The notes: generated by a model from the sequence alone, not told the origin. Shown: positions 1 through 64,000, counted from the stretch's first letter. The stretch: DNA of 64,000 nucleotides from Verrucomicrobiota bacterium (GCA_026397965.1 JAPLTU010000036.1:1-64000); one strand, 5' to 3'. Made by a program: numbers and translations.

Positions 1-32
1 CCCTCTTGGTGTCGGCTCAGCATCATTGATGG

Positions 33-113
33 ACTAATTTAAAGTCTAAACCTCACTAATTTAACGTCTAAACCTGACTAATTTAAAGTCTAAACCTGCT
101 TGATTTAAAGACC
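33..113. repeat. 22-bp tandem repeat upstream of a secreted dehydrogenase
   Basis: Three near-identical 22-bp units (33-54, 55-76, 77-98) share the core ACTAATTTAAAGTCTAAACC, with one A-to-C change in the middle copy. A degenerate fourth unit follows at 99-113. The period is close to two helical turns, so protein bound to successive copies would sit on the same DNA face. The array lies about 85 bases upstream of the likely ATG at 200. A regulator-binding array for the downstream gene is an inference; the array may also extend beyond the window edge. Confidence 0.8.
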
Positions 114-199
114 CCATTGACAGGATGGCTCGAGAGGCCCTGCTTGCGGGGTCGACTCGGAACCTTCGCCGCGCAATGTGGTCGGTAATCCATACCTCG

Positions 200-3100
200 A
201 TGGACCCCCGCCCCTTTGCTTTACTCTTTGCCCTGACTTTAGGGGCCGCGCCGTTCCCCGAGCCGCATAACAACCAGAAGGAGACCATCCCCGTGCTCAC
301 GCCGGCGGAGGCCCTCACCAAGCTGCATCTTCCCGAGGGCTTCAAGGCCACGCTCTTCGCCGCCGAGCCAGATGTCCGTCAGCCCATCGCTCTTTGCTGG
401 GACGAACGCGGCCGCCTGTGGATTGCGGAGAACTACACCTACTCTGACGGCAAGGAGCGCTTCGACCTGAACCTGCGCGACCGCATCGTCATCCTCGAGG
501 ACAGCGACCACGACGGTAAATTCGATAAGCGCACCGTCTTCACCGATGATGTGCAGATGCTCACCAGCATTGAGCGCGGCTTCGGCGGCGTGTATGCGAT
601 GTGCCCGCCTAACCTCCTCTTCATCCCGATGGACGGCGATAAGCCTGCGGGTCCGGCTCAGGTCGTGTTGGATGGATTCAGCACGACCGCCGCCAGCCGG
701 CACACCTTCGCCAATGGACTCAAGTGGGGGCCGGATGGTTGGCTCTACGGCCGCGTCGGCATCTCGAGCACTTCGTGGATCGACGTCCCGGGCGTGCCCA
801 AGGAAAAACGTCAGGCAACGGCCGGCGGCCTTTGGCGTTATCACCCCGTGACCAAGGTCTTCGAGCCCTATTGCCACGGTACGACCAACCCTTGGGGCTC
901 CGATTGGACCAAAGACCACGAGCTCCTCTTCATCAATACCGTCATCGGTCACGGCTGGCAGGGCATCCATGGGGCGCACTTCAAGCGCATGCACGGCGAA
1001 GATCCCTATCCGTTTGTTTACGAACTCATCGACCAACAGGCCGATCATTATCATTGGGATACCGGCAAGAAGTGGAACGACGCCGATGGAGGTCGCGGCG
1101 GTGCAGATAGCCTGGGCGGCGGTCATGCGCACGTCGGTATGATGATCTATCAGGGGGATAATTGGCCGTCGCAGTATCGGGATAAACTCATGACCCTGAA
1201 TCTGCACGGCCGACGCACTAACGTCGAAAGCATCGAAAAAGTCGGTAGCGCCTTGGTCATGAAGCACCAGCCCGATATCCTGAAGTCCGACGACGCATGG
1301 TTCCGCGGCATCGAAATCAGCCAAGGACCGGACGGCGCCGTCACGATTCTCGATTGGAGCGACATCGGCGAGTGTCACGATCAAGACGGCATCCATCGCA
1401 CCACTGGGCGAATTTTTAAAATCACTTACGGAGACCCCAAGCAGCCAGGCGTCGACTTCGCCAAGGCCACGCCGACGGAACTCGTCGAGCTCCAACGCAG
1501 CCAGAACGAGTGGCTCGTGCGCATGGCCCGCTGGGAACTCCGTGAACGTGCCTGGAAGGGCGTCGACCTTTCATCCGCGACCGCCGCTTGGGAGAAACTC
1601 GCTGGCGAAGCCGATAGCGTCCTCGCGCTTAACGCGCATTCGACCCTGCAGGCCATGCGTACCTTCAAGGCAGGCGACAAGCCCTTCGCCGCTCAGCATG
1701 CTAAGCATTACGCCCCGGCCGCCATCCTCGCCGAGAAGCGTATCGACGTTCTCGCTCGCCTCATCGAACGCGAACTCACCGATCCGCTGGTGAATCGGAA
1801 TAACTCTCTCAATAAGTATGCCAATCAGTTCGGCTTCATCGCCGCTTGCGATGAAGAAGAGAACGCAATCCTGAAACTCGCCAGCGAGCCCCATGGGCAA
1901 CGCGCGCGACTCGCCCTGGCCGAAGCCCTGCCGCATCTCAGCCCAGCAGTCCGGACGCTGGTGGCACAGCAATTATTGCGCTACGACCAAGACGTCACCG
2001 ACCATAATCTCCCGTTGTTGGTCTGGACTGGCATTAGGGAGCTTCCGCTCGAAGAACTTGCGAACTGCGCGCACGTCAGCCGCATTCCGCTCGTCACCAA
2101 ATTGATCGCCCGTCGTATTGCCGAAGCATCGGATAAGCAGCCTGCCGCCTTGCACGACTTGCTTACGAATTTTACGGAGATGCCCGAAGGCCAAGCTGCC
2201 ATCGTCGCCGGCATCGCCGAGGCTCTCAAGGGCTGGCGTAAGGCTCCGCCGCCTGCGGCTTGGGAGAAGTTTGTCGCGAGTATTCCCAAGACTGACAGCG
2301 CAGTGCTGGATCAAGTACGTCAGCTTAACGTCATCTTCGGCGACGGCCAGGCGCTCGAAGCAATCCGCAAGATCGCCCTCGATGAGGGCGCGCTCATGGA
2401 GCAACGCCGGGTCGCTCTGCTTTCGCTCATTGAAGCCAAGGACAAGAACCTCCGCACCGACTGCGAAAAGCTTTTAAATATCCGTGGCCTGAGCCTGGAA
2501 GCGATCCAGGGCCTGACGCAGTTCGACCAAGACGGCGTGGCGAAGCGCATCATCGACCGTTACCTCCAGCTTTACCCGCACGAGCGACCGCAGCTCATCA
2601 TGGCCCTCGTCTCCCGTCCGCGTTTTGCGACCGACCTCCTCAAAGCTGTCGAAGCCGGTAAGCTCCCCAAGGCCGACTTGGGGCCGGCCGCGGCCCGCCA
2701 GATTCGTGCCTTCAATGACGCGAAGCTCAACGAACTCCTCAGCAAAGTCTGGGGCGAGGCTCGCGAGACCTCGGCGGATAAGCTCACGCTCGTCGCTGAA
2801 CTCAAGGCGCGGCATACGGCGGATTTTCTCGCCAAGGCTGATCAGGGCAAGGGCAGGGCGATTTTTGCGGGAGTCTGCGGCCAGTGTCACAAACTCTATG
2901 GCGAAGGTGGTGCGCTCGGACCCGATCTCACCGGCAGCGGTCGACATGACCTTAACTACCTCTTCGAGAATATCGTCGACCCCAGCGCCGTCGTGGATGC
3001 CGCGTATTATCTCAATATCCTCGAGCTCAAGGATGGTCGCGTACTCAGCGGCATCGTCGGCGCGCAAAGCGAACGCACCCTCACGCTACGCTCCGTTGGC

Positions 3101-3256
3101 CAGGAGGCCGTCATCGATAAACAAGAGATCAAATCACAGCAGACCTTACCGGTCTCGCTTATGCCGGAAGGACTCCTGCAGGCCTTTACGCCCGAGCAGC
3201 AACGCGACCTTTTGGTCTACCTCATGGGCAATTCCCAGGTCGAGCTACCAAAATAG
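200..3256 (+). CDS. PVC-type membrane-bound dehydrogenase with HEAT-like region and C-terminal cytochrome c domain
   Basis: This predicted secreted protein has about 1018 residues. The ATG at 200 is preferred over an upstream in-frame ATG at 125 because it directly begins a signal peptide (MDPRPFALLFALTLGAAP). Residues of about 30-420 resemble the PVC membrane-bound dehydrogenase domain (beta-propeller, glucose/sorbosone dehydrogenase-like). The middle third is alpha-helical and HEAT-like. Near residue 893 is a haem-binding CGQCH, followed by GPDLTGSGR and IVDPSAVVDAAY, the usual ending of PVC haem-binding CxxCH proteins. The family is thought to oxidise sugars or alcohols in the periplasm and pass electrons to its haem; the substrate is unknown. 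It is preceded by a 22-bp tandem repeat and ends two bases before the convergent CarF-like gene. Confidence 0.9.
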   Translation: MDPRPFALLFALTLGAAPFPEPHNNQKETIPVLTPAEALTKLHLPEGFKATLFAAEPDVRQPIALCWDERGRLWIAENYTYSDGKERFDLNLRDRIVILEDSDHDGKFDKRTVFTDDVQMLTSIERGFGGVYAMCPPNLLFIPMDGDKPAGPAQVVLDGFSTTAASRHTFANGLKWGPDGWLYGRVGISSTSWIDVPGVPKEKRQATAGGLWRYHPVTKVFEPYCHGTTNPWGSDWTKDHELLFINTVIGHGWQGIHGAHFKRMHGEDPYPFVYELIDQQADHYHWDTGKKWNDADGGRGGADSLGGGHAHVGMMIYQGDNWPSQYRDKLMTLNLHGRRTNVESIEKVGSALVMKHQPDILKSDDAWFRGIEISQGPDGAVTILDWSDIGECHDQDGIHRTTGRIFKITYGDPKQPGVDFAKATPTELVELQRSQNEWLVRMARWELRERAWKGVDLSSATAAWEKLAGEADSVLALNAHSTLQAMRTFKAGDKPFAAQHAKHYAPAAILAEKRIDVLARLIERELTDPLVNRNNSLNKYANQFGFIAACDEEENAILKLASEPHGQRARLALAEALPHLSPAVRTLVAQQLLRYDQDVTDHNLPLLVWTGIRELPLEELANCAHVSRIPLVTKLIARRIAEASDKQPAALHDLLTNFTEMPEGQAAIVAGIAEALKGWRKAPPPAAWEKFVASIPKTDSAVLDQVRQLNVIFGDGQALEAIRKIALDEGALMEQRRVALLSLIEAKDKNLRTDCEKLLNIRGLSLEAIQGLTQFDQDGVAKRIIDRYLQLYPHERPQLIMALVSRPRFATDLLKAVEAGKLPKADLGPAAARQIRAFNDAKLNELLSKVWGEARETSADKLTLVAELKARHTADFLAKADQGKGRAIFAGVCGQCHKLYGEGGALGPDLTGSGRHDLNYLFENIVDPSAVVDAAYYLNILELKDGRVLSGIVGAQSERTLTLRSVGQEAVIDKQEIKSQQTLPVSLMPEGLLQAFTPEQQRDLLVYLMGNSQVELPK

Positions 3257-3258
3257 GT

Positions 3259-3936
3259 TCAGGACCTGCTCGGGGGCAGGCCTTCCAATTCGCTTTCGCA
3301 CGGAATCTTTGGTCCAAGGTTATCGACCTTCGCGGCCGGGGTGCGCTTGATCGCTGTCACCCAAAGCGGGGCCGGGCCTTCGCCGCGGTTAGAGGAGTCG
3401 GCTCGGTGGGTCGCACCCGTAAGTGCTTCGATTGCGGCCTCCATGTTCGACCAGAAACCGATAAACTCGAGGAACGGGTTCAGTAAGTTCGTCACTGGGC
3501 AATAGTAGGTGTTCTTCGGGTCCGTATGGTGCAGCGCGTGCTGGCGCGGCGACTGCAGAAGGTGAATATCCTGGAAAAAGGAGACGAGCAGGCCGTTCTC
3601 CGCACGGGTCTGATGCGACCACTTATGGACTTGGTTGGCGTTGACTGCGATGACCGTGAATAGCCAGACGTGCCAGGTGAGCCCGCCCGCCCAAGCGGCG
3701 CCGCCGATGATCAGCATACCAATGAGGAGCAGATCCCAAGAACTCTGCCACCAGCTGAGTTTCGTGAAATGCCGCGGGTAGTGGTGATGGATGATGTTCG
3801 GCCTGATCATCAGGGCGCCGAATACCGGGGTGCCTTCGGTGCCATAGGCGTCTTCCAGCCAATGGAAGACACCGGCCAGGAAATCAGCCAACAGGATGAC
3901 GCCGAAGGCTTGGAGGAGAATCTGGAGGTTATGCAT
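3259..3936 (-). CDS. CarF/PEDS1-like lipid desaturase (plasmanylethanolamine desaturase family)
   Basis: This 225-residue membrane protein has hydrophobic segments at about 5-24, 68-86 and 88-102. Its histidine clusters match the CarF/TMEM189 lipid desaturase domain: H25, HHHYPRH (50-56), HKWSH (104-108), H125 and HALHH (133-137). In Myxococcus and animals this family introduces the vinyl-ether double bond that makes plasmalogens, using a di-iron centre held by such histidines. The C-terminal 50 residues are polar and poorly conserved. The gene is divergent from a LysR regulator, with a dyad in the shared intergenic region, so regulation by that protein is plausible. Substrate assignment is inferred from family membership only. 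Confidence 0.8.
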   Translation of the reverse strand: MHNLQILLQAFGVILLADFLAGVFHWLEDAYGTEGTPVFGALMIRPNIIHHHYPRHFTKLSWWQSSWDLLLIGMLIIGGAAWAGGLTWHVWLFTVIAVNANQVHKWSHQTRAENGLLVSFFQDIHLLQSPRQHALHHTDPKNTYYCPVTNLLNPFLEFIGFWSNMEAAIEALTGATHRADSSNRGEGPAPLWVTAIKRTPAAKVDNLGPKIPCESELEGLPPSRS

Positions 3937-3995
3937 GGCATGTTTGTCGCCGGCTATTTTACCTCTTCTGGGGCCTGGACCGTTAATCGATAATT

Positions 3996-4012
3996 CTGAT
4001 ACGACCTATCAG
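3996..4012. promoter_or_regulatory. Interrupted dyad between carF-like and lysR genes
   Basis: CTGATA-CGACC-TATCAG is a perfect inverted repeat with 6-bp arms and a 5-bp centre, 59 bases before the lysR ATG and 60 bases from the carF-like start. LysR-type proteins usually bind interrupted dyads in the region between their own gene and a divergent target. The site fits that role by position but does not carry a strict T-N11-A pattern, so it is only a candidate operator. Confidence 0.4.
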
Positions 4013-4070
4013 GGAGTCGGATAAAGGGCGTTGCTAGCCCCTTTTATGGCGTGAAGATAACCTCACCCCG

Positions 4071-5072
4071 ATGAACGTCCATCACCTCGAGCTATTTTAT
4101 TACGTGGCCAAGCATGGGGGAATCAGCGCCGCGGTCCGGCACATCCCTTACGGTATCCAGCAGCCGGCCGTCAGCGGCCAGATGGCCGCGCTCGAGTCCA
4201 ACCTCGGCGTACGGCTCTTTGAGCGGTCTCCATTCCGCCTGACCGCACCGGGTCGGAAACTGTACGCCCAGATTGAAGCTTTCTTCTCGGGCCTGGATGG
4301 GCTGGAGGGTCAACTGCGCGAAGCCGACCGCCCAGAATTGCGGCTGGGTGCTTCGGAGCTCGTCCTGCGCCTGCATATCTCGACCGTCACCCAGCGCCTG
4401 CGGGCGCGACACCCGAAGCTGATGCTTAGCCTGACACCCGGGTACCAGATGCAGTTCGAGACGTGGTTACGCGACGGCGTCATCGATCTCGCGATCGTGC
4501 CCATCGAGGCCAAGACCAAGGGACGGCAGAGCCAGTTACGCCTCGCCCGCGTCCCGCTCGTCCTCTTGGTGCCCAAATCGTCGCCGCACCGGAGTGTTGC
4601 CGACCTTTGGAAGCAAAAGAAGATTCGTGAGCCGCTGGTCGCCTTGCCGCCGGCTTCCAGCGTCACCCGCAGCTTCCTGCGCGACCTGCGCACGAAGGGC
4701 GTCGTCTGGAATCAGACCGTCGTGGTCAGTTCGATGGAGATGGTCACCAGTTACGTTGCCAATGGCGAAGGCTACGGCATCAACCTCGCGATTCCTGAGG
4801 CCATCGAACATCCGGAAGTGCGGGCCTTGCCGCTCGAGGGCTTCGCCCCGATGGACATCGGCCTGCGCTGGACGTGCGAACTGACGCCGTTGGTGCGCGA
4901 CGCCATCGGCGAGTTCCAGCGCTACACGCGGGAGACCTGGCCGGATTGGGTACTCGCCGACGAACTGCCCGCGGCGAAGAAACCCCGTAAGGTTCGGGAA
5001 GGAGGGCGGATTTTGGAGATTCATCCTGGGGTGAATTCCTTGTTAGCCCGACTTGACAAGCTTAAGGAGTAA
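4071..5072 (+). CDS. LysR-family transcriptional regulator
   Basis: The protein has 333 residues. The N-terminus is a winged helix-turn-helix of LysR type (MNVHHLELFYYVAKHGGISA, then QQPAVSGQMAALE and LFERSPFRLT). Residues of about 90-290 form a LysR substrate-binding domain with the usual LRLGAS entry strand. The approximately 30-residue tail is basic and extra to the family core. It lies divergent from the CarF-like desaturase, its most likely target, with a dyad at 3996-4012. Its 3' end contains the Shine-Dalgarno-like AAGGAG for the downstream antitoxin gene. The effector is unknown. Confidence 0.9.
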   Translation: MNVHHLELFYYVAKHGGISAAVRHIPYGIQQPAVSGQMAALESNLGVRLFERSPFRLTAPGRKLYAQIEAFFSGLDGLEGQLREADRPELRLGASELVLRLHISTVTQRLRARHPKLMLSLTPGYQMQFETWLRDGVIDLAIVPIEAKTKGRQSQLRLARVPLVLLVPKSSPHRSVADLWKQKKIREPLVALPPASSVTRSFLRDLRTKGVVWNQTVVVSSMEMVTSYVANGEGYGINLAIPEAIEHPEVRALPLEGFAPMDIGLRWTCELTPLVRDAIGEFQRYTRETWPDWVLADELPAAKKPRKVREGGRILEIHPGVNSLLARLDKLKE

Positions 5073-5087
5073 TACATTGTATTACCC
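5053..5087 (+). promoter_or_regulatory. Candidate promoter and autoregulatory palindrome of the AbrB-Doc module
   Basis: A TTGACA hexamer at 5053-5058 is followed by the perfect palindrome GTAATACA-T-TGTATTAC at 5069-5085, directly before the antitoxin ATG (5088). AbrB-fold antitoxins typically bind such sites to repress their own operon. The only Shine-Dalgarno-like sequence (AAGGAG, 5064-5069) is 18 bases from the ATG. That is too far unless the palindrome folds in the mRNA and brings the two together, or translation starts another way. Confidence 0.55.
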
Positions 5088-5315
5088 ATGCATAAAAAAC
5101 TAACCAAGCTCGGGAACTCCCAGGGCCTCGTCTTTGACGCCGCTCTGATGGAGCTCGCCCGCCTGAAGGTCGGCGATGATGTGAACGTCGAGGTGCATGA
5201 AGGCGGCACGATCACCATTACCCCCCTCCGCCCACGTCCCTCCAAGGAGGAAGTGACGGCGGCCGTCCGCGGCGTGATGAAGAACTATGCCCGCACGATG
5301 CGGAAGCTCGCGTGA
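5088..5315 (+). CDS. AbrB/MazE-fold antitoxin
   Basis: This small protein of 75 residues has a swapped-hairpin AbrB/SpoVT DNA-binding domain at the N-terminus: KKLTKLGNSQGLVFDAALM, then LKVGDDVNVEV and GGTITITPL. The C-terminal 25 residues are polar and helical, the part expected to wrap around and neutralise the toxin. It is translationally coupled to the Doc toxin through a GTGA overlap. Autoregulation is suggested by the palindrome just upstream. Doc is more often paired with a Phd antitoxin, so the AbrB partner is a less common pairing. Confidence 0.85.
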   Translation: MHKKLTKLGNSQGLVFDAALMELARLKVGDDVNVEVHEGGTITITPLRPRPSKEEVTAAVRGVMKNYARTMRKLA

Positions 5316-5746
5316 AACTCACGCCGGAGAACTGCTTCCACCTTTCGGTGGAAATTGTTCGTGAAATCCATGCGGCGGCGCTGGCGGGTTTCGGCGGTGC
5401 CGACGGCCTGCGCGAACCTTCGTTACTGGAATCCGCCGTCGCGGCCCCGCAGGTCACCATCGGAGGATTCTCGCCGTTTGCTGATCTCGCTGAAGTCGCG
5501 GCGGCTTATCTTTTCTACCTTTGCCGGAATCACCCGTTTCTGGATGGGAATAAACGGACGGCTTTGGGTGCGGCCTTGGTCTTTCTCCGCTTGAATGGGG
5601 TGAAGCCGAAGTCTGATTCGGTCAAATGGGAGCAGCTCACCTTTGCAATCGCCGACTCGAAGATTGATCGCGAAGAGGCTACGAGGCTGTTGAGAGCCTT
5701 GTTGCCGAAGGTCGCCAAGAAACCGAAGAAGAAGAAGAGGAAGTAG
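5312..5746 (+). CDS. doc: Doc-type toxin (Fic/Doc fold, death-on-curing family)
   Basis: This 144-residue protein carries the Doc catalytic motif HPFLDGNKRTA at residues 74-84. Doc enzymes phosphorylate EF-Tu and stop translation; Fic relatives AMPylate targets. The GTG start overlaps the antitoxin stop (GTGA), so the two are translationally coupled. The family is usually about 125-130 residues; here the last 11 residues are a lysine tract (VAKKPKKKKRK), and the TAG stop lies inside the first unit of the adjacent (TAGGGG)n tract. The original 3' end may therefore have been replaced when that flanking element arrived. The catalytic motif is intact, so activity is likely. Confidence 0.9.
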   Translation: MKLTPENCFHLSVEIVREIHAAALAGFGGADGLREPSLLESAVAAPQVTIGGFSPFADLAEVAAAYLFYLCRNHPFLDGNKRTALGAALVFLRLNGVKPKSDSVKWEQLTFAIADSKIDREEATRLLRALLPKVAKKPKKKKRK

Positions 5747-5787
5747 GGGTAGGGGTAGGGGTAGGGGTAGGGGGAGGGGGAGGGGTA
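5744..5787. repeat. Telomere-like (TAGGGG)n G-rich tract, left arm of an inverted pair
   Basis: Five consecutive TAGGGG units from 5744 run into GGGAGGGGGAGGGGTA. The strand could form G-quadruplexes. The 12-mer AGGGGTAGGGGT at 5745-5756 is the exact reverse complement of ACCCCTACCCCT at 6296-6307, on the far side of the S23-type gene, so the tract forms one arm of an inverted repeat framing about 560 bases. Confidence 0.9.
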
Positions 5788-5800
5788 GCTAATGACGCGG

Positions 5801-6202
5801 CTAATCGGGCGAGGGTTGTGACGCGAACGCATAGGAGTCGCGTGCAGGGCGACGCGCTTTGAGGACTCCGGCGATCAAGCGGAGGATTTCTTCGCATTGG
5901 GCCAGGATAGGGTCGGCTTCCTGCTGGCTCAGCAGGTCCGCAAGTTGCGCGACCTTAATCTGCGTGAGCACTTCCGCGCAGGAACTTTTGGCGATGAAGT
6001 AGAATCGATCGGTATCTTTCTCCGCCCTTCGCTCATAGCCTTCCGCGATATTACTTGGGACCGACAGTGCGGCGCGACGTAGCTGGTCGCAGGCCCAGAG
6101 GTGACGGCAGAGGGAGGTTCGCTGGGTGAGTTTGATCACGTCCGCGGCGAGACGGACCGCTTTCTGCCAAGTGACGAAGTTCGTGAGGCTCGCGATTTCC
6201 AT
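5801..6202 (-). CDS. S23-type four-helix bundle protein (23S rRNA intervening-sequence protein family)
   Basis: This protein of 133 residues matches the four-helix-bundle family first seen in rRNA intervening sequences and related to the Avd accessory protein of diversity-generating retroelements. Visible marks are FVTWQKAVRLAADV, LCRHLWACDQLRRAALSVPS, NIAEGYERR and FYFIAKSSCAEVLTQ. No enzymatic activity is known for stand-alone members; the family is basic and thought to bind nucleic acid. The gene sits alone, framed by complementary G-rich and C-rich tracts, unlike any neighbour. No reverse transcriptase or variable repeat is visible nearby, so it is not part of a local diversity-generating element. 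Confidence 0.85.
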   Translation of the reverse strand: MEIASLTNFVTWQKAVRLAADVIKLTQRTSLCRHLWACDQLRRAALSVPSNIAEGYERRAEKDTDRFYFIAKSSCAEVLTQIKVAQLADLLSQQEADPILAQCEEILRLIAGVLKARRPARDSYAFASQPSPD

Positions 6203-6274
6203 GCAGGAAGTAAGGCATCGCTCGGTCAGAGTGCCAATCGCTCGGCCCTAAAGACTATCACCTGATTGCCTTTA

Positions 6275-6307
6275 CCTATCCCTGCTCCGACCCCAACCCC
6301 TACCCCT
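6275..6307. repeat. C-rich tract, right arm of the inverted pair around the S23-type gene
   Basis: The sequence CCTATCCCTGCTCCGACCCC is followed by AACCCCTACCCCT. Its last 12 bases are the exact reverse complement of 5745-5756. In an RNA spanning the S23-type gene the 5' and 3' tracts could pair, or the G-rich arm could form a quadruplex. No clear target-site duplication is visible outside the two tracts. Confidence 0.75.
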
Positions 6308-6386
6308 TGCATGTTTCTGCCCTTTTTCGGCACCTCTTTCTTTTTGACGCTGGGGCGCGAAGTCTCATCGTCAGACGACTCAGGAC

Positions 6387-6457
6387 AGTCCGATGGTGTA
6401 ATGGTAGCACAGGAGATTCTGATTCTCCTTGTCTAGGTTCAAATCCTAGTCGGACTA
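6387..6457 (+). tRNA. tRNA-Gln (anticodon CTG)
   Basis: A complete cloverleaf can be drawn. The acceptor AGTCCGA pairs with TCGGACT, the D-arm contains GTG/CAC with TAATGGTAG, and the anticodon stem GGAGA/TCTCC holds loop TTCTGAT, giving anticodon CTG. The T-arm is CTAGG-TTCAAAT-CCTAG. The weak A1-U72 pair suits glutaminyl-tRNA synthetase. The 3' CCA is not encoded, unlike the two other tRNAs in the window. A strong terminator follows within 15 bases. Confidence 0.93.
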
Positions 6458-6469
6458 TTTCCTGAAAGC

Positions 6470-6495
6470 AAAAAGCCCTCTCACGAGGGCTTTTT
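6470..6495. terminator. Bidirectional intrinsic terminator
   Basis: AAAAAGCCCTC-TCAC-GAGGGCTTTTT is a perfect 11-bp stem with a 4-base loop and T-runs on both strands. It can end the tRNA-Gln transcript and the convergent FG-GAP gene. Confidence 0.95.
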
Positions 6496-6514
6496 CGTGC
6501 GCATCCGCGATCTT

Positions 6515-7645
6515 TCAGCGGACGTTCCAGAAGATGATGAGGTTCTTGGTCTGGCGTCCGGCGGCGATCAGGTCCGGCTTGCCGTCGCCATCAAGATCGG
6601 CGGCCTTAAAATCTTCGACGGCCATCTCTTGCGTGGAGATGGTGCTCGTGCGCCAAGTCTTGCCCGCATCGTCGAGCGGCGTGAGTAGGCGGATGCCGGG
6701 ATTCGTCCCGCGCCAGCCAATCACGAACTGATCTGACTTGGTGCCGAGAAAGTCAGCGCAAGCGACGGCATGGCCGTCCTTGAAACCATCCAGGACTTGG
6801 AGTCGGTTCCAAGAGCCGTCGGCAGCTTTGGTGTAAACAGCGGAGGCGGTGCCGTGCATGGGTTCGACGGTCGCGAGGAAGGTTTGGCCGTTCGGCAACT
6901 TGCCGTCGCGGACTTCGCCGACGGCGACGTTGGTCAGTTGCACGGAGGTCCAGCCGTCGCCCTGCGGAGCGTTGAACCAGAGGCCTTCTTTGGAGCCCGA
7001 AAGAATCTGTTGCGCGGCGCCAGCGTTCCACCGGACAGGTTGATGGTTATGCGTCATGTGGCCGACGTCGTTGATGACATGGATCTTCCATTCGTCCTTC
7101 GGGTTGGCCGGCTTTTCATAGGCGAGCAGCTTGGCGCCGACGCCCGCACCCGCCTTATTGCCCACGCCGTGCAAAGGCTGGACGACGAGATCCCAGCGTC
7201 CCATGGCGACTTCGACCCATTGCATGCGGTGGACGGTCGGCTCATGGTGCAGCTTCACCGCCGCCCACTTCTGGGTGCGATCGGCCGGTGGAATAAGGTA
7301 GAAGACCGCGCCGCTCTTGACGGTATCGGAAGGATTCCAGCCGGCGCCTACGGCGATAGCGCATTTGCCCGAGCCATCGATATCTTGGGCGGCGACGCAG
7401 ACATTGTCTTCCTTGGTAAGGTCTTCGGCGATGATGTGCTTTTTCCAGTCAGGGTTATGATACCACTGCACCGTATGCTGGTCGGCGAGAATGATGTCCG
7501 GCTTGCCGTCGCCATCGACGTCGGCAATCGCCAGGCCGTAACCGATGCTGACTTTGTCGATCTCCTGCGCTTTGAATTTTGGCTCAGGTGGCGCGGCGAA
7601 AGACGCGGCGGCGAGAAGTAGGGCAAGGAGCGGGGTCGGCTTCAT
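6515..7645 (-). CDS. Secreted FG-GAP/VCBS repeat protein
   Basis: The start at 7645 gives a 376-residue protein with a clear signal peptide (MKPTPLLALLLAAASFAA); a longer in-frame extension upstream lacks one. Integrin-like FG-GAP repeats are visible through calcium-binding loops such as ADVDGDGKPDI (N-terminal), AAQDIDGSGKCAI and AADLDGDGKPDLI (C-terminal), so the fold is probably a beta-propeller. Such proteins are abundant in PVC bacteria as extracytoplasmic binding or sugar-related proteins; no catalytic residue is evident. It shares a terminator with tRNA-Gln, and its upstream region holds three compact palindromes. Confidence 0.85.
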   Translation of the reverse strand: MKPTPLLALLLAAASFAAPPEPKFKAQEIDKVSIGYGLAIADVDGDGKPDIILADQHTVQWYHNPDWKKHIIAEDLTKEDNVCVAAQDIDGSGKCAIAVGAGWNPSDTVKSGAVFYLIPPADRTQKWAAVKLHHEPTVHRMQWVEVAMGRWDLVVQPLHGVGNKAGAGVGAKLLAYEKPANPKDEWKIHVINDVGHMTHNHQPVRWNAGAAQQILSGSKEGLWFNAPQGDGWTSVQLTNVAVGEVRDGKLPNGQTFLATVEPMHGTASAVYTKAADGSWNRLQVLDGFKDGHAVACADFLGTKSDQFVIGWRGTNPGIRLLTPLDDAGKTWRTSTISTQEMAVEDFKAADLDGDGKPDLIAAGRQTKNLIIFWNVR

Positions 7646-7681
7646 GGTTGATTTGGTAACTTGTCCGACCCTGCCTGTCGA

Positions 7682-7759
7682 CCGCGGTTCCGCGGCATAT
7701 CGGGTAGGGACAGCACCACGTGCTGTCCTCTTCTGGATATTTTTCTGGCCAACCGGCCA
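7682..7759. repeat. Cluster of three perfect palindromes (REP-like)
   Basis: Within 78 bases there are three hairpins: CCGCGG-TT-CCGCGG (7682-7695), GGACAGCAC-CAC-GTGCTGTCC (7708-7728) and TGGCC-AACC-GGCCA (7746-7759). None is followed by a convincing T-run on the purC strand, so they are not simple terminators. The arrangement recalls REP/BIME elements found between genes in many bacteria. Whether copies exist elsewhere in the genome cannot be seen here. Confidence 0.6.
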
Positions 7760-7780
7760 ACTGTTCAACGAATCAACTTC

Positions 7781-8677
7781 TTACGAAGTCAGCCGCTCGA
7801 GGCATTCCTGGTAGAGGGCCTGCGTCTTGGCAACGACGTCAGCCGGAAGCGTCGGTCCAGGCGCGGTCTTATTCCAAGGCTGGGTTTCGAGCCAATCGCG
7901 CACAAACTGCTTGTCGTAGGAAGGTTGGGCCCGGCCTGGTTGCCACGTCGAGGTGGGCCAATAACGGGAAGAATCCGGAGTCAGGACTTCATCGATCAGC
8001 ACGAGCGAACCATCGAGCGCATGACCGAACTCGAATTTGGTGTCTGCTAGGATCACGCCGGCCTTGGCGGCCCGGTCGCGTCCCATCTTATAAAGAGCGA
8101 TGGAAGTGTCGTGGACTTTTCGGAAAACATCTGGACCTAAGATTTCGCTGCAGCGCGCGCAGGTGATGGCTTCGTCGTGACCTTCGGCCGCCTTGGTCGA
8201 AGGGGTGAAAATCGGCTCAGGTAGCGGTGAACCGTCGAGCAGACCTTTAGGTAGCGCATGATCCAGGATTGCGCCGGTCTTGGTATATTCCTTGAAGCCG
8301 CTGCCAGCGAGGTAACCGCGAACGACGGCTTCGACGGGCAGAGGGACGAGTTTGCGCACCAGCATCGAGCGCGGGATCAGGTGTTCGTGCCCTTTGAGGG
8401 CGCGCGTCAAAGCCGCCAGGTGATCAGGCACGAGGTGCGTCGGGAACACCGCTTTAGCTTGTTCGAACCACCAAAGGCTGATTTGCGTAAGCAGAATGCC
8501 TTTACCGGGAACGCCATTGGGCATCACGACGTCGAAGGCAGACAATCGATCCGTGGCCACGATGAGGTAGTGTTCGCCGAGATCGAAAACTTCGCGGACT
8601 TTACCTTTGGCTTTGAGAGGGAACGGCAGGCCCGTGACGGTCATCAGTGCTTCCTTGGGCAAGGGCGGCGTTTTCAT
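7781..8677 (-). CDS. purC: Phosphoribosylaminoimidazole-succinocarboxamide synthase (SAICAR synthetase)
   Basis: This enzyme of about 298 residues, from the ATG at 8677, catalyses ATP-dependent condensation of CAIR with aspartate in purine synthesis. Family marks are GKVREVFDLGEHYLIVATDR, SAFDVVMPNGVPGKG, the EAVVRGYLAGSG segment and FEFGHALDGSLVLIDEVLTP, with the late DSSRYWP. The length fits the monofunctional, yeast Ade1-like form. An in-frame ATG 39 bases further upstream is possible but less likely. No other pur genes are adjacent. Confidence 0.95.
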   Translation of the reverse strand: MKTPPLPKEALMTVTGLPFPLKAKGKVREVFDLGEHYLIVATDRLSAFDVVMPNGVPGKGILLTQISLWWFEQAKAVFPTHLVPDHLAALTRALKGHEHLIPRSMLVRKLVPLPVEAVVRGYLAGSGFKEYTKTGAILDHALPKGLLDGSPLPEPIFTPSTKAAEGHDEAITCARCSEILGPDVFRKVHDTSIALYKMGRDRAAKAGVILADTKFEFGHALDGSLVLIDEVLTPDSSRYWPTSTWQPGRAQPSYDKQFVRDWLETQPWNKTAPGPTLPADVVAKTQALYQECLERLTS

Positions 8678-8828
8678 TCTGTTGACCAAATAGGCATCGG
8701 CAGGCCGTAAGGGCAAGGAGAAGGTGATAAAACGGGCAGATTAGAGTGTCTAAGCGGGGTGCGGCCCGACGCCCGTTGACTATGGGAAATCCGCGGAGAA
8801 CATGGGTGTCACCCCAAAATAAAACCCG

Positions 8829-9185
8829 ATGACCAAAACAACCTCCCTCCTCGGACTCATCGTCCTCATGATCGTCGCCTTTTATTTCACGCGCAGCCCG
8901 GGCCTGAGCGCTTCGGATGTCCGACTCTATGTCCGCCACAACGTCGCGGATTATGCCGTTTGGAAAAAGGGTTACGACGCTTTTGCGCCGATGCGCGGCG
9001 ATGTCTTTCATCAAGCCGTTTTCCAGTCTGCCAGCGATCCGAAAGACGTGACGGTCATCCACGACTTCCATTCGCTGGAGGCCGCTCAAGCTTTTGCCAA
9101 TTCTCCGCAACTCAAAGAGACCATGGGTAAGATCGGCGTCGTGGGCGCTCCGCAAATCTGGTTCACGAAGTTAGGGGCCAAATAA
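8829..9185 (+). CDS. Membrane-anchored small protein with antibiotic-biosynthesis-monooxygenase-like fold
   Basis: The protein has 118 residues with an N-terminal transmembrane anchor (residues 6-21). The rest (DVRLYVRHNVADYAVWKKGY, then VTVIHDFHSLEAAQAF and LKETMGKIGV) reads like a dimeric alpha/beta-barrel of the ABM or cyclase type, in which a central strand carries the IHDFHS-like segment. No reaction can be assigned. No good Shine-Dalgarno sequence precedes the ATG. It is followed closely by the Tsr3-like gene on the same strand. Confidence 0.5.
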   Translation: MTKTTSLLGLIVLMIVAFYFTRSPGLSASDVRLYVRHNVADYAVWKKGYDAFAPMRGDVFHQAVFQSASDPKDVTVIHDFHSLEAAQAFANSPQLKETMGKIGVVGAPQIWFTKLGAK

Positions 9186-9216
9186 AGAAGAAGCGAAGCC
9201 GCGACGACTGGGATTA

Positions 9217-9696
9217 TTGCTGCTGATTGTTCAGGTGCGACCGTTGGTCTCCATTATTCGCCATGCCGAAGAAAATTTGGTCAAGTGCACGCTTGAGCCG
9301 TTACGCCACCGACCCGAGCTGGAATTTATCGAAGCCTCCGGGGAGGCGACTCTGGACGGAACGGGAATGTTATTGTTGGAGGTTGGGGCTCCGCCCATCA
9401 CGCTCGCCGACGCCGGGCGAAGGTTGATTTTACTAGATGGCAGTTGGAAGCAGGTTGCCGAATTGAGGGCACGCGTCACCGGCCAGCCCATCGGCCGTTC
9501 GCTGCCTCCGATCCTCTCTTCCTACCCACGCCGGAATCGGGAAGGGCTTGATCCCGTGGAAGGCTTGGCTTCGGTCGAAGCGCTTTATTTCGCCTTACGA
9601 CTGCAAGGGCATGACGACCCGACGCTTTTGGCGCATTATTATTGGCGCGACGAGTTCTTGGAAAAAATCCGGGTCGCGCTGAGCGAGCTGCGCTGA
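9217..9696 (+). CDS. Tsr3/DUF367-like aminocarboxypropyltransferase homologue
   Basis: This protein of about 159 residues follows the Tsr3 layout. A short N-terminal region contains KCTLEPLRHRP, followed by LLLEVGAPPITLADAGRRLI, LLDGSWKQV in place of the usual DCSW, RSLPPILSSYPRRN, the GLASVEALYFALRLQG helix and HYYWRDEFLEKI. Tsr3 in archaea and eukaryotes transfers an aminocarboxypropyl group from SAM to small-subunit rRNA; bacterial homologues are poorly characterised. The start is uncertain: TTG at 9217 or GTG at 9235. The stop overlaps the tatD start (TGATG), so the two genes are coupled. Confidence 0.7.
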   Translation: MLLIVQVRPLVSIIRHAEENLVKCTLEPLRHRPELEFIEASGEATLDGTGMLLLEVGAPPITLADAGRRLILLDGSWKQVAELRARVTGQPIGRSLPPILSSYPRRNREGLDPVEGLASVEALYFALRLQGHDDPTLLAHYYWRDEFLEKIRVALSELR

Positions 9697-10499
9697 TGGA
9701 AATCTTCGACGCCCATTGTCATTATCAGTTCGCCGAAGTGCCCTATGCCGCCGTCGAGCTGGCACGGAGCGAGGGTGTCGGCTTTGCGGTGATCAACGGT
9801 TCGTCTCCGGATGATTGGGAGGATGTGGCCCGTCTTGCGCGCCGCGATGGACGAAATCTTCCCTCATTCGGTTTGCACCCCTGGGATGTGCCGACCGCGA
9901 AGCCTGGCTGGGCGGAGCTGTTGCGGGAATGCCTACTCACGTTTCCGGAAGCCGCCGTGGGCGAAATGGGATTGGACCGATGGGTGAAGGATTTTAATGC
10001 GGAGGCACAGGAGAAAGTATTCCGTCTGCAGCTTGCCTTGGCCGTCGAACTTAACCGGGCACTCACCATCCATTGCGTCAAAGCCATCGGGCCCCTGATG
10101 GAACTCCTGCGCGTTTCGGCGCTGCCTGCCCGCGGATTTCTGCTGCATAGCTGGAATGGGCCAGTGGAATTAGTACCGGAGCTGAGCCGTCTGGGGGCTT
10201 ATTTTTCCTTTAGCGCTCACCATCTGCTGCCCCGTAAGCTTGAACTGCGCACGCAATTCACCGCCGCCATCCCGCGTGATCGCATCTTGATTGAGACCGA
10301 TGCGCCGGCCTTATGTCCGGCCGCCGAGTATCGCCGCCATGAGCTGCCACCCGGGCCAGATGGTACGGAATCAAATCACCCAGCTAATATCTTTAAAACC
10401 AATGAACAGTTGGCTTTGACGTTGGGCGTCACGCCCGAGGCATCGGCGGAGCTGACGCGGGCAAATTTCCGCCGGCTATTTATCAGCCCGCAGAAGTGA
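9696..10499 (+). CDS. TatD-family metal-dependent hydrolase
   Basis: The protein has about 267 residues from the ATG at 9696, which overlaps the previous stop. The amidohydrolase metal-binding pattern is visible: FDAHCHYQF at the N-terminus (HxH), GEMGLDRW (first acidic ligand), LTIHCVKA, FLLHSWNG and ILIETDAPAL with its aspartate. TatD enzymes are 3'-5' DNA exonucleases or deoxyribonucleases in repair and RNA quality control. The sequence is a divergent, shorter member. Its last 24 bases overlap the convergent tcdA gene. Confidence 0.88.
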   Translation: MEIFDAHCHYQFAEVPYAAVELARSEGVGFAVINGSSPDDWEDVARLARRDGRNLPSFGLHPWDVPTAKPGWAELLRECLLTFPEAAVGEMGLDRWVKDFNAEAQEKVFRLQLALAVELNRALTIHCVKAIGPLMELLRVSALPARGFLLHSWNGPVELVPELSRLGAYFSFSAHHLLPRKLELRTQFTAAIPRDRILIETDAPALCPAAEYRRHELPPGPDGTESNHPANIFKTNEQLALTLGVTPEASAELTRANFRRLFISPQK

Positions 10500-11258
10500 G
10501 AGTCGGATAGCTTCGCCGGCGGCTGCGAGCCCGAAGGCGCCAGCGACATGCGAGGCCGTGCCGTAACCCCATTCGCAGTTGGGGTTCAGCTCATTCTCAT
10601 CGGGCAGCGTACCGCCGGGTAGATCAGCGCAATCGGTCGGCTGGACCAAAGGTTCGTCGGACCAGACGCACGAAACATGGAAGAGTCCTTTGCGTGGGAA
10701 ATCGAAATTCTGCCGGAGTCGTTTGCGCACGAGCATCATGAGCGGGTCGTCGCGCGAGGCGGTCAGGTCGGTGACCTTGATGCGGGTGCCGTCGAGGCGG
10801 CCGGCGCAACCGCCGACGCTGACAAGCGGAATCTTGCGATTGAAGCATTCCGCAATCAGCCCGCACTTGGGCGAAAGCGAATCCATCGCATCAATCACCA
10901 CGCCGTCGAAATCTTTTACGACCTCATGGGCGTTTAGCTTGGAAAGAAAGCGCGGGTGGAGCGTGGTGCGGATGGCGGGATGAATCGAGTGGACGCGCTC
11001 CGCCATCGCCTGCGTTTTTTCTTTGCCGTCATTGCCGGCGACGGCATGGAGTTGCCGATTCGTATTGGAAATACAGACCGCATCGCCGTCGACCATGACC
11101 AAGTGGCCGACGCCCGTGCGAGCAAGCGCTTCCGCCGTCCAGGAGCCGACGCCGCCTAAGCCCACGATGAGGAAAGAGCTGCGCGATAACCGTTCCAGGT
11201 TGGCGCGCCCGTAAAGACGGCCGATGCCGGCGAAGCGTTCGATGTAGGCGGGGTCCAT
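10476..11258 (-). CDS. tcdA: tRNA threonylcarbamoyladenosine dehydratase
   Basis: This 260-residue E1-like enzyme has the nucleotide-binding motif IVGLGGVGSWTAEALARTG, the arginine segment CISNTNRQLHA and VVIDAMDSLSPK. In this family the enzyme uses ATP to cyclise t6A at position 37 of tRNAs to ct6A. The DDP and RLRQNFDFPRKGL segments are typical of TcdA rather than MoeB or ThiF. It follows prfA on the same strand with only 12 bases between, so both decoding-related genes are probably co-transcribed. It overlaps the tatD 3' end. Confidence 0.92.
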   Translation of the reverse strand: MDPAYIERFAGIGRLYGRANLERLSRSSFLIVGLGGVGSWTAEALARTGVGHLVMVDGDAVCISNTNRQLHAVAGNDGKEKTQAMAERVHSIHPAIRTTLHPRFLSKLNAHEVVKDFDGVVIDAMDSLSPKCGLIAECFNRKIPLVSVGGCAGRLDGTRIKVTDLTASRDDPLMMLVRKRLRQNFDFPRKGLFHVSCVWSDEPLVQPTDCADLPGGTLPDENELNPNCEWGYGTASHVAGAFGLAAAGEAIRLSLLRADK

Positions 11259-11270
11259 CGCGACGCGGAA

Positions 11271-12362
11271 TTAGGCGGACGGACGCGTAATCGCCTCGGC
11301 ACGCTCGCGCAGGTCGGCTTCATACAGCGCGTTCAGGAGTTCATCGAGGTTGCCTTCGAGGACTTGTTCGATGCCGTGGACGGTGAGGTCGATGCGGTGA
11401 TCGGTGATGCGATTTTGCGGAAAGTTATAAGTCCGGATACGTTCGGAACGATCTCCGGAGCCCACTTGAGTTTTGCGGGCGTCGGCTCGGGCTTCGCGTT
11501 CTTTGGCCCGGGTCAGGTCGAGCAGACGCGCGCGTAGGACGCGCATCGCTTTCGTGCGATTCCGCAACTGAGACCGTTCGTCGGCGCAGTACACCATCAG
11601 CCCCGTCGGCTTGTGGATAATCTGCACGGCGGATTCGGTCTTATTGACGTGTTGACCCCCGGCGCCGCTGGCGCGCGCGACCGACATGTCGAGGTCTTCG
11701 GGCTTTAGGACAACCTCGGCCTCTTCAGCTTCGGGCAGCACGGCGACGGTGGCGGCGGAAGTGTGGACGCGCCCCGAGCCCTCGGTGGCTGGTACGCGCT
11801 GGACGCGGTGGACGCCGGCTTCATGGCGGAGCAGGGCGGTGGCTCCTTCGCCTTCGATGAGTAGGACGGCTTCACGCACGCCGCCAAGATCGGAGTGAGA
11901 GAGGGACATCAATTCGCATTTCCAGCCTTTTTTCTCAGCGAACCGGGTGTAGGCGCGCATCAGCTCGGAAGCGAACAGCGAGGCCTCTTCTCCTCCGGTG
12001 CCGGCCCGAATTTCTACAAGAGCATTACGAGAATCGTCGGGATTGGGGGGGATGATTGAGCGGATGAGCTGTTCTCGGGCGATTTCAACGGCCGGACTAA
12101 GCCGTTTAATCTCTTCTTCGGCCATGTGACGCATCTCCGTGTCGCTTTCACGGGAAAGGCCGATGGCCTCGGCCAGCTCTTGCTCGAGGGCGACCAGGAT
12201 GTCATCGGCCTTTACGGCTTTGGAGGTAAAGCGTAGTTCGGCGCCCAAGGCGGCCGCCCGACGGCTATCCCCGAAGGTCGCCGGATCAGCCATAAACCCT
12301 TCAAGCTCGGTCAGCCGACGGCGAAAGCTGGTGAGGTTGGGGCGAAGGGGGCTGGCGGACAT
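11271..12362 (-). CDS. prfA: Peptide chain release factor 1
   Basis: The protein has 363 residues with the class I release factor layout. The stop-codon recognition loop has PATEGSG (PxT motif of RF1, not SPF of RF2), followed by RVHTSAATVAV. The catalytic GGQ lies in RASGAGGQHVNKTESAVQ, and its glutamine is the residue methylated by PrmC. It terminates translation at UAA and UAG. The upstream gene prmC is not in this window. It is followed at 12 bases by tcdA. Confidence 0.97.
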   Translation of the reverse strand: MSASPLRPNLTSFRRRLTELEGFMADPATFGDSRRAAALGAELRFTSKAVKADDILVALEQELAEAIGLSRESDTEMRHMAEEEIKRLSPAVEIAREQLIRSIIPPNPDDSRNALVEIRAGTGGEEASLFASELMRAYTRFAEKKGWKCELMSLSHSDLGGVREAVLLIEGEGATALLRHEAGVHRVQRVPATEGSGRVHTSAATVAVLPEAEEAEVVLKPEDLDMSVARASGAGGQHVNKTESAVQIIHKPTGLMVYCADERSQLRNRTKAMRVLRARLLDLTRAKEREARADARKTQVGSGDRSERIRTYNFPQNRITDHRIDLTVHGIEQVLEGNLDELLNALYEADLRERAEAITRPSA

Positions 12363-12416
12363 GGTCAGGTTTGGTCAATCGGGACTTGGACAGGCGAGGT
12401 CCCTTGGTTATTCAAT

Positions 12417-12438
12417 GGAGGGGGGATAAGCCCCCTCC
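12417..12438. other. GC-rich hairpin between divergent prfA and HAD gene
   Basis: GGAGGGGG and CCCCCTCC can pair across a 6-base loop. No T-run follows on either strand, so it is not an intrinsic terminator. It would lie in the 5' leader of the HAD gene (ATG at 12472) or upstream of prfA. Function unknown. Confidence 0.5.
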
Positions 12439-12471
12439 GCAAGCCCGACCTTTTACCCACTCCCATTTCTG

Positions 12472-13500
12472 ATGCAGCCCAAGGAACCCGCCCTCCGTAG
12501 CACCCATATCCTCACCTGTGTGTGGGATTTTGATAAGACCCTCTGTCCCGGATATATGCAGACCCCGCTTTTCCGTGCTTTCGGCGTGGACGAAGAGCAG
12601 TTTTGGAAAGAAACGAACCAACTGCCGGCGCTTTATGCCCGCAAGGGAATCCGCACCCCCAAAGATTCGGTCTACCTCAATCACCTGCTCAGTTACGTCA
12701 AAGCGGGAGCCATGAAGGGCCTGACTAATAGCCGCCTGCGGGAGTTGGGGGCGGAAATCAAATTATGCGACGGACTGCCGGATTTTTTCCCAGGACTGAA
12801 GCAGTATGTCGGCGAGTTAGGGCGTAAACATAACATCGAAGTCGTCCTCGAGCATTATATCATCAGTACGGGTTTGGCGGAGATGATCCGCGGGACCTCG
12901 CTCGCAGCACATTGCGACGGGATTTACGGCTGCGAATTTCTGGAGCACCCGTTGCCGCCCCATTTTACCAAGCAGGATGAATTGGCGTTGGATCTGCCGA
13001 CCGAAATCACGCAAGTCGCGGCGATGGTCGATAACACCATCAAGACCCGGTTCCTTTTTGAAATCAATAAAGGCTCCAACAAGAATCCGGAGATCGACGT
13101 CAACGCCGTCGTGCTTACCGAAGATCGACGAGTGCCCTTCGAGAATATGATTTATGTGGCGGACGGCCCGAGCGACGTGCCGGTCTTTTCGCTCTTACGT
13201 AAAAACGGCGGCAAAGCCTTTGCCGTCTATGTGCCGGAAAGCGAAGCCGAGTTCGCCCAGAACGATGCGTTATTGCAGGCCGGACGCGTGCACGGTTACG
13301 GCCCCTGCGATTACTCCGCCGCCTCCTTTACCCCTAAGTGGATTCGCCACGCTTTAGCCAGCATGGTGGAACGCCTCGCCCAAGAACGAACGCGAGCGTT
13401 GGCCGCCCGGGTCACGCGCCCGCCCCGCCACATCCATCCGGAAAACATCCCCCCGGTGCCGCATGATACGACCTCTCAAGGTGCGCTCTTTCACGAATAA
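12472..13500 (+). CDS. HAD-superfamily phosphatase (phosphoserine phosphatase-like)
   Basis: The protein has 342 residues. HAD motif I is WDFDKTL near residue 18, motif II is the serine/threonine in YIISTG, and motif IV is YVADGPSDVP. A long insertion between motifs I and II forms a helical cap (FWKETNQLPALYARKG). The family hydrolyses phosphate monoesters; the substrate is unknown. The last 30 residues are proline-rich and probably disordered. The ftsK ATG follows two bases after its stop, so the genes are probably co-transcribed. Confidence 0.85.
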   Translation: MQPKEPALRSTHILTCVWDFDKTLCPGYMQTPLFRAFGVDEEQFWKETNQLPALYARKGIRTPKDSVYLNHLLSYVKAGAMKGLTNSRLRELGAEIKLCDGLPDFFPGLKQYVGELGRKHNIEVVLEHYIISTGLAEMIRGTSLAAHCDGIYGCEFLEHPLPPHFTKQDELALDLPTEITQVAAMVDNTIKTRFLFEINKGSNKNPEIDVNAVVLTEDRRVPFENMIYVADGPSDVPVFSLLRKNGGKAFAVYVPESEAEFAQNDALLQAGRVHGYGPCDYSAASFTPKWIRHALASMVERLAQERTRALAARVTRPPRHIHPENIPPVPHDTTSQGALFHE

Positions 13501-13502
13501 TC

Positions 13503-16061
13503 ATGCCAGCTCCTGCCCGTAAACGTTCTGCGACCTTGGCTCGACCGGCGAGTGAGAGTCGCCCGTTGCTCGCTATCGTTCTGGGCGTCATCGGCACCTT
13601 CTTGCTGGTCGCGATGGCGTTTCATACCAACAAGGACAGTTATTGGATGCGCGAGATGTTGGAGAGCAAACTTAATCTCCCCGGCGCCACTTCAGATAGC
13701 CTCGAGAGTAATCCTTGCGGATCTTTCGGCGCGAGTGTTGCGGTGCTCTTGTTCAGCGTCTTTGGCTACTCCGCTTTTTTAATCCCCGCTTTCTTGCTGA
13801 TCGCCGCATGGCTGGCGCTTAACCAGCGAGCGCACACCTTGTGGCCGACGAAGGTGGCCTTGATGTCGGCCTGTATCCTTTTCGGCGCACCCATCTTGGC
13901 GCTCTGGCTTGATCCAGAATCAGGGCACATCGTGAATGCTGGCGCCTTTGATCCGAAGGGTTCGGGTGGCTTGCTGGGTAGTTTTATCTACGGCGGCATC
14001 TGCCTGCCGGTCTTAGGCCCGATTGGGACCTGGGTACTCGTCTTCCCGTATGGATTTTGTTTATTAGGATCTTTGGCCGACGACCCTAAGGCCACGCTCG
14101 CCTCTTGGATCGCCGAAATGCGCGATGGTTTGGGCGCATGGAATTCCGACCGTAAAGCCGCGGCCCAGAAAGCGGCCGAAGAAAACCGTCGGAAAGCCGA
14201 AGCGCTCGCCACCGTGCGACGTAAGCAGGAAGAAATCCGCGGACTTGAGATCGCCGCGGTTGTCGAACTGCCCAAGCCCGAAAAGGCTAAAGCGTTACCC
14301 GTAGTGAAGAAAGAAGAACCCGTGGAAGAAGAGGTCGAGGCGCCGAAGACGGTCAAAGCGGAGACGGTGACGATAACGCCTAAGGGTAAGGACGATCCCG
14401 ACCCAGATGGCCCGGCGAAGAAAGAAAAACTGACCCCGCCTCTGCCCGGGAAGAAGGTGATTGTCGTCAAGCCCGACGAAATCGAAAAGGCCAAAGCCTC
14501 GCAGACACTTAAACGTAAAGGAGATTATATTTTTCCCGAGGTCAGGTTACTGACCCAGCCGGTGACGACCAGCCAAGCCCCGGCGGAAGATTTCCGCAAG
14601 CGCGCGGCCGAATTAATCGAGACCTTGTCCCAGTTCAAAGTCAGCGTGATTCCCGTCGATCCCGAAAACGGCATCGATGTGGGCATCCAGCAGGGTCCGT
14701 CGATTACGCGTTATGAAATCAAGCCGGCCCCGGGCGTACGCGTCGAGAGGATCGCTAACCTCTCGAATAATATTGCGATGAACTTGCAAGCCGAGTCGGT
14801 GCGCATCCTTGCCCCGGTTCCGGGTCGCGGCACGGTGGGCATCGAAATTCCGAACAAGGTCCGCAAGGATGTACTCTTGCGTGAAATTATCGAATCCAAG
14901 GCTTGGGCCGAATCGAAGATGGAAATTCCAGTCGTACTGGGCGTGGACAGCGTCACGAACAAACCGGTGATCCAGGATCTGGCCAAGATGCCACACTGTT
15001 TAATCGCTGGCTCCACGGGCCAAGGAAAGTCGGTTTGCATCAACGCCTTCATCGTCTCGTTGCTTTACCGGATGACGCCGGAAGACCTCCGCTTCATCAT
15101 GGTCGACCCGAAGGTCGTGGAATTGCAGGTGTACAGCAAACTGCCCCACTTGTTGATTCCAGTGGAGACAGATCCCAAGCGCGTGCCGGCGGCCTTAAAG
15201 TGGCTCATCGCGGAAATGATGAAGCGCTACAAGATTTTCGCAAAGTGCGGCGTGAAGAACATCACGGGCTTTAACGCTAAGCTCGCCAAAGATGCCGGGG
15301 CTCCGAAGCAAGAAGAGTTGCCGCTTAGCCCGGATGAACAGGCGGCCGCCCGCGAGGCGGCGGAAAGCGTGCTCGATGATGGGATTAAAGTTCCGACGGA
15401 GAAGCTACCTTACATCGTCTGCGTCATCGACGAAATGGCCGACTTGATGATGGTCGCGGCCCAAGATATTGAAACCTCGATTGCGCGCCTGGCGCAGTTG
15501 GCCCGCGCGGCCGGCATTCACTTGGTTGTCGCCACTCAGCGCCCGTCCACCGACGTCATCACGGGCTTGATCAAGGCCAACTTGCCGACGCGCATCGCTT
15601 TCAAGGTTTCTGCCTTGGTGGACTCCCGCACGATCCTGGATAGTCGCGGAGCCGAGACCTTGGTCGGCCGGGGTGACATGTTATTTATTCCGCCGGGCAC
15701 GGCGACGTTGCAGCGCGTGCAAGGGGCTTTCGTGGGTGAACAAGAAGTGGCCGACATCGTGGAATTCATCCGCAGTAAGAACGGCAATCCGGAATTCGCC
15801 CAAGAAGTCGTCGATGCCATCGCGAATGCTTCGGAAGAAGGCGGCGGCGCCGGGATGGAGGGCGAAGCCGGTGAAGATCCGCTGGTCGCCCAGTGCTGGA
15901 ATGTCATTAAAGAAGCGCAACGGGCTTCGGTATCCATGCTCCAGCGTCGGCTCAATCTGGGTTATAATCGGGCGGCTCGGATGATGGATGTCTTAGAAGA
16001 GCGCGGGTATGTCGGGCCAGCGAATGGTTCAAACCCGCGGGAAATCCTGCGCCAAGACTAA
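13503..16061 (+). CDS. ftsK: DNA translocase FtsK/SpoIIIE
   Basis: This 852-residue protein segregates chromosome termini at the division septum. The first 195 residues contain four hydrophobic membrane segments. A charged Lys/Glu/Pro-rich linker spans about 215-340. The motor domain follows, with Walker A GSTGQGKSV near residue 502, Walker B IVCVIDEMADLMM and the VVATQRPSTDVITG segment. The C-terminal winged-helix gamma domain (YNRAARMMDVLEERGYVGP) reads the polarity sequences. The linker is short compared with E. coli FtsK. A strong terminator follows. Confidence 0.96.
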   Translation: MPAPARKRSATLARPASESRPLLAIVLGVIGTFLLVAMAFHTNKDSYWMREMLESKLNLPGATSDSLESNPCGSFGASVAVLLFSVFGYSAFLIPAFLLIAAWLALNQRAHTLWPTKVALMSACILFGAPILALWLDPESGHIVNAGAFDPKGSGGLLGSFIYGGICLPVLGPIGTWVLVFPYGFCLLGSLADDPKATLASWIAEMRDGLGAWNSDRKAAAQKAAEENRRKAEALATVRRKQEEIRGLEIAAVVELPKPEKAKALPVVKKEEPVEEEVEAPKTVKAETVTITPKGKDDPDPDGPAKKEKLTPPLPGKKVIVVKPDEIEKAKASQTLKRKGDYIFPEVRLLTQPVTTSQAPAEDFRKRAAELIETLSQFKVSVIPVDPENGIDVGIQQGPSITRYEIKPAPGVRVERIANLSNNIAMNLQAESVRILAPVPGRGTVGIEIPNKVRKDVLLREIIESKAWAESKMEIPVVLGVDSVTNKPVIQDLAKMPHCLIAGSTGQGKSVCINAFIVSLLYRMTPEDLRFIMVDPKVVELQVYSKLPHLLIPVETDPKRVPAALKWLIAEMMKRYKIFAKCGVKNITGFNAKLAKDAGAPKQEELPLSPDEQAAAREAAESVLDDGIKVPTEKLPYIVCVIDEMADLMMVAAQDIETSIARLAQLARAAGIHLVVATQRPSTDVITGLIKANLPTRIAFKVSALVDSRTILDSRGAETLVGRGDMLFIPPGTATLQRVQGAFVGEQEVADIVEFIRSKNGNPEFAQEVVDAIANASEEGGGAGMEGEAGEDPLVAQCWNVIKEAQRASVSMLQRRLNLGYNRAARMMDVLEERGYVGPANGSNPREILRQD

Positions 16062-16078
16062 GCGCTGGTTGGACGGAA

Positions 16079-16121
16079 AACAAAAGAGCCCGTCCGGCAG
16101 AAGTGGACGGGCTCTTTTGTT
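16079..16121. terminator. Intrinsic terminator after ftsK
   Basis: A perfect 17-bp stem (AACAAAAGAGCCCGTCC with its complement) around a 9-base loop, with A- and T-rich ends on both sides, can act in both directions. It lies between ftsK and the convergent small secreted protein gene. Confidence 0.95.
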
Positions 16122-16139
16122 TAAGGAACTCGGCAGAGA

Positions 16140-16364
16140 TCAGACCTTCTTCTTCTTTTTCTTCTTTTCTGGTTCCGGGGTGGAGGCTGGGGTCGCTGGT
16201 GGGGTGACCACTTTCGTCGGGTCGACGGTCGGGGCGGGATTATTCGGGTCAATCACGGGGCCGGTGACGGCTGGGGCGGGCTCAGCGGCTTTGGTCGGAG
16301 CTGGGGTAGTCTCGGCGGCGTAGGCCAGTTGGGCGAGGAGGCAGAGGGCGAGGAGGGCGTGCAT
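16140..16364 (-). CDS. Small secreted Pro/Ala-rich protein with polylysine tail
   Basis: The protein has 74 residues. A signal peptide (MHALLALCLLAQLAYA) is followed by a low-complexity region rich in Pro, Ala and Thr that ends in seven lysines and valine. No domain is recognised. A basic tail on an extended spacer could attach to DNA, anionic polymers or the wall. It resembles the next gene in design (signal peptide, PAPA-type repeats, lysine clusters), and both have a GGTGTATTA-like sequence just upstream of their ATG on the coding strand. The lack of a domain keeps confidence moderate. Confidence 0.6.
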   Translation of the reverse strand: MHALLALCLLAQLAYAAETTPAPTKAAEPAPAVTGPVIDPNNPAPTVDPTKVVTPPATPASTPEPEKKKKKKKV

Positions 16365-16427
16365 GGTTATATCATTAATACACCAATCTCGGGCGAAGGT
16401 TTCAGGCCGATGGGCTTCGTAAATAAA

Positions 16428-16449
16428 AAACCCCGGCGCGCCGGGGTTT
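16428..16449 (-). terminator. Intrinsic terminator of the 16474-16989 gene
   Basis: AAACCCCGGCG and CGCCGGGGTTT form a perfect palindrome. On the minus strand it is followed by TTTATTT after the stem, giving a normal U-tract. It separates the two small secreted-protein genes, which are therefore probably transcribed independently. Confidence 0.9.
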
Positions 16450-16473
16450 GGAGAGAAGGCCGAGGCCTCGAAC

Positions 16474-16989
16474 TTATTCCTTGGCGGGCTCGGCGGCGGC
16501 CTTCTTGCTTACCTTGACTTCGGCAGTCGTGGTATTGCCTTCGGTCGGGGCCGCAGCGGCTTTGGTCTTCTTTTCGGCCTTGGGCGGAGGAGGCGTGCTG
16601 TCGCCGTCTTCAGGGGCAGGGGCTTTCTTCTTCGAACCTTTTAATTCTTTAGTCACCGCGGCGGTGCCGGTCGCGGCAGCCTCGATGGTCTTGCCGTCAA
16701 CCAAGGCTGGTCCGGCAGGAGCCGCGCCGTCGTTACCAATGGCGTTAAGTTTGGCGATTTCATCCATCGCAGCCTTAGCGGCGGCGTTAGCGATTTGGGT
16801 CGCGGCATCAATCGCACCGGCTGGCACGAGCGAGACGGGATCAGCGACAGGAGCGGGAGCATCTGCCTTCTTGGCTTTCTTTTCCGAGGAAGCCGCTGGA
16901 GTGGTGCCGTCTGGGGTCACGGTTCCCTTGTTGGTCTTGGGGTTGGAGGTGCTGGCGGCAAGGAGTGCGGCGAGGAGGAGGATATTCAT
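16474..16989 (-). CDS. Secreted Ala/Lys/Pro-rich low-complexity protein
   Basis: The start at 16989 gives about 171 residues with a short signal peptide (MNILLLAALLAASTS). The mature part alternates Lys-rich clusters (EKKAKKAD, KGSKKKAPAP, KAEKKTKAAAA) with alanine-rich stretches, one of which (AATQIANAAAKAAMDEIAKL) would form a helix. No known domain is seen. The composition suggests an extended, positively charged surface or nucleoid-like protein, but this is speculation. It has its own terminator and a candidate palindromic promoter region. Confidence 0.6.
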   Translation of the reverse strand: MNILLLAALLAASTSNPKTNKGTVTPDGTTPAASSEKKAKKADAPAPVADPVSLVPAGAIDAATQIANAAAKAAMDEIAKLNAIGNDGAAPAGPALVDGKTIEAAATGTAAVTKELKGSKKKAPAPEDGDSTPPPPKAEKKTKAAAAPTEGNTTTAEVKVSKKAAAEPAKE

Positions 16990-16992
16990 CTT

Positions 16993-17005
16993 GTGTATAA
17001 TACAC
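16993..17005 (-). promoter_or_regulatory. Palindromic -10-like element before the Ala/Lys-rich protein gene
   Basis: GTGTAT-A-ATACAC is a 13-bp palindrome only three bases upstream of the ATG. On the coding strand it reads GTGTATTATACAC and contains TATTAT, a good -10 match. If so, transcription would start at or next to the ATG. A related GGTGTATTA lies upstream of the neighbouring small gene at 16364. No Shine-Dalgarno sequence fits, which agrees with a leaderless mRNA. Confidence 0.4.
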
Positions 17006-17254
17006 CCCAAAGGGACCATAGTTTCAAGACCAGTCGGGACAGAAGATGAAGAAGACCGCGCTCGGGGTACAGAAAAGGACTAAAGGAATCCCCCTGCGCC
17101 GCCTTTAACCTAGGGAAATCAGCATAAATGGCGCGAAAATGGTTAAGATGATACAATCCTGAATAACCTTAAGATACACACTAGAGAGCCCGTCAGCTCA
17201 CCCAATTCGTTGAGCCGGTATGATGAATATAGGCTGGCAAACTAGACGTTCAGC

Positions 17255-18325
17255 TCAGCGAGCCATCCAGGCGACACCCCGGAGGTCGAAGGTGCGCAGG
17301 ACAATCTCCCGGCGCCTGCGTGTATAGACGACGTGCATGACCTCGTGGCCGTCTTGTTGGTCGAGCAACGCGCTGGGATAACTCACTTCGCCTTCGCCGC
17401 GCTTCAATTGGTCAAGCAGCAGGGGTTGTCCCCATTGACCCTCTTCGTTGCGCAGGACGGCATCGAGTGTTAGTCGGTTTGTTCCATGGTTGAGAATTGC
17501 GGCGACGCGGCCGTCGGAAAGCACGACGGCTTCGAGGCCAGAGTTTGGGTTGGGAAGGCTCGTGGCCTTCAAGGGGGTCCAAGTCCGGCCGAGATCGCGG
17601 GAGGTCGATTGCGCGACGACCTTTTCGCGCGTACGCAGTAAAGCGAGGAGCTGACCGTTGGGAAGGAGGACGACGGAAGGTTGGATGGCGTTGAAAGGAG
17701 GTTCGCCAGGGTGGGGGATGATTTTCTGCCAAGCCGTGGCATCGGAGGGATCTCCGGGGTGGCTAAGAATTTCAAAATGCGGGCGCCAAGGATTGCCCAA
17801 GGATTTATCCGCAGATTCTTCGCTGCTCCCGAAGAGCAGGGAGCCATCCTGCAGTGCCAGCGCCCGACAGCGGATGGGCCCTAGAAAAGAGGCGGGTAAT
17901 TTTTTTGCTTCAGACCAGGTTTTTCCACCATCGCTTGAACGTTTCCAAAAGCCTTGCCACTCTGGGATGAGCTTTGCGGCCTTGTAGTAAAGGGTGACGG
18001 AACCGTCTTTGGCTGGAACGAGCACAGGATTCCAACAAGGGATTCCCTGATGATCAGCGACGGTGATCGGAATGGACCACTCGCGCGTCTGGGGGTCTCG
18101 GCGCGTGAAGCGGATTACGACATCATCGGCACCTTCTTTCGCTCCCGAAAACCAGACCGCCATCAAGGCGCCGTCTGGAGTTTTGATGACATTAGAGGCG
18201 TGGCACTCGGGTCCATAGCCATCACTCAAGACCGTTTCGCGATAAGGTGGCGGGGTTCGGGTATTATCTGCCATGACCAAGGCGACGGAAGTAAGAAAAA
18301 ATAAGAGACCAAAACGTAGAGACAT
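17255..18325 (-). CDS. Secreted sialidase-family (BNR repeat) protein
   Basis: This protein of about 356 residues starts at the ATG at 18325, which begins a signal peptide (MSLRFGLLFFLTSVALVMA). It carries Asp-box type repeats (SSDGGKTWSEAKK, SRDLGRTWTPL) and the GPECHASNV entry typical of PVC sialidase-like six-bladed propellers. Members of this group often are not true sialidases, so cleavage of sialic acid is not certain. It is divergent from the carbonic anhydrase gene; the 64 bases between them hold both promoters. The 265 bases downstream of the previous gene (16990-17254) hold nothing else recognisable. Confidence 0.82.
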   Translation of the reverse strand: MSLRFGLLFFLTSVALVMADNTRTPPPYRETVLSDGYGPECHASNVIKTPDGALMAVWFSGAKEGADDVVIRFTRRDPQTREWSIPITVADHQGIPCWNPVLVPAKDGSVTLYYKAAKLIPEWQGFWKRSSDGGKTWSEAKKLPASFLGPIRCRALALQDGSLLFGSSEESADKSLGNPWRPHFEILSHPGDPSDATAWQKIIPHPGEPPFNAIQPSVVLLPNGQLLALLRTREKVVAQSTSRDLGRTWTPLKATSLPNPNSGLEAVVLSDGRVAAILNHGTNRLTLDAVLRNEEGQWGQPLLLDQLKRGEGEVSYPSALLDQQDGHEVMHVVYTRRRREIVLRTFDLRGVAWMAR

Positions 18326-18389
18326 ACTTATAGGGATAAGCCCGTGATATCGGCTTGCAACGCCACGTTTTATCTCAGTATCGGAGGGC

Positions 18390-19034
18390 ATGGCTGACAT
18401 TCAGGAATTATTTATCCAGAATAAGGTTTGGTCGGCTTCCGTCCGCCAAGCGAACCCAGATTTCTTCGAAACGCTGTCCCGGCAGCAATCTCCCCGCTAT
18501 CTCTGGATTGGTTGTTCCGATAGTCGGGTGCCGGCCAATGAGATTGTCGGGCTTTTGCCTGGCGAGTTATTCGTCCACCGCAATGTCGCTAACGTCGTCG
18601 TGCATTCGGATCTTAATTGCTTATCAGTTTTACAGTATGCCGTCGATGTCCTGAAGGTGGAGCACATCATTGTGTGCGGCCATTATGGTTGTGGTGGCGT
18701 GCAGGCTTCGCTCGAGCGTCGTCAATTAGGGTTGATCGACAACTGGCTTCGGCATGTCCGCGACGTACATCATAAGCACGCCTTGGCCGTCGAGTCGGTT
18801 TTGGGTCCGGCAAAACTCGACACCCTTTGCGAACTCAACGTCATCGAACAGACGCTTAACGTCAGCCAGACGACTGTCGTGCAAGATGCCTGGGCGCGCG
18901 GGCAGGCCTTGCAAGTCCACGCCTGGATCTATGGGCTAAAAGACGGCTTAGTAAAAGACTTAGGCTTGAACGTTGATCGGCCTGAAGCGATTACGCCCGC
19001 TTACGGTAAGGTACTATCTCGCTACCGCGCTTAG
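18390..19034 (+). CDS. can: Beta-class carbonic anhydrase
   Basis: The protein has 214 residues and interconverts CO2 and bicarbonate. The zinc ligands of the beta class are all present: C42 and D44 in CSDSR, H98 and C101 in CGHYGCGG. The HRNVANVV segment is also typical. A GGAGG Shine-Dalgarno sequence precedes the ATG. Bicarbonate would feed acetyl-CoA carboxylase and CAIR synthesis; accBC and purC are elsewhere in the window but not linked. Confidence 0.95.
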   Translation: MADIQELFIQNKVWSASVRQANPDFFETLSRQQSPRYLWIGCSDSRVPANEIVGLLPGELFVHRNVANVVVHSDLNCLSVLQYAVDVLKVEHIIVCGHYGCGGVQASLERRQLGLIDNWLRHVRDVHHKHALAVESVLGPAKLDTLCELNVIEQTLNVSQTTVVQDAWARGQALQVHAWIYGLKDGLVKDLGLNVDRPEAITPAYGKVLSRYRA

Positions 19035-19073
19035 GGGTTTTAACTAAGGCGGACTCGGCGTTGAGGAATTAAT

Positions 19074-19098
19074 AGGAGGGAGATACATGAAGGAATGA
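19074..19098 (+). promoter_or_regulatory. Strong Shine-Dalgarno and three-codon leader ORF overlapping the radC start
   Basis: AGGAGGG at 19074-19080 is spaced 6 bases from an ATG at 19087 that opens only three codons (ATG AAG GAA TGA). Its stop overlaps the radC ATG at 19095 (ATGA). The radC start itself is 14 bases from that site. Translation of radC would then be by coupling or reinitiation from a tripeptide leader. Confidence 0.5.
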
Positions 19099-19775
19099 CA
19101 TTTGATGATCGTCCACGTGAACGTTTGGTGCGGTTAGGGCCGAGGGCATTATTGGATACCGAACTTATCGAGTTGCTCATCGGTACCGGAACGAAAGGCT
19201 CGCCCAGCCCCGTAGTGGCGGCAGCACTATTAACGGATGCCGGCAGCTTAGCGGCGTTGGCGACTTGGGATACGCACGACTTCGGCAGGGTGCACGGCTT
19301 AGGGCCCGCCAAGGCCGCGGAGTTAGCGGCGGCGATGGAAATGGCCCGACGCATCCGGGAACGCGCCCATGATCCAGGAGAAAAGCTTGATGCACCCGGA
19401 AAAGTCTGGGCGCGACTGGAGCCACTGTCGGCCGGCTTATCGGTCGAAAAATGCTGGGTCCTGTGCTTGAACCGCCGGAACCGGTTACTGGCCTTGCAGG
19501 AAATAAGTTCGGGTACGGCTACGAGCTCGCTCTTGCACCCGCGGGAAGTCTATCGCCAGGCGCTTAAATATTCAGCGTCAGCTGCTATCGTGGCCCATAA
19601 TCACCCCAGCGGAGATCCGACGCCGAGTCCCGCCGACCGGGCGGTGACGCGCCAATTGGCCGAGGCGGGGAGGGTGGTCGGCGTGGAGTTGCTTGATCAC
19701 GTCGTCATCGGTCGCCCGGAGTCTGATCCAGCCGGCAAAGGCTGGTTTAGTTTCGGGGAGGCGGGCTTGATTTAG
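19095..19775 (+). CDS. radC: RadC-family JAB/MPN domain protein
   Basis: The protein has 226 residues. The N-terminal UPF0758 helix-hairpin-helix part (PRALLDTELIELLIGTGTKG, then GRVHGLGPAKAAEL) is followed by a C-terminal JAB1/MPN domain with the metal-binding HNHPSGDPTPSPAD motif. The family was once linked to DNA repair, but its biochemical role remains unclear. It follows carbonic anhydrase by 60 bases and may be co-transcribed or have its own promoter. No in-frame start codon lies nearer the strong Shine-Dalgarno sequence. Confidence 0.92.
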   Translation: MTFDDRPRERLVRLGPRALLDTELIELLIGTGTKGSPSPVVAAALLTDAGSLAALATWDTHDFGRVHGLGPAKAAELAAAMEMARRIRERAHDPGEKLDAPGKVWARLEPLSAGLSVEKCWVLCLNRRNRLLALQEISSGTATSSLLHPREVYRQALKYSASAAIVAHNHPSGDPTPSPADRAVTRQLAEAGRVVGVELLDHVVIGRPESDPAGKGWFSFGEAGLI

Positions 19776-20112
19776 AGGAATATCTCGGGTGCTGGACCTA
19801 CTCTTGTCAGATGGATGCGATGTCATCACATCCCTGCCCGTCTTTCATCCGTCACCTTTACTCTGCTATCTATTTTTTAAAGATTCCCCCGCCTGTGCCG
19901 GTTCCGAATGGAGCTCCGAATTTCCTGGAGTTAAAGTGGGCGGTACGTTGCCACGGCTCGGACGAGGCCGGTCGGGTCGCACCTCCCGTTTGATATGATC
20001 GTAGGAGAAGGAGGCTGCCGCGGGTATCGAACACCGCAGGGGATAATCACTATGACTAGTTTCTCGGCGAAAAGCAAGCAGAGGAGTAATGCACTGAGTG
20101 GACTTCGCCAAT
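19776..20112. other. Intergenic region of about 340 bases, no gene recognised
   Basis: The space between radC and the convergent recA holds only short, unconvincing open frames on both strands. On the minus strand, 20020-20055 contains a T-arm-like GTTCGATA sequence, but no acceptor or anticodon stem could be built. A small RNA cannot be excluded. Confidence 0.5.
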
Positions 20113-20117
20113 GAAAC

Positions 20118-20139
20118 GGGCCGCACTTGCGTGCGGCCC
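20118..20139 (-). terminator. Stem-loop terminator of recA
   Basis: GGGCCGCAC-TTGC-GTGCGGCCC is a perfect 9-bp stem 26 bases after the recA stop. The following minus-strand tract is GTTTCATT, a rather weak U-run. Confidence 0.7.
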
Positions 20140-20164
20140 GGGCTATGACAGCCAACAACGAAAT

Positions 20165-21247
20165 TTATTCCGCCGTAACGTTTTCGGCGACGCCGACGCC
20201 GAGCGTCATACCGCCGACCACCTGGACTTTTTCCATGATGATCTTCTGGATTTCTTCGAGTACCTTGAGGTTCTTCATCAGGTAATCTTTAGCCGCCTCG
20301 CGGCCTTGGCCGATGAGCTGTCCGTTATAGGCGATCCAGGCGCCCTTCTTTTCGAGGATTTTGTGTTCGATACCGAGGTCGAGGACGGAGCCCGAACGAG
20401 AAATGCCCTCGGTGTACATGATATCGAATTCGCACTCCGTAAAGGGAGGGGCGACCTTGTTTTTCACAACCTTCACTTTGGTGCGATTACCGATGACCTT
20501 GCCAGAAGGCTCTTTGATTTGACCGATGCGGCGGATGTCGATCCGGATGGAGGAGAAGAACTTGAGGGCACGGCCTCCGGGGGTGGTTTCGGGGCTACCG
20601 AACATTACGCCGATCTTTTCGCGAATTTGATTGGTAAAGATACAGATGCAATTGGTGCGGCTGATGGCGGCGGTCAGGCGGCGCATCGCTTGGCTCATCA
20701 TCCGAGCTTGAACGCCCACGGTGGCGTCGCCCATCTGACCATCGAGCTCTTGTTTGGAGACCAGGGCGGCGACGGAGTCGATGACGACGACATCCACGGC
20801 ACCCGAACGGATAAGGGTTTCGACGATATTGAGGGCGTCTTCGCCGGATTCAGGCTGGGAGACCAAGAGATTGTCGAGATCGACACCGACTACCTTTGAG
20901 TAGCGTGGGTCGAGGGCGTGTTCGACGTCGACGAAGACGGCATTGCCGCCCTGGCGTTGAATCTCGGCGATGATGGAGAGACAAAGGGTGGTCTTACCGG
21001 AGGACTCTGGGCCGAAGATCTCGACGATACGCCCGCGGGGGAGGCCGCCGACGCCTAGGGCTAGGTCGATGGCCACGGAACCGGTGGAAACGGACGAGAC
21101 TTGCATTTTGGTCGCATCGCCCATGCGCATCAGGGTGCCGTCGCCATATTGCTTGTTGATGGCGGAGAGGGCGAGGTCGAGGGTCTTCCTTTCAGCGGCC
21201 TGATTGGCAGCTTTTTCTTTGGCGGTGGTTTCGGGTTTGGCTGACAT
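20165..21247 (-). CDS. recA: Recombinase RecA
   Basis: From the ATG at 21247 the protein has about 360 residues. Walker A is GPESSGKTT, Walker B follows [12 protein letters not shown], and the L2 loop region reads [17 protein letters not shown]. The filament-forming N-terminal helix ([20 protein letters not shown]) is normal. RecA forms the strand-exchange filament and triggers LexA self-cleavage. A perfect GAAC-N4-GTTC box 62 bases upstream suggests SOS control. It lies downstream of a D,D-carboxypeptidase gene on the same strand. Confidence 0.98.
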
Positions 21248-21308
21248 AGTGGTGGGATGTGTTGGTCTTAGGGAAACTGTCCACGAGCTGCCCTCTTGCA
21301 AGCAAAAT

Positions 21309-21320
21309 GAACAAATGTTC
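21309..21320. promoter_or_regulatory. Candidate LexA (SOS) box upstream of recA
   Basis: GAACAAATGTTC is a perfect palindrome matching the GAAC-N4-GTTC core of Bacillus/actinobacterial-type LexA boxes, extended by T and A outside (TGAAC...GTTCA). It lies 62 bases before the recA ATG and 33 bases after the preceding stop, where a promoter operator is expected. Confidence 0.7.
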
Positions 21321-21352
21321 ACTATTTCTTTTACCCCACCTTCGGGCAGGGT

Positions 21353-22384
21353 TTAGAAGCTAAATAAATCCCCCAGCCAGTCCCAGAAACCTTCTTCTTT
21401 TTTAACAATTAAAGGTTTTTTAGGGGCGAAAGGGGCTTGGGTTGCTAAGGCCTCTGGGCGGGGTTTTTGACCTTCGGTGGCCTTAAGTTTGCTGAGCCCC
21501 TCGGTCATTAAGTCTGCCGCTAACTTATCTCGTAACCGTTGCGCTGCCTTGGGTCCCCCGGGGCTATCGCACCCCAAGATAATGGCGATCACCCGATGGT
21601 TGCCCTCTTTGGCCGTGGTCGCAATCGAGGCGTGGGCGGCGCTGGTGTAGCCAGTCTTTAATCCATCGCAGCCTGGAAAAAGAGTGAGAAGGTGGTTATG
21701 ATTCGTCAATTGAAGCGGCTTAAGGACGCGCTTGAAGGTGTAATCACGACAACCGGTAAATTTTAAGGCCAACGGCATCTTGCAGAGCTCAAGGCAAAGT
21801 TTGCCGAGATCGCGGGCCGTGGTGGTATCATGTGGCCCGCGGCCTTCGGTGAGCCCATTCGGGGTGATGAAATGAGAGCGGACCATTCCTAATTCGGCGG
21901 CGCGACGGTTCATGCGGTCAACGAAGGGCGCAACGCCGCCCGCCCGATTGATGGCCAGCGCGACGGCGACATCATTAGCCGATTGGAGCATCAGCGCGTA
22001 AAGAAGTTCTTCGATGGAGAAATTTTCACCAGGCGCGAGCCAGACCTGCGAGCCGCCGACGCGGGAGGCTTCCTTGGTGATAATCACGCGGCTGCCCAAG
22101 CTCAGCTTCCCCGCCTTGATGTCTTCCAGCACCAGCAGTGTAGTCATCAGCTTGGTGACGCTCGCCGGGTGTCCTTGGACGTCGGCCATTTTTTCCGACA
22201 ACACGGCCCCGCTTTGGGCATCGAGGCAGATCGTCCCGTTAAAAGTCAGGCCCTGAGCGGAATAGGAAGTCGTCACCACGTCTCTCCCGGGCGTCGCAAG
22301 GCCGAGGAAGCAGAGGGCAAACGCAACGCAACGCACGAGAGTATTGGTCGTTGGAGCGTGGGTGTGGGCAAGTCCGATTTGCAT
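21353..22384 (-). CDS. D-alanyl-D-alanine carboxypeptidase (penicillin-binding protein 5/DacF type)
   Basis: The protein has 343 residues. The three serine-peptidase motifs are intact: SVTK (75-78), SAN (135-137) and KTG (243-245). The N-terminus has a hydrophobic signal segment after a long polar start (residues 17-32). The C-terminal part is short, with a lysine-rich stretch and a final aromatic-rich segment (GFWDWLGDLFSF) that could act as an amphipathic membrane anchor. It removes terminal D-alanine from peptidoglycan side chains. It is divergent from sixA, with only 27 bases between the start codons. Confidence 0.92.
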   Translation of the reverse strand: MQIGLAHTHAPTTNTLVRCVAFALCFLGLATPGRDVVTTSYSAQGLTFNGTICLDAQSGAVLSEKMADVQGHPASVTKLMTTLLVLEDIKAGKLSLGSRVIITKEASRVGGSQVWLAPGENFSIEELLYALMLQSANDVAVALAINRAGGVAPFVDRMNRRAAELGMVRSHFITPNGLTEGRGPHDTTTARDLGKLCLELCKMPLALKFTGCRDYTFKRVLKPLQLTNHNHLLTLFPGCDGLKTGYTSAAHASIATTAKEGNHRVIAIILGCDSPGGPKAAQRLRDKLAADLMTEGLSKLKATEGQKPRPEALATQAPFAPKKPLIVKKEEGFWDWLGDLFSF

Positions 22385-22411
22385 AAATGTTATAAGCGGC
22401 CAAGGTGAGGT

Positions 22412-22900
22412 ATGCGGGTTTTTCTTTTACGCCATGCCGAGGCGGCGCCAGGGATTCCTGATGAACTGCGCGATCTGACCCCGAAGGGACAGCGGCAGGT
22501 GGCTGAATTAGGGAAGGGCACCGGGCGGCTGGCCTTGGCGACGGTCGAAGCGATCGAGCACAGCCCTTTGGTGCGAGCGGTGCGGACGGCGCAATTGCTC
22601 CGTCTGGCCTCCGGCGTGAGTTTGCCACTGCAAGTCATGCGGGGGATTAAGCCCGAAGACAATCCTCGGTTGACCGCTGTCCAGTTGGGTAAAGCCAGAC
22701 AGAGCCGATTTATCGTCGGCCATAATCCGCACCTTGCGGAGTTGGCCGCCCTGTTGCTTGGGCTGGGCTCCGGCGGCGAGGCGATACGTTTTAAGAAAGC
22801 GGGCTTGCTGGCCTTGGAACGCAAGGAGCGCGCCTCGGCCGGCCACCCTTACGGCGAATGGAGTTTGTTGTGGATGGTGGTAGCTGATTTCACGAAATGA
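22412..22900 (+). CDS. sixA: SixA-like phosphohistidine phosphatase
   Basis: The protein has 162 residues of the histidine phosphatase superfamily. The catalytic RHAEA is at residues 7-11 and the second histidine is in IVGHNPHLAEL. The segment EHSPLVRAVRTAQLL supplies the conserved arginine. SixA dephosphorylates phosphohistidine proteins such as HPt domains or PTS components; an HPr gene is present at 31996 but is not linked. It is divergent from the carboxypeptidase gene and followed by a TonB-domain protein. Confidence 0.88.
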   Translation: MRVFLLRHAEAAPGIPDELRDLTPKGQRQVAELGKGTGRLALATVEAIEHSPLVRAVRTAQLLRLASGVSLPLQVMRGIKPEDNPRLTAVQLGKARQSRFIVGHNPHLAELAALLLGLGSGGEAIRFKKAGLLALERKERASAGHPYGEWSLLWMVVADFTK

Positions 22901-22946
22901 CACGCCTCTTCCTTGACTGAGTCAGGGGCAGGGTTGACGCTGTCTC

Positions 22947-23570
22947 GTGCACGAGACTCGTCGCCATCGTTTTATTTGGGCTGCCGTGGGCTGTGTTCAT
23001 GCCGTCGCGCTCGGGGCGGTTTGGTTTGGCGGAAATCAGCGGGCCACGGAACCTACGCGGGAAGGTGGCGTCCAGATAGTTTTATTGGTTTCAGATCCGA
23101 TGGCTTTGCCGGGAGAAAGTAAGCAAGGCGTCGGCGTGGGAGCTGGTTCGCCGCAGGTAGTGCCTATTCCAGTGGCGCCAGATAAGGTAAGCCATGCGGT
23201 CAATACGGCGACTTCGACTTCGGGGGCGGACTTGCGAGCGGCGAGCGATGTCACCGTCTCGTCCGATTCGGCACCGACTTTACCGATCGTCGACGAAGTT
23301 TTTTTGCCTCCTGCTTTTCGCGTGCACCAAGAACCCGCCTACCCAGAGCGCGCGCGTCGGGCTGGGGTTGAGGGCTTGGTTACGGTCAGGATATCCCTTT
23401 CAGCTAACGGAGAGATCGCCGAGGTAGCCGTGGTAGGCAGTTCCGGCAGCCGGCTGTTGGATGAAGCGGCGGTGGCGGCCGCCCGATCTTCGATCTTTAG
23501 GCCCGCGGCTCGGGGCGGGGTACCGGTCTCAGCGGAAGCGGTCGCGAGCTACCGTTTTGAGCTGCGCTAA
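22947..23570 (+). CDS. TonB C-terminal domain protein
   Basis: The GTG start gives 207 residues. A transmembrane segment lies at about 9-26. A Ser/Thr/Val-rich linker follows, without the usual Pro-Lys repeats. The C-terminal TonB domain covers about 120-207 (YPERARRAGVEGLVTVRISL, then VVGSSGSRLLDEAAVAAARS and SYRFEL). It would transmit energy to outer-membrane transporters if an ExbB/ExbD pair exists elsewhere; none is in the window. Such proteins are often orphan copies. Confidence 0.85.
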   Translation: MHETRRHRFIWAAVGCVHAVALGAVWFGGNQRATEPTREGGVQIVLLVSDPMALPGESKQGVGVGAGSPQVVPIPVAPDKVSHAVNTATSTSGADLRAASDVTVSSDSAPTLPIVDEVFLPPAFRVHQEPAYPERARRAGVEGLVTVRISLSANGEIAEVAVVGSSGSRLLDEAAVAAARSSIFRPAARGGVPVSAEAVASYRFELR

Positions 23571-23571
23571 G

Positions 23572-23704
23572 TTATTTACCTGCGGGAATACGTTCCCAGG
23601 CCTTGACCCAGTCGACCTCGAAGGTGTTCTTCGAGGACTAGTTTAAACTTCAAGTCGTCTGCGCCGAAGGCGACCGTCGCGAGCCGCAGGAAGAGAGTTC
23701 GCAT
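23572..23704 (-). pseudogene. Fossil of a secreted protein: signal-peptide start joined to an out-of-frame C-terminal tail
   Basis: On the minus strand an ATG at 23704 begins a signal-peptide-like MRTLFLRLATVAFGADDLKF and remains open for 42 codons. A different frame over the second half reads SSKNTFEVDWVKAWERIPAG, then K and a stop at 23572. That ending resembles the last strand of secreted beta-sandwich glycoside hydrolases (VDWV-x-VW). A TAG lies just upstream in that frame. The simplest reading is an internal deletion with a frameshift in a former secreted enzyme gene. A hairpin (CCTCGAAG/CTTCGAGG, 23616-23636) lies at the junction. Confidence 0.45.
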
Positions 23705-23705
23705 A

Positions 23706-24737
23706 TTACTTGATGACGATGAAGCGGGGGTCCGAACCTAAGAGCAAGGTTCCAAGGCGACCCCAGTCTCCTTCTTTCAGGCCGCGATCCATGATGAGCG
23801 TCGTGTCGGCGAGGCTGCCGCCAGGAGCGCAGCGGACCGACCAGAGCGGCTCGCTACTGGTCGGTAACATCGCGAAGCGGATGTCGCCGACGGAGATGGT
23901 GCCAGGGAGGACTTCGTAGGAATTCCATCCGCCGGTGAAGCGGGAGAAGTCGGCGACGACGTGGGCGCCTTCGGAGTTGGGCGGGGGATTGCCGGCGGAG
24001 AAGGCGGTCCAGGCGGCCCGGCTTTCACCGATCACCAGTCGAGTGTCGGTGAACGGGACGTTGCGGAGGGCGGCGACCTGCCAGCGGCCGTCGTGCAACC
24101 AGACCGCGCGCCACACGATGAGGTTGGAAATCGTCGGCTTCACCGCGAGGCGTTCTGGTTCGATGTTCTTTTGCGCGAGCCAGGTGCGTAGGCTCTGTTC
24201 AGCGCGCGCGTGCTGCCAGACGCCAAGCAACGCGTACGCCCCGAACCAGAGCAGACCGTAGCTCGCGAGGCGGACCGATTGCCGCCGCCAGGCCAGGATG
24301 GCTAAGACGAGCAAGGGCAGGGTGGCGAGGAGGTCGATAATCGGAAGACAATCCCAGGCATAGCGCGTTTCGTTGAACGGCCAAAGCAGCATGGTGCCGT
24401 AGCTGGTGCAGCCATCGCAGAGTAGGTGGGTCAGCGCGCCGGCGAGGCCCGGAAGAAATAGTGCACGCCAGCCGACGATATGGCTGCGGCGGAAGAAGAG
24501 CGACGTGATCCACGCACTGAGTAGCGCCCAGACGGGCATGAAGACGAAACTGTGGGTAAAGTGGCGGTGCCACCGAAAGGCTACCAGCGGGTCGCCGGAT
24601 TGACGGATAAAGACGTCGAGGTCCGGGGCTTCGGCGGCGAGCAGGCCGGCGAGCGCGGCGGCTGGAAGCGAGCTACCGCGGCGATGGACGATAATGCCGG
24701 CGGTAATGCCCAAGGCGGCATGCGTGACGTTATCCAT
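23706..24737 (-). CDS. Membrane-bound metal-dependent hydrolase (YdjM/DUF457 family)
   Basis: The protein has 343 residues. The N-terminus is MDNVTHAALGITAG, with the conserved pattern AAEAPDLDVF, then HRHFTHSF and LTHLLCDGCTSYGT, the histidine/aspartate set of the YdjM-type membrane hydrolases. Four or more membrane segments fill the first 185 residues; the last 150 residues form a soluble domain. The family has been loosely linked to SOS-regulated membrane hydrolases in E. coli, but the substrate is unknown. The next gene on the right is divergent, 279 bases away. Confidence 0.85.
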   Translation of the reverse strand: MDNVTHAALGITAGIIVHRRGSSLPAAALAGLLAAEAPDLDVFIRQSGDPLVAFRWHRHFTHSFVFMPVWALLSAWITSLFFRRSHIVGWRALFLPGLAGALTHLLCDGCTSYGTMLLWPFNETRYAWDCLPIIDLLATLPLLVLAILAWRRQSVRLASYGLLWFGAYALLGVWQHARAEQSLRTWLAQKNIEPERLAVKPTISNLIVWRAVWLHDGRWQVAALRNVPFTDTRLVIGESRAAWTAFSAGNPPPNSEGAHVVADFSRFTGGWNSYEVLPGTISVGDIRFAMLPTSSEPLWSVRCAPGGSLADTTLIMDRGLKEGDWGRLGTLLLGSDPRFIVIK

Positions 24738-24919
24738 GCCGATAAGCCTAGGTGGCGGTGGCGAGGAAGTCAGTTGGATTTATATTTCATTTCCGCTTCT
24801 TCGGGCTGGATACTTTTGGGAACTAAGGCCGCCTGAAGAGCACTCACTCTGATGACCCTTTCCCGCGTAGCTGCTGCCGTGCGTTGCTCATAGGTTTTCG
24901 ACGCTGGCAGTCGAATCGA

Positions 24920-24967
24920 CGGTCAAGGTGGCTTAAATGCTTCCATCCCAACGCCCAGCCTTGACCG
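24920..24967. repeat. 9-bp inverted repeat in the leader of the epimerase operon
   Basis: CGGTCAAGG (24920-24928) and CCTTGACCG (24959-24967) are exact complements separated by 30 bases, ending 49 bases before the epimerase ATG. The right copy contains TTGACC and could double as a -35 element. It could be a split operator or a long-loop hairpin. Nothing else is recognised in 24738-25016. Confidence 0.4.
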
Positions 24968-25016
24968 AGGCTAGCCCTCGGACAAAACTCCCCTTTCCCA
25001 ATCCCCACATCCTACC

Positions 25017-25865
25017 ATGCGCTTCGGCCTTAATACCTTCCTCTACGCCTCACCTTTCACCAACGAGAGCGTTTCCATGTTCCCCAAGTTAAAGAAGTGG
25101 GGTTTTGATTCAGTCGAAATTCCCGTGGAAGATCCGTCGCACGTCGACCCGCGCTTCTTGAAAGCCGCCGCGGCGAAAGCTGGCCTCGCGATCGGCTCAA
25201 TCTGTGCCTGCATGGGCCCGGGCCGAGATTTGCGCGGCAACGCGGCCGACCAAGCCAATGGCCGGAAATATATCAAAGCCTTAATCGACCAAGCCGCGGA
25301 GATGGGCTGTCCGCGTTTGATTGGGCCGCTTTATTCCGTGGTCGGCCTCATCGGCGCCCATGATGACAAGACCAAGGCCAAGCACTTCAAGTTGGTGGTC
25401 AAAAATCTCAAGGAGCTCGGCAAGCATGCGCAGCAGAAAGGCATCGAGCTTGATATCGAGCCGCTGAATCGTTTTGAAACTGACTTCCTGAATACCTGCG
25501 ACCAGGGCCTCCGCCTCGTTAAGGCGATCAACCTACCCAACGTGAAGCTCCACCTCGATACGTTCCACATGAACATCGAGGAAAAGAACCAGGCCGCTTC
25601 GATCATCAAGGCTGGCAAGCACCTCGGGCACTTCCACGCTTGCGGCACCGACCGTGGCACTCCGGGCGGCGATTCGCTCGATTGGAAGCCCATCGTCGCG
25701 GCACTCAAGAAGATTGGCTATAAGAACGATGTCGTCATCGAATCTTTTACCACGGACGTGAAAGTGATCGCCCGCGCCGCCGCCATTTGGCGCAAGATGG
25801 AGCCGCACCGCGATGACATCGCCGTCAAGGGCCTCAAGAATCTGCACCGTTTCTTCGGCAAGTAG
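25017..25865 (+). CDS. Sugar epimerase, D-tagatose/D-psicose 3-epimerase-like TIM barrel
   Basis: The protein has 282 residues without a signal peptide, hence cytoplasmic. It has the AP-endonuclease-2 TIM-barrel pattern with metal ligands in LDIEPLNRFET (Glu), KLHLDTFHMN (Asp and His), GHFHACGTDRGTPGGD (His) and VVIESFT (Glu). The EPLNRFET and DRGTPGGD segments are those of ketose 3-epimerases. It is the first gene of an operon with DUF1080 and ThuA proteins, 30 bases before the next. In PVC bacteria such sets handle unusual or 3-keto sugars; the exact substrate is unknown. Confidence 0.88.
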   Translation: MRFGLNTFLYASPFTNESVSMFPKLKKWGFDSVEIPVEDPSHVDPRFLKAAAAKAGLAIGSICACMGPGRDLRGNAADQANGRKYIKALIDQAAEMGCPRLIGPLYSVVGLIGAHDDKTKAKHFKLVVKNLKELGKHAQQKGIELDIEPLNRFETDFLNTCDQGLRLVKAINLPNVKLHLDTFHMNIEEKNQAASIIKAGKHLGHFHACGTDRGTPGGDSLDWKPIVAALKKIGYKNDVVIESFTTDVKVIARAAAIWRKMEPHRDDIAVKGLKNLHRFFGK

Positions 25866-25895
25866 AAGTTAGCGATTCTCTACCCCATAAAATTC

Positions 25896-26603
25896 ATGAA
25901 ATACCCCATCGCCCTCTTTGCGCTCGTGACACTTTGTGCCACGGTTTCCGCTGAAGATAAAAACCTCTTCAACGGCAAAGATCTCACAGGCTGGAAGGGC
26001 TTGGATTTCTGGTCCGTCAAGGACGGTGCCATCACCGGCCAGACGACCAAGGAGCACCCGACCAAGGGTAACACGTTTCTAATCTGGGACGGAGAGGTCG
26101 CCGATTTCGAGCTCACGCTCCAATACAAGATCGTGGACCTGAACGGCAAGTCCGACGCCTTTGGTAATTCCGGGGTTCAGTATCGCTCCAAGATCATCGA
26201 CGAAAAGGGTTTCGTCGTCGCCGGCTATCAGGGCGATTTCGAGTGCGGTAAGACATACTCCGGTATCCTTTACGAAGAGAAGGGGCGTGGCATTCTTGCC
26301 AAGCGCGGCGAGAAGGTCGTCATCCATGAAGGAAAAGATGCTAAGAAGCCAATGCTTGAGGTGACGGGCTCGGTCGGGAAATCCGACGAAATCCAGGCCA
26401 AGATTAAGGCGGCAGATTGGAACGAATATCGCATCGTCGCCCAGGGCGGCCATCTGCAGCACTTCATCAATGGCGTCCAGACCATCGACGTCACCGACGA
26501 GACCGCCGTCGGCGCCAAGAAGGGCGTCCTCGCTCTTCAGCTCCATGCGGGCACGGCGATGACGGTCCAATTCAAGGACATCCTCTTGAAGGAGATCAAA
26601 TAA
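25896..26603 (+). CDS. Secreted DUF1080 protein (3-keto-glycoside hydrolase/lyase family)
   Basis: The protein has 235 residues with a signal peptide (MKYPIALFALVTLCATVSAE). DUF1080 opens with NLFNGKDLTGWKG, followed by FELTLQYKIV, NSGVQYRSK and WNEYRIVAQGGHLQHFINGV, the concanavalin-like sandwich fold. Family members cleave or eliminate 3-keto-glycosides produced by oxidoreductases. The neighbours (cytoplasmic epimerase upstream, ThuA protein downstream at 4 bases) support a carbohydrate role. It probably acts in the periplasm. Confidence 0.92.
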   Translation: MKYPIALFALVTLCATVSAEDKNLFNGKDLTGWKGLDFWSVKDGAITGQTTKEHPTKGNTFLIWDGEVADFELTLQYKIVDLNGKSDAFGNSGVQYRSKIIDEKGFVVAGYQGDFECGKTYSGILYEEKGRGILAKRGEKVVIHEGKDAKKPMLEVTGSVGKSDEIQAKIKAADWNEYRIVAQGGHLQHFINGVQTIDVTDETAVGAKKGVLALQLHAGTAMTVQFKDILLKEIK

Positions 26604-26607
26604 TCTT

Positions 26608-27588
26608 ATGAAAAAATCCCTCTTAAGCCTCCTCCTACTCGCGGCCGCTACACTCGTCGCGGCGGCGGATAAGAAAAACGTCTTACTCATTGCCGGGAAG
26701 CCGAGCCACGGTCCGGGTGAGCACGAACACAACGCGGGCATTCAGCTCCTCGCCGCTGGCTTGAAGCAGAGCGCCGCCGGGCTCGTCAATGTCGACGTCT
26801 CCTTGAACGGCGAATGGCCCTCCGATGAGCGTGTGGCCAAAGCGGACACCATCGTGATTTATTCCGACGGTCAGGCAGGCCATCCGGCCGTTACCCATCT
26901 CCCGCAGTTGGCGAAGAAGATGGAAGCGGGCTGCGGTTTCGTCTGTCTGCACTATGCCGTCGAGCCGGTCTACGAGCGTGCGGGATGGTTGAGCGTGAAC
27001 GGTAAGCCGATCGATCCGCCCCCTGCTGGCCGTTCTTCGACCGGCGCAGGTGCTAAGGAATTTAAGGAATGGCTGGGCGGATATTTCGAGCAATTCTGGT
27101 CCGTCAATCCTCACTGGTTGGCCGACTTCAAGACTTTGCCGAACCATCCGGTCAGCCGAGGGGTGAAGCCTTACGCGTCTTCGGATGAATGGTATTTCAA
27201 CCTGCGCTTCCGCGACAACATGGAGGGGGTGACACCGATTCTTTCGGCAATCGCTCCCGACGATACGATGAGTCGCAAAGATGGCGACCATGGCGGCAAT
27301 CCGGATGTGCGGAAAATGGTACTTGAAGAAAGGAAGCCGCAAGTGGTGGCCTGGGCGGTCGACCGTAAGGATGGTGGTCGCGGCTTCGGTTTCTGTGGCG
27401 GCCACTACCATGCGGGTTGGGCTCTCGATAGCCAACGCACCTTAGTGCTCAACGCCATTGTTTGGACGGCTAAGGCGGATGTTCCGGCCGATGGCGTTCA
27501 GACCAAGTTTACCGAGGATGAATTGAAGGCGAACCTTGATAAGAAGGCGCCTCGCAAGGTTACGCCCAAGCCGGCAGTGAAAAAGTAG
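26608..27588 (+). CDS. Secreted ThuA-domain protein
   Basis: The protein has 326 residues with a signal peptide (MKKSLLSLLLLAAATLVAAA). The ThuA (glutamine amidotransferase-like) fold is seen in KNVLLIAGKPSHGPGEHEHN, FVCLHYAVEP and GFGFCGGHYHAGWA. In Sinorhizobium ThuA takes part in trehalose catabolism with 3-keto sugars. The C-terminal 35 residues are lysine-rich. It is the last gene of the epimerase-DUF1080-ThuA operon, followed by a UUCG-loop terminator. Confidence 0.92.
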   Translation: MKKSLLSLLLLAAATLVAAADKKNVLLIAGKPSHGPGEHEHNAGIQLLAAGLKQSAAGLVNVDVSLNGEWPSDERVAKADTIVIYSDGQAGHPAVTHLPQLAKKMEAGCGFVCLHYAVEPVYERAGWLSVNGKPIDPPPAGRSSTGAGAKEFKEWLGGYFEQFWSVNPHWLADFKTLPNHPVSRGVKPYASSDEWYFNLRFRDNMEGVTPILSAIAPDDTMSRKDGDHGGNPDVRKMVLEERKPQVVAWAVDRKDGGRGFGFCGGHYHAGWALDSQRTLVLNAIVWTAKADVPADGVQTKFTEDELKANLDKKAPRKVTPKPAVKK

Positions 27589-27614
27589 ACGGTCGACGTT
27601 TCTGGTATATTTAG

Positions 27615-27640
27615 GCCGGAGGTTCGCCTCCGGCTTTTTT
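27615..27640 (+). terminator. Terminator of the epimerase-DUF1080-ThuA operon (UUCG loop)
   Basis: GCCGGAGG-TTCG-CCTCCGGC is followed by six T residues, an 8-bp stem with the very stable UUCG tetraloop. Confidence 0.96.
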
Positions 27641-27698
27641 GTGCCCAGAAAAGCGGCTCGTCGTTTGACCTCCGGGACAGCCTCGCAATCTTGATGGC

Positions 27699-28394
27699 AT
27701 GTCCAAGCACATCGCGATTATCGGCGGCACCTCCGGTATCGGTCGCGCCACGATTACTCAGCTCCTAGCCGCCAGTCATCAGGTCCATGTCGCGTGCCGC
27801 TCGCCGGAGAAGCTCGCCGATCTCGGGATTGTCCCGCAGCTGTTCGACGCCTCGTCACCTAGTCCGCTGTCGTGGCCTGAGCGCCTCGACGGGTTGGTTT
27901 ATTTTCCGGGCACGATTGTGTTGAAACCCTTTCATCGGCTGACCGCGGAAGATTTTCAGCGCGACCTGCAGGTGAACTTCTTCGGCGCCATCGCCGCACT
28001 GCAGTCGGCGCTGCCGGCGCTCAAGGCCTCAGGTAATGCTTCCGTCGTGCTCTTCTCTACGGTTGCCGTCACGCAGGGCATGCCCATGCATGCGAGCATC
28101 TCGGCCGCCAAAGGCGCCGTCGAAGGCCTGGCGAAGAGCCTCGCAGCAGAATGGGCCCCCTTGATTCGCGTCAACGTTATTGCGCCGTCGCTGACGGAGA
28201 CGCCCCTTGCGTCTGCATTTTTGAATTCCGAACTAAAAAAGGAAGCCGCCGCCAAGCGTCATCCGCTGCAGCAGGTCGGGCAGCCGGAAGATATTGCCGC
28301 TGCCGTCGCGCACCTCCTCGCGGATACTTCGCGTTTCATGACTGGTCAGGTTGTGCGCATTGATGGCGGTCTTTCCTCGGTGCGAATTTTTTGA
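27699..28394 (+). CDS. Short-chain dehydrogenase/reductase-like protein lacking the catalytic tyrosine
   Basis: The protein has 231 residues with the Rossmann entry IGGTSGIGRAT and the substrate-side FSTVAVTQGMPMHASIS. In place of the standard YxxxK there is ISAAKGAVEGL, so the lysine is kept but tyrosine is isoleucine. The C-terminal TGQVVRIDGG is typical. SDRs with this IxAAK variant exist as a subgroup and may use another acid or not be reductases. The gene stands between two terminators and is transcribed alone. Confidence 0.88.
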   Translation: MSKHIAIIGGTSGIGRATITQLLAASHQVHVACRSPEKLADLGIVPQLFDASSPSPLSWPERLDGLVYFPGTIVLKPFHRLTAEDFQRDLQVNFFGAIAALQSALPALKASGNASVVLFSTVAVTQGMPMHASISAAKGAVEGLAKSLAAEWAPLIRVNVIAPSLTETPLASAFLNSELKKEAAAKRHPLQQVGQPEDIAAAVAHLLADTSRFMTGQVVRIDGGLSSVRIF

Positions 28395-28404
28395 GCGCAC
28401 AAAA

Positions 28405-28431
28405 AACCCGGGCGCTTGGTAGGCCCGGGTT
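28405..28431. terminator. Terminator between the SDR gene and the PDH operon
   Basis: AACCCGGGC and GCCCGGGTT form a 9-bp stem around a 9-base loop. The minus-strand side is followed by TTTT, so it mainly ends the pyruvate dehydrogenase operon and may also serve the convergent SDR gene. Confidence 0.9.
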
Positions 28432-28452
28432 CTGGCTAAGCCGAGGCTCCGC

Positions 28453-29736
28453 TTAGATCAGCATCAAGGCCGGCTCTTCGAGGAGTTGCTTGAGCGCTTG
28501 GAGGAACTGTGCGGCATTGGCGCCATCGACCACGCGATGGTCGCCGGAGAGACCGATCACCATACGATGACCGACGACGAGACGGTCATGGGCATCGACG
28601 ACAGGCTTCTTGATGGTCGCGCCGACGGAGAGAATCGCGGCGTTGGGGACGTTGATGATACCGAAGAAACCAGTCACGCCGAACATCCCGAGGTTGGTCA
28701 CCGTGAAGGTGGAGCCAGACATTTCGGCTGGGGTAAGTTTCTTTGAGCGGGCTTTCCCAATCAGGAGCTTGGCTTCGACCGCGATATCCTTGAGCGTCTT
28801 GGCGTGAGCGTCACGGATCACCGGAGTGACCAGCCCGTCCTCTAAGGCGACTCCGAAGGAAAGGTGCACGGCGCCGTGTTGGCGGATGCTCGTACCGGCC
28901 CAGGAGGCATTGACGGCGGGCACGCGACGCAAGGCTTCGGCGGAAGCTTTGAGAATGAAATCGTTGACCGAAAGCTTGATGGCGGCTTCGCCGCTGGCTT
29001 CGGCGAGACGCTTGTTCAGTGATTCGCGCATCGCCATGAGCGGAGCGGCGTCGACTTCGACTTCCAGGTAGAAGTGAGGAACCGTAATTTTTGATTCCAA
29101 CAAACGGCGGGCGATCGTCTGGCGCATGCCGCCAACCGGAAGGTCACCGTCGGGTTGGATGCCTTTGCCGTCGGCGGGCGGAGCCACAGCGACGTTCAGC
29201 GGACCGGAAGGGGCGGAGGCGGCCGGAGCCGAAGCAGCGGCGGCGACATCACGACCGACGACACGACCACCGGGGCCGGTGCCGGAAAGACTGGCGACGT
29301 TGAGGGCGGCTTTTTCAGCCATACGTTTGGCGTACGGCGAGGCCTTGGCGCGGGAAGCGTCGGACTGCGGTGTAGCGGAGCCGGAAGAAGCCGGAGCCGC
29401 GGGCACGCAGCTCACTTCGGCCTTCTCGGGGATCGCGGGGACGGCGGTGGCGAGAGCCTTGGGCGCGGGAGCGGCGGCGGGCTCCGGGGCCGTTTCGCCT
29501 TTCTTCCCGATAGCGCAGATGGGTGCGCCGACAGGCAGCTGGGCTCCGGCCGCCGCATAGATCTTAAGAATCGTGCCGGGGACGGTGCAGGAAAGCTCCA
29601 TCGTCGCCTTGTCGGTTTCGACTTCGGCCAAGATGTCGCCGAAGGCCACCACTTGGCCTTCTTTGATGTTCCATTTCACCAAGGTACCGACCGACATCGT
29701 GTCGGAGAGCTTGGGCATATCGATAATTTCAGCCAT
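28453..29736 (-). CDS. pdhC: Pyruvate dehydrogenase complex E2, dihydrolipoamide acetyltransferase
   Basis: The protein has 427 residues. One lipoyl domain is at 1-77 with lipoyl-lysine K43 in ETDKATME. An Ala/Pro linker follows, then a peripheral-subunit-binding domain near 130-165 (SPYAKRMAEKAALNV, SGTGPGGRVVGRDV). The catalytic domain ends with SGDHRVVDGANAAQF, holding the active-site HxxxDG. It moves acetyl groups from E1 to CoA. It is the third gene of pdhA-pdhB-pdhC; E3 (lipoamide dehydrogenase) is not in the window. Confidence 0.95.
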   Translation of the reverse strand: MAEIIDMPKLSDTMSVGTLVKWNIKEGQVVAFGDILAEVETDKATMELSCTVPGTILKIYAAAGAQLPVGAPICAIGKKGETAPEPAAAPAPKALATAVPAIPEKAEVSCVPAAPASSGSATPQSDASRAKASPYAKRMAEKAALNVASLSGTGPGGRVVGRDVAAAASAPAASAPSGPLNVAVAPPADGKGIQPDGDLPVGGMRQTIARRLLESKITVPHFYLEVEVDAAPLMAMRESLNKRLAEASGEAAIKLSVNDFILKASAEALRRVPAVNASWAGTSIRQHGAVHLSFGVALEDGLVTPVIRDAHAKTLKDIAVEAKLLIGKARSKKLTPAEMSGSTFTVTNLGMFGVTGFFGIINVPNAAILSVGATIKKPVVDAHDRLVVGHRMVIGLSGDHRVVDGANAAQFLQALKQLLEEPALMLI

Positions 29737-29762
29737 CGGTTTTAAAAGTAAGAGGGTAAGGG

Positions 29763-30740
29763 TTAGGCGAGTACTTTGAGCGCTTCGGCGACGACGCGTT
29801 CGACACTGGGCATCTGTAAGTCTTCCATGCGCTTGCAGTAAATCTGCGGAGCATCAATCGAGGATACGCGATGGACGGGAGCGTCCAGTTCGTCAAAGGC
29901 CTTGGACTGAATCAGGTAAGCGACCTGGGCGTCGACGCCGCAGAAAGGCTTGTTCTCTTCGACCAACAGCGCGCGGTGGGTTTTGCGTACCGACTTTAAG
30001 ATGGTTTCCTCATCGAGCGGACGAATTGAGCGAAGGTCGACGACCTCAACGCTGACGCCATGATCTTTCTCGAGAATTTCCGCGGCTTTGAGCGAGGTGA
30101 TGACGGCGCGGCCGTGGGCGACGATGGTGAGATCCGTTCCGATGCGCTTAACGTCAGCGACGCCGATGGGTACGATATAATCTTCGTCGGGGACTTCGCC
30201 TTTGTCGTTATAAAGAATGGTGTTCTCCATCACGTAGACGGGATCGTTATCGCGGATAGCTGCCTTGAGTAGGCCCTTAGCGTCGTAAGGAGTGGCCGGG
30301 CAGACGACTTTGATGCCGGGGTGGGAGGCCAGAATCGCTTCGGGTGTGTGCGAGTGCGTCGCGCCGACGTTCGTGCCGCCGTTGGCGGGGCCGCGGATTA
30401 CGATAGGGCAGTTAATCAGTCCTCCGGACATGTATCGGATGTTGCCCGCGTTATTGACGATTTGGTCAAAGGCGACGTACGAAAAGGACCAGAACATCAG
30501 CTCCATGACTGGGCGGATGCCGAGCATCGAAGCGCCGATGCCGAGGCCGATGAAGCCAGCCTCCGAAATCGGGGTGTCGACGATGCGTTTAGGACCGAAC
30601 TCCTTGAGTAGCCCTTCGGTTACCTTATAGGCCCCGTTGAACTGAGCGACTTCTTCACCCATGATGACGACGTTTTTGTCGCGGTTAAGTTCGTCGCGCA
30701 TCGCGGCGCGGAGCGCCTCGCGGTAGGAAATGACAGCCAT
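29763..30740 (-). CDS. pdhB: Pyruvate dehydrogenase E1 component, beta subunit
   Basis: This 325-residue protein has the transketolase-like layout: ISYREALRAAMRDELNRD, VVIMGEEVAQFNGAYKVTEG, GASMLGIRPVMELMF, GGTNVGATHSHTPEA, and the C-terminal VVDLRSIRPLDEETI. The beta chain completes the thiamine diphosphate site with pdhA. It is preceded by pdhA at 8 bases and followed by the E2 gene at 26 bases, a heterotetrameric E1 arrangement. As is usual in this family, HSHTPEA lies in the GxxHSxxxEA motif region. Confidence 0.96.
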   Translation of the reverse strand: MAVISYREALRAAMRDELNRDKNVVIMGEEVAQFNGAYKVTEGLLKEFGPKRIVDTPISEAGFIGLGIGASMLGIRPVMELMFWSFSYVAFDQIVNNAGNIRYMSGGLINCPIVIRGPANGGTNVGATHSHTPEAILASHPGIKVVCPATPYDAKGLLKAAIRDNDPVYVMENTILYNDKGEVPDEDYIVPIGVADVKRIGTDLTIVAHGRAVITSLKAAEILEKDHGVSVEVVDLRSIRPLDEETILKSVRKTHRALLVEENKPFCGVDAQVAYLIQSKAFDELDAPVHRVSSIDAPQIYCKRMEDLQMPSVERVVAEALKVLA

Positions 30741-30748
30741 GGAAATTA

Positions 30749-31855
30749 TTATTCGAAAATGATGGTGCCGCGGCTGGTGGTCTTGGGGCCGCGGTTATCT
30801 TCTTCCCAGTAGATATGCTTGGTAATGTCGGCGAGGGTCGGGTCGGGCGATTCGTCGGCGAAGATAGCCGCCTTGTCGGCTTCGGCCATCGCCGCGTCAT
30901 TGATGGTCTGAGAAAGTTCAGGTGTCAGGACTTTCTCGTGGAGCAATTCTTGCTCGAAGAGCAAAACCGGATCCTTCTTGTCCCGGTAGGTCTTGATTTC
31001 TTCCTTTTCCCGGTAGGTCTTGTCTGGGTCGGCCATCGAGTGCCCGAAATAGCGATAGGTGAAGATTTCGAGTACGGTGGGCTTGGATTCTTCGTGAGCG
31101 CGTTTTAGCGCCAGCGCCGTCTTGGCCCGCACTTCATAGACGTCGTGACCGTTGATGACATCCCAAGCCATGTTGTAACCTTCGGCGCGTTTGGCCAAAC
31201 AGCCAGGGTGTGCGGTTGAGCGCTCTTGGGAGGTGCCCATGGAATAGCCGTTATTTTCAACGACGAAAATCACCGGCAAGTCCCAGAGTGAAGCCAGGTT
31301 GTAGGCTTCATGGACCGCACCTTGATTAACGGCGCCATCTCCCATGAAGGTGAGGCAGGAGCCTTTTAATCCCTGGTATTTGACGGCGTAAGCAAGTCCG
31401 GTGCCCAGGGGAGCTTGGCCGCCGACGATGCCGTGGCCGCCCCAGTAATTTTTATCAGGCGCGAAGTAGTGCATCGAGCCGCCCTTGCCCTGGGAGCATC
31501 CGGTGACTTTGCCGGTTAATTCGGCCATGCACTCGTTCATGCCCATGCCGACCATGAGCCCGTGGCCATGGTCGCGGTAGCCCGTGATGAGGTGGTCGTT
31601 TTTACCTAAGAGGGAGATGGTGCCCGCCGCCACCGCTTCTTGACCGACGTAGAGGTGGAGGAATCCGCCGATCTTTCCCTGTTGGTAGATGCGGATGCAG
31701 CGCTGCTCAAAATGGCGGATACGTGCCATTTTAGTATAAAGGGCTATTTTCGCCTCTTTGGTCATGGAGGCGTTGACGGGATCTTTGGCGTAAGCTGAAG
31801 GCCCGGCAGGGTGCTTCAGTGATTCCGGATGAGTTAGGACAGCGGGCTTGGCCAC
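30749..31855 (-). CDS. pdhA: Pyruvate dehydrogenase E1 component, alpha subunit
   Basis: The protein has 368 residues. The thiamine diphosphate-binding motif runs from FMGDGAVNQG to VVENNGYSMGT. Other marks are YVGQEAVAAGTI, YRDHGHGLMVGM and the phosphorylation-loop-like TYRYFGHSMADPDKT. It decarboxylates pyruvate and starts acetyl transfer. The N-terminal 30 residues are an extension without known function. It heads the PDH operon; the 140-base space upstream separates it from the divergent HPr gene. Confidence 0.96.
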   Translation of the reverse strand: MAKPAVLTHPESLKHPAGPSAYAKDPVNASMTKEAKIALYTKMARIRHFEQRCIRIYQQGKIGGFLHLYVGQEAVAAGTISLLGKNDHLITGYRDHGHGLMVGMGMNECMAELTGKVTGCSQGKGGSMHYFAPDKNYWGGHGIVGGQAPLGTGLAYAVKYQGLKGSCLTFMGDGAVNQGAVHEAYNLASLWDLPVIFVVENNGYSMGTSQERSTAHPGCLAKRAEGYNMAWDVINGHDVYEVRAKTALALKRAHEESKPTVLEIFTYRYFGHSMADPDKTYREKEEIKTYRDKKDPVLLFEQELLHEKVLTPELSQTINDAAMAEADKAAIFADESPDPTLADITKHIYWEEDNRGPKTTSRGTIIFE

Positions 31856-31963
31856 GGTGGTTCGTTTCGGTTAATTGGAGGGGTCTGACGGGGAAGGTCA
31901 AGCGAACCCTCCCGACTCCCTAATTTGCCTTGACCCGCCTTGCCTGCCCCCTCCCTTTTTGCC

Positions 31964-31995
31964 TTACCTGTAAATCTTACGGGTAACCCCTTTTT
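31964..31995 (+). promoter_or_regulatory. 23-bp near-palindrome and T-run immediately before the HPr start
   Basis: TTACCTGTAA-ATC-TTACGGGTAA has 10-bp arms with one mismatch, followed by CCCCTTTTT and then directly the ATG at 31996. No Shine-Dalgarno sequence is present. It could be an operator for a dimeric regulator, or in RNA a hairpin plus U-run that would act as an attenuator or hide the start codon. Confidence 0.5.
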
Positions 31996-32283
31996 ATGGA
32001 AGAAACCCACGAGGCCTTAGCCCGAGAATTCACCGTCCAGAACCGCATGGGCATTCATACCCGCCCCGCGGCCCAAATCGTCCGTCTGGCAAACCGCTAT
32101 CCGGAGGTCGAAGTGACCGTTTCCAAGGACGACGAGTCGGTCAACGGCAAGAGTATCATGGGTCTCATGATGTTGGCCGCCGGGCAGGGATCTAAACTAC
32201 GGTTTTCCGCGCAAGGCAAAGATGCCGCCCAATTCTTGGACGAGATGGATAATCTCTTTGCACGTAAGTTTGACGAATCCTAA
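31996..32283 (+). CDS. ptsH: HPr-family phosphocarrier protein
   Basis: The protein has 95 residues with the phosphorylatable histidine at H21 (GIHTRPAA) and a regulatory-serine region at S53 (GKSIMGLMML), the site used by HPr kinase in many bacteria. Many Verrucomicrobiota lack complete sugar-transporting PTS, so HPr may serve a regulatory chain with HPrK rather than sugar uptake. No EI or EII is seen here. The next gene is 8 bases downstream and probably co-transcribed. Confidence 0.93.
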   Translation: MEETHEALAREFTVQNRMGIHTRPAAQIVRLANRYPEVEVTVSKDDESVNGKSIMGLMMLAAGQGSKLRFSAQGKDAAQFLDEMDNLFARKFDES

Positions 32284-32291
32284 AGTTTGGT

Positions 32292-33482
32292 ATGTTCGTA
32301 CTCCTCGCTAGTTTAATGTTGGCGGCGGCTGGCGAGGTTCCGCCCCCTCCGGCTTTTATTGCTGACGCCGAAGTGGTGCGCTATCTGAAGCCTGTTGAGG
32401 CCAAGGAATGGGAACTCTATATGCGGATGACGGAGCAAGGCCAACAACGGACACAGGTAGGTACGAGCATCGTCAATTCGGCAAATATCCCGCGGGGAAA
32501 GACCGGCGGCGTTGTGGAAACCCCTGAACATATAAAAGCTCGCGGAGCTGGCATCATCGCCGAAGGGAATGCTAAAATTCTGCAGGCGTTACCCTCGTTA
32601 AACCGTTTACGCGCCAGCGCGACTGCTCGCCAATTAGATTCTATAAAGACGATTAATACGACCGAGGAGCTCGCTCAGACGCTTTGGAGTAACGCCATCC
32701 ATTTATCGGCTGTCCGTCTGGCTAACCTGGCTCGCGAAGGCGGGTACAAAGAAGTACACTTAGTCGGCTCCATGACGATTTTAGAGGATGAAAATATTAT
32801 CCGGACGCCAGCGCTAACCGATTCGATTCGCGCTGCCTGGCTGAAGGCAGACGCCGCCAAATTGCTCGCGCACACTCCCGACGCCGGCTACTCTTACGGA
32901 GTACCATCCGGGGGTGAAGGCGCTCCGTCGCTCGCCAAGGGATTGAAGACGGCCAGTTCGATTCGCCAAGTGGCGTTGGTTTGGGCCGAAGTCTACCCTT
33001 TGGTCTCTGATAATAGCGCGGCTTTACTCATGGTCCGACTCGCGGACGCTTACTCGATGCGTCTGATCGGCTCCGAAGTTTTCTTGACGACCATGGGACC
33101 CGCGGACGCCTTTCCCAAAGCCTATGTTGGGTCGATGTTCCTGAAAGATCAGCGCAGTTTTATTCCCCGCCTGACGGCGTCAGGCGATTGGTTACTTTCT
33201 TATGACCGCACCAATTCGGCTTTAAGCAACGCGCTGCTCAGGCACTTTTGCGTCCGGCTCGGCAACGTCGGCGTCGGGGCCAGCAGTTCGGTGACAGCAA
33301 TCATCGGCGGCGATGCTCCGGGACTTGATGGAGCGCGGGCGAGTTGGAAAACCGCGCCTGAAAAAGGCCCGGCCCTGTCCCCCAGTTTTGTCGTGACGGC
33401 GACGCTTAATGGCGCAGCCACGACCGAGGTCGGCCAATTAGGTCTTAAGGTCGAAGAGCTGGTGAAGCCCACGACCAAATAG
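32292..33482 (+). CDS. Secreted protein of unknown function co-transcribed with HPr
   Basis: The protein has 396 residues with a short signal peptide (MFVLLASLMLAAAG). No known domain is recognised. The middle part is helical (LPSLNRLRASATARQL, EELAQTLWSNAIHLSAVRLANL); the C-terminal half has mixed strands and ends with a basic TTK tail. Serine- and glycine-rich turns are frequent. It starts 8 bases after the HPr stop, so it is probably translated from the same mRNA, an odd partner for a cytoplasmic phosphocarrier. Confidence 0.8.
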   Translation: MFVLLASLMLAAAGEVPPPPAFIADAEVVRYLKPVEAKEWELYMRMTEQGQQRTQVGTSIVNSANIPRGKTGGVVETPEHIKARGAGIIAEGNAKILQALPSLNRLRASATARQLDSIKTINTTEELAQTLWSNAIHLSAVRLANLAREGGYKEVHLVGSMTILEDENIIRTPALTDSIRAAWLKADAAKLLAHTPDAGYSYGVPSGGEGAPSLAKGLKTASSIRQVALVWAEVYPLVSDNSAALLMVRLADAYSMRLIGSEVFLTTMGPADAFPKAYVGSMFLKDQRSFIPRLTASGDWLLSYDRTNSALSNALLRHFCVRLGNVGVGASSSVTAIIGGDAPGLDGARASWKTAPEKGPALSPSFVVTATLNGAATTEVGQLGLKVEELVKPTTK

Positions 33483-33483
33483 G

Positions 33484-34062
33484 CTAAGTCTTTTTGCTCG
33501 CCGCCTTCAGTTCGGCCAGGGTGGCCTTCTTAATTTTCTTAACTTTGGCGGCGGTGAGTAGTTGGTGTGGGCGCGTCATCCTGTCGATGAACAAGATACC
33601 TTGGCAGTGGTCGTACTCGTGTTGGACGCATCGGGCGAGCAGCCCTTCGCACTCCATCGTGTGCGGCGCCCCGTCGGCATCGCGGAAACGCACGATGGCC
33701 CGCTCCACGCGTTCGACTTCACCCGTGACGCCCGGAAAGGAGAGACAACCCTCAGTGTAGCAGTCCTTTTCGCCAGCTGGTACGGTCACGTTGGCGTTGG
33801 CCAAGAGCATCGGCATGACCTTGGCCGTTTCGACGATTTTTCCGTCTAGTAAAAGCGGGTTTTCTTCGTCGCAGATATTTAAGACGAAAAGTTGTAAGGA
33901 AAGACCGACCTGTGGGGCGGCCAGCCCGATGCCGCGCGCTTTGCGCATCGCGGAGAGCATCGCTTCGCCTAAGGTGCGTAAGGGAGGCCCGAATTCACGG
34001 ACGGGCTCGCCAGGCATCCGCAAAAGCGGATCGCCGTAAGTCCGGATGGTGAATTCTGCCAT
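33484..34062 (-). CDS. def: Peptide deformylase
   Basis: This 192-residue enzyme removes the formyl group from nascent proteins. All three motifs are present: GIGLAAPQ (44-51), EGCLS (104-108; the cysteine binds the metal) and HEYDH (148-152). The C-terminal 35 residues are lysine-rich. The stop lies two bases from the convergent HPr-linked gene. No methionyl-tRNA formyltransferase gene, its usual neighbour, is visible. Confidence 0.96.
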   Translation of the reverse strand: MAEFTIRTYGDPLLRMPGEPVREFGPPLRTLGEAMLSAMRKARGIGLAAPQVGLSLQLFVLNICDEENPLLLDGKIVETAKVMPMLLANANVTVPAGEKDCYTEGCLSFPGVTGEVERVERAIVRFRDADGAPHTMECEGLLARCVQHEYDHCQGILFIDRMTRPHQLLTAAKVKKIKKATLAELKAASKKT

Positions 34063-34106
34063 ACGTCTTGGTTACTCGGTGTCGCCTTGGGGGAAAGGGA
34101 AAAATT

Positions 34107-34625
34107 TCAAGGCTTGGTGCCGTAGTCACCTTTTTCGCAGCGGCGGACGAAGGCCTCCGTGCGTTTGCGGATGCGGTCCCATTTCTCGCGGAGTTCCTGG
34201 GTCTCGTCGGCGGTGATGCGGTGGTCTTCCATCGCGTCGGCGACGTCGGCGATGAGTAGGCCAAATTCGCGGACGAGGGCGTTGGCTGCTTTGTCTAGGT
34301 TGCCGCTTGGGGCTTCGCCTTCGATGGGCGTGAACTGACCGCCCGCACGTCGAGCGAGCCAGTCTATGATGCGGGAGTCGCCGGTGAGGTCGATCAGCAG
34401 GGCGGTGCGGTGGAGCGGGTTGGGTTGGCCGCTACCTTTTTCGGCCGGCTCTCGCCATTTGTAGAGCATCGAGGGAGAGACGCCGAGCGACTTGGCAATT
34501 TCCTCGTGCTTATTAAGCTGGCTATCCTTGCCGCCACCCTGGCCGGCCTTGAGCAGGGCGTCCTGCAGTACATGGTGCGCTTCCTTGATGGGGGTGAGGC
34601 GGGGTGTGGGCGGTTTCTTGGCCAT
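34107..34625 (-). CDS. CII-like helix-turn-helix regulatory protein
   Basis: The protein has 172 residues. A helix-turn-helix (HEEIAKSLGVSPSMLYKWRE) lies at about 40-60, followed by HRTALLIDLTGDSRIIDWLARR. This layout resembles phage regulatory CII-type proteins, in which a DNA-binding domain is joined to a helical oligomerisation part. No phage structural genes are nearby, so this is a domesticated or chromosomal member. It is divergent from the NfeD-FloA operon, with 130 bases between, and might control it. Confidence 0.65.
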   Translation of the reverse strand: MAKKPPTPRLTPIKEAHHVLQDALLKAGQGGGKDSQLNKHEEIAKSLGVSPSMLYKWREPAEKGSGQPNPLHRTALLIDLTGDSRIIDWLARRAGGQFTPIEGEAPSGNLDKAANALVREFGLLIADVADAMEDHRITADETQELREKWDRIRKRTEAFVRRCEKGDYGTKP

Positions 34626-34755
34626 GGTCGAGCATAGGGCGGGGAGTGCTCAGCCCGCAAGCGTGCGAGGGATATTACAGGTTTTTCACCTTATTGTAAG
34701 ACGGTCGGGCCAGAAAAGATTGGAAAGAGGGAAGGGGGACGACATCGTTGACCGC

Positions 34756-35259
34756 ATGATGCTTTTCGCCGCCTCCCCTGAAGAGGTTTCCTTGGTCCTA
34801 CCAATCGGTCTGCTCGTCGCTGGTTTGGTTTTAATCGGGGCGGAGTTCTTCCTTCCGACGGTCGTACTTGGGTTCATCGGCGCCGTTGTCTCCTTCGCCG
34901 GCATCTATCTTTCGGCGGAGGCGGGCTTCCTCACCTGTGCGGTTTTTTGCGGCGTATTCCTGGTCGTCTTAACGCTCGAGTTCTTCGCGTTTCGCCGCCT
35001 CCTGCCACAGACCAGCATCGGCCGGTCGATGATCAACGCCAGCAGTAATGAAGGTGCCGCGGTGCCCGCTGCCGCCGGTTACGCCGTCTACGTCGGTAAG
35101 ACCGGCAAGGCCGCCACCGTCCTGGCGCCTTCGGGCACGATCGAGATCGACGGCACCTTGATTGAAGCCTTTTCCCTCGACGGTTTTGTCGAACGTGGTG
35201 CCGCCGTCGTCGTCACCGAGGCTGGCTCCGGCCGCGTGACCGTCCGCCGCTCTCGCTAA
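34756..35259 (+). CDS. NfeD-like membrane protein
   Basis: The start at 34756 (a second ATG follows at 34759) gives about 167 residues with three or four membrane segments ([54 protein letters not shown]) and a C-terminal OB-fold domain ([20 protein letters not shown]). NfeD proteins accompany flotillins and are thought to help assemble or regulate membrane microdomains. The floA start is 22 bases downstream, the classical pairing. No ideal Shine-Dalgarno sequence is seen. Confidence 0.88.
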
Positions 35260-35281
35260 CGTTTCCCCTCTCATACCTACC

Positions 35282-36289
35282 ATGCCTAACATCATCATCT
35301 GGATTGCAGCCGGTGCCCTGCTGCTCTTCGTCCTCTTCCTGCTCTCTTTTCTCGCCGTCTGGGTGCGTGCGCGACTCGCCGGTGCCGAGGTCGGCCTGTT
35401 CGACCTCGTCGGCATGCGCCTGCGCAGCGTTCCCTACGCCGTGATTGTTGACGCCAAGATCGCCGCCACCAAGGCCGGCCTCTCGGTAGAAGTCGAGAAG
35501 ATCGACGCCCACTACCTCGCTGGCGGCAATATCGTGCAGACGGTGCAGGCGCTTATCGCCGCCCAAAAGGCTGGCCTGCATCTCGACTGGAATCGCGCCT
35601 GCGCGATCGATATCGCGACCCGCGGTACGAACAAGTCCGTGCTCGAGGCCGTGCTCACTTCCGTCAGCCCCAAGGTCATCGACGTGCCTAATCCGGCCAG
35701 CGGCCGTACCACGATCGACGCCGTCGCTAAGGATGGCATCCAGGTGAAGGTGAAGGCCCGCGTGACTGTTCGCACCAACCTCGACCGCTTCGTTGGCGGC
35801 GCCCAGGAAGAGACCATCATCGCCCGCGTCGGCGAAGGCATCGTCACCACCATCGGCTCCTCGGAGAGTTATAAGATCGTCCTCGAGAACCCTGACCGCA
35901 TCTCCAAGACCGTCCTCGAGCGCGGTCTCGACGCCAATACCGCCTACGAGATCATGTCGATCGACATCGCGGACGTCGACGTCGGCGACAACATCGGTGC
36001 CATGCTCCAGGAGGCCCAGGCCAACGCCAACAAGAACATGGCGCAGGCCCAGGCCGAAATCCGTCGCGCCGCCGCCGTCGCGCTCGAGCAGGAAATGCGT
36101 GCCCGGGTCGAAGAGATGCGCGCGCGCGTCGTCGAAGCCGAGGCCCAGATCCCGCAGGCTTTGGCCGACGCGTTGCGTTCCGGCCGCATGGGCTATATGG
36201 ATTTCCAGCGTCTCGAAAACCTCCGTTCCGACACCGAGATGCGTAAGGGTATCGCTGGTGACGGCCCCGCGCCCGGCGCCAAGGCCTAA
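35282..36289 (+). CDS. floA: Flotillin-like protein FloA
   Basis: The protein has 335 residues. An N-terminal membrane hairpin ([20 protein letters not shown]) precedes an SPFH domain ([20 protein letters not shown], then [10 protein letters not shown]) and a coiled coil rich in Ala, Glu and Arg ([19 protein letters not shown]). The family scaffolds functional membrane microdomains. It lies between NfeD and a small membrane protein gene (2-base gap), a three-gene operon. Confidence 0.95.
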
Positions 36290-36291
36290 GC

Positions 36292-36639
36292 ATGGAGCTG
36301 GCACTCTTCATCAAAATCGCCATCGGCGTGGTCGCGTTCGCGGCCTGGGTCGCCGGCCAGATTAAGGTGGAGGCCGGCCAGCCGGCACCGATTGCCGTGC
36401 TGCCGTCCGTGCCGCGTCGCACCCGTCGGGTGCGCAATGCGCCGCCGCCTCTCGCGCCGGAGCCGGAGCCTTTGGCCCCGGTCGCCGCGACCCATCTCGA
36501 CGATACGTCCCTCGTGGTCACGCGGCCCGCGCGTGCGCAGTCGCGCCTGCAGTTTCGCGGCTCGGCCGCGCTCCGGCAGGCGATCATCGCCCGCGAAGTT
36601 CTTGGCCTGCCGCTGTCCCTCCGTCCGCCGCGCTTCTGA
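36292..36639 (+). CDS. Small membrane-anchored protein in the NfeD-FloA operon
   Basis: The protein has 115 residues: an N-terminal transmembrane segment (LALFIKIAIGVVAFAAWVAG), a Pro/Arg-rich middle (PRRTRRVRNAPPPLAPEPEP) and a short C-terminal helix (SAALRQAIIAREVLGLPLSL). The family is not recognised. Its position two bases after floA suggests a partner of the flotillin system. Its last base abuts the convergent znuB gene. Confidence 0.75.
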   Translation: MELALFIKIAIGVVAFAAWVAGQIKVEAGQPAPIAVLPSVPRRTRRVRNAPPPLAPEPEPLAPVAATHLDDTSLVVTRPARAQSRLQFRGSAALRQAIIAREVLGLPLSLRPPRF

Positions 36640-37452
36640 TTAACGGCGCGGTGCAAAGATTCGCGCGGCCAGGTAGGGCAAAGCGCAACAAAGCACGATG
36701 GCGGCGCCGGAGGGCATCCACGCCAGGTAATAAGAAAGATAAAGGCCACCGATCCCGCCGGCTAAGGCGCAAGCGACCGCCCAACCCATTACTTGGGGTA
36801 GCGTGCGACCAAGCAGGACGCCGGTGGCCGCAGGAATGACAAAGAGCGCGGTGGTCAGGAGCGCGCCAACGAGGCGCACGCAGGCCACCGCGCCAAGGGC
36901 CACCAAGCCGAGCAAGATGGCTCGCAAAAGGGCTGGTTTGGCGCCGAGTAGTCGGGCGTATTCTTCATCAAAGGAAGCCAGTTCCATTTCCTTATGCAGG
37001 ATGCGCAGACTCACGAGCACGACGAAGGCCGTGACGGCGATGATGGCGATGTCTTGAGGGCCAACGGCGACCACACTCCCAAAAAGCAATCCCGTGAAGT
37101 CGCGCCACGAATGCGCCAGCTGCATCATGGCGATCCCGGCGGCGAACATCACCGAAAGCATCACGCCGATGGCGCTGTCTTCGCTCGTACCCTTGCGGGC
37201 AGAAAGCCAAGCCGCCCCGGCGGCGGTCAGCAAGGCGGCGGCGAGAGCGCCCAGATAAGGAGAGATGCCCAGCAACATCGCGCCGACGACTCCTGGTAAG
37301 ATCGAATGGGTGAGGGCGGTGCTCACGAAGGCCATGCGGCGAAGCACCACGTAGGCGCCCAAGCAGGCGCAGGTGAGGCCTCCGAGTACGACAGCCCAAA
37401 GGGCTCGGACGAAGAAGGCTTCGGCCAACGGTTCGCGGATGACCTCAAGCAT
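36640..37452 (-). CDS. znuB: Zinc/manganese-type ABC transporter permease
   Basis: From the ATG at 37452 the protein has about 270 residues and eight or nine membrane segments, with the ABC-3 permease pattern: LGAYVVLRRMAFVSTALTHS, then GLLFGSVVAVGPQDI and FDEEYARLLGAKP. It would move the metal delivered by the substrate-binding protein. It overlaps the 3' end of znuC by eight bases. Zinc or manganese specificity cannot be told from the permease. Confidence 0.9.
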   Translation of the reverse strand: MLEVIREPLAEAFFVRALWAVVLGGLTCACLGAYVVLRRMAFVSTALTHSILPGVVGAMLLGISPYLGALAAALLTAAGAAWLSARKGTSEDSAIGVMLSVMFAAGIAMMQLAHSWRDFTGLLFGSVVAVGPQDIAIIAVTAFVVLVSLRILHKEMELASFDEEYARLLGAKPALLRAILLGLVALGAVACVRLVGALLTTALFVIPAATGVLLGRTLPQVMGWAVACALAGGIGGLYLSYYLAWMPSGAAIVLCCALPYLAARIFAPRR

Positions 37453-38233
37453 GATGATGGGGCCCGTGCCCAGCGCAGGAATGGGTGGTGGTGACGGTAC
37501 CGTTTCTGATTTCCAAGATGCGATCAAACCGACGTGAGTCGGCCGGGTCATGCGTGGCCATGATGACCGTGAACGCGTGACCTTGGTCGAAAAGAAATTT
37601 CTCGACGATATCGCGACTCGCTTGATCTAGGGCCGCAAAAGGTTCGTCGAGCAGGAGGATTTCGGCACCTTGCACGGTGGCCCGAGCAAGCAGGCCGCGT
37701 TGGAGCTGGCCACCTGAAAGCGTATGTACCGGCCGATCAGCTAAATCAGTGAGTCCCATGAGCTCGAGGGCCCGATTCACCCCTTGATTGCCGTGATGGC
37801 ATTCCTCGAACCATCCGTGGTGAGCATAGGTTCCCATTTGGACCAGCCGCCTGAGTTGCAGGGGAAAGTTTTCCGTAAAAGTTGGGCGCTGAGAGAGGTA
37901 GGCCACTCGGCTTCGACCCAGGGCGGGAGGCGAACCTAAAACTTGGACCTTCCCTGATCGGGGTTTGATGAGTCCGGCCAAGACGCGGAGGACGGTTGAT
38001 TTTCCGGAGCCATTAGGTCCGATGAGAGCGGCACGGCAGCCGCAAGGTATCTCCAAGGTGGCCTGTTCGAAGGCGAGGTGGCCATCAGGCCTTGCGGATG
38101 CTGACAGATCCGTGGCTTGCACGGCGATGCCCTGACAAGGGGCTTTTTCGACTGAAGCGTAGGGTAGGGTTGGGAGTAATTCTAGGGGCGCATCATTAAT
38201 GCGTTGAAGCCAAGTGGGAAAATGAAGGCTCAT
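37445..38233 (-). CDS. znuC: Zinc/manganese-type ABC transporter ATPase
   Basis: The protein has 262 residues with Walker A GPNGSGKST, signature LSGGQLQRGLLARA and Walker B EILLLDEPFAAL, then ATHD. The N-terminus has about 35 extra residues before the ATPase core. The C-terminus ends with a cysteine/histidine tail (HSCAGHGPHHH), able to bind metal and perhaps sense cytoplasmic zinc. It overlaps znuA by four bases (ATGA) and znuB by eight. Confidence 0.92.
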   Translation of the reverse strand: MSLHFPTWLQRINDAPLELLPTLPYASVEKAPCQGIAVQATDLSASARPDGHLAFEQATLEIPCGCRAALIGPNGSGKSTVLRVLAGLIKPRSGKVQVLGSPPALGRSRVAYLSQRPTFTENFPLQLRRLVQMGTYAHHGWFEECHHGNQGVNRALELMGLTDLADRPVHTLSGGQLQRGLLARATVQGAEILLLDEPFAALDQASRDIVEKFLFDQGHAFTVIMATHDPADSRRFDRILEIRNGTVTTTHSCAGHGPHHHA

Positions 38234-39126
38234 GGTTTTAAGAGAGCGGCCTGAAGTTTTCGGCCATTTCTAAGCATCATGCTCGCCCAAGTGCCACCTT
38301 CCAGGCCTTTGGGCTCCAAGAATTCGAAGGAAAGTTGAAGCGGAGGCGGTATTCCGGCGTCTCGGCAAAGTTGCTGAGCAATCGTATCGTTTTGGCCGTC
38401 GTCGACCACCACGACCCTAACCCCCTGGCTTCGGATGGTTTCAAGAAGCTTAGAGAACTGCTTCGCCGAGGGGTCGGCTGCCTCAGTTGAAGTGCTCTGT
38501 AAGATTGTCGAAGCTATGGTCAGGCCGTAGCGATGCGCAAAAGGCCCAAGGTTGGCATGCTGGGTGATGATCCGGCGTTGCTTTGCCGGAATTAAGGCAA
38601 AAGAGCTCCCCAGGATATTATCAACGGCTATGACATCATTAACTAACTGATTATAAGAATCTTCCATGCTTGCCTTCGGGTATAAAGATTGGAGTTTTTC
38701 ACGTAACTTTTCGATCATTTTTAGTACAAGGATTGGATCTGTCCAGACGTGTGGGTCAGGCGCAGTTTGTTTACCGTTCGGACGGCCGTTTGGGTTAGAC
38801 TCCAGGGCCAGCCAGTGGGTGGCATCCTCCCGATGGTTTGCCTTAATCCAGTCAGCCAGCCAGGGCTCAAGCTCCGGGCTTAAACCGACGATGAGTTCAG
38901 CTTTTGCCAGATCCCGCGCGTCATTTGCATTGATTTGATAGCCGTGGAGCTCGCTTCGCTCCGGCACCAGGCTCCGGTGTCTATATCCAGATGGAAGGAT
39001 ACTGGAGACCCAGTCATCAGGAATGGTGAAGCTGGAAATCACCCCCCCCGCTTTGCTCGGAGAATCATCCCCCCAGCCGGGTTGAGGACTTAAGAAAATT
39101 AGGACTAAAAAGGTAAGCCGAAGCAC
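38230..39126 (-). CDS. znuA: Zinc/manganese-type ABC transporter substrate-binding protein
   Basis: The protein has 298 residues with a signal peptide (MLRLTFLVLIFLSPQPGWG). Metal-ligand histidines fit the cluster A-I family: H61 (SELHGYQ), H126 (DPHVWTDP) and H190 (TQHANLGPF), with an acidic residue near 242 (VVDDGQ). The histidine-rich loop common in E. coli-type ZnuA is absent, so zinc versus manganese is undecided. A dyad 47 bases upstream of its start may be a metalloregulator site. Confidence 0.88.
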   Translation of the reverse strand: MLRLTFLVLIFLSPQPGWGDDSPSKAGGVISSFTIPDDWVSSILPSGYRHRSLVPERSELHGYQINANDARDLAKAELIVGLSPELEPWLADWIKANHREDATHWLALESNPNGRPNGKQTAPDPHVWTDPILVLKMIEKLREKLQSLYPKASMEDSYNQLVNDVIAVDNILGSSFALIPAKQRRIITQHANLGPFAHRYGLTIASTILQSTSTEAADPSAKQFSKLLETIRSQGVRVVVVDDGQNDTIAQQLCRDAGIPPPLQLSFEFLEPKGLEGGTWASMMLRNGRKLQAALLKP

Positions 39127-39172
39127 GGGAGGAAAGGCGTAGCAAAATGACCAACAATTGCAAGTTATTTGC

Positions 39173-39189
39173 AGTTACTGACTGTAACT
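39173..39189. promoter_or_regulatory. Dyad between znuA and the pilus operon
   Basis: AGTTAC-TGACT-GTAACT is a perfect inverted repeat with 6-bp arms, preceded by an AAGTTATTTGC half-like sequence. Fur/Zur-family proteins bind AT-rich dyads of this spacing, so it could repress the divergent znuABC operon. It also sits 58 bases upstream of the pilus operon, whose control it may affect. Confidence 0.45.
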
Positions 39190-39246
39190 TTAGTTCCGCC
39201 TTTTGCATTTGCCAGCGTAGGAATGTCGACTAACAAAGAACTCCCC

Positions 39247-39954
39247 ATGCCCCATTTCCGAGTTATTTTCGCTATTATTTTAGCGGTGCTCACCACAGCC
39301 GTAAGCGCTTTGGGCCAAGCTTCTAAGGGGGACGAAGCCGCACCGGTCAAGGGAGCGGGTTCCAAGGCCCCCGTCTCTGTAAAAGATGTGAAATTCACCC
39401 AAACTAAATTGGGCGGTCAAATCTACCCCTGGAATCGGATGCAGGTTGAATTGCAAGCGAACTATAACCCCGCCAGCGCCGATCCGAAAGCCATCGTGAA
39501 CAAGCGATATGTGGATAAAATAAAAGTAACCGTCACGCAAATTTACAAGAATGCCTCTAAAGATGCCAAAGACTGGAATTATTATCGAGCGAGCGCGACG
39601 GTTTTGACCATGGAAGTACAGCAACCTCGCTCGGTCATTTTTTACCTTCCTGGAGATATCGTCAAGCGCGACGTCCTGCACAAGGAGCCTGACTATTATT
39701 TCGTTCAAATTGAGGTCGGCGGCAATGAAGTTCCTTTATTTGATGCCGCTGGGAAGATCGCCGCCGATCATGCCCGGGCCGTGCATAAGGACATATCTAA
39801 AAAGGCAGATTTTGATAACGCCAAAGACGCTGCTGATCGCGGAGTCGGGGTTTCGGCCGGGATTTTGCGCCCGCAGTATCTGGTTCTTTATGCGGATACC
39901 GTGGTCGTGCCGCCTTCGCCGGAGTTTATCCGCGAAGACGTGCCTACTCGCTAA
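39247..39954 (+). CDS. Amuc_1102-family pilus-like protein
   Basis: The start at 39247 gives about 235 residues with a signal peptide (RVIFAIILAVLTTAVSALGQ). The rest is a beta-rich domain (VKDVKFTQTKLGGQIYPW, VDKIKVTVTQIYKN, SVIFYLPGDIVKRDV, YYFVQIEVGGNEVP). The family is known only from Verrucomicrobiota and was named after Akkermansia. It is the first gene of the pilus-like operon, 26 bases before the PilM-like gene. The role is unknown; it has no obvious counterpart in the classical pilMNOPQ operon. Confidence 0.8.
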   Translation: MPHFRVIFAIILAVLTTAVSALGQASKGDEAAPVKGAGSKAPVSVKDVKFTQTKLGGQIYPWNRMQVELQANYNPASADPKAIVNKRYVDKIKVTVTQIYKNASKDAKDWNYYRASATVLTMEVQQPRSVIFYLPGDIVKRDVLHKEPDYYFVQIEVGGNEVPLFDAAGKIAADHARAVHKDISKKADFDNAKDAADRGVGVSAGILRPQYLVLYADTVVVPPSPEFIREDVPTR

Positions 39955-39980
39955 TTAACCCATAAACCACTGACTTTTGT

Positions 39981-41687
39981 ATGAGCCAGAAGAAGGCCAC
40001 TATTGTAAATCTCGCCGCGTCGCACGTCTCGGTCTCCCTTTTTGGCGTCCAATCCAAAGGGTTGGTGCTTGAAAAATTTTACGTCGAAGAAATCGCCCCT
40101 GGTCTGACTAATGACGACGAGTGGCTGAACACAGCGATGGGTGCTTTGGGCAACCTGGTCACCACTTACGGCATTTCGGGACAAGTCACGGTCATCGCTC
40201 CAAGCTTTCTGCTCCTCCAGAAATCTTTGAAGGTGCCTCAGGTTGAGCGCCAACGTCAGGCTCAGATCGTCGCCTTTGAAGCGCAGAACGCCATTCCTTA
40301 CCCTTTAAACGAGGTGATTTGGGATAGCCAGGTAATGGCCTCTGATGGAGTAGAGGCCGAAGTCCTGCTTTTTGCTTTGCGTACCGAGATGGCGAGCAAG
40401 ATTGCCAACCTCGTTGCCGCCACCGGCCTGCGGCCCCTGTCTGTCCAAGCCGCTCCGTTGCTCGACAGCCAAGCCTTCCTGCTGGCCGGCGGTTCGGCTA
40501 CGGAAGAAGTGCTAATCATCAACATCGGCGCCCGTTCGACCACCCTCAGTTTCATCGGCCCAAGCGGTTCCAATATCCAGACGGCCAATATCGGAGGTAA
40601 TCTTCTAACCCAGGGGGTTTCCGATAATACCGGGCAACCCTTCATGAATGCCGAAGCCATCAAGGTCGGCTATTATTCAGGTGTCATCCATTTGCCGGAG
40701 TCGGACCCACAGGTCGCCATCCTTCAGGCGAATGCCCAAAGCTTCATTCGCCGCTTAACCCAAGATATCAATCGTCGGTTAATCAATGTGCGTCGCGGAA
40801 CCGCCGGCCGTCAGCCCACCCGCATTTTGCTGACCGGGCGTGGTTCGCTGGTCTCGGGCCTTTCAGAGCAACTCTGCGAAACCTTGCGGATGCCCGTTGA
40901 GCCTTTTGACCCCTCTTCGGTTTTGGCCCTCGGTGCAGACGTGGATCCGGAGAACATGCAGCGCGCCCGTCACCAAATTTCGGAAGTCATCGGTGAGGCC
41001 GCTCGATTAGTCCTCACGCATGTTACGGGGGTTAACCTGATTCCCCGCGATATCGCCGCCCAGCTTGCCTTTGATGGTCGCAAGCCAGTTTTATTGGTCG
41101 CCGCCCTTCTGATGGCCTTGATCCCATGGCCAATCTGGTGGGCTTTTGATAAGGGCGCGGATACTAACCGAGAACTTTCCGCCAAATTGGTAAAGCGCAA
41201 AACCGAGTTGGGAGGCCATCAGGCCGCGATCGAAGAAACGCGAAAAAAGGCTACGGAAGTTTTTGCGATTAACAAAAAATTAGAGGATGTGGCGCTGAGT
41301 CGGCCTAATTGGCCCGCCTTCCTGTCCGACCTCCAGTCGCGCGTCTCCAGCTGTAAGAATACGTGGATTGAAGAACTCGAGGTCAAGCGCGTCGTGCCCC
41401 CAGCCGTCACGTCCGTCGAGCCGCCGCCACCTGGGACCGTCGTAGTTCCGCCCGGCGAAGTCACCAAAATCGTCCTCACGGCCCGTTTCCTTTTGCCTGA
41501 AATTTCACCGGGCTCCAATTTCGCAAAGAAGCCTTACTCCACCCGCGAACAAGAGTTACTCGCGGTCCTGCGTAAATCGCCGTTCATCGCGGAAATCCCC
41601 GACGCCGACATCAAGCAGAATTTCAACCCGGCTAACTCTCCCAAGATCACCCTAACTTTGGTCATCCGTAAGGACACAGCTCTCTAA
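39981..41687 (+). CDS. Amuc_1101-family PilM-PilN fusion protein of the pilus-like system
   Basis: The protein has 568 residues. Residues 1-340 read as the actin-like PilM ATPase fold (TIVNLAASHVSVSLFGV, QIVAFEAQNAIPYPL, LIINIGARSTTLSFI, RILLTGRGSLVSGLSEQL). Residues 351-355 are VNLIP, the short N-terminal motif by which PilN binds PilM. A single membrane segment follows (370-389), then a coiled coil and a ferredoxin-like periplasmic part as in PilN. In Pseudomonas or Thermus these are two proteins; here one chain would anchor the cytoplasmic ring to the inner membrane. One base separates it from the next gene. Confidence 0.9.
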   Translation: MSQKKATIVNLAASHVSVSLFGVQSKGLVLEKFYVEEIAPGLTNDDEWLNTAMGALGNLVTTYGISGQVTVIAPSFLLLQKSLKVPQVERQRQAQIVAFEAQNAIPYPLNEVIWDSQVMASDGVEAEVLLFALRTEMASKIANLVAATGLRPLSVQAAPLLDSQAFLLAGGSATEEVLIINIGARSTTLSFIGPSGSNIQTANIGGNLLTQGVSDNTGQPFMNAEAIKVGYYSGVIHLPESDPQVAILQANAQSFIRRLTQDINRRLINVRRGTAGRQPTRILLTGRGSLVSGLSEQLCETLRMPVEPFDPSSVLALGADVDPENMQRARHQISEVIGEAARLVLTHVTGVNLIPRDIAAQLAFDGRKPVLLVAALLMALIPWPIWWAFDKGADTNRELSAKLVKRKTELGGHQAAIEETRKKATEVFAINKKLEDVALSRPNWPAFLSDLQSRVSSCKNTWIEELEVKRVVPPAVTSVEPPPPGTVVVPPGEVTKIVLTARFLLPEISPGSNFAKKPYSTREQELLAVLRKSPFIAEIPDADIKQNFNPANSPKITLTLVIRKDTAL

Positions 41688-41688
41688 G

Positions 41689-42780
41689 ATGGATAATTTC
41701 AAGAAAAACAAACTTTTTTACGTCGGACTCTCCCTCGTTGGATTGGTCTTCATTGCCGGAATCTACTTCGCCGTTGTTTCCGTGCTCGACCAGAGCAAGA
41801 CGGCTTTGGCGCTGGAGAAGGTCAAGAAGGAGACCGCGGCGCTTCTGGCCGGACACGTTTTCGCTCATGAAGACCGGGCGATTTCCCTGACGGATGATAA
41901 CGTCAAGAATGCGGCCAAGGACTTGGCAGACTTGAATGAACAGTTGGCGGCCTTACGTGCCAGCATCGCGAGCAACCCGGAACTGATCATCCGCGGCAAA
42001 CAATCTACTAACTCCAACGAGTTGAACGCGACTTTGAAGCAGTCGGTTGACGAATGGAAGAAGCTGGCGGTCGACCACGACGTAAAGATCTTACCGAACG
42101 ATCAGTGCGACTTCGGGTTCCGACGCTATATCCGCAATCCTGGCACCTCGCCCAAGCGAGATTTCCAGCGGGTCGACCAGCAGCGGATGATCATCGATTT
42201 CCTTTATCGCCAGTTAGTCGAATCTCGTCCCGTCGGGGCTCCCCTGCTCTTGCTCTCGGTTGACCGTGAGCCGGTGGAGACCTTCGTCTTGATTCCCGAA
42301 GGCAAACCGGGTGCCGGCACTTATGGTCCCGAGAATGAAAGCAGCCGTAATGAGAACGATGAATTTTCCCCGACCCGCACCTTTGACCGCATGGGCTTGG
42401 TCGAGACCCTGTCCTTCCGGCTGCGCTTTGCGGGAACGACTCCGACGCTGCGTACCTTTGTTAATAAAATAAGAAATTCCGGACGGGCTTTCGCCATCAC
42501 CGCCGTGGAGGTCCGCCTCCCCAGCCCAGAAATCACCAAGGCAATCGGCATCATCGCTGCGCCTGGCGCCCCTACGGCTCCGGCTGTGACTAACCTCCCC
42601 GGTTTTTTTGCTGAAGATACCGCGGCCATCGCCAGCAAAGCCAAGTCTTCAGGTGCCACGCCCAAGGAAGTCCGAACGCTCGTCTTTAAAGAAACTCCCT
42701 CCGAGTTCATCGTTCAAGTCGACTACCTTAGCATCCCTGAGGAAAAACCAGCTGCCCTTGAGGGCGAAGCCAAGAAATAA
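41689..42780 (+). CDS. Amuc_1100-family pilus-like protein (PilO-like)
   Basis: The protein has 363 residues. A transmembrane helix at 9-31 is followed by a coiled coil (LALEKVKKETAALLAG, LADLNEQLAALRASI) and a periplasmic domain with two ferredoxin-like halves (LVETLSFRLRFAGTTPTLRT and TEF-like strands near the C-terminus). This is the PilO plan. The Akkermansia homologue Amuc_1100 is a well-studied outer-surface protein with host effects; in a free-living relative the role is presumably structural. It lies at the pilO position, 11 bases before the Amuc_1099-like gene. Confidence 0.9.
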   Translation: MDNFKKNKLFYVGLSLVGLVFIAGIYFAVVSVLDQSKTALALEKVKKETAALLAGHVFAHEDRAISLTDDNVKNAAKDLADLNEQLAALRASIASNPELIIRGKQSTNSNELNATLKQSVDEWKKLAVDHDVKILPNDQCDFGFRRYIRNPGTSPKRDFQRVDQQRMIIDFLYRQLVESRPVGAPLLLLSVDREPVETFVLIPEGKPGAGTYGPENESSRNENDEFSPTRTFDRMGLVETLSFRLRFAGTTPTLRTFVNKIRNSGRAFAITAVEVRLPSPEITKAIGIIAAPGAPTAPAVTNLPGFFAEDTAAIASKAKSSGATPKEVRTLVFKETPSEFIVQVDYLSIPEEKPAALEGEAKK

Positions 42781-42791
42781 GCCTACCATCC

Positions 42792-43733
42792 ATGAACACT
42801 CCGCGTAAGGATTTCATTTTCATTATCTCGGCTGGCGTGCTGCTTACCTTGGCGGTTACGGTTGCTTGCCTCCTCGATGGTATTTCGCCCGAGCTTACCC
42901 CGAAATGGATTAAACCAATCGTCTTAGACGAACAGGCCGCAGGTGTCGAAATCCCGCAGCTTTTAGCGTCCCCTAAGGGTATCGAGTATCCGGCGACGCC
43001 ACGGGCATCCTTGCTCGATAATATTAAGGATTGGTTAAGCCTGGAGGAAAATGAAGACAGTTGGGACTATGATTTATTTACGACCATCGATGTCGTTTGG
43101 GATCCGGCGACGAAAGATTACGTCCCCAGCCGCCGAAAGATTGAACCTTTGCCGCCGTTCGGAGTCGCGCTGGTGAATGCCGAACACCCCAAATATCCCT
43201 ACGTCTTAAGGTCGACGATGGCAGGGCGCTCGGGGAAAGAAGAGGATCGCGAGTTCTCGATCGAAAATATCGCCACCAAGGAATACTTTGACCGCTGTAA
43301 GATTAAGAAGCCGCTCAGTGCGACGGTTCCCATCACGCCTCTCTCTTATAAATCAGTAAAGGAAAAAGATGCCGAGGGCTTTACGTCGACCCGAAATGTT
43401 CTACGCCTTGATGATAAACAACTTGGGCAGGTCGTCGAAATCGACGACATTAAGCCGTTAGAATTCCCGAATAAAACCGACCTCTATTTGGCCTCAACTT
43501 CCGACCCGGCCGATACCTGGGTGCTTCACGCGGTTGGAGATAAGTTCACCTATAAAGGGGCGCTCTACGTGGTCAAAGGCATTGACTTGGATGCCAAGAC
43601 CGTGACCGTTGATAAGACCTTCACGCCGAATCCTAAGAAGGGGAAGAAAACATTTACCGAGGCTTTGACTGTCGCAGCTCCGATTCCGGTCGTAAAACCC
43701 ATTTCCACATCGAAAACGCCGCTTAAAAAATAA
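42792..43733 (+). CDS. Amuc_1099-family pilus-like system protein (PilP-like position)
   Basis: The protein has 313 residues with one N-terminal membrane anchor (DFIFIISAGVLLTLAVTVAC). The C-terminal 60 residues form a small beta domain (WVLHAVGDKFTYKGALYVVK, then GIDLDAKTVTVDK) that resembles the homology-region domain of PilP/GspC, which contacts the secretin. The region between is extended and variable. Position between the PilO-like and secretin genes agrees with a PilP role. The tail (KTPLKK) is basic. Confidence 0.85.
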   Translation: MNTPRKDFIFIISAGVLLTLAVTVACLLDGISPELTPKWIKPIVLDEQAAGVEIPQLLASPKGIEYPATPRASLLDNIKDWLSLEENEDSWDYDLFTTIDVVWDPATKDYVPSRRKIEPLPPFGVALVNAEHPKYPYVLRSTMAGRSGKEEDREFSIENIATKEYFDRCKIKKPLSATVPITPLSYKSVKEKDAEGFTSTRNVLRLDDKQLGQVVEIDDIKPLEFPNKTDLYLASTSDPADTWVLHAVGDKFTYKGALYVVKGIDLDAKTVTVDKTFTPNPKKGKKTFTEALTVAAPIPVVKPISTSKTPLKK

Positions 43734-43757
43734 TCCCTTTACCAACCCCAGAATTGT

Positions 43758-46700
43758 ATGAAGAAAAATACCCGCACCCCATTTACTTGGGCCATTATTA
43801 TCGCCATCGTCATCGCTGGCACGTTGGTCGCCCAAGATGCCGATCCCATTCAGAAGAAAACCCAGCTTCTTATCGAGGCGCTGAAAGCGCGTGAAGAGGG
43901 CAGTCTGGCCCTTGCTCAAGAGAAGTATGAGCAAATCCTGCAAATTGATGACAAGGATGTCGGGGCCCAAGAAGGCCGCGATGCAGTCAAGGCGGCGATT
44001 GAGGCCGCCGCCATGGAGAAGAAAAAGGCCGAAGACGCCGCCGCGGCTCCAGCTCCGACGCCCCCGGCTGCTCCGGTCGCCATGGCAAAGCCTGAAAGCG
44101 CCTTGGATGCGGTGGTCAGTGATCACCAAAAACTCTTTGCTGAAGTCGAAGCGGCCACTGCTTACGCCAATCAGTTAGCCAAAGATGGAAATTTTGCGGA
44201 TGCGTTGGCCAAATTAGACGGCGCATTTTCTGCCTTGCCGAACACGAGTGCCGCCCAGCCTTACCGAGACAAAATCTCTTTAGCCAAGCAGGATATCATT
44301 TTGAGGCGCGAGGCCGTCAATCCTAGCGACGAACTTAGCCGTTTGCGCCAGATTTCGAAAACGACATTTTCTAACTGCGATGACGCCCTCTCCAAGGCCC
44401 AATCGCTGATCCGCAAGGGCGGCGCCGCGAACCTTGATGAGGCGATCAGTGAACTCGAGCGCGCGGATAAAGCCCTGCCGGAGAATATTGCCTCAACAAC
44501 TTATAAGGCACGGATCAAGGAAGCCAAAGCAGGCGCCTTGGCTCGCCGTGCGCTCGTCGCCATCGAAGCTCGCGAAATGAGCCGGGCGGACGAGAAAATC
44601 CGCGAATACGAAAAACTCATGGGGGCGGATGACGCGAGCGCTCGCCGGCTCCGCGCAGAATTCAGCGCGAAGAAAATGAATCCCACCTATCAAAATGTCG
44701 ACGACGTCTCGCCTGGCTTACGGGCGAAGGACGATAAAGTGGACGTACTTTTGGTCAAGGGACGCGCGCGTTACCTGTACGGTGATTACCAAGGCGCCCT
44801 CGAGGCCTACCGCGAAGTTCTCCAGTACCAGCCGAATAATTCTGAGTCCAAGGCCTATCAGGTCCGAATCCGGGAAATTCTTTCGGAGAACTCTGGTCAA
44901 TGGAATCGCGGTGTGACTAAGGGTAAGTTGCTCGAGCTCCTCGATGAAACTTGGAAGCTCCCGGAAGTATTTAATCGCGAAAGCATCAAAGAAGGCGGCG
45001 TTTCTACCACCGATCCCGTTCTCGAGAAACTCCGTTCGATCACCTTACCTGAATTGACTATCCGTGAAATGACCTTGGACCGGGCGATTCAGCAGCTGAA
45101 CAACGCCGGCCAGACTTACGACAAGGACCAAAAAGGTGTGAATATGGTCGTAATGGATCCGGAACGTAAGAATCCGTTGATCCCGAATACCAGCTTACGC
45201 AACCTGACGCTCGAGAAGGCGCTCGAAATCATCACCAAGCAGGCTAACTTCACTTTCACGATTAGCCAAGGCATCGTTGAAATCCGTCCTGATTCCGGAT
45301 CCAACGATTTGGAAACGGAATTCTTCAGTCTTAACAGTGGTGCTGAAATGAAAATGACTGGCATGTCAGCCGGCGGTGGGGCGGCGGGTGCAGCGCCAGC
45401 CGCAGGTGCGAGCCCGTTCGGTGGGGCGGCGGGTGCCGGTGCGAGCGCGGGCGGAGACGGTAGCCCTCGCAACGAGGCCTTGAGGAGCTTCTTAGTTCGT
45501 TCAGGCGTCCCCTTCGAAGGCGTCACCGGTGCCCAGCTCAATTACGACGGGACCAATCTCATCGTCACCCAGAACCGCAAGAATCTCGATCGCGTCCGCA
45601 ATATTCTCCGTCGCTACTCGGATATCAAGCAGGTCCACATCGAGGCTAAGTTCATCGAAGTAGCCCAGAATACGCTGAACGAGTTATCGACCAACTTGCG
45701 TCTTTCGACTCAAGTGCCTAATATCAGTGCGACTACGGGTCTGCCCGACGGCACGTTTACCAACACCATTCGAGCCCAGACGAATCTCCGTTCTTTGAAC
45801 TCGACCTTTGGTTCGACTTCCTCCGCCCGCCAAGGGGCCATTTTTGATAATGGTTCCATAAGTGGAATCGCAAGTTCGACCCCGATTGTAAACACGGCGC
45901 CCGTCGTTCCTGGATCTGTCAATACGGGTGGGACCGAGCCTAACTTCGGCGGAATTGCCGGCGTCAATGGCGCGACGGGTACCTATAACGGTATGATCGG
46001 AACCATGGGAAGTTTTGACCTGTCGGTCTTCCTCCGCGCGGTCGAACAGCAAAGCGGCACTGACTTGATGTCCTCGCCCAGCTTGACGGTTCTCGACGGA
46101 AAGACAGCCGTGATCAAGGTGGCCCAATTGCTGCGTTATCCTCAATCTTATGGCGATACCCAGTCGCAGGTTGCTGCCGGTTCGGCGGCAACGGCTGCGG
46201 GAGCAGGCGCTGTCTCGGGTAGCGTGGCAATCACCGCGGGTACTCCTCAGGACTTCACCGTCATGGAAGTCGGGGTCTCTCTCGAAGTGACGCCGACGGT
46301 TGGCCAAGACGACTCGATTGCCCTAAATCTTAAGCCAAAGGTGACCGAGTTCGAAGGCTTCGTCGAATACGGCGGGACTTCGATCGCCATCGCTTCGGGC
46401 ATGACGGTCTCAGTGCCTTCTGGTTTCTTCCAGCCTATCTTCTCCACGCGTGAAGTTACGACCGAAGTTACCGTCTTTGACGGGGCTACGGTTGTGATCG
46501 GCGGTCTGACTCGCGAAGAAGTAAAGACGGTGAACGATAAGGTTCCAGTCTTAGGCGATATCCCTCTTATCGGTGCGGCTTTCCGTTCTACTGGGAAAAC
46601 CACGACCAAGCGCAATTTGATGATCTTCATCACCGCGAACCTGGTTTCGCCCGGTGGTGCTACGCTCCGTAGCTCTCACCCTGGGATGCGCGCTGGCACG

Positions 46701-46820
46701 ACCTTCTCGAATCCAACCCTCACCTCCCCGGGTGGCGCGGTTTACCGCGAACCGATTGAAGCCGTGACTCCGAGCTCCTCGTCGGCTCCCTCCCAGTCAG
46801 CGGCAGAGCCTGCAAAATAA
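43758..46820 (+). CDS. Amuc_1098-family type IV pilus-like secretin
   Basis: The protein has 1020 residues. An N-terminal hydrophobic signal (FTWAIIIAIVIAGTLVAQ) is followed by about 370 residues of TPR-like helices, for example AREEGSLALAQEKYEQIL and GDYQGALEAYREVLQY. Secretin N-domains begin near 430 (LTIREMTLDRAIQQLNNAG). An Ala/Gly-rich insert lies around 535-570. The secretin barrel domain is C-terminal (SSPSLTVLDGKTAVIKV, TVFDGATVVIGGLTREE, VPVLGDIPLIGAAFRS). It forms the outer-membrane gate. The helical N-terminal part is much longer than in PilQ and may bind partners or peptidoglycan. A terminator follows. Confidence 0.93.
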   Translation: MKKNTRTPFTWAIIIAIVIAGTLVAQDADPIQKKTQLLIEALKAREEGSLALAQEKYEQILQIDDKDVGAQEGRDAVKAAIEAAAMEKKKAEDAAAAPAPTPPAAPVAMAKPESALDAVVSDHQKLFAEVEAATAYANQLAKDGNFADALAKLDGAFSALPNTSAAQPYRDKISLAKQDIILRREAVNPSDELSRLRQISKTTFSNCDDALSKAQSLIRKGGAANLDEAISELERADKALPENIASTTYKARIKEAKAGALARRALVAIEAREMSRADEKIREYEKLMGADDASARRLRAEFSAKKMNPTYQNVDDVSPGLRAKDDKVDVLLVKGRARYLYGDYQGALEAYREVLQYQPNNSESKAYQVRIREILSENSGQWNRGVTKGKLLELLDETWKLPEVFNRESIKEGGVSTTDPVLEKLRSITLPELTIREMTLDRAIQQLNNAGQTYDKDQKGVNMVVMDPERKNPLIPNTSLRNLTLEKALEIITKQANFTFTISQGIVEIRPDSGSNDLETEFFSLNSGAEMKMTGMSAGGGAAGAAPAAGASPFGGAAGAGASAGGDGSPRNEALRSFLVRSGVPFEGVTGAQLNYDGTNLIVTQNRKNLDRVRNILRRYSDIKQVHIEAKFIEVAQNTLNELSTNLRLSTQVPNISATTGLPDGTFTNTIRAQTNLRSLNSTFGSTSSARQGAIFDNGSISGIASSTPIVNTAPVVPGSVNTGGTEPNFGGIAGVNGATGTYNGMIGTMGSFDLSVFLRAVEQQSGTDLMSSPSLTVLDGKTAVIKVAQLLRYPQSYGDTQSQVAAGSAATAAGAGAVSGSVAITAGTPQDFTVMEVGVSLEVTPTVGQDDSIALNLKPKVTEFEGFVEYGGTSIAIASGMTVSVPSGFFQPIFSTREVTTEVTVFDGATVVIGGLTREEVKTVNDKVPVLGDIPLIGAAFRSTGKTTTKRNLMIFITANLVSPGGATLRSSHPGMRAGTTFSNPTLTSPGGAVYREPIEAVTPSSSSAPSQSAAEPAK

Positions 46821-46845
46821 GCCTCAGCTTATTTAAGTTGAGAGA

Positions 46846-46875
46846 CAGGCCCGCCTTTGGCGGGCCTGCTTTTTT
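46846..46875 (+). terminator. Terminator of the pilus-like operon
   Basis: CAGGCCCGC and GCGGGCCTG form a 9-bp stem with a 5-base loop, followed after one C by a run of six T residues. Confidence 0.95.
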
Positions 46876-46911
46876 CTCGATGGATGGGCCTGGGGGCGTG
46901 AGAATAATCAC

Positions 46912-47862
46912 ATGCGCTGGCTGCTCGTTGACGGATTCAACTTAGTTTTCCGAAGTCACTTTGCCATGGAGCGCTCTCATCTGCGCCGGCTATCGGATCA
47001 GTTTCCAACTGGGGCTTTGCACGGATGGATCAAGACCCTCATGGAACTGCGGGAAACCGAGAAGCCGGACCGCTGCGTCGTCTTTTTTGACTTAGGGGGC
47101 TCGGATCGTCACTTGGCGGTCTTGCCGGAATACAAAGCTCAGCGCGATGAGACGCCGAACGAGATCGTGCAGCAATTACCCGAAATTAAAAAACTCACCG
47201 CCTTGCTCGGCTTCCAAGTGGTGGAGCAGCGTGGGGTAGAGGCGGATGATCTGATCGCCACAGCGGTCAAGGTGCTCTCGAGTTCGGGTAAGGAATGCAT
47301 TATCGTCAGTGCGGATAAGGATTTCGGACAATGCGTGGGCGAAAAAGTTTTACAGTTAGCACCCCCGCCCACGGCGAATCCGGCTTTAGGTTGGCGGCGG
47401 CTAGACGCGGCCGGGGTCACGGAGAAGTTTGGCGTTCCGCCGGAGCGGATTGCTGACTACCTCGCCTTGGTCGGCGATACCTCGGATAACATTCCAGGCC
47501 TGCGCGGGGTGGGCCCCAAGACGGCGGTCAAATGGCTGATGGAATATGGTAGCCTGGAAGGAGTCCTGGCTGCGGCCGCAACGATTCAGCCGGAGCGTTT
47601 CCGAGAGCAGATTCTAAGCGAGGCTGATCGGATGCGGAGCAATCTCGGTCTGGTGACCTTCCGAACGGATTACGCTTTCGAGCCCGGACAATCTCCGCGC
47701 GAAGACATCGCCGGAGTCGAAGAGTTTTTGGCGGCCATGGAGATGTTTTCGACCCTTAAGCGTTACCAAGCCAAGCACGGTCGCAGCGTTCAGGAATCAA
47801 AAATCGTAGCATCCCCGGCACCACCAGAGCCGACCGAGCCTAAGCAGGGCGAACTCTTCTAG
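46912..47862 (+). CDS. 5'-3' exonuclease (flap nuclease, PolA N-terminal-like)
   Basis: The protein has 316 residues. FEN/5'-nuclease motifs: VDGFNLVFRSHFAM, VVFFDLGGSDRH, GVEADDLIATAVK, SADKDFGQCV and GDTSDNIPGLRGVGPKTA (helix-hairpin-helix). The family removes RNA primers or flaps during lagging-strand maturation. It stands alone, without a polymerase domain. The C-terminal 30 residues are Pro/Glu-rich and end in QGELF, which could act as a sliding-clamp (DnaN) binding motif. Confidence 0.92.
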   Translation: MRWLLVDGFNLVFRSHFAMERSHLRRLSDQFPTGALHGWIKTLMELRETEKPDRCVVFFDLGGSDRHLAVLPEYKAQRDETPNEIVQQLPEIKKLTALLGFQVVEQRGVEADDLIATAVKVLSSSGKECIIVSADKDFGQCVGEKVLQLAPPPTANPALGWRRLDAAGVTEKFGVPPERIADYLALVGDTSDNIPGLRGVGPKTAVKWLMEYGSLEGVLAAAATIQPERFREQILSEADRMRSNLGLVTFRTDYAFEPGQSPREDIAGVEEFLAAMEMFSTLKRYQAKHGRSVQESKIVASPAPPEPTEPKQGELF

Positions 47863-47891
47863 GGCCTTTTGCTAAGAACGAAGCGTGGGGC

Positions 47892-48737
47892 TTAGTTCTT
47901 CTTTTCCGTCAGACGATTTTCGACCTTAGGGGCGTCGAGCGTGGTAGCGGCCGCCTGCTGCTGCTGACTGTTAGCGAAGAGATTCTGGACCTGATTCACT
48001 TCTTCCTGATTCAGGAGGAAGACGAACTTAGCTTCGAGTACTTCGATTTCGTAATTGTGGGTGAGCGAATAGCCGACGCTTTCAGCCATCTCCTTGTTGC
48101 CCTTATCGAGTAACTCGGTGGCTTGGTCGAGCTGGGTCTGAATGCTCTTCTTCTGTTCATCGGTGGTGGCGCGCTTCAGCAACTCAGTGAGCTGGAGGAA
48201 GGCATCGCGACGAGCCTGGAGTACTTTAACAAACTGCTCGAACTGTACGACGAACTCCAAGCCGCGGATTTCAGCGGTCTGGAGCAGACGGCGGTCACCG
48301 CGGATGACGATCTGCTCTTCCTTGAAATCTTTCGAGGCGCGGGCTTTGACGGCTTCTTCTTCCGAGATGACCGCCATCAAGCGGAGGGAAGTGTTGACCA
48401 AAGCGGTCTGACGATTGGCGAGGGCGGGGATACTGAAGCTCCAGACCTTGGCGAAGAGGGCGTCCTTTTCGTTGAAGTCTTTAACTTCAGATTCGCCAAC
48501 TTTCGTCAGGGCGTCGCGCTCGACCGTGGTGAGGGCGGACTGGATGCGCTGCTGGAGTTGTTGGATGCGGGCGAACTGCTGACCGAGGGTACCGACTTCC
48601 TGCTGGAAGCGAGCGAGCGAACCTTGGTTAGAGATCGTGAGGACGACTCGGGCCAAGTTTTGTCCGAGAGGGAGGAGCTCGATGACTGGACCTTTAGGGG
48701 CTTCGGTCGGAGCTGGGGTTTGGGCTGCGGTGGTCAT
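47892..48737 (-). CDS. Coiled-coil protein of unknown function, homologue of its neighbour
   Basis: The protein has 281 residues, no signal peptide, and is rich in Gln, Glu and Leu with long helices (VGTLGQQFARIQQLQQRI, RDAFLQLTELLKRATTDEQK). It is clearly related to the next gene upstream: compare ALTTVERDA with ALTTPEREA, KDFKEEQIVIRGDRRLL with KDFKAESVINGGDNKKFL, and LEAKFVFLLNQEE with GEAKLYTLLSDEE. The domain is not known to me. It lacks the signal peptide of its neighbour, so the two copies may act in different compartments. Confidence 0.75.
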   Translation of the reverse strand: MTTAAQTPAPTEAPKGPVIELLPLGQNLARVVLTISNQGSLARFQQEVGTLGQQFARIQQLQQRIQSALTTVERDALTKVGESEVKDFNEKDALFAKVWSFSIPALANRQTALVNTSLRLMAVISEEEAVKARASKDFKEEQIVIRGDRRLLQTAEIRGLEFVVQFEQFVKVLQARRDAFLQLTELLKRATTDEQKKSIQTQLDQATELLDKGNKEMAESVGYSLTHNYEIEVLEAKFVFLLNQEEVNQVQNLFANSQQQQAAATTLDAPKVENRLTEKKN

Positions 48738-48766
48738 GGGTGTGTGAGTTTAGGGTTGGGGTAAAA

Positions 48767-49645
48767 TTATTTCTTTTCTGGGGTTGCGACGGCGTTTTCG
48801 TCCTTCTTGGCCTCATCCTTTTTGGAGTCTACTTGGGCTTGGAGGCTCTTTTTCTCTTCGTCGCTGAGCAGGGTGTAGAGTTTGGCTTCACCCGTCTGAA
48901 TGGTGAGTTCGTTAGGCAGGTCGTAAGTCCGGGCCTTTTTGAATTCTTCAAGGGCTTTGTTCACTTCGCTTTGGGCGTTCTTTAAAGCTTCTTCGACCTT
49001 CTTTTTATCTTCTTCCTTGGTGAGGCGAGGCTGCAGCTCTACCAGTTGCTGAAGGGCCTTGCGGCTTTCAAGGACGCGTTGGACCAGGAGCTTAAAGCTT
49101 TCGACATCAACGGCGCCGGTCACGGTGTCTTTCAAGAGGAATTTCTTATTGTCCCCACCGTTGATCACGGATTCAGCTTTGAAGTCTTTGCCAGCGGCTA
49201 ATTTGATATAGTCGTCGTTGGATAGGGCGGTGAGAATCAGAAGCTTGGTTGGGATGACGGTATACTGGCGGCTCAGGTCGAAACCGTAGGCCTTGGCCAT
49301 GGCGGTGTTGTCGGCCTGAAGGCGGGCTAATTTGCCTTCCAGCTCGCGGTTACGCGCTTCGCGTTCCGGGGTGGTGAGCGCTAATTCCGAGAGCTGCTTA
49401 ACCTGAGTCGCGTCGGCTTTTTCCTGCGAGATAATCTTAACATTCTGTTCGAAATTCGCGAACTCCTCGGCGGACCCGATGTTCTTCACGAGGACAAAGC
49501 GCTTGCCATCCACGTCGAGTACTTCGACTTGCACGTCTTTTGGTGCAGCGGCAACGGGTGCGGCCGGAGCGGCAACAGGCTTCGCTTCATCGGCAGCGTA
49601 AGCTCCGAGGGCCAGAACAGAAAAGAGAAGGGCAAGTGTCTTCAT
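48767..49645 (-). CDS. Secreted coiled-coil protein of unknown function, homologue of its neighbour
   Basis: The protein has 292 residues with a signal peptide (MKTLALLFSVLALGAYA). After an Ala/Pro stretch comes a helical domain (VKQLSELALTTPEREARN, then VESFKLLVQRVLESRKALQQ and EEDKKKVEEALKNAQSEV), ending in a lysine-rich tail. It precedes the related gene at 47892 by 29 bases on the same strand, a tandem duplication. Periplasmic location is inferred. Function is unknown; the two genes lie downstream of the pilus locus but on the other strand, so a link is only positional. Confidence 0.8.
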   Translation of the reverse strand: MKTLALLFSVLALGAYAADEAKPVAAPAAPVAAAPKDVQVEVLDVDGKRFVLVKNIGSAEEFANFEQNVKIISQEKADATQVKQLSELALTTPEREARNRELEGKLARLQADNTAMAKAYGFDLSRQYTVIPTKLLILTALSNDDYIKLAAGKDFKAESVINGGDNKKFLLKDTVTGAVDVESFKLLVQRVLESRKALQQLVELQPRLTKEEDKKKVEEALKNAQSEVNKALEEFKKARTYDLPNELTIQTGEAKLYTLLSDEEKKSLQAQVDSKKDEAKKDENAVATPEKK

Positions 49646-49719
49646 GAGGGTGCTAAAGGATAGGAGGTTTGAACATACCCCTTTCGTCCCTCTGGACTAC
49701 AAAAAAATGCTCCTTAGCC

Positions 49720-50535
49720 CTATTTTATGGGCTTTTGTAGTGATCGTTCGATAATACTGGGTAAATCAACCGAATCCGCCTGTTTTTGAAGATTTTCGTC
49801 TGCGAGTATCGCCCGAACTTTAGGATGGTCGATGAATCCACTTAAGTCATTGTTAGTCAACAGTTCACGAACCTTTTTATCTTCCCAAGCCTGATAAACG
49901 GTGGGGTGGGTGGCGAGGGCGCGAATTTCAGGCATGGCCATCAATCGCTTGCGGGCCTCCGAGTCCGCCATGAGCAGCCGCACTTGGCCAATTAACCTGC
50001 GCTGTTTTAAAGGGATGGGCGACCAGGTCTTCAATTTAGCCGTTAGGGTCGTGGCCGCTAATTCATTCCGGGTTTGAACAAACCAATTCCTTTGGGCCTG
50101 AGCGGGCGCTTCGATTAAGTCATAAATCGACGCAATAGAGGCCAAAATGCCCACCAAGATTCCAAAATAAAGGGCACCGGTCCAGCAGCCCACCAGGGAG
50201 CCGGAAATCGGGCTCTCGGCCTCATCCTGCCCTTCTGGGCGCTTCCCCAGCCACCAAGCGAGGGTGTAGCAAAGCAGCCCTGTCAGGCATGCGAGCACGA
50301 CCAGCCCGGTGGCTCCACGAAGCAGCCAAGGGTAAGTGGTGCCGTGCAGGCAGGCATGTCCGCAGTCAGGGCCAAAGATCCAACCCGCAAGCAACCCAAC
50401 CGTAAGTGAGAAAGGACCGGCGAGTTGGCGAAGCGGCCCGCGCTTATAGCCACGCCAGGCGCCCCGAATCATGAGCATTAAAAGAAGGATGCCGGCAATC
50501 CATAGGGTCGGCGAGGCGTCAGGGAGAGAGGGCAT
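49720..50535 (-). CDS. CvpA-like membrane protein
   Basis: The protein has 271 residues. Four membrane segments occupy the first 150 residues (LWIAGILLLMLMIRGAWRGY, LAGPFSLTVGLLAGWIFG, LLRGATGLVVLACLTGLLCY, GALYFGILVGILASIASIYD), in the CvpA arrangement with the conserved RGAWRGYKRGPLRQLAG entry. The soluble C-terminal 120 residues contain helical repeats (MPEIRALATHPTVYQAWEDK, IDHPKVRAILADENL). CvpA relatives affect envelope homeostasis. It lies 9 bases from the upstream kinase gene on the same strand. Confidence 0.75.
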   Translation of the reverse strand: MPSLPDASPTLWIAGILLLMLMIRGAWRGYKRGPLRQLAGPFSLTVGLLAGWIFGPDCGHACLHGTTYPWLLRGATGLVVLACLTGLLCYTLAWWLGKRPEGQDEAESPISGSLVGCWTGALYFGILVGILASIASIYDLIEAPAQAQRNWFVQTRNELAATTLTAKLKTWSPIPLKQRRLIGQVRLLMADSEARKRLMAMPEIRALATHPTVYQAWEDKKVRELLTNNDLSGFIDHPKVRAILADENLQKQADSVDLPSIIERSLQKPIK

Positions 50536-50544
50536 GGGAACGGC

Positions 50545-51645
50545 TTAGCCTAAGATTTTGCGGATGGAGGCCTCGCGCGCTTCGATGCTTTCGACGAGTT
50601 TGAATTGCACGAGCGCCCGGCGAAGATTGTGCCCAGGGTAGCGCACTTTAAAATAAGTATCCCCGGCCAGGTGGTCGGCTAAGAATCTTATGCCGAGCTC
50701 CAGCGGGATCAAATGGATGCAGTCAAAGAGGTGCCGGTGGTCGTTTTGGCTGAGGAAGTCTTTGGCGTGCGATTGGTAGCCCCGGTAAATTGTCGTGAAA
50801 AGTTCGAGGTCAAAGATGACCGAACTCAAGTTAGCCGCGTCTTCCCCAGCGGGATTGCAAGCCGATCGCGTCGCGTCGCCGATATCATAATGGACCAAGC
50901 CGGGCTGCACGGTATCGAGGTCGACGATGCAAGTGCCGCGGCCGGTGGCTTCGTCAATCATGACGTTGCCCACCTTGGGGTCGCCGTGGGTGGTACGCAG
51001 TTTTAATTCGCCCCGCTGCAAGGCATCTTCGAGCACCGAGCAGCGCGCGCGCCGTTCTTCGACGAAAAGTAGCGCCCGCTTGGCTTCAGGGGAGGCCTGC
51101 AGCAGATCGCGCGCGCGCGAAGGTGTTTTATTCGCATCAAGTTTCGCAAGGTATCCCGGGGTGACGTGAAAGCCGGGCAGCGCATAGCGAAGCAGCGTGG
51201 GCGGCAGGTCGCTGACCATGCGGTGAAAATGTCCGAGGACGTAGCCGACTTCGTGCGCGTGTTCGGGGTGCTTCACGCTCTCGAAGGCCTGCGCGCTCGC
51301 GATCTGCGAAATCGCCCGCCAGAGATCACCCTCGGCATCGGTCACCCAATCTTCGCCACCCTTGGTCTGGATGATTTTGGGAAGTTGCCAGATGCGATCC
51401 GATTGATCGATCTCGGCTTCGAGCTTGGTGTGGCAGTGGTCCGTCAGCACCCGCATGTTCTGCATGATGGCTTCAGGTTCGGGGAAAACAGATTTCCGGA
51501 TGCGCTGGACGACGAAGCGTTGCTCGGAAAAAGTCGTCCGGAAAATTGCCAAATAGGTATCGTTGACGTTCCCGGAGCCGTAGGGCTCGACGCTGACCAG
51601 CCGCCCGGGGACGTCGAATTGGCGAGCAATAAGGGCGGCGCGCAT
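50545..51645 (-). CDS. Aminoglycoside-phosphotransferase-fold kinase, NahK-like
   Basis: The start at 51645 gives about 366 residues. The fold is that of APH/choline kinases: YGSGNVNDTYLAIF and FVVQRIRKSVFPEPEAIMQN at the N-terminus, THGDPKVGNVMID as catalytic loop, and CIVDLDTVQPG with the metal-binding aspartate. These segments are close to N-acetylhexosamine 1-kinases (NahK), which phosphorylate the anomeric position of GlcNAc or GalNAc. The substrate remains inferred. Another in-frame ATG lies 114 bases upstream but would overlap tRNA-Thr. Confidence 0.8.
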   Translation of the reverse strand: MRAALIARQFDVPGRLVSVEPYGSGNVNDTYLAIFRTTFSEQRFVVQRIRKSVFPEPEAIMQNMRVLTDHCHTKLEAEIDQSDRIWQLPKIIQTKGGEDWVTDAEGDLWRAISQIASAQAFESVKHPEHAHEVGYVLGHFHRMVSDLPPTLLRYALPGFHVTPGYLAKLDANKTPSRARDLLQASPEAKRALLFVEERRARCSVLEDALQRGELKLRTTHGDPKVGNVMIDEATGRGTCIVDLDTVQPGLVHYDIGDATRSACNPAGEDAANLSSVIFDLELFTTIYRGYQSHAKDFLSQNDHRHLFDCIHLIPLELGIRFLADHLAGDTYFKVRYPGHNLRRALVQFKLVESIEAREASIRKILG

Positions 51646-51754
51646 GGGGATTAGACTCAATTTGTGGTTCTTTTCGGGGGAGGCGAGGGCATTCCCATCA
51701 CGCCAAGGCTTGATTTTCTTTTTCGCCACCTCATGTTCCACCTTCCCCTGTGCC

Positions 51755-51830
51755 GCCACCTTAGCTCAGTTGGTAGAGCGTCTCATTCGTAATGAGAAAG
51801 TCGCCGGTTCAAGTCCGGCAGGTGGCTCCA
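51755..51830 (+). tRNA. tRNA-Thr (anticodon CGT)
   Basis: The acceptor GCCACCT pairs with AGGTGGC. The D-arm contains AGCTCAGTTGGTAGAGC, and the anticodon stem TCTCA/TGAGA has loop TTCGTAA, anticodon CGT (codon ACG). The T-arm is GCCGG-TTCAAGT-CCGGC. Discriminator T and the CCA end are encoded. Confidence 0.96.
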
Positions 51831-51894
51831 GCACGGGGGTTCAATTTTCTTCAGCCAATTTGCCACTCCGGGTTTTTCTCCCAATCTCTTTCTT

Positions 51895-52854
51895 ATGAGT
51901 CGCGCCGACCCACCGCCCCGTAGCCAGGATTTATCCCGCCGCTACGATCGTGATTTCAGGGCCGACGAGGCTTATCGGGCAAGTTTGCCTGATATGCAAA
52001 ATAAGGACGCTAGCCAGATTCAAGGGGCCAATGTGCCCATCCAGCACGTCGGCATCTCGGGGTTCCGGCTGCCGATGCAAGTCGTCACGCGCGATGGCCA
52101 ACCCATCACCCTCGAATGTACGGTGACGGGCTCGGTCTCTTTAGCCGTCGATCGTAAGGGGATCAATATGTCCCGCATCATGCGGACTTTCTACGAATTT
52201 AAGGATCGGGTGATTTCGCATGAGCTGTTGGAAGAAATTCTCATCCGTTATAAAAAAGACCTCGAGTGTAGCCGGGCTCGGATTCTAATCGAGTTCCAGT
52301 ACCCGATCATGCAAAAATCTCTGCGCTCCAACCTCGAAGGGTGGCAGTATTACCGCGCCGTACTCGAGGGCACGATCGATGATCTGAATCGTCTCCACCG
52401 TTACGTGCATTTCGACTTCATTTATTCCTCCGCTTGCCCTTGTTCGGCGGAGTTGACGGAACATGCCCGCGAAGCCCGCGATACGTACGGCATCCCTCAC
52501 TCGCAGCGCTCCAAGGCCCGTATCGTCGCCGAAATCTCGCCAGGGAAGGCGCTATTCGTCGAGGATATGAAAGACCTCTGCCTGGCGGCCTTGCAGACCG
52601 AAACCCAGGTCATGGTGAAGCGCGAAGATGAGCAGGCTTTTGCCGAGCTTAACGGGGCTTATTCCAAATTCGTCGAGGATGCCGCGCGCTTGGTTTACGA
52701 ACAATTTGACGCCGATCTACGGGTCCGGGATTTCGTCATCGCCTGTTCGCATTTGGAGTCCTTGCACTCCCATGATGCCGTCTCGGTCATCAATAAGGGG
52801 ATGCCGGGCGGTTTATCGGCCGATTTCCATAACTTTAGAGACCTTATCTGCTAG
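51895..52854 (+). CDS. folE2: GTP cyclohydrolase FolE2 (type IB)
   Basis: The protein has 319 residues. The T-fold marks are [15 protein letters not shown], the catalytic cysteine region [20 protein letters not shown], and the C-terminal [18 protein letters not shown]. It makes dihydroneopterin triphosphate from GTP for folate synthesis. In other bacteria the IB enzyme can use metals other than zinc and is often induced under zinc limitation; a ZnuABC importer lies 13 kb away. It stands between two tRNA genes. Confidence 0.94.
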
Positions 52855-52903
52855 TTCGCTGACGGCTTGCCCAAGTGCGGTGGCCGTCTATGGTCACTTT
52901 TAC

Positions 52904-52981
52904 GAGGGGGTAGCTCAGTTGGATTAGAGCAGCAGCCTTCTAAGCTGCGGGTCGCGGGTTCGATTCCCGCCCTCCTCACCA
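52904..52981 (+). tRNA. tRNA-Arg (anticodon TCT)
   Basis: The acceptor GAGGGGG pairs with CCTCCTC (one G-U). The D-arm contains AGCTCAGTTGGATTAGAGC, and the anticodon stem GCAGC/GCTGC has loop CTTCTAA, anticodon TCT (codon AGA). The T-arm is GCGGG-TTCGATT-CCCGC. The CCA end is encoded. Confidence 0.96.
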
Positions 52982-53047
52982 CTTTCTTAGTCCGCACCGC
53001 TCCAGGCGGAGCGGCCGAGGCTTGCGAGTTTATCCGGCACGGGCTTA

Positions 53048-53902
53048 ATGGGGCGCATGCAAATCCACGTTGCTCGTAATTCTGCCCAACTCGGCGTTTT
53101 CAGCGCCGAAGAAATCCAAGCCGGAATACAGGCCGGCCGATTTACTTCCACCGACCTCGCGTGGCGGGAAGGGATGGCCGGCTGGACGCCTCTCGGCGCC
53201 TGGCCGGAGTTTCGCGCGAGCAATGTGCCGCCTTCTTCTTCGAATTTATTCGCTGCGGAAGCACCCGTCCAACCCATGCCCGCCTGGGAGCGTGGCCCTT
53301 CCTTTGCGCACTTCTTCCAGACGATCCGCGACGTCGCCTTGAATCCTGTCCGAACGTTTGATGCCTTGCCAAACGGGGGCTTCGGCAAACCGATCACGTT
53401 TACTTATTGGGCGAGCCTGCCGGCGGTATTATTTGGCACCCTAATCTACGGACTGCTCTTTGGCCTCATGGGCGATGAGATTCTCCGTCCCCTAAAGGCG
53501 GCGGGCAATACGCCCGCTTTTTTGAACGACATCTCGACGGGTGCCGCCATGGTTTTAATCGGGGTGGCGCTTGGCTTACTTTTCTTATTAATACCCTTTT
53601 CGAGCATGATTGGGGCAGCGTTGACGCACCTACTCCTTCAGCCTTGGGGCCCCCAGGGAACTTATAGTCAGACTTATCGCGCGACCTCTTACGCTCAGGC
53701 GGTATTCTTTCCATTCATCTTTATCCCCTGCCTTAATTATATCGCTGGGCCGTGGCAAGTAGTCGCGATTGTCATCGGGCTTTCGCGCGTCCACAAAATC
53801 GAATGGTGGAAGGTTGTAATTTCAACGGTAGTCGTGCCCTGTTGCTGCGCCTGCGTTGGTTATGCAGCCCTGATCGCCTTGGTCGCAAAGAACTGGAGGT
53901 AG
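53048..53902 (+). CDS. GYF_2-domain and Yip1-like membrane protein
   Basis: The protein has 284 residues. The first 60 form a GYF_2/DUF4339 domain (LGVFSAEEIQAGIQAGRFTS, then TDLAWREGMAGWTPLGAW). After a short linker comes a Yip1-type membrane domain with five hydrophobic segments from about 120 (YWASLPAVLFGTLIYGLLFG, MVLIGVALGLLFLLIPFSSM). Such proteins are common in PVC bacteria and their role is unknown. A second ATG at 53057 is also possible as start. The following DUF2752 gene is 21 bases away. Confidence 0.85.
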   Translation: MGRMQIHVARNSAQLGVFSAEEIQAGIQAGRFTSTDLAWREGMAGWTPLGAWPEFRASNVPPSSSNLFAAEAPVQPMPAWERGPSFAHFFQTIRDVALNPVRTFDALPNGGFGKPITFTYWASLPAVLFGTLIYGLLFGLMGDEILRPLKAAGNTPAFLNDISTGAAMVLIGVALGLLFLLIPFSSMIGAALTHLLLQPWGPQGTYSQTYRATSYAQAVFFPFIFIPCLNYIAGPWQVVAIVIGLSRVHKIEWWKVVISTVVVPCCCACVGYAALIALVAKNWR

Positions 53903-53923
53903 TTCGGTTTATCCGTCGCTCGA

Positions 53924-54346
53924 ATGTTTCGCTTCGTGCGTAGGCCGGCTTACCCTGGCGAAATCAATCACGAGCTCGTCTGGCCGTTGGCCTTCCTCGG
54001 CGGTTCGGCCTTCGCCGCTATTTGGTTTCAGCTCGGGCTGAACCTGCCGGAGTGCATATTTTTTAGGTTCACGGGCCTACCGTGTTTAGGCTGCGGCGGC
54101 ACACGCTGCGCCCGTCATCTTGCGAGTCTGGACTTTTCGCAGGCCTTCCTTTTCCACCCGGGCTTTTTTCTGATCATAATCGCGGGCGGGGTTTGGACGC
54201 TCTACTCGGCGGTCTTTTGGTTACGCCGCGATACGCTGCGACTTCGTCCGGCCTGGACGGGAGCTGATTCACTTAGGCTGCAGTGGGTCGTCGCCGTGCT
54301 TCTCCTCGTCCATTGGGCTTGGCAATGTTACTACCTGACGCGCTGA
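53924..54346 (+). CDS. DUF2752 membrane protein
   Basis: The protein has 140 residues with two or three membrane segments and the DUF2752 core CIFFRFTGLPCLGCGGTRCA, in which conserved cysteines surround a GLPCxGCGxTR motif. The function is not known; a metal or redox site is possible. Its stop overlaps the start of the following nuclease gene by one base (TGATG), so translation is coupled. Confidence 0.88.
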   Translation: MFRFVRRPAYPGEINHELVWPLAFLGGSAFAAIWFQLGLNLPECIFFRFTGLPCLGCGGTRCARHLASLDFSQAFLFHPGFFLIIIAGGVWTLYSAVFWLRRDTLRLRPAWTGADSLRLQWVVAVLLLVHWAWQCYYLTR

Positions 54347-55290
54347 TGCGTAAGCTCCTCAAATTTTTGGGCTGGATCTGTCTCGGCTCTTTGCTGGCCA
54401 GCTTGGGCCTCGGATTGCTCTACCTGTGTTCCGAGCGGTCAGGTAAGATGGCCATCGAGCATCACGTGCTCAACGTCGTCGACGGGGTGCGCGAGGATAG
54501 TACTACGCCGCCCCGGGTCGTGAACTGGCTTGATCGGCTAGCAGATAGCACGGAGTTGGTGAAGGGAGATATCGTTGCGGCCCCCGAGCCGATGGCGAAC
54601 GCGACCGCTCCCTATGGCGAACCGGCTGATACCTGCGGGCTTCAACCTTTGCATAATATCGGCTACTCGGTCGGCTACGATAACACCTTGGCGAGCCCGC
54701 GCTGGTCTTCGTACCGCGTTTTTCCTAACCGTGATGTGCGCCTCGAGCGGCCTTCGACTTTCAAGACCGATAAGCGAACCTCCGCCTTGGTCGGCTCCCA
54801 AGAGTTCATCCGCTCAGGTTATGACCGTGGCCATCTGGCGCCTAATTATGCCATCTCGGTTTGCTATGGCGAAGCCGCGCAAAAAGAAACTTTCCTGCTA
54901 AGTAATATCGTTCCGCAACTCCATGCCTTGAATGCGGGACTTTGGAAGGACTTGGAGCTCCGGGTGGCGAAGCGCTATGTCGAACGTTACGGCGTCGTCT
55001 GGGTACAGGTTGGTCCGGTCTACAACCTACCGCCGGCTAAGAAAGTCGGCAGGTTGCCCGTGCCGGATGCCTTCTGGATGATTTTATCTGAATACGAAAA
55101 AGAGGCCCATGGTCTCCGCGCCATCGCTTACCTGGTGCCCCATGTCGAGGTTTGGCGGGATCGCGACCTGACCCGATATGTCGTCAGTATTCGGGAAGTG
55201 GAGCGCCTCACGGGCCTAGATTTTTTCCCGCAACTTCCGCGAGAGACGCAAGACCGCCTCGAGTTACGTCCGGCGGCGCGGACTTGGTAG
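54346..55290 (+). CDS. Membrane-anchored DNA/RNA non-specific endonuclease (DRGH type)
   Basis: The start at 54346 gives about 314 residues with an N-terminal membrane anchor (LGWICLGSLLASLGLGLLYL). The ββα-metal nuclease motif is SGYDRGHLAPNYAIS, with the catalytic histidine in DRGH and a metal-binding asparagine in the later LLSNIVPQ. Such NucA/EndoG-type enzymes degrade DNA and RNA, often outside the cytoplasm for nutrient gain. Its last 27 bases overlap the convergent prmB gene. Confidence 0.92.
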   Translation: MRKLLKFLGWICLGSLLASLGLGLLYLCSERSGKMAIEHHVLNVVDGVREDSTTPPRVVNWLDRLADSTELVKGDIVAAPEPMANATAPYGEPADTCGLQPLHNIGYSVGYDNTLASPRWSSYRVFPNRDVRLERPSTFKTDKRTSALVGSQEFIRSGYDRGHLAPNYAISVCYGEAAQKETFLLSNIVPQLHALNAGLWKDLELRVAKRYVERYGVVWVQVGPVYNLPPAKKVGRLPVPDAFWMILSEYEKEAHGLRAIAYLVPHVEVWRDRDLTRYVVSIREVERLTGLDFFPQLPRETQDRLELRPAARTW

Positions 55291-56208
55291 GGCCCGGGCC
55301 AGGTCGCTGGCGTGCAGCAGGCAGACGCAATCCGAACCATCGGTCGTAGAGAGCCAAAGGAACGGAAGTTTTGGCCAAGCCCGATGCATTGCCGTTTGGA
55401 GGCCGCCGACTTCGATGACCAAGATCCCGTGAGGTTTCAGTAAGTCACGCGCTTGCCCGAGGAGTTTGCGGATCACACCCAACCCGTCTTGGCCGGACAC
55501 GAGCGATTGCTTGGGTTCTTTTTTAAATTCGGCTGGCAGGCGATGATATATCCCCGTCGGCTCATAGGGCGGATTACTCAAGATTAGGTCGAACTTCGGG
55601 CCTTTCGCCAAGGCCGCCATGACGTCCGTTTCGTGAAGCTTCACGCGCTTGGAGAGCTTGTAGTCAGCGACGTTAATCTTGGCGACTTCGAGGGCAGCGG
55701 CGGAGAGGTCGGTGGCCTGCACGACGGCTTGCGGAAACCGCTGGGCGAGCAAAATGGCCAGACACCCCGAGCCCGTGCAAATATCGGCCACACGCGCGAC
55801 CTGCTTGGTCGGCGGTAACCATTGCGGAATGGCTTCAGGAATGAGCTCGACGAAATAAGACCGTGGGATGATCACGCGCTCGTCGATTTTGAAGCGCAAG
55901 CCGCCGAGCCAGGTCTCGCCCACGAGGTAGCCGGTCGGAATCCGTTCAAAAACGCGGCGGTCAATGAGGCCGAGGAATACGCTTTTCTCTTTCGAACTGA
56001 GGTCGCGCTCGAAGCAGCGAGGCAGCTTTTCCCAAGCTAGGCCAGTGGCATGCCCCATGAGCGTGAGCGATTCTTCTTCGGCGCTGACGAACCCTTGGCC
56101 GTGCGCGATGCCGGCCGACTTAAAAAGCCGATTAGCAAAGCGTAAACAATCACCGCCCGTTTTTAGGCGAGCGAGCTGGGCCGGGGTCGGGCGCGCGGGA
56201 GCGCTCAT
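55264..56208 (-). CDS. prmB: Ribosomal protein L3 glutamine N5-methyltransferase
   Basis: The protein has 314 residues. The SAM-binding motif is DICTGSGCLAILLAQ and the catalytic NPPY is in LILSNPPYEPTG. The FERIPTGYLVGETWLGGLRF and IIPRSYFVELIPE segments distinguish PrmB from PrmC. It methylates Gln of ribosomal protein L3; in a wider sense a HemK-family enzyme. It lies 16 bases downstream of accC on the same strand and overlaps the nuclease 3' end. Confidence 0.88.
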   Translation of the reverse strand: MSAPARPTPAQLARLKTGGDCLRFANRLFKSAGIAHGQGFVSAEEESLTLMGHATGLAWEKLPRCFERDLSSKEKSVFLGLIDRRVFERIPTGYLVGETWLGGLRFKIDERVIIPRSYFVELIPEAIPQWLPPTKQVARVADICTGSGCLAILLAQRFPQAVVQATDLSAAALEVAKINVADYKLSKRVKLHETDVMAALAKGPKFDLILSNPPYEPTGIYHRLPAEFKKEPKQSLVSGQDGLGVIRKLLGQARDLLKPHGILVIEVGGLQTAMHRAWPKLPFLWLSTTDGSDCVCLLHASDLARALPSPRRRT

Positions 56209-56224
56209 CGGGGCTTAAATTCGC

Positions 56225-57601
56225 TCAGGTGAGCGGCGCCGCTGACCAGAGTTCCTTCGGGGTGCGCTCGAAGAAGTCTTCGAGGTACTTCGTGGTCGCG
56301 CCGCCCTGACGGAAGACGGGGTCCTTCATGATTGCCCGGCAGACCGGGATGGTCGTGTGGATGCCACGGATGATGTATTCGCCCAAGGCACGGTGCATCC
56401 GGTCGAGCGCCTTCTGACGGGTCGCGCCCACCGAGATGAGTTTGGCCACCATGGAATCGTAAAGCGGAGGGATGACGTAACCCGAATAGCAATGGGAGTC
56501 GACGCGCACGCCGTGGCCGCCCGGGGTGTAGTACAACCCAATCGTGCCTGGGCTGGGGGTGAAGTTCCGCGCCGGGTCTTCGGCGTTGATGCGGCATTCG
56601 ATGGCGTGTCCGGTAATCTTAATATCCTTTTGGCTCAGTTCGAGCTTCTCGCCGCAGGCGATGAGGATTTGGCGACGAACCAAGTCGATGTCGGTTACTT
56701 CTTCCGTGACCCCGTGCTCCACTTGGATGCGCGTATTCATCTCCATGAAGTAATATTTACCGTTTTTATCGACGAGGAACTCGATGGTGCCAGCGTTTTG
56801 GTAGCCGATGTTTTCGGCCAAGCGCACGGCGACCTTACCCATCTCTTCGCGTAATTTCGGGGTGAGGAAAGGGGAGGGAGATTCTTCGATGAGCTTCTGG
56901 TGACGCCGTTGGACGGAGCAGTCGCGCTCACCTAAGTGGATGACCTTGCCGTGTTCATCGGCCAGGATCTGGAACTCGATATGGCGAGGTTGGTCGATAT
57001 ACTTTTCGATGTAGACCGAGCCATTGCCGAAAGCGTTCTCAGCTTCGGAGCGGGCGCTTTCGAATTCTTTGGCGAAAGAGGCAGCGTTATGGACGATGCG
57101 CATCCCTTTACCGCCACCCCCGGCGACGGCTTTAATGATCACCGGGAAACCGATCCGTTGGGCCTCCTTGATCGCTTCGCGCTGGTTGTCGACGGGACCG
57201 TCGGTCCCGGGGACGGTCGGCACCTTGGCTTTCGTCGCGGTCTGCTTGGCGACGGCCTTGTCGCCCATCAGGCGAATGGCTTCGGGGCGTGGGCCGATAA
57301 ATTTGATATTAGCCGCCGCGCATTTTTCCGCAAAGCCAGCGCGCTCGGACAAGAAGCCGTAACCGGGGTGGATGGCGTCGACGTTGGTGATTTCCGCTGC
57401 GGAGATGATGCGGTCTTCGCGAAGGTAAGAATCTTTGCTGGGGCCTGGGCCGATGCAGACGGCCTCATCGGCGAGTTGGACGTGCAAGGATTGCTCGTCG
57501 GCCTGGGAATAGACCGCGACGGTCTTGATGCCAAGTTCGCGGCAAGCGCGGATGACGCGAAGGGCGATTTCGCCGCGATTGGCGATAAGGATTTTATTCA
57601 T
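56225..57601 (-). CDS. accC: Acetyl-CoA carboxylase, biotin carboxylase subunit
   Basis: The protein has 458 residues. The ATP-grasp motifs are [14 protein letters not shown] and [17 protein letters not shown], in which the proline usual after QVEH is glycine. [19 protein letters not shown] is the CO2-activation and biotin site segment. It carboxylates biotin on AccB in the first step of fatty acid synthesis. accB lies 16 bases upstream on the same strand; the carboxyltransferase genes are not in the window. Confidence 0.97.
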
Positions 57602-57617
57602 GCTCGGACTTCGGGGT

Positions 57618-58094
57618 TCAGCCGATCTTCACGCGGAAGAGGGGCTGGCCGAACTCGACCGACGTGCCGTTCGCGACCAAGCACTCAACGATGGTGCCGG
57701 TGATTTCGGATTGAATTTCATTCATCACCTTCATCGCCTCGATGATACAGACGACGGAGTCGGCTTTGACGGGTGAACCGACGGTCACGAAATTGGGGTT
57801 CTCGGGAGATGGGGTGGCGTAATACGTGCCCACCATCGGGGAGGTGATCAGCTTAATGCTGGGGTCGGCTGCCGCGACGGCCGGGGCTGCCGCGATAGCC
57901 GCCAGGGCTGGGGCCACCGGGGCCGGGGCATGGGCCGCAGGGGCAGCGGCGGGGGCCGTTGAGGCGGCTGAAGCCGCCCGTCCCGGTACATCGCGCTTGA
58001 TGCGGAGTTTGAATTCTTGGTCTTGGATTTCGAATTCGGAAAGGTCCGACTTCTTCATTAAATCCACGACTTGTTTGATCTTATTGAGGTCCAA
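57618..58094 (-). CDS. accB: Acetyl-CoA carboxylase, biotin carboxyl carrier protein
   Basis: The protein has 158 residues. The N-terminal part ([20 protein letters not shown]) is typical of AccB. An Ala/Pro-rich linker ([20 protein letters not shown]) gives a flexible arm. The biotinyl domain begins with [10 protein letters not shown] and the biotinylated lysine is in [13 protein letters not shown]. It is the first gene of accBC-prmB; an AsmA-like gene ends 66 bases upstream. Confidence 0.96.
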
Positions 58095-58160
58095 GGGTGT
58101 ATCCTCCGTGAGGGGTTTAGGCCTTTCTGATACAGGGTAACGGGGGGGTAAATCAACCCC

Positions 58161-60905
58161 TCATTCCAAAATACTACGGGGTATCTTACCTAACTCATTG
58201 TCCTTGTTAGACTTAATAATGTCTTTCAGCTCGGGTATGGCACGGGTGTCTGGCTCTAAAATAGGCCCTTTTACCCTGATTTTGGTTAGGCCGACCAACG
58301 TGCGGTTTAGGTTAAGGAGATCCTTTAGGGCAAACCCCTCATGGCGGGGTAGCGAGAAATCGCCTTCGAAGTTAACGGTAGATTTTAGCAGGTCTATTTC
58401 GCCCACCATAACTAGGCGAGCTTGCGGGCCAGAAATAACCAAGTCCGGGAAATAGGCGGTACCGTCGAGGCAGCCTAATTGCCCTTTGGCATCGGTGAGG
58501 CCGTAGGTGGTGGCATCGACGCCAAAGGCCTCCAAAACACGCGAAACACCCCCTAAAATACGAACTTTACGCAATGCGGGGTTGTGTAGGCGAAAGTCCC
58601 CTGAGCCCCGAAGTTGCCGAGGGTTTTGGAGATTAATTTTTCCAGTAAGATTTAGGTCAAGAGTTGCGCCCGAGGGCATTGATTGAGTGACCGCGCCGGT
58701 CGGCTTCGTGGTTTGACCCGTTGCCGGCTCCATCAGGCTGACGATTTTCCCCAGCTCCAGCGGATCGCATCCCTTTAAGGATAGGATAAAATCGCTTTGA
58801 TGCAGGGGGTCCCCAGAGAGGCTTAGGACTGTCTTGCCCCCAGCCATTTCAAGGGTCGTCACAATCTTCAGGTCCTTGCCTTGACTCTCTACGGCCAGGA
58901 AGAGGTTACGGCTGGGAATGCTCCAGGCGGTGAAATCGCCGGCGCTGCTGACTTTGGCTCGGATCTGGGGGTTAGGCATGCCGGGGGTGATTTCTAGGTG
59001 GAAATCGTGCCCGGCTGGCAGGACTAAGCCTTTCAAGCTTTGGCCTAATTCAGGACTACCACATTGGGCGGCAATCCACGGCTGAAGGTCGCCCTGAAGC
59101 TGAATCGTCGGCCCAGCCAAGGGTCCTTGCTTAGACCAATCCCAAACCGCCGATCCCTCGACTTGCCCATCCTTTGCTTCCGTGCCGCCCGCGAGTTGGT
59201 GTAAGCCGATGAAGGTTTCTTTCTCATTCGCATCGATCTTGACGGTGACGGAGCGAAAGGGCGCCCCCAGGAATACGAAGTTTTTTAATTCAACCTGGCC
59301 TTTGGTGATGCCGGTCGGAGCGCCCCAATGGCTTTCCACGAAAATCATCGCTGAGGGGTTTTCGTAACGCGGGAAAAGTTTCCAGAGCCCTATCCACCAA
59401 TCGCCTAAGACGCGATCAAGGGAGCCCGGCGCGATTACACCCGATAAATTAAGCACGAACGGTCCGGCGTTCAAAAGGCTACAATCCGCTTCGCCGCGAA
59501 TCGAGGCGAGTCGCAAATCTTTTAATTTAAGCGGGAACGGCGAGCGGTCGGCTTGATAATTAAAATATCCGACAAGCGGCAGGTTTTGGTGCGGCGCCAC
59601 GGTGTCCGCCGAAATTCCCAAAGCCTTCAAGCCGCTCACGGCTAAGCGACCGTCCGCGGCTTGGATTTCCCCCAAGGCGTTCAAGTGGAGGGTCGTTTGG
59701 TTGAGCAAGACCGAATCCCCGAGGGAGATTTGGAGCGGGCGAAGCATCGGACGGACAAAGGCAAGATCTTGGAATTCCTGGGTGTCGACGTTGGCGTGGC
59801 CAATCTCGACAAGGTAATTGCCGTGCGGCTTGAGCTGGATCGTGCCATGGGCCTGAGAACTCCCCGTGGAGAGATTGAATTCAAGGACCGGAGAAAAGGG
59901 AGCGGCTTGAGCGTAGCGCAGCTTAGCCTCCAGCTGAAACGGGGGAAACCCGCTTACCGTCGATCCCTGCGCGCGCGCCGAACCGGTAGTTTCATTCCAG
60001 GCCCTTCCGCCGGTGAGCCGAACGCTCAGACGTTGGGCAAAATATTGTCCCAAGACCGCGTTTTGGATTTCCCCGCTCACGTCCCATTTTTTCAAGTGGC
60101 CAGAGGCGTCGAGATGAACTTGGCCGCGGGCTTGGAAGTCGCGGGTCTCGATCAGGCCAAAGCCGGGCTCAACCCAGCGGGCACCTATTAAGGTTTGAAA
60201 ATCAAGCGCCGAACCGCCGTTGGCTTCGCCGTGGGCAATGATATTCAAAGAGACGCCAGCAGATTTTTCAGTGACGGCCAAACCCTGTTCCAGTCGACTC
60301 AATGCGCCCACAATTTTGGAGATAGACGTCACGCTGGGCTGAGCCTTGTCGACTTCCATGAGTTCACGAATAATTCCGGCTGGCAGCTCCCCGCTCACGT
60401 GGATGCGGAGTTTGTTAGCTCTGGCTTGAAGCGTCGGCAGCATGAGCCACTGGCCCTCCTTGCTGAAACTACAATAAAGGTCTTCGATGAGGGCGCGGCG
60501 TTGTCCGTTTTGCGCAACGGAGGCCGGACACCAGATTTTTCCGGCTTGGAGGCGGAGGTGCGTCGGACTTATCTGCCCCACCGATAACTGAATCAGGTTA
60601 AGACCGACTTCGAGCCGTTCGGCGGTAAAGACCGACCCCGTCAGTCCTTCGATTTCCAGCGAGAGGTCATCAGCGGCCAAGGATCGGTCCGGCAAAAGCC
60701 AAAAGGATCGGGCTTGTAAGCGGACACCCCGTCGAGCGAGCGTGTCAGCGAGAAAATCCGTCACGAAGTCGGGCAGCTTGACGGGTTGGTCGAGGAGCGC
60801 GACCCAAAGGAGCCCGAGTTGGCACGGAAGGAGGAGAATTAAAGCGGTCGTGATTAGACGCCGGCAAAACTTCCGAAACGTGAAACTGGCGGCCTTGGCT
60901 TTCAT
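58161..60905 (-). CDS. AsmA-like envelope protein (YhdP/TamB-type bridge family)
   Basis: The protein has 914 residues. One N-terminal membrane segment (LITTALILLLPCQLGLLWVA) anchors a long beta-rich region made of repeated strands. The C-terminal 130 residues show the AsmA-family ending (LQNPRQLRGSGDFRLHNPAL, FVDATTYG-like region, then GEIDLLKSTVNFEGDFSL and KIRVKGPILEPDTRAIP). Proteins of this type form hydrophobic grooves that carry phospholipids between inner and outer membranes. The start overlaps the stop of the DUF4340 gene by four bases (ATGA). Confidence 0.82.
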   Translation of the reverse strand: MKAKAASFTFRKFCRRLITTALILLLPCQLGLLWVALLDQPVKLPDFVTDFLADTLARRGVRLQARSFWLLPDRSLAADDLSLEIEGLTGSVFTAERLEVGLNLIQLSVGQISPTHLRLQAGKIWCPASVAQNGQRRALIEDLYCSFSKEGQWLMLPTLQARANKLRIHVSGELPAGIIRELMEVDKAQPSVTSISKIVGALSRLEQGLAVTEKSAGVSLNIIAHGEANGGSALDFQTLIGARWVEPGFGLIETRDFQARGQVHLDASGHLKKWDVSGEIQNAVLGQYFAQRLSVRLTGGRAWNETTGSARAQGSTVSGFPPFQLEAKLRYAQAAPFSPVLEFNLSTGSSQAHGTIQLKPHGNYLVEIGHANVDTQEFQDLAFVRPMLRPLQISLGDSVLLNQTTLHLNALGEIQAADGRLAVSGLKALGISADTVAPHQNLPLVGYFNYQADRSPFPLKLKDLRLASIRGEADCSLLNAGPFVLNLSGVIAPGSLDRVLGDWWIGLWKLFPRYENPSAMIFVESHWGAPTGITKGQVELKNFVFLGAPFRSVTVKIDANEKETFIGLHQLAGGTEAKDGQVEGSAVWDWSKQGPLAGPTIQLQGDLQPWIAAQCGSPELGQSLKGLVLPAGHDFHLEITPGMPNPQIRAKVSSAGDFTAWSIPSRNLFLAVESQGKDLKIVTTLEMAGGKTVLSLSGDPLHQSDFILSLKGCDPLELGKIVSLMEPATGQTTKPTGAVTQSMPSGATLDLNLTGKINLQNPRQLRGSGDFRLHNPALRKVRILGGVSRVLEAFGVDATTYGLTDAKGQLGCLDGTAYFPDLVISGPQARLVMVGEIDLLKSTVNFEGDFSLPRHEGFALKDLLNLNRTLVGLTKIRVKGPILEPDTRAIPELKDIIKSNKDNELGKIPRSILE

Positions 60906-62740
60906 CGCCCCGCTGTTTCCAGAAGGGGCGTAAGGATTTCGGCTAAGGTCGTTTCAAGCAGGAAGTCGTCACCGTCCGTTTCGTCCCGAAGTAAGATAGA
61001 GCGCGGGGTCAAGGGTGCGGCGCAAAAGTAGTTGCGGAAAGTTTCGCTCGCCGCGGCGGCCCCCGTGGCGGCTTGGTCGGTGATGCGCAGTTCATATTTC
61101 CAATCTGACGATCCGTTTTGTCGGATCGGAAACTCCGTGGCCTTGACTTCGCTCATCCCAGTGGCGAGACGTCGGGCAGTCGCAGGCTCAAGCCGGCCGC
61201 TGCCCGTCCAGTTACCGTCTGGCCGGAGTCGCGCTTCGCCCAGGACTTTGCCGTCGGTTCGGTCGGTAATCCGGAGTCCGCTGACCTTCGCGCCTTGAGG
61301 CAATTCAGCGACGGTGCGATTACGCCAAGCTTGCGGTTCGACGTTTTGTTGGCCGTTACTGAGCAGTGATACATCACAGATGGCGCCGAGCGGTGAGCCT
61401 TTGGCATAAACCAAGCGCGTGGCCTGGCCGCTTTCAGGATCATCGGAAAACCCGACGACGATTTTTTCCGAACCAAATTCTAATTCGACCGTCTGCATCA
61501 AGGCGGGCGGCGTCTTGAGCACCACGATGGCCGGCAGGGTGGTGGCGCCGCCTTCCGGCGCCTTCCGGCGAGTGGCCCTTAGTTGACTTAAGGCATCGAG
61601 GAAGTGATTCACGAGTCGAACGTCTGCTTCCCGACGTTTGATCGCCGTCGAGCCTGGCGCTAGCGGAATTTCCCAACGAGAGTCGCCGCTGGCGCTATCG
61701 AGTCGATGCAGCGTGATGGAACGTCCCGCCGAAGTGATGGTAAATCCAGTCACCAGGGCAGGCTCGAAATCGATGGGCTTGGTGGCCGCCAAGGCTTCGC
61801 GCGGCCGAAGCCAATCGGTCAGGCTGCGGGCTTCGATGGTGAAGGTCGCGACATTGTCCTCCAACTTGGCACAAACAAGGTTGGGAAAGCCAGCAACAGG
61901 ATTGCCCACGAGGAGAACTTGGCGACGGGAATTGCCTTCGAGCGCTAGGCGCAAGGAGGGGCTACTCAGGCCGGAGACATCTTCGCTGAGCGGGAGGAAC
62001 TTGACGGCTCGCAGGTTGGCTAAGTCGGAAACCGCTTTTGTCGTCGCGTCCGCATCCGCCAGGAAATCGTAGGGGGCTTCGAAGCGCCACTCCGCCAGTT
62101 GGTTCCGCCGACCGGAACGAGGTCGGGATTCACTGGTGAGCGAGGTCGTGATTTCGCCTTCTTTATTCCGCAGGCGTACCGAAACGGTGCGGGCCTCAAA
62201 GTCCGCTACTTCAAAAATCTTGTCGACGCGGTATGTCTCGGGTTTCGCTTCGATGGCGGCGCTCATGGATTCGCGGAGCGGAATAATCCGTTGGCCGTCT
62301 TCAGTTAAAAGAAAAACATTCTTAGTCGACGCCTGCTGCCCGATTTTCACTTCCGTCGTGGTGCCCGTTTCGCTCGTAACTTTAAGCGTCCAGCGAGGCT
62401 TGGCTAAGCCGTAGGCTTCGAGCGACGAACCATTGGCCTTAGACTCTGCGGCCAAGAAACTATTTTCCGTCCGACAATCGTGCAACTCATCCAGCAGGCG
62501 TTGCACCGCCCAGCTATTCGCCAGCCAATCAAACGGCTCGCTGATATGCCAAAGCGAACTGCGTTTTTCGAGCACCAAGCGGTCGGCTCCCTCGGTTAAA
62601 ATGACCTTGGAAGGTGCCGCCGGAAAGAGCACCTGTTGGGTGACGTTGGCCGCCGTATGGCGATAGGTAGCCTTCCAGACCAAGCCGAATGCGACCAGGT
62701 TGGCGATGAGAAGAATGAGCGTGGTGCGGGAGAACCGCAT
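60902..62740 (-). CDS. DUF4340 protein linked to a GldG-like ABC system
   Basis: The start at 62740 gives about 612 residues with an N-terminal membrane anchor (TTLILLIANLVAFGLVW). DUF4340 is seen from PAAPSKVILTEGADRLVLEK through WHISEPFDWLANSWAVQRLL and VYLL-type segments; later repeats have the same two-strand/helix plan (YRVDKIFEVADFEARTVSVR). DUF4340 proteins are nearly always encoded with GldF/GldG-type ABC transporter parts in Bacteroidota and PVC bacteria. It is 7 bases downstream of the GldG-like gene and overlaps the AsmA-like gene. Confidence 0.85.
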   Translation of the reverse strand: MRFSRTTLILLIANLVAFGLVWKATYRHTAANVTQQVLFPAAPSKVILTEGADRLVLEKRSSLWHISEPFDWLANSWAVQRLLDELHDCRTENSFLAAESKANGSSLEAYGLAKPRWTLKVTSETGTTTEVKIGQQASTKNVFLLTEDGQRIIPLRESMSAAIEAKPETYRVDKIFEVADFEARTVSVRLRNKEGEITTSLTSESRPRSGRRNQLAEWRFEAPYDFLADADATTKAVSDLANLRAVKFLPLSEDVSGLSSPSLRLALEGNSRRQVLLVGNPVAGFPNLVCAKLEDNVATFTIEARSLTDWLRPREALAATKPIDFEPALVTGFTITSAGRSITLHRLDSASGDSRWEIPLAPGSTAIKRREADVRLVNHFLDALSQLRATRRKAPEGGATTLPAIVVLKTPPALMQTVELEFGSEKIVVGFSDDPESGQATRLVYAKGSPLGAICDVSLLSNGQQNVEPQAWRNRTVAELPQGAKVSGLRITDRTDGKVLGEARLRPDGNWTGSGRLEPATARRLATGMSEVKATEFPIRQNGSSDWKYELRITDQAATGAAAASETFRNYFCAAPLTPRSILLRDETDGDDFLLETTLAEILTPLLETAGR

Positions 62741-62747
62741 GTGGTTG

Positions 62748-64000
62748 TTAACTTCTGCGACGCCAGACGGAAACCGCAAGCCCGAGTGCGAGGATAAGAA
62801 GCGGAACGCTGATAAATCGGAGCGCCAGACTCCAGAAGTCAGAGGCGGTCGCATTCACCTGATATTCTCCGACCGAGCGCGAGGGGAGGGATATGGCACG
62901 ATCGCGATCGGAGAGCCATGCCGCGCACTGGGTCATGAACGCTCGGTTGCCTCCGCGGTTGAGGCGGGCATTCGCGGCGATATCGGAGGTGCCGACGACC
63001 ACCAGACGACCGCCGGCTCCGCCGACACCCTTGCGGATTCCCGTCGCCCGTTCGGCCGCCGCGGCCAAGCAGACCGGGCCAGGCTGGTCGCGAGCGGGGT
63101 CAAACTTGACGGGGCGACGCGTGAGGTCGGTTTCGCCCCAAGCCGCATCGGAGGAAAAAATCAACTGCCAGACACCCAGGGTGCTGTCGGGCGCGCTCCC
63201 TTCATCGAAGCGAGCGGGGCGGAGTCGAGAGGCGATTAGCGGAAGGTCTTGTTCCTTTAACACCTTGGTCAGCGGATGGTTTTTTTCGTCGAGGCGGCGG
63301 AGCGCGATATCTCCGTCGGTCGTCCGTCGCGAGGGATCGGGCTCCTGTAGTTCGGCGTCCGGGCAGAAGATCGCCCAATCTGTGAGCACGGGGTCGAGGC
63401 CGTGTTCCCGGCCCGGATCCAGCAACGCCAAGACGCGTCCGTTGCGCTCGTATAAGTAAGTACGCAGCCGGCCGCTTTCGGCTGGCGAAAACGGCGTGAG
63501 CGGACCGGGGATCAATACCATCGCGGCATCGCGGGGCACTTCTGCCAAGACGGCAAGGTCGAGGGTTTTGACCTCGAAATTACGGCTGCGGAGAAGGCGT
63601 GAGAATTGGGACATCCCTCGCACCAGCGACGCGTCTTCGACCCCGAGCTCACCATGACCGCGCGTGACATAGCAAATCGCTGGTTTCTCTTCCGTGACCT
63701 CAATGAGCGCCGAGGTGATTAATTCTTCTCCGCGAAAACCGGCGTTCGCAGTTAAAAGTTCGCGGTAATTAATATATTTGGCCCGCGCGCCACAGGTTAA
63801 GATGAGGGCGGTGCCCGCTTCGGGCGGCCCATGCCGAGCCGCAATTTCGGAGAGTAGGGGCGCGTTACGGTCTAGTCCGGCGAGCTCGATACTCAGCCAG
63901 CCCGGTCCTTGTTTACCGGATTCTAAAACGTAAGCGTCCAGCAGTTTTAGCAACTTATTCCTCAGGGCTTGGGCGACTTCGGAGCTGTCGCTCGTGACGA
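62748..64000 (-). CDS. GldG-like ABC transporter auxiliary protein, truncated by the window end
   Basis: The frame is open to the right edge without a start, so the N-terminal part lies outside. About 417 residues are visible. Inside the domain are VTSDSSEVAQALRNKLLKLL, the Gly-rich AICYVTRGHGELGV, LIPGPLTPFSPAESGRLRTY and GRLVVVGTSDIAANARLNRG. This is the ABC_transp_aux (GldG) part, ending in one membrane segment (FISVPLLILALGLAVSVW). GldG works with permease GldF and ATPase GldA, which should lie just upstream beyond 64000. A TTG at 63953 should not be taken as the start. Confidence 0.9.
   Translation of the reverse strand, partial: VTSDSSEVAQALRNKLLKLLDAYVLESGKQGPGWLSIELAGLDRNAPLLSEIAARHGPPEAGTALILTCGARAKYINYRELLTANAGFRGEELITSALIEVTEEKPAICYVTRGHGELGVEDASLVRGMSQFSRLLRSRNFEVKTLDLAVLAEVPRDAAMVLIPGPLTPFSPAESGRLRTYLYERNGRVLALLDPGREHGLDPVLTDWAIFCPDAELQEPDPSRRTTDGDIALRRLDEKNHPLTKVLKEQDLPLIASRLRPARFDEGSAPDSTLGVWQLIFSSDAAWGETDLTRRPVKFDPARDQPGPVCLAAAAERATGIRKGVGGAGGRLVVVGTSDIAANARLNRGGNRAFMTQCAAWLSDRDRAISLPSRSVGEYQVNATASDFWSLALRFISVPLLILALGLAVSVWRRRS

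Follow-up and report, generated by a model that had tools for sequence, protein, structure and literature searches.

The Amuc_1098 to Amuc_1102 gene cluster of Akkermansia muciniphila, which comprises MUL2 and PilQ, has been described together with its abundance in Akkermansia (PMC5332112, PMC4960237). PilQ homologues have also been published from other Verrucomicrobia and from Lentisphaera. MUL2 synteny is reported to extend to aquatic Akkermansiaceae and to other Verrucomicrobiales, less so to Chthoniobacterales, and to be absent from Methylacidiphilales (PMC13174399). The structure of Amuc_1100 is described as two alpha-beta-beta motifs with similarity to proteins of type IV pili and type II secretion systems (T2SS) (PMC13119276), and a PilO annotation was previously given to this protein (PMC11573778). 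In Akkermansia, Amuc_1100 has been reported from the cell surface. Research on it and its development as a probiotic effector presuppose a protein that belongs to the surface or to the pili of a gut symbiont. A 2026 paper likens Amuc_1102 to an archaeal type IV pilin (PMC13174399).

Here we describe a five-gene block of this kind in a stretch of 64,000 nucleotides (the window) from a Verrucomicrobiota bacterium (GCA_026397965.1 JAPLTU010000036.1:1-64000). The operon most likely encodes the alignment subcomplex and the outer-membrane gate of a verrucomicrobial type IVa pilus, a reading to which we assign a probability of about 0.8. As far as the literature examined goes, four points are new: counts that extend the cluster to Opitutales and to the remainder of the phylum, the reading of Amuc_1099 as PilP-like, the case against a pilin role for Amuc_1102, and the PilT test.

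Layout of the block

The block consists of five open reading frames on the plus strand, with a homologue of the Akkermansia cluster in each slot (Table 1). The intergenic gaps are 26, 1, 11 and 24 bp from 5' to 3'. The stem of the terminator has 10 pairs, 9 of them G-C, and is the only terminator-like site on the plus strand between 39000 and 47000. The order Amuc_1102-1101-1100-1099-1098, the gaps of 1 to 26 bases and the single terminator had all been called correctly in the sequence-only reading that preceded this work. The start given for the first gene is the probable one because close relatives align from that methionine.

Table 1. Features of the five-gene block (window coordinates)
Feature	Position	Strand	Characteristics
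Amuc_1102-like	39247-39954	+	probable start ATG 39247; signal-peptidase-I-type leader and Ig-like beta-sandwich
Amuc_1101-like PilM-PilN fusion	39981-41687	+	Pfam PilM_2 and M. xanthus T4P machine matches
Amuc_1100-like, PilO-like, apparently inner-membrane-anchored	41689-42780	+	profile match to Amuc_1100 structures 6kny/6lad (9e-20)
Amuc_1099-like, putatively PilP-like	42792-43733	+	predicted fold, TM pattern
Amuc_1098-like secretin (PilQ position)	43758-46820	+	Pfam Secretin, Amuc_1098_fam
Intrinsic terminator	46846-46875	+	stem at 46846-46868, then CTTTTTT

Upstream, what appears by eye to be a metal-type ABC transporter (permease, ATPase and binding protein) occupies 36640-39126 on the minus strand, divergent from the block and about 120 bp apart. 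Downstream, a stand-alone 5'-3' exonuclease gene begins at 46912. Two adjoining ORFs of 281 and 292 aa on the minus strand (47892-49645) look, by eye only, like diverged tandem paralogues.

Identity of the five proteins

The Amuc_1101-like protein matches Pfam PilM_2 (4.8e-20). A profile of 20 relatives matches the M. xanthus machine 3jc8 as PilM over residues 8-343 (1.5e-56) and as PilN over 349-536 (3.8e-7), and the VNLIP motif of PilN lies near residue 352, at the PilM/PilN junction. The layout is a PilM part at about 8-343, VNLIP, one TM helix and a periplasmic PilN domain, and homology establishes the protein as PilM and PilN on a single chain. The actin-like part has a PilM_2 match in all 20 relatives scanned, and a GspL family match was absent from these 20. 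GspL itself has the layout of a PilM-PilN fusion, with an actin-like and a periplasmic ferredoxin-like domain, and the architecture alone is compatible with a T2SS-like use.

Single-sequence PDB searches with the Amuc_1100-like and the Amuc_1102-like proteins returned nothing useful, and profiles were required for both. The Amuc_1100-like profile, built from 32 relatives, reached the solved structures of Amuc_1100 (Table 1). Pfam PilO models did not match these relatives, and T2SSM_b matched 2 of the 32, weakly (0.029). The relatives have a short, usually basic N-terminus followed by one long hydrophobic helix, and an AxA signal-peptidase-I site is missing in most of them. This N-terminus has what looks like an uncleaved inner-membrane anchor.

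Pfam and NCBIfam recognise no family in the Amuc_1099-like protein of the window, and no sequence match to PilP or GspC was found by Pfam among its relatives. An HMM grown from the window protein nevertheless recovers the gene in the correct slot of the Akkermansia-type locus. The AlphaFold2 model (pLDDT 86, pTM 0.59) consists of a TM helix at the N-terminus, a linker and two stretches rich in beta structure. A Foldseek search by itself returned nothing significant for this model, and PilP emerged only after structural realignment, with N. meningitidis PilP (2ivw) on top at Z 7.5 (72 residues, rmsd 2.5) and the next match at Z 4.0; in this realignment the absence of other families carries no meaning. 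At a Z of 7.5 folds can still agree by coincidence, and the PilP assignment from the model is qualified accordingly. Because the match to 2ivw spans residues 122-297 while most other matches lie at 247-294, the model suggests a PilP domain split by a beta-rich insertion of about 100 residues, at about 145-245.

The Amuc_1098-like protein matches Pfam Secretin (2.2e-37), with the secretin domain at the C-terminal residues 761-963, and also carries a TPR-containing N-terminal region and an STN domain. It matches both PilQ and GspD structures. Secretins of this type are tandemly duplicated at the end of the block in ten loci of distant lineages and triplicated in tandem in one further locus.

Three of the window proteins are recognised by the NCBIfam models of the Akkermansia cluster: Amuc_1101_fam (1.6e-75; 255 bits, equivalog cut-off 650), Amuc_1100_fam (1.4e-8; 34.5 bits, cut-off 180) and Amuc_1098_fam (2.5e-104; 350 bits, cut-off 750). 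Because all three scores are under the cut-offs, the window block is by these models a homologous cluster and not an NCBI equivalog. The Amuc_1101_fam cut-off is passed by only 22 of 241 genomes of the phylum.

The domain calls of the sequence-only reading can be set against these results. The actin-like ATPase with a VNLIP motif is borne out by PilM and PilN matches in one ORF, and the secretin by its Pfam and NCBIfam matches. The PilO-like double ferredoxin fold is compatible with the homology to solved Amuc_1100 and with the TM topology, with Pfam PilO giving no match. The GspC/PilP-like beta domain agrees with the predicted fold only. The parallel with pilM-N-O-P-Q, drawn in the same reading, likewise holds by sequence for PilM and PilN, by predicted fold for PilP and by Pfam for the secretin.

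The Amuc_1102-like protein of the window is not recognised by Pfam or NCBIfam. Its family profile matches the crystal structure of Amuc_1102, 7dsz (3.4e-16), and 7dsz is the best structural match of the model (pLDDT 88, Z 14.5). A class III prepilin motif before the hydrophobic stretch was found in 0 of 43 relatives. In 40 of the 43 that stretch is followed by a cleavage-like site ending in Q, resembling the substrates of signal peptidase I; cleavage there would take away the hydrophobic helix needed for pilin assembly. Because the prepilin motif is missing and the assembly helix would be removed, the protein is probably a secreted accessory and not a pilin, probably located in the periplasm or bound to the secretin.

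These observations bear on an alternative in which the block would serve specifically as a MUL2-like machine for attachment or glycan uptake. Amuc_1102 would then be an archaeal-type pilin, its filament assembled by PilM and passed out through the secretin to catch particles or mucin. The window protein does share the beta-sandwich fold of 7dsz, but 7dsz itself is the only significant Foldseek match, the leader is of the wrong type in the counts just given, and true prepilins and a prepilin peptidase are present elsewhere in the genome. Amuc_1102 is also the block member most often not found (6 of 71 evaluable loci). We consider this alternative improbable. Among 80 named loci, about ten have more than 1 kb of upstream sequence in which an Amuc_1102-like gene was not recognised. 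A hidden copy at such loci was considered and rejected after the upstream ORFs had been read; since in most of them no secreted protein of this type is recognisable, Amuc_1102 is either dispensable there or too divergent.

Distribution of the block and of pilus motors

A PilMN gene is present in 217 of 241 Verrucomicrobiota genomes (E<=1e-20), or about nine in ten. At E<=1e-3 the count is 233 of 241, but control genomes also match at that level via PilM- and FtsA-type proteins. To these genomes' loci we applied HMMs grown from the window proteins: 80 loci were fetched, each from a different genome, giving 81 with the window, and as they were selected by a PilMN match, the adjacency counts apply to loci that have PilMN. 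All 71 evaluable loci, from several dozen families, keep the core 1101-1100-1099-1098 in order. The full set of five is ordered and on the same strand at 65 of the 81 loci, or 65/71 evaluable; ten of the 16 incomplete loci are cut by contig ends and six are without Amuc_1102 only. A set of 80 named loci, many of them contig-cut, contains 55 complete blocks. Because the order recurs throughout the phylum, chance is excluded as its explanation. At five loci the 1100-like and 1099-like genes are unusually far apart (about 245-700 bp), possibly with an extra small gene between them.

In a concatenated tree of the four core proteins the order of the window is recovered 28/28, its branch lying at the midpoint root with a listed support of only 0.114. 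Other members of the class are recovered 7/7 (0.998) and the class 35/35 (1.0). Because the block tree follows taxonomy, the block fits vertical inheritance from early in the phylum. The published absence from Methylacidiphilales may agree with these results, if the family that we label f8 is Methylacidiphilaceae.

The sequence-only reading had named rare adjacency of the five genes in the phylum as the outcome that would speak against it, and the counts above show the reverse. The rarity implied by its title was unwarranted given the frequency of PilMN. Its placement of the block outside the usual gut context is right in that the closest relatives that carry names are uncultured metagenomic Opitutae, many of which come from lakes according to their titles (one is 99% identical), and the context is unexceptional since the block is phylum-wide. 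For the same reason we rejected a link between the block and life in the gut or on a host. The proposed general verrucomicrobial envelope machine is supported by the phylum-wide block, and we narrow it to a type IVa pilus alignment complex.

Motor genes lie elsewhere in the genome of the window. A cluster pilB-pilT-pilB2-pilC is found on contig 15 (L035:5616-11389, minus strand), and its pilT is above the curated cut-off. This cluster adjoins apparent coaE and ftsH genes and is without PilMNOPQ genes of its own. The genome has one prepilin peptidase (pilD), and prepilin genes on contigs 54 and 3. The pilC and pilB genes on contig 15 score about equally well as GspF and GspE. A separate T2SS with pseudopilins, GspK/L/M-like genes, F, E and D is present on contig 11 (L036:834-11761) of this 2.18 Mb genome.

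Among 68 genomes tested, PilT is above the cut-off in all 44 that are block-positive, and the seven genomes without PilT are all block-negative. Were the genomes independent, this split would have a chance of about 4e-4; they are not, as the seven sit in two families. PilT is retained in another 17 genomes that are block-negative, and in several of these no PilM could be recognised. PilT can thus occur without the block, and a two-way coupling was rejected. The co-conservation with PilT suggested earlier thus holds from block to PilT and fails from PilT to block. Four near-complete genomes of the same order have a high-scoring PilT and no recognisable PilM; three of them have no Amuc_1098-type secretin beyond a GspD-like match, and the fourth has none.

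More improbable still is a role of the block as another type II secretion core (GspL-M-C-D-like) for enzyme export via pseudopilins and GspE. In favour of this role, the PilM-PilN fusion resembles GspL, the secretin also matches GspD, and the contig 15 genes score about as well as GspF/GspE. Against it, contig 11 already encodes a T2SS complete with pseudopilins, L, M, F, E and D, the retraction ATPase PilT, which T2SS lacks, accompanies every block tested, and the 20 relatives scanned match PilM_2 and not GspL.

Some loci place motor genes next to the block. At L137 a same-strand pilB lies after the secretin; pilC is near the block at L077/L224 and pilT at L237. Linkage in these few genomes supports the view that PilB, PilT and PilC would work with the block. 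Two further loci, apparently the same genome region, have a prepilin and a pilB-like gene downstream of the block, and the latter could be gspE. At L157:4009-7611, four prepilin-like genes stand in a row and weakly resemble proteins B and D of the Verru_Chthon cassette.

Proposed machine and comparison with known systems

In a type IVa pilus built on this operon, the PilM-PilN protein (Amuc_1101) would sit at the inner membrane, its actin-like half in the cytoplasm coupling to the PilB/PilT motors and PilC. The periplasmic domains of PilN and of the PilO-like Amuc_1100 would form a ring beneath the PilP-like Amuc_1099. Amuc_1099 would in turn dock onto the secretin Amuc_1098, through which the pilus would extend and retract. 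Motors, platform, prepilin peptidase and pilins would be supplied from elsewhere in the genome. Amuc_1102 would be a secreted Ig-like accessory, and mucin or particle attachment a later use of the same pilus. The report of Amuc_1100 at the cell surface is not predicted by a purely inner-membrane PilO and counts against the pilus-frame reading. We are evenly divided on whether Verrucomicrobiota have a type IVa frame of a distinct kind, in which PilM and PilN are fused, PilP has an insert, the TPR secretin is often duplicated in tandem, and secreted Amuc_1102 is an extra non-pilin structural part that has no pilMNOPQ counterpart.

The Amuc_1100 operon would be a core, vertically inherited pilus-frame operon of the phylum, including freshwater lineages, with Amuc_1100 in the PilO slot. 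Amuc_1100 would belong to an ancient housekeeping machine and not be a gut invention. Two questions become testable: the envelope position of Amuc_1100, and whether Amuc_1102 is a pilin or an accessory.

The window block shares with the Akkermansia muciniphila cluster its five genes, their order and strand, and a homologue in each slot. It differs in that its PilMN is about 21% identical to that of the Akkermansia-type representative, its secretin is 1020 aa long against 907 aa, and its host is a relative of freshwater Opitutae. The pilM-pilN-pilO-pilP-pilQ operons of Pseudomonas, Myxococcus and Thermus are alike in gene order, inferred roles, PilM/PilN sequence, PilP fold and the secretin. 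In contrast to these, the window has PilM and PilN fused, a PilP-like protein that has an inserted region and looks TM-anchored rather than a lipoprotein, a PilO too divergent for Pfam, the additional Amuc_1102 gene in front, and motors encoded elsewhere. The type II secretion set GspL-GspM-GspC-GspD has the same general layout, and GspL likewise joins actin-like and ferredoxin-like domains. The sequence match of the window protein, however, is to PilM, the genome has a separate T2SS, and PilT co-occurs with the block.
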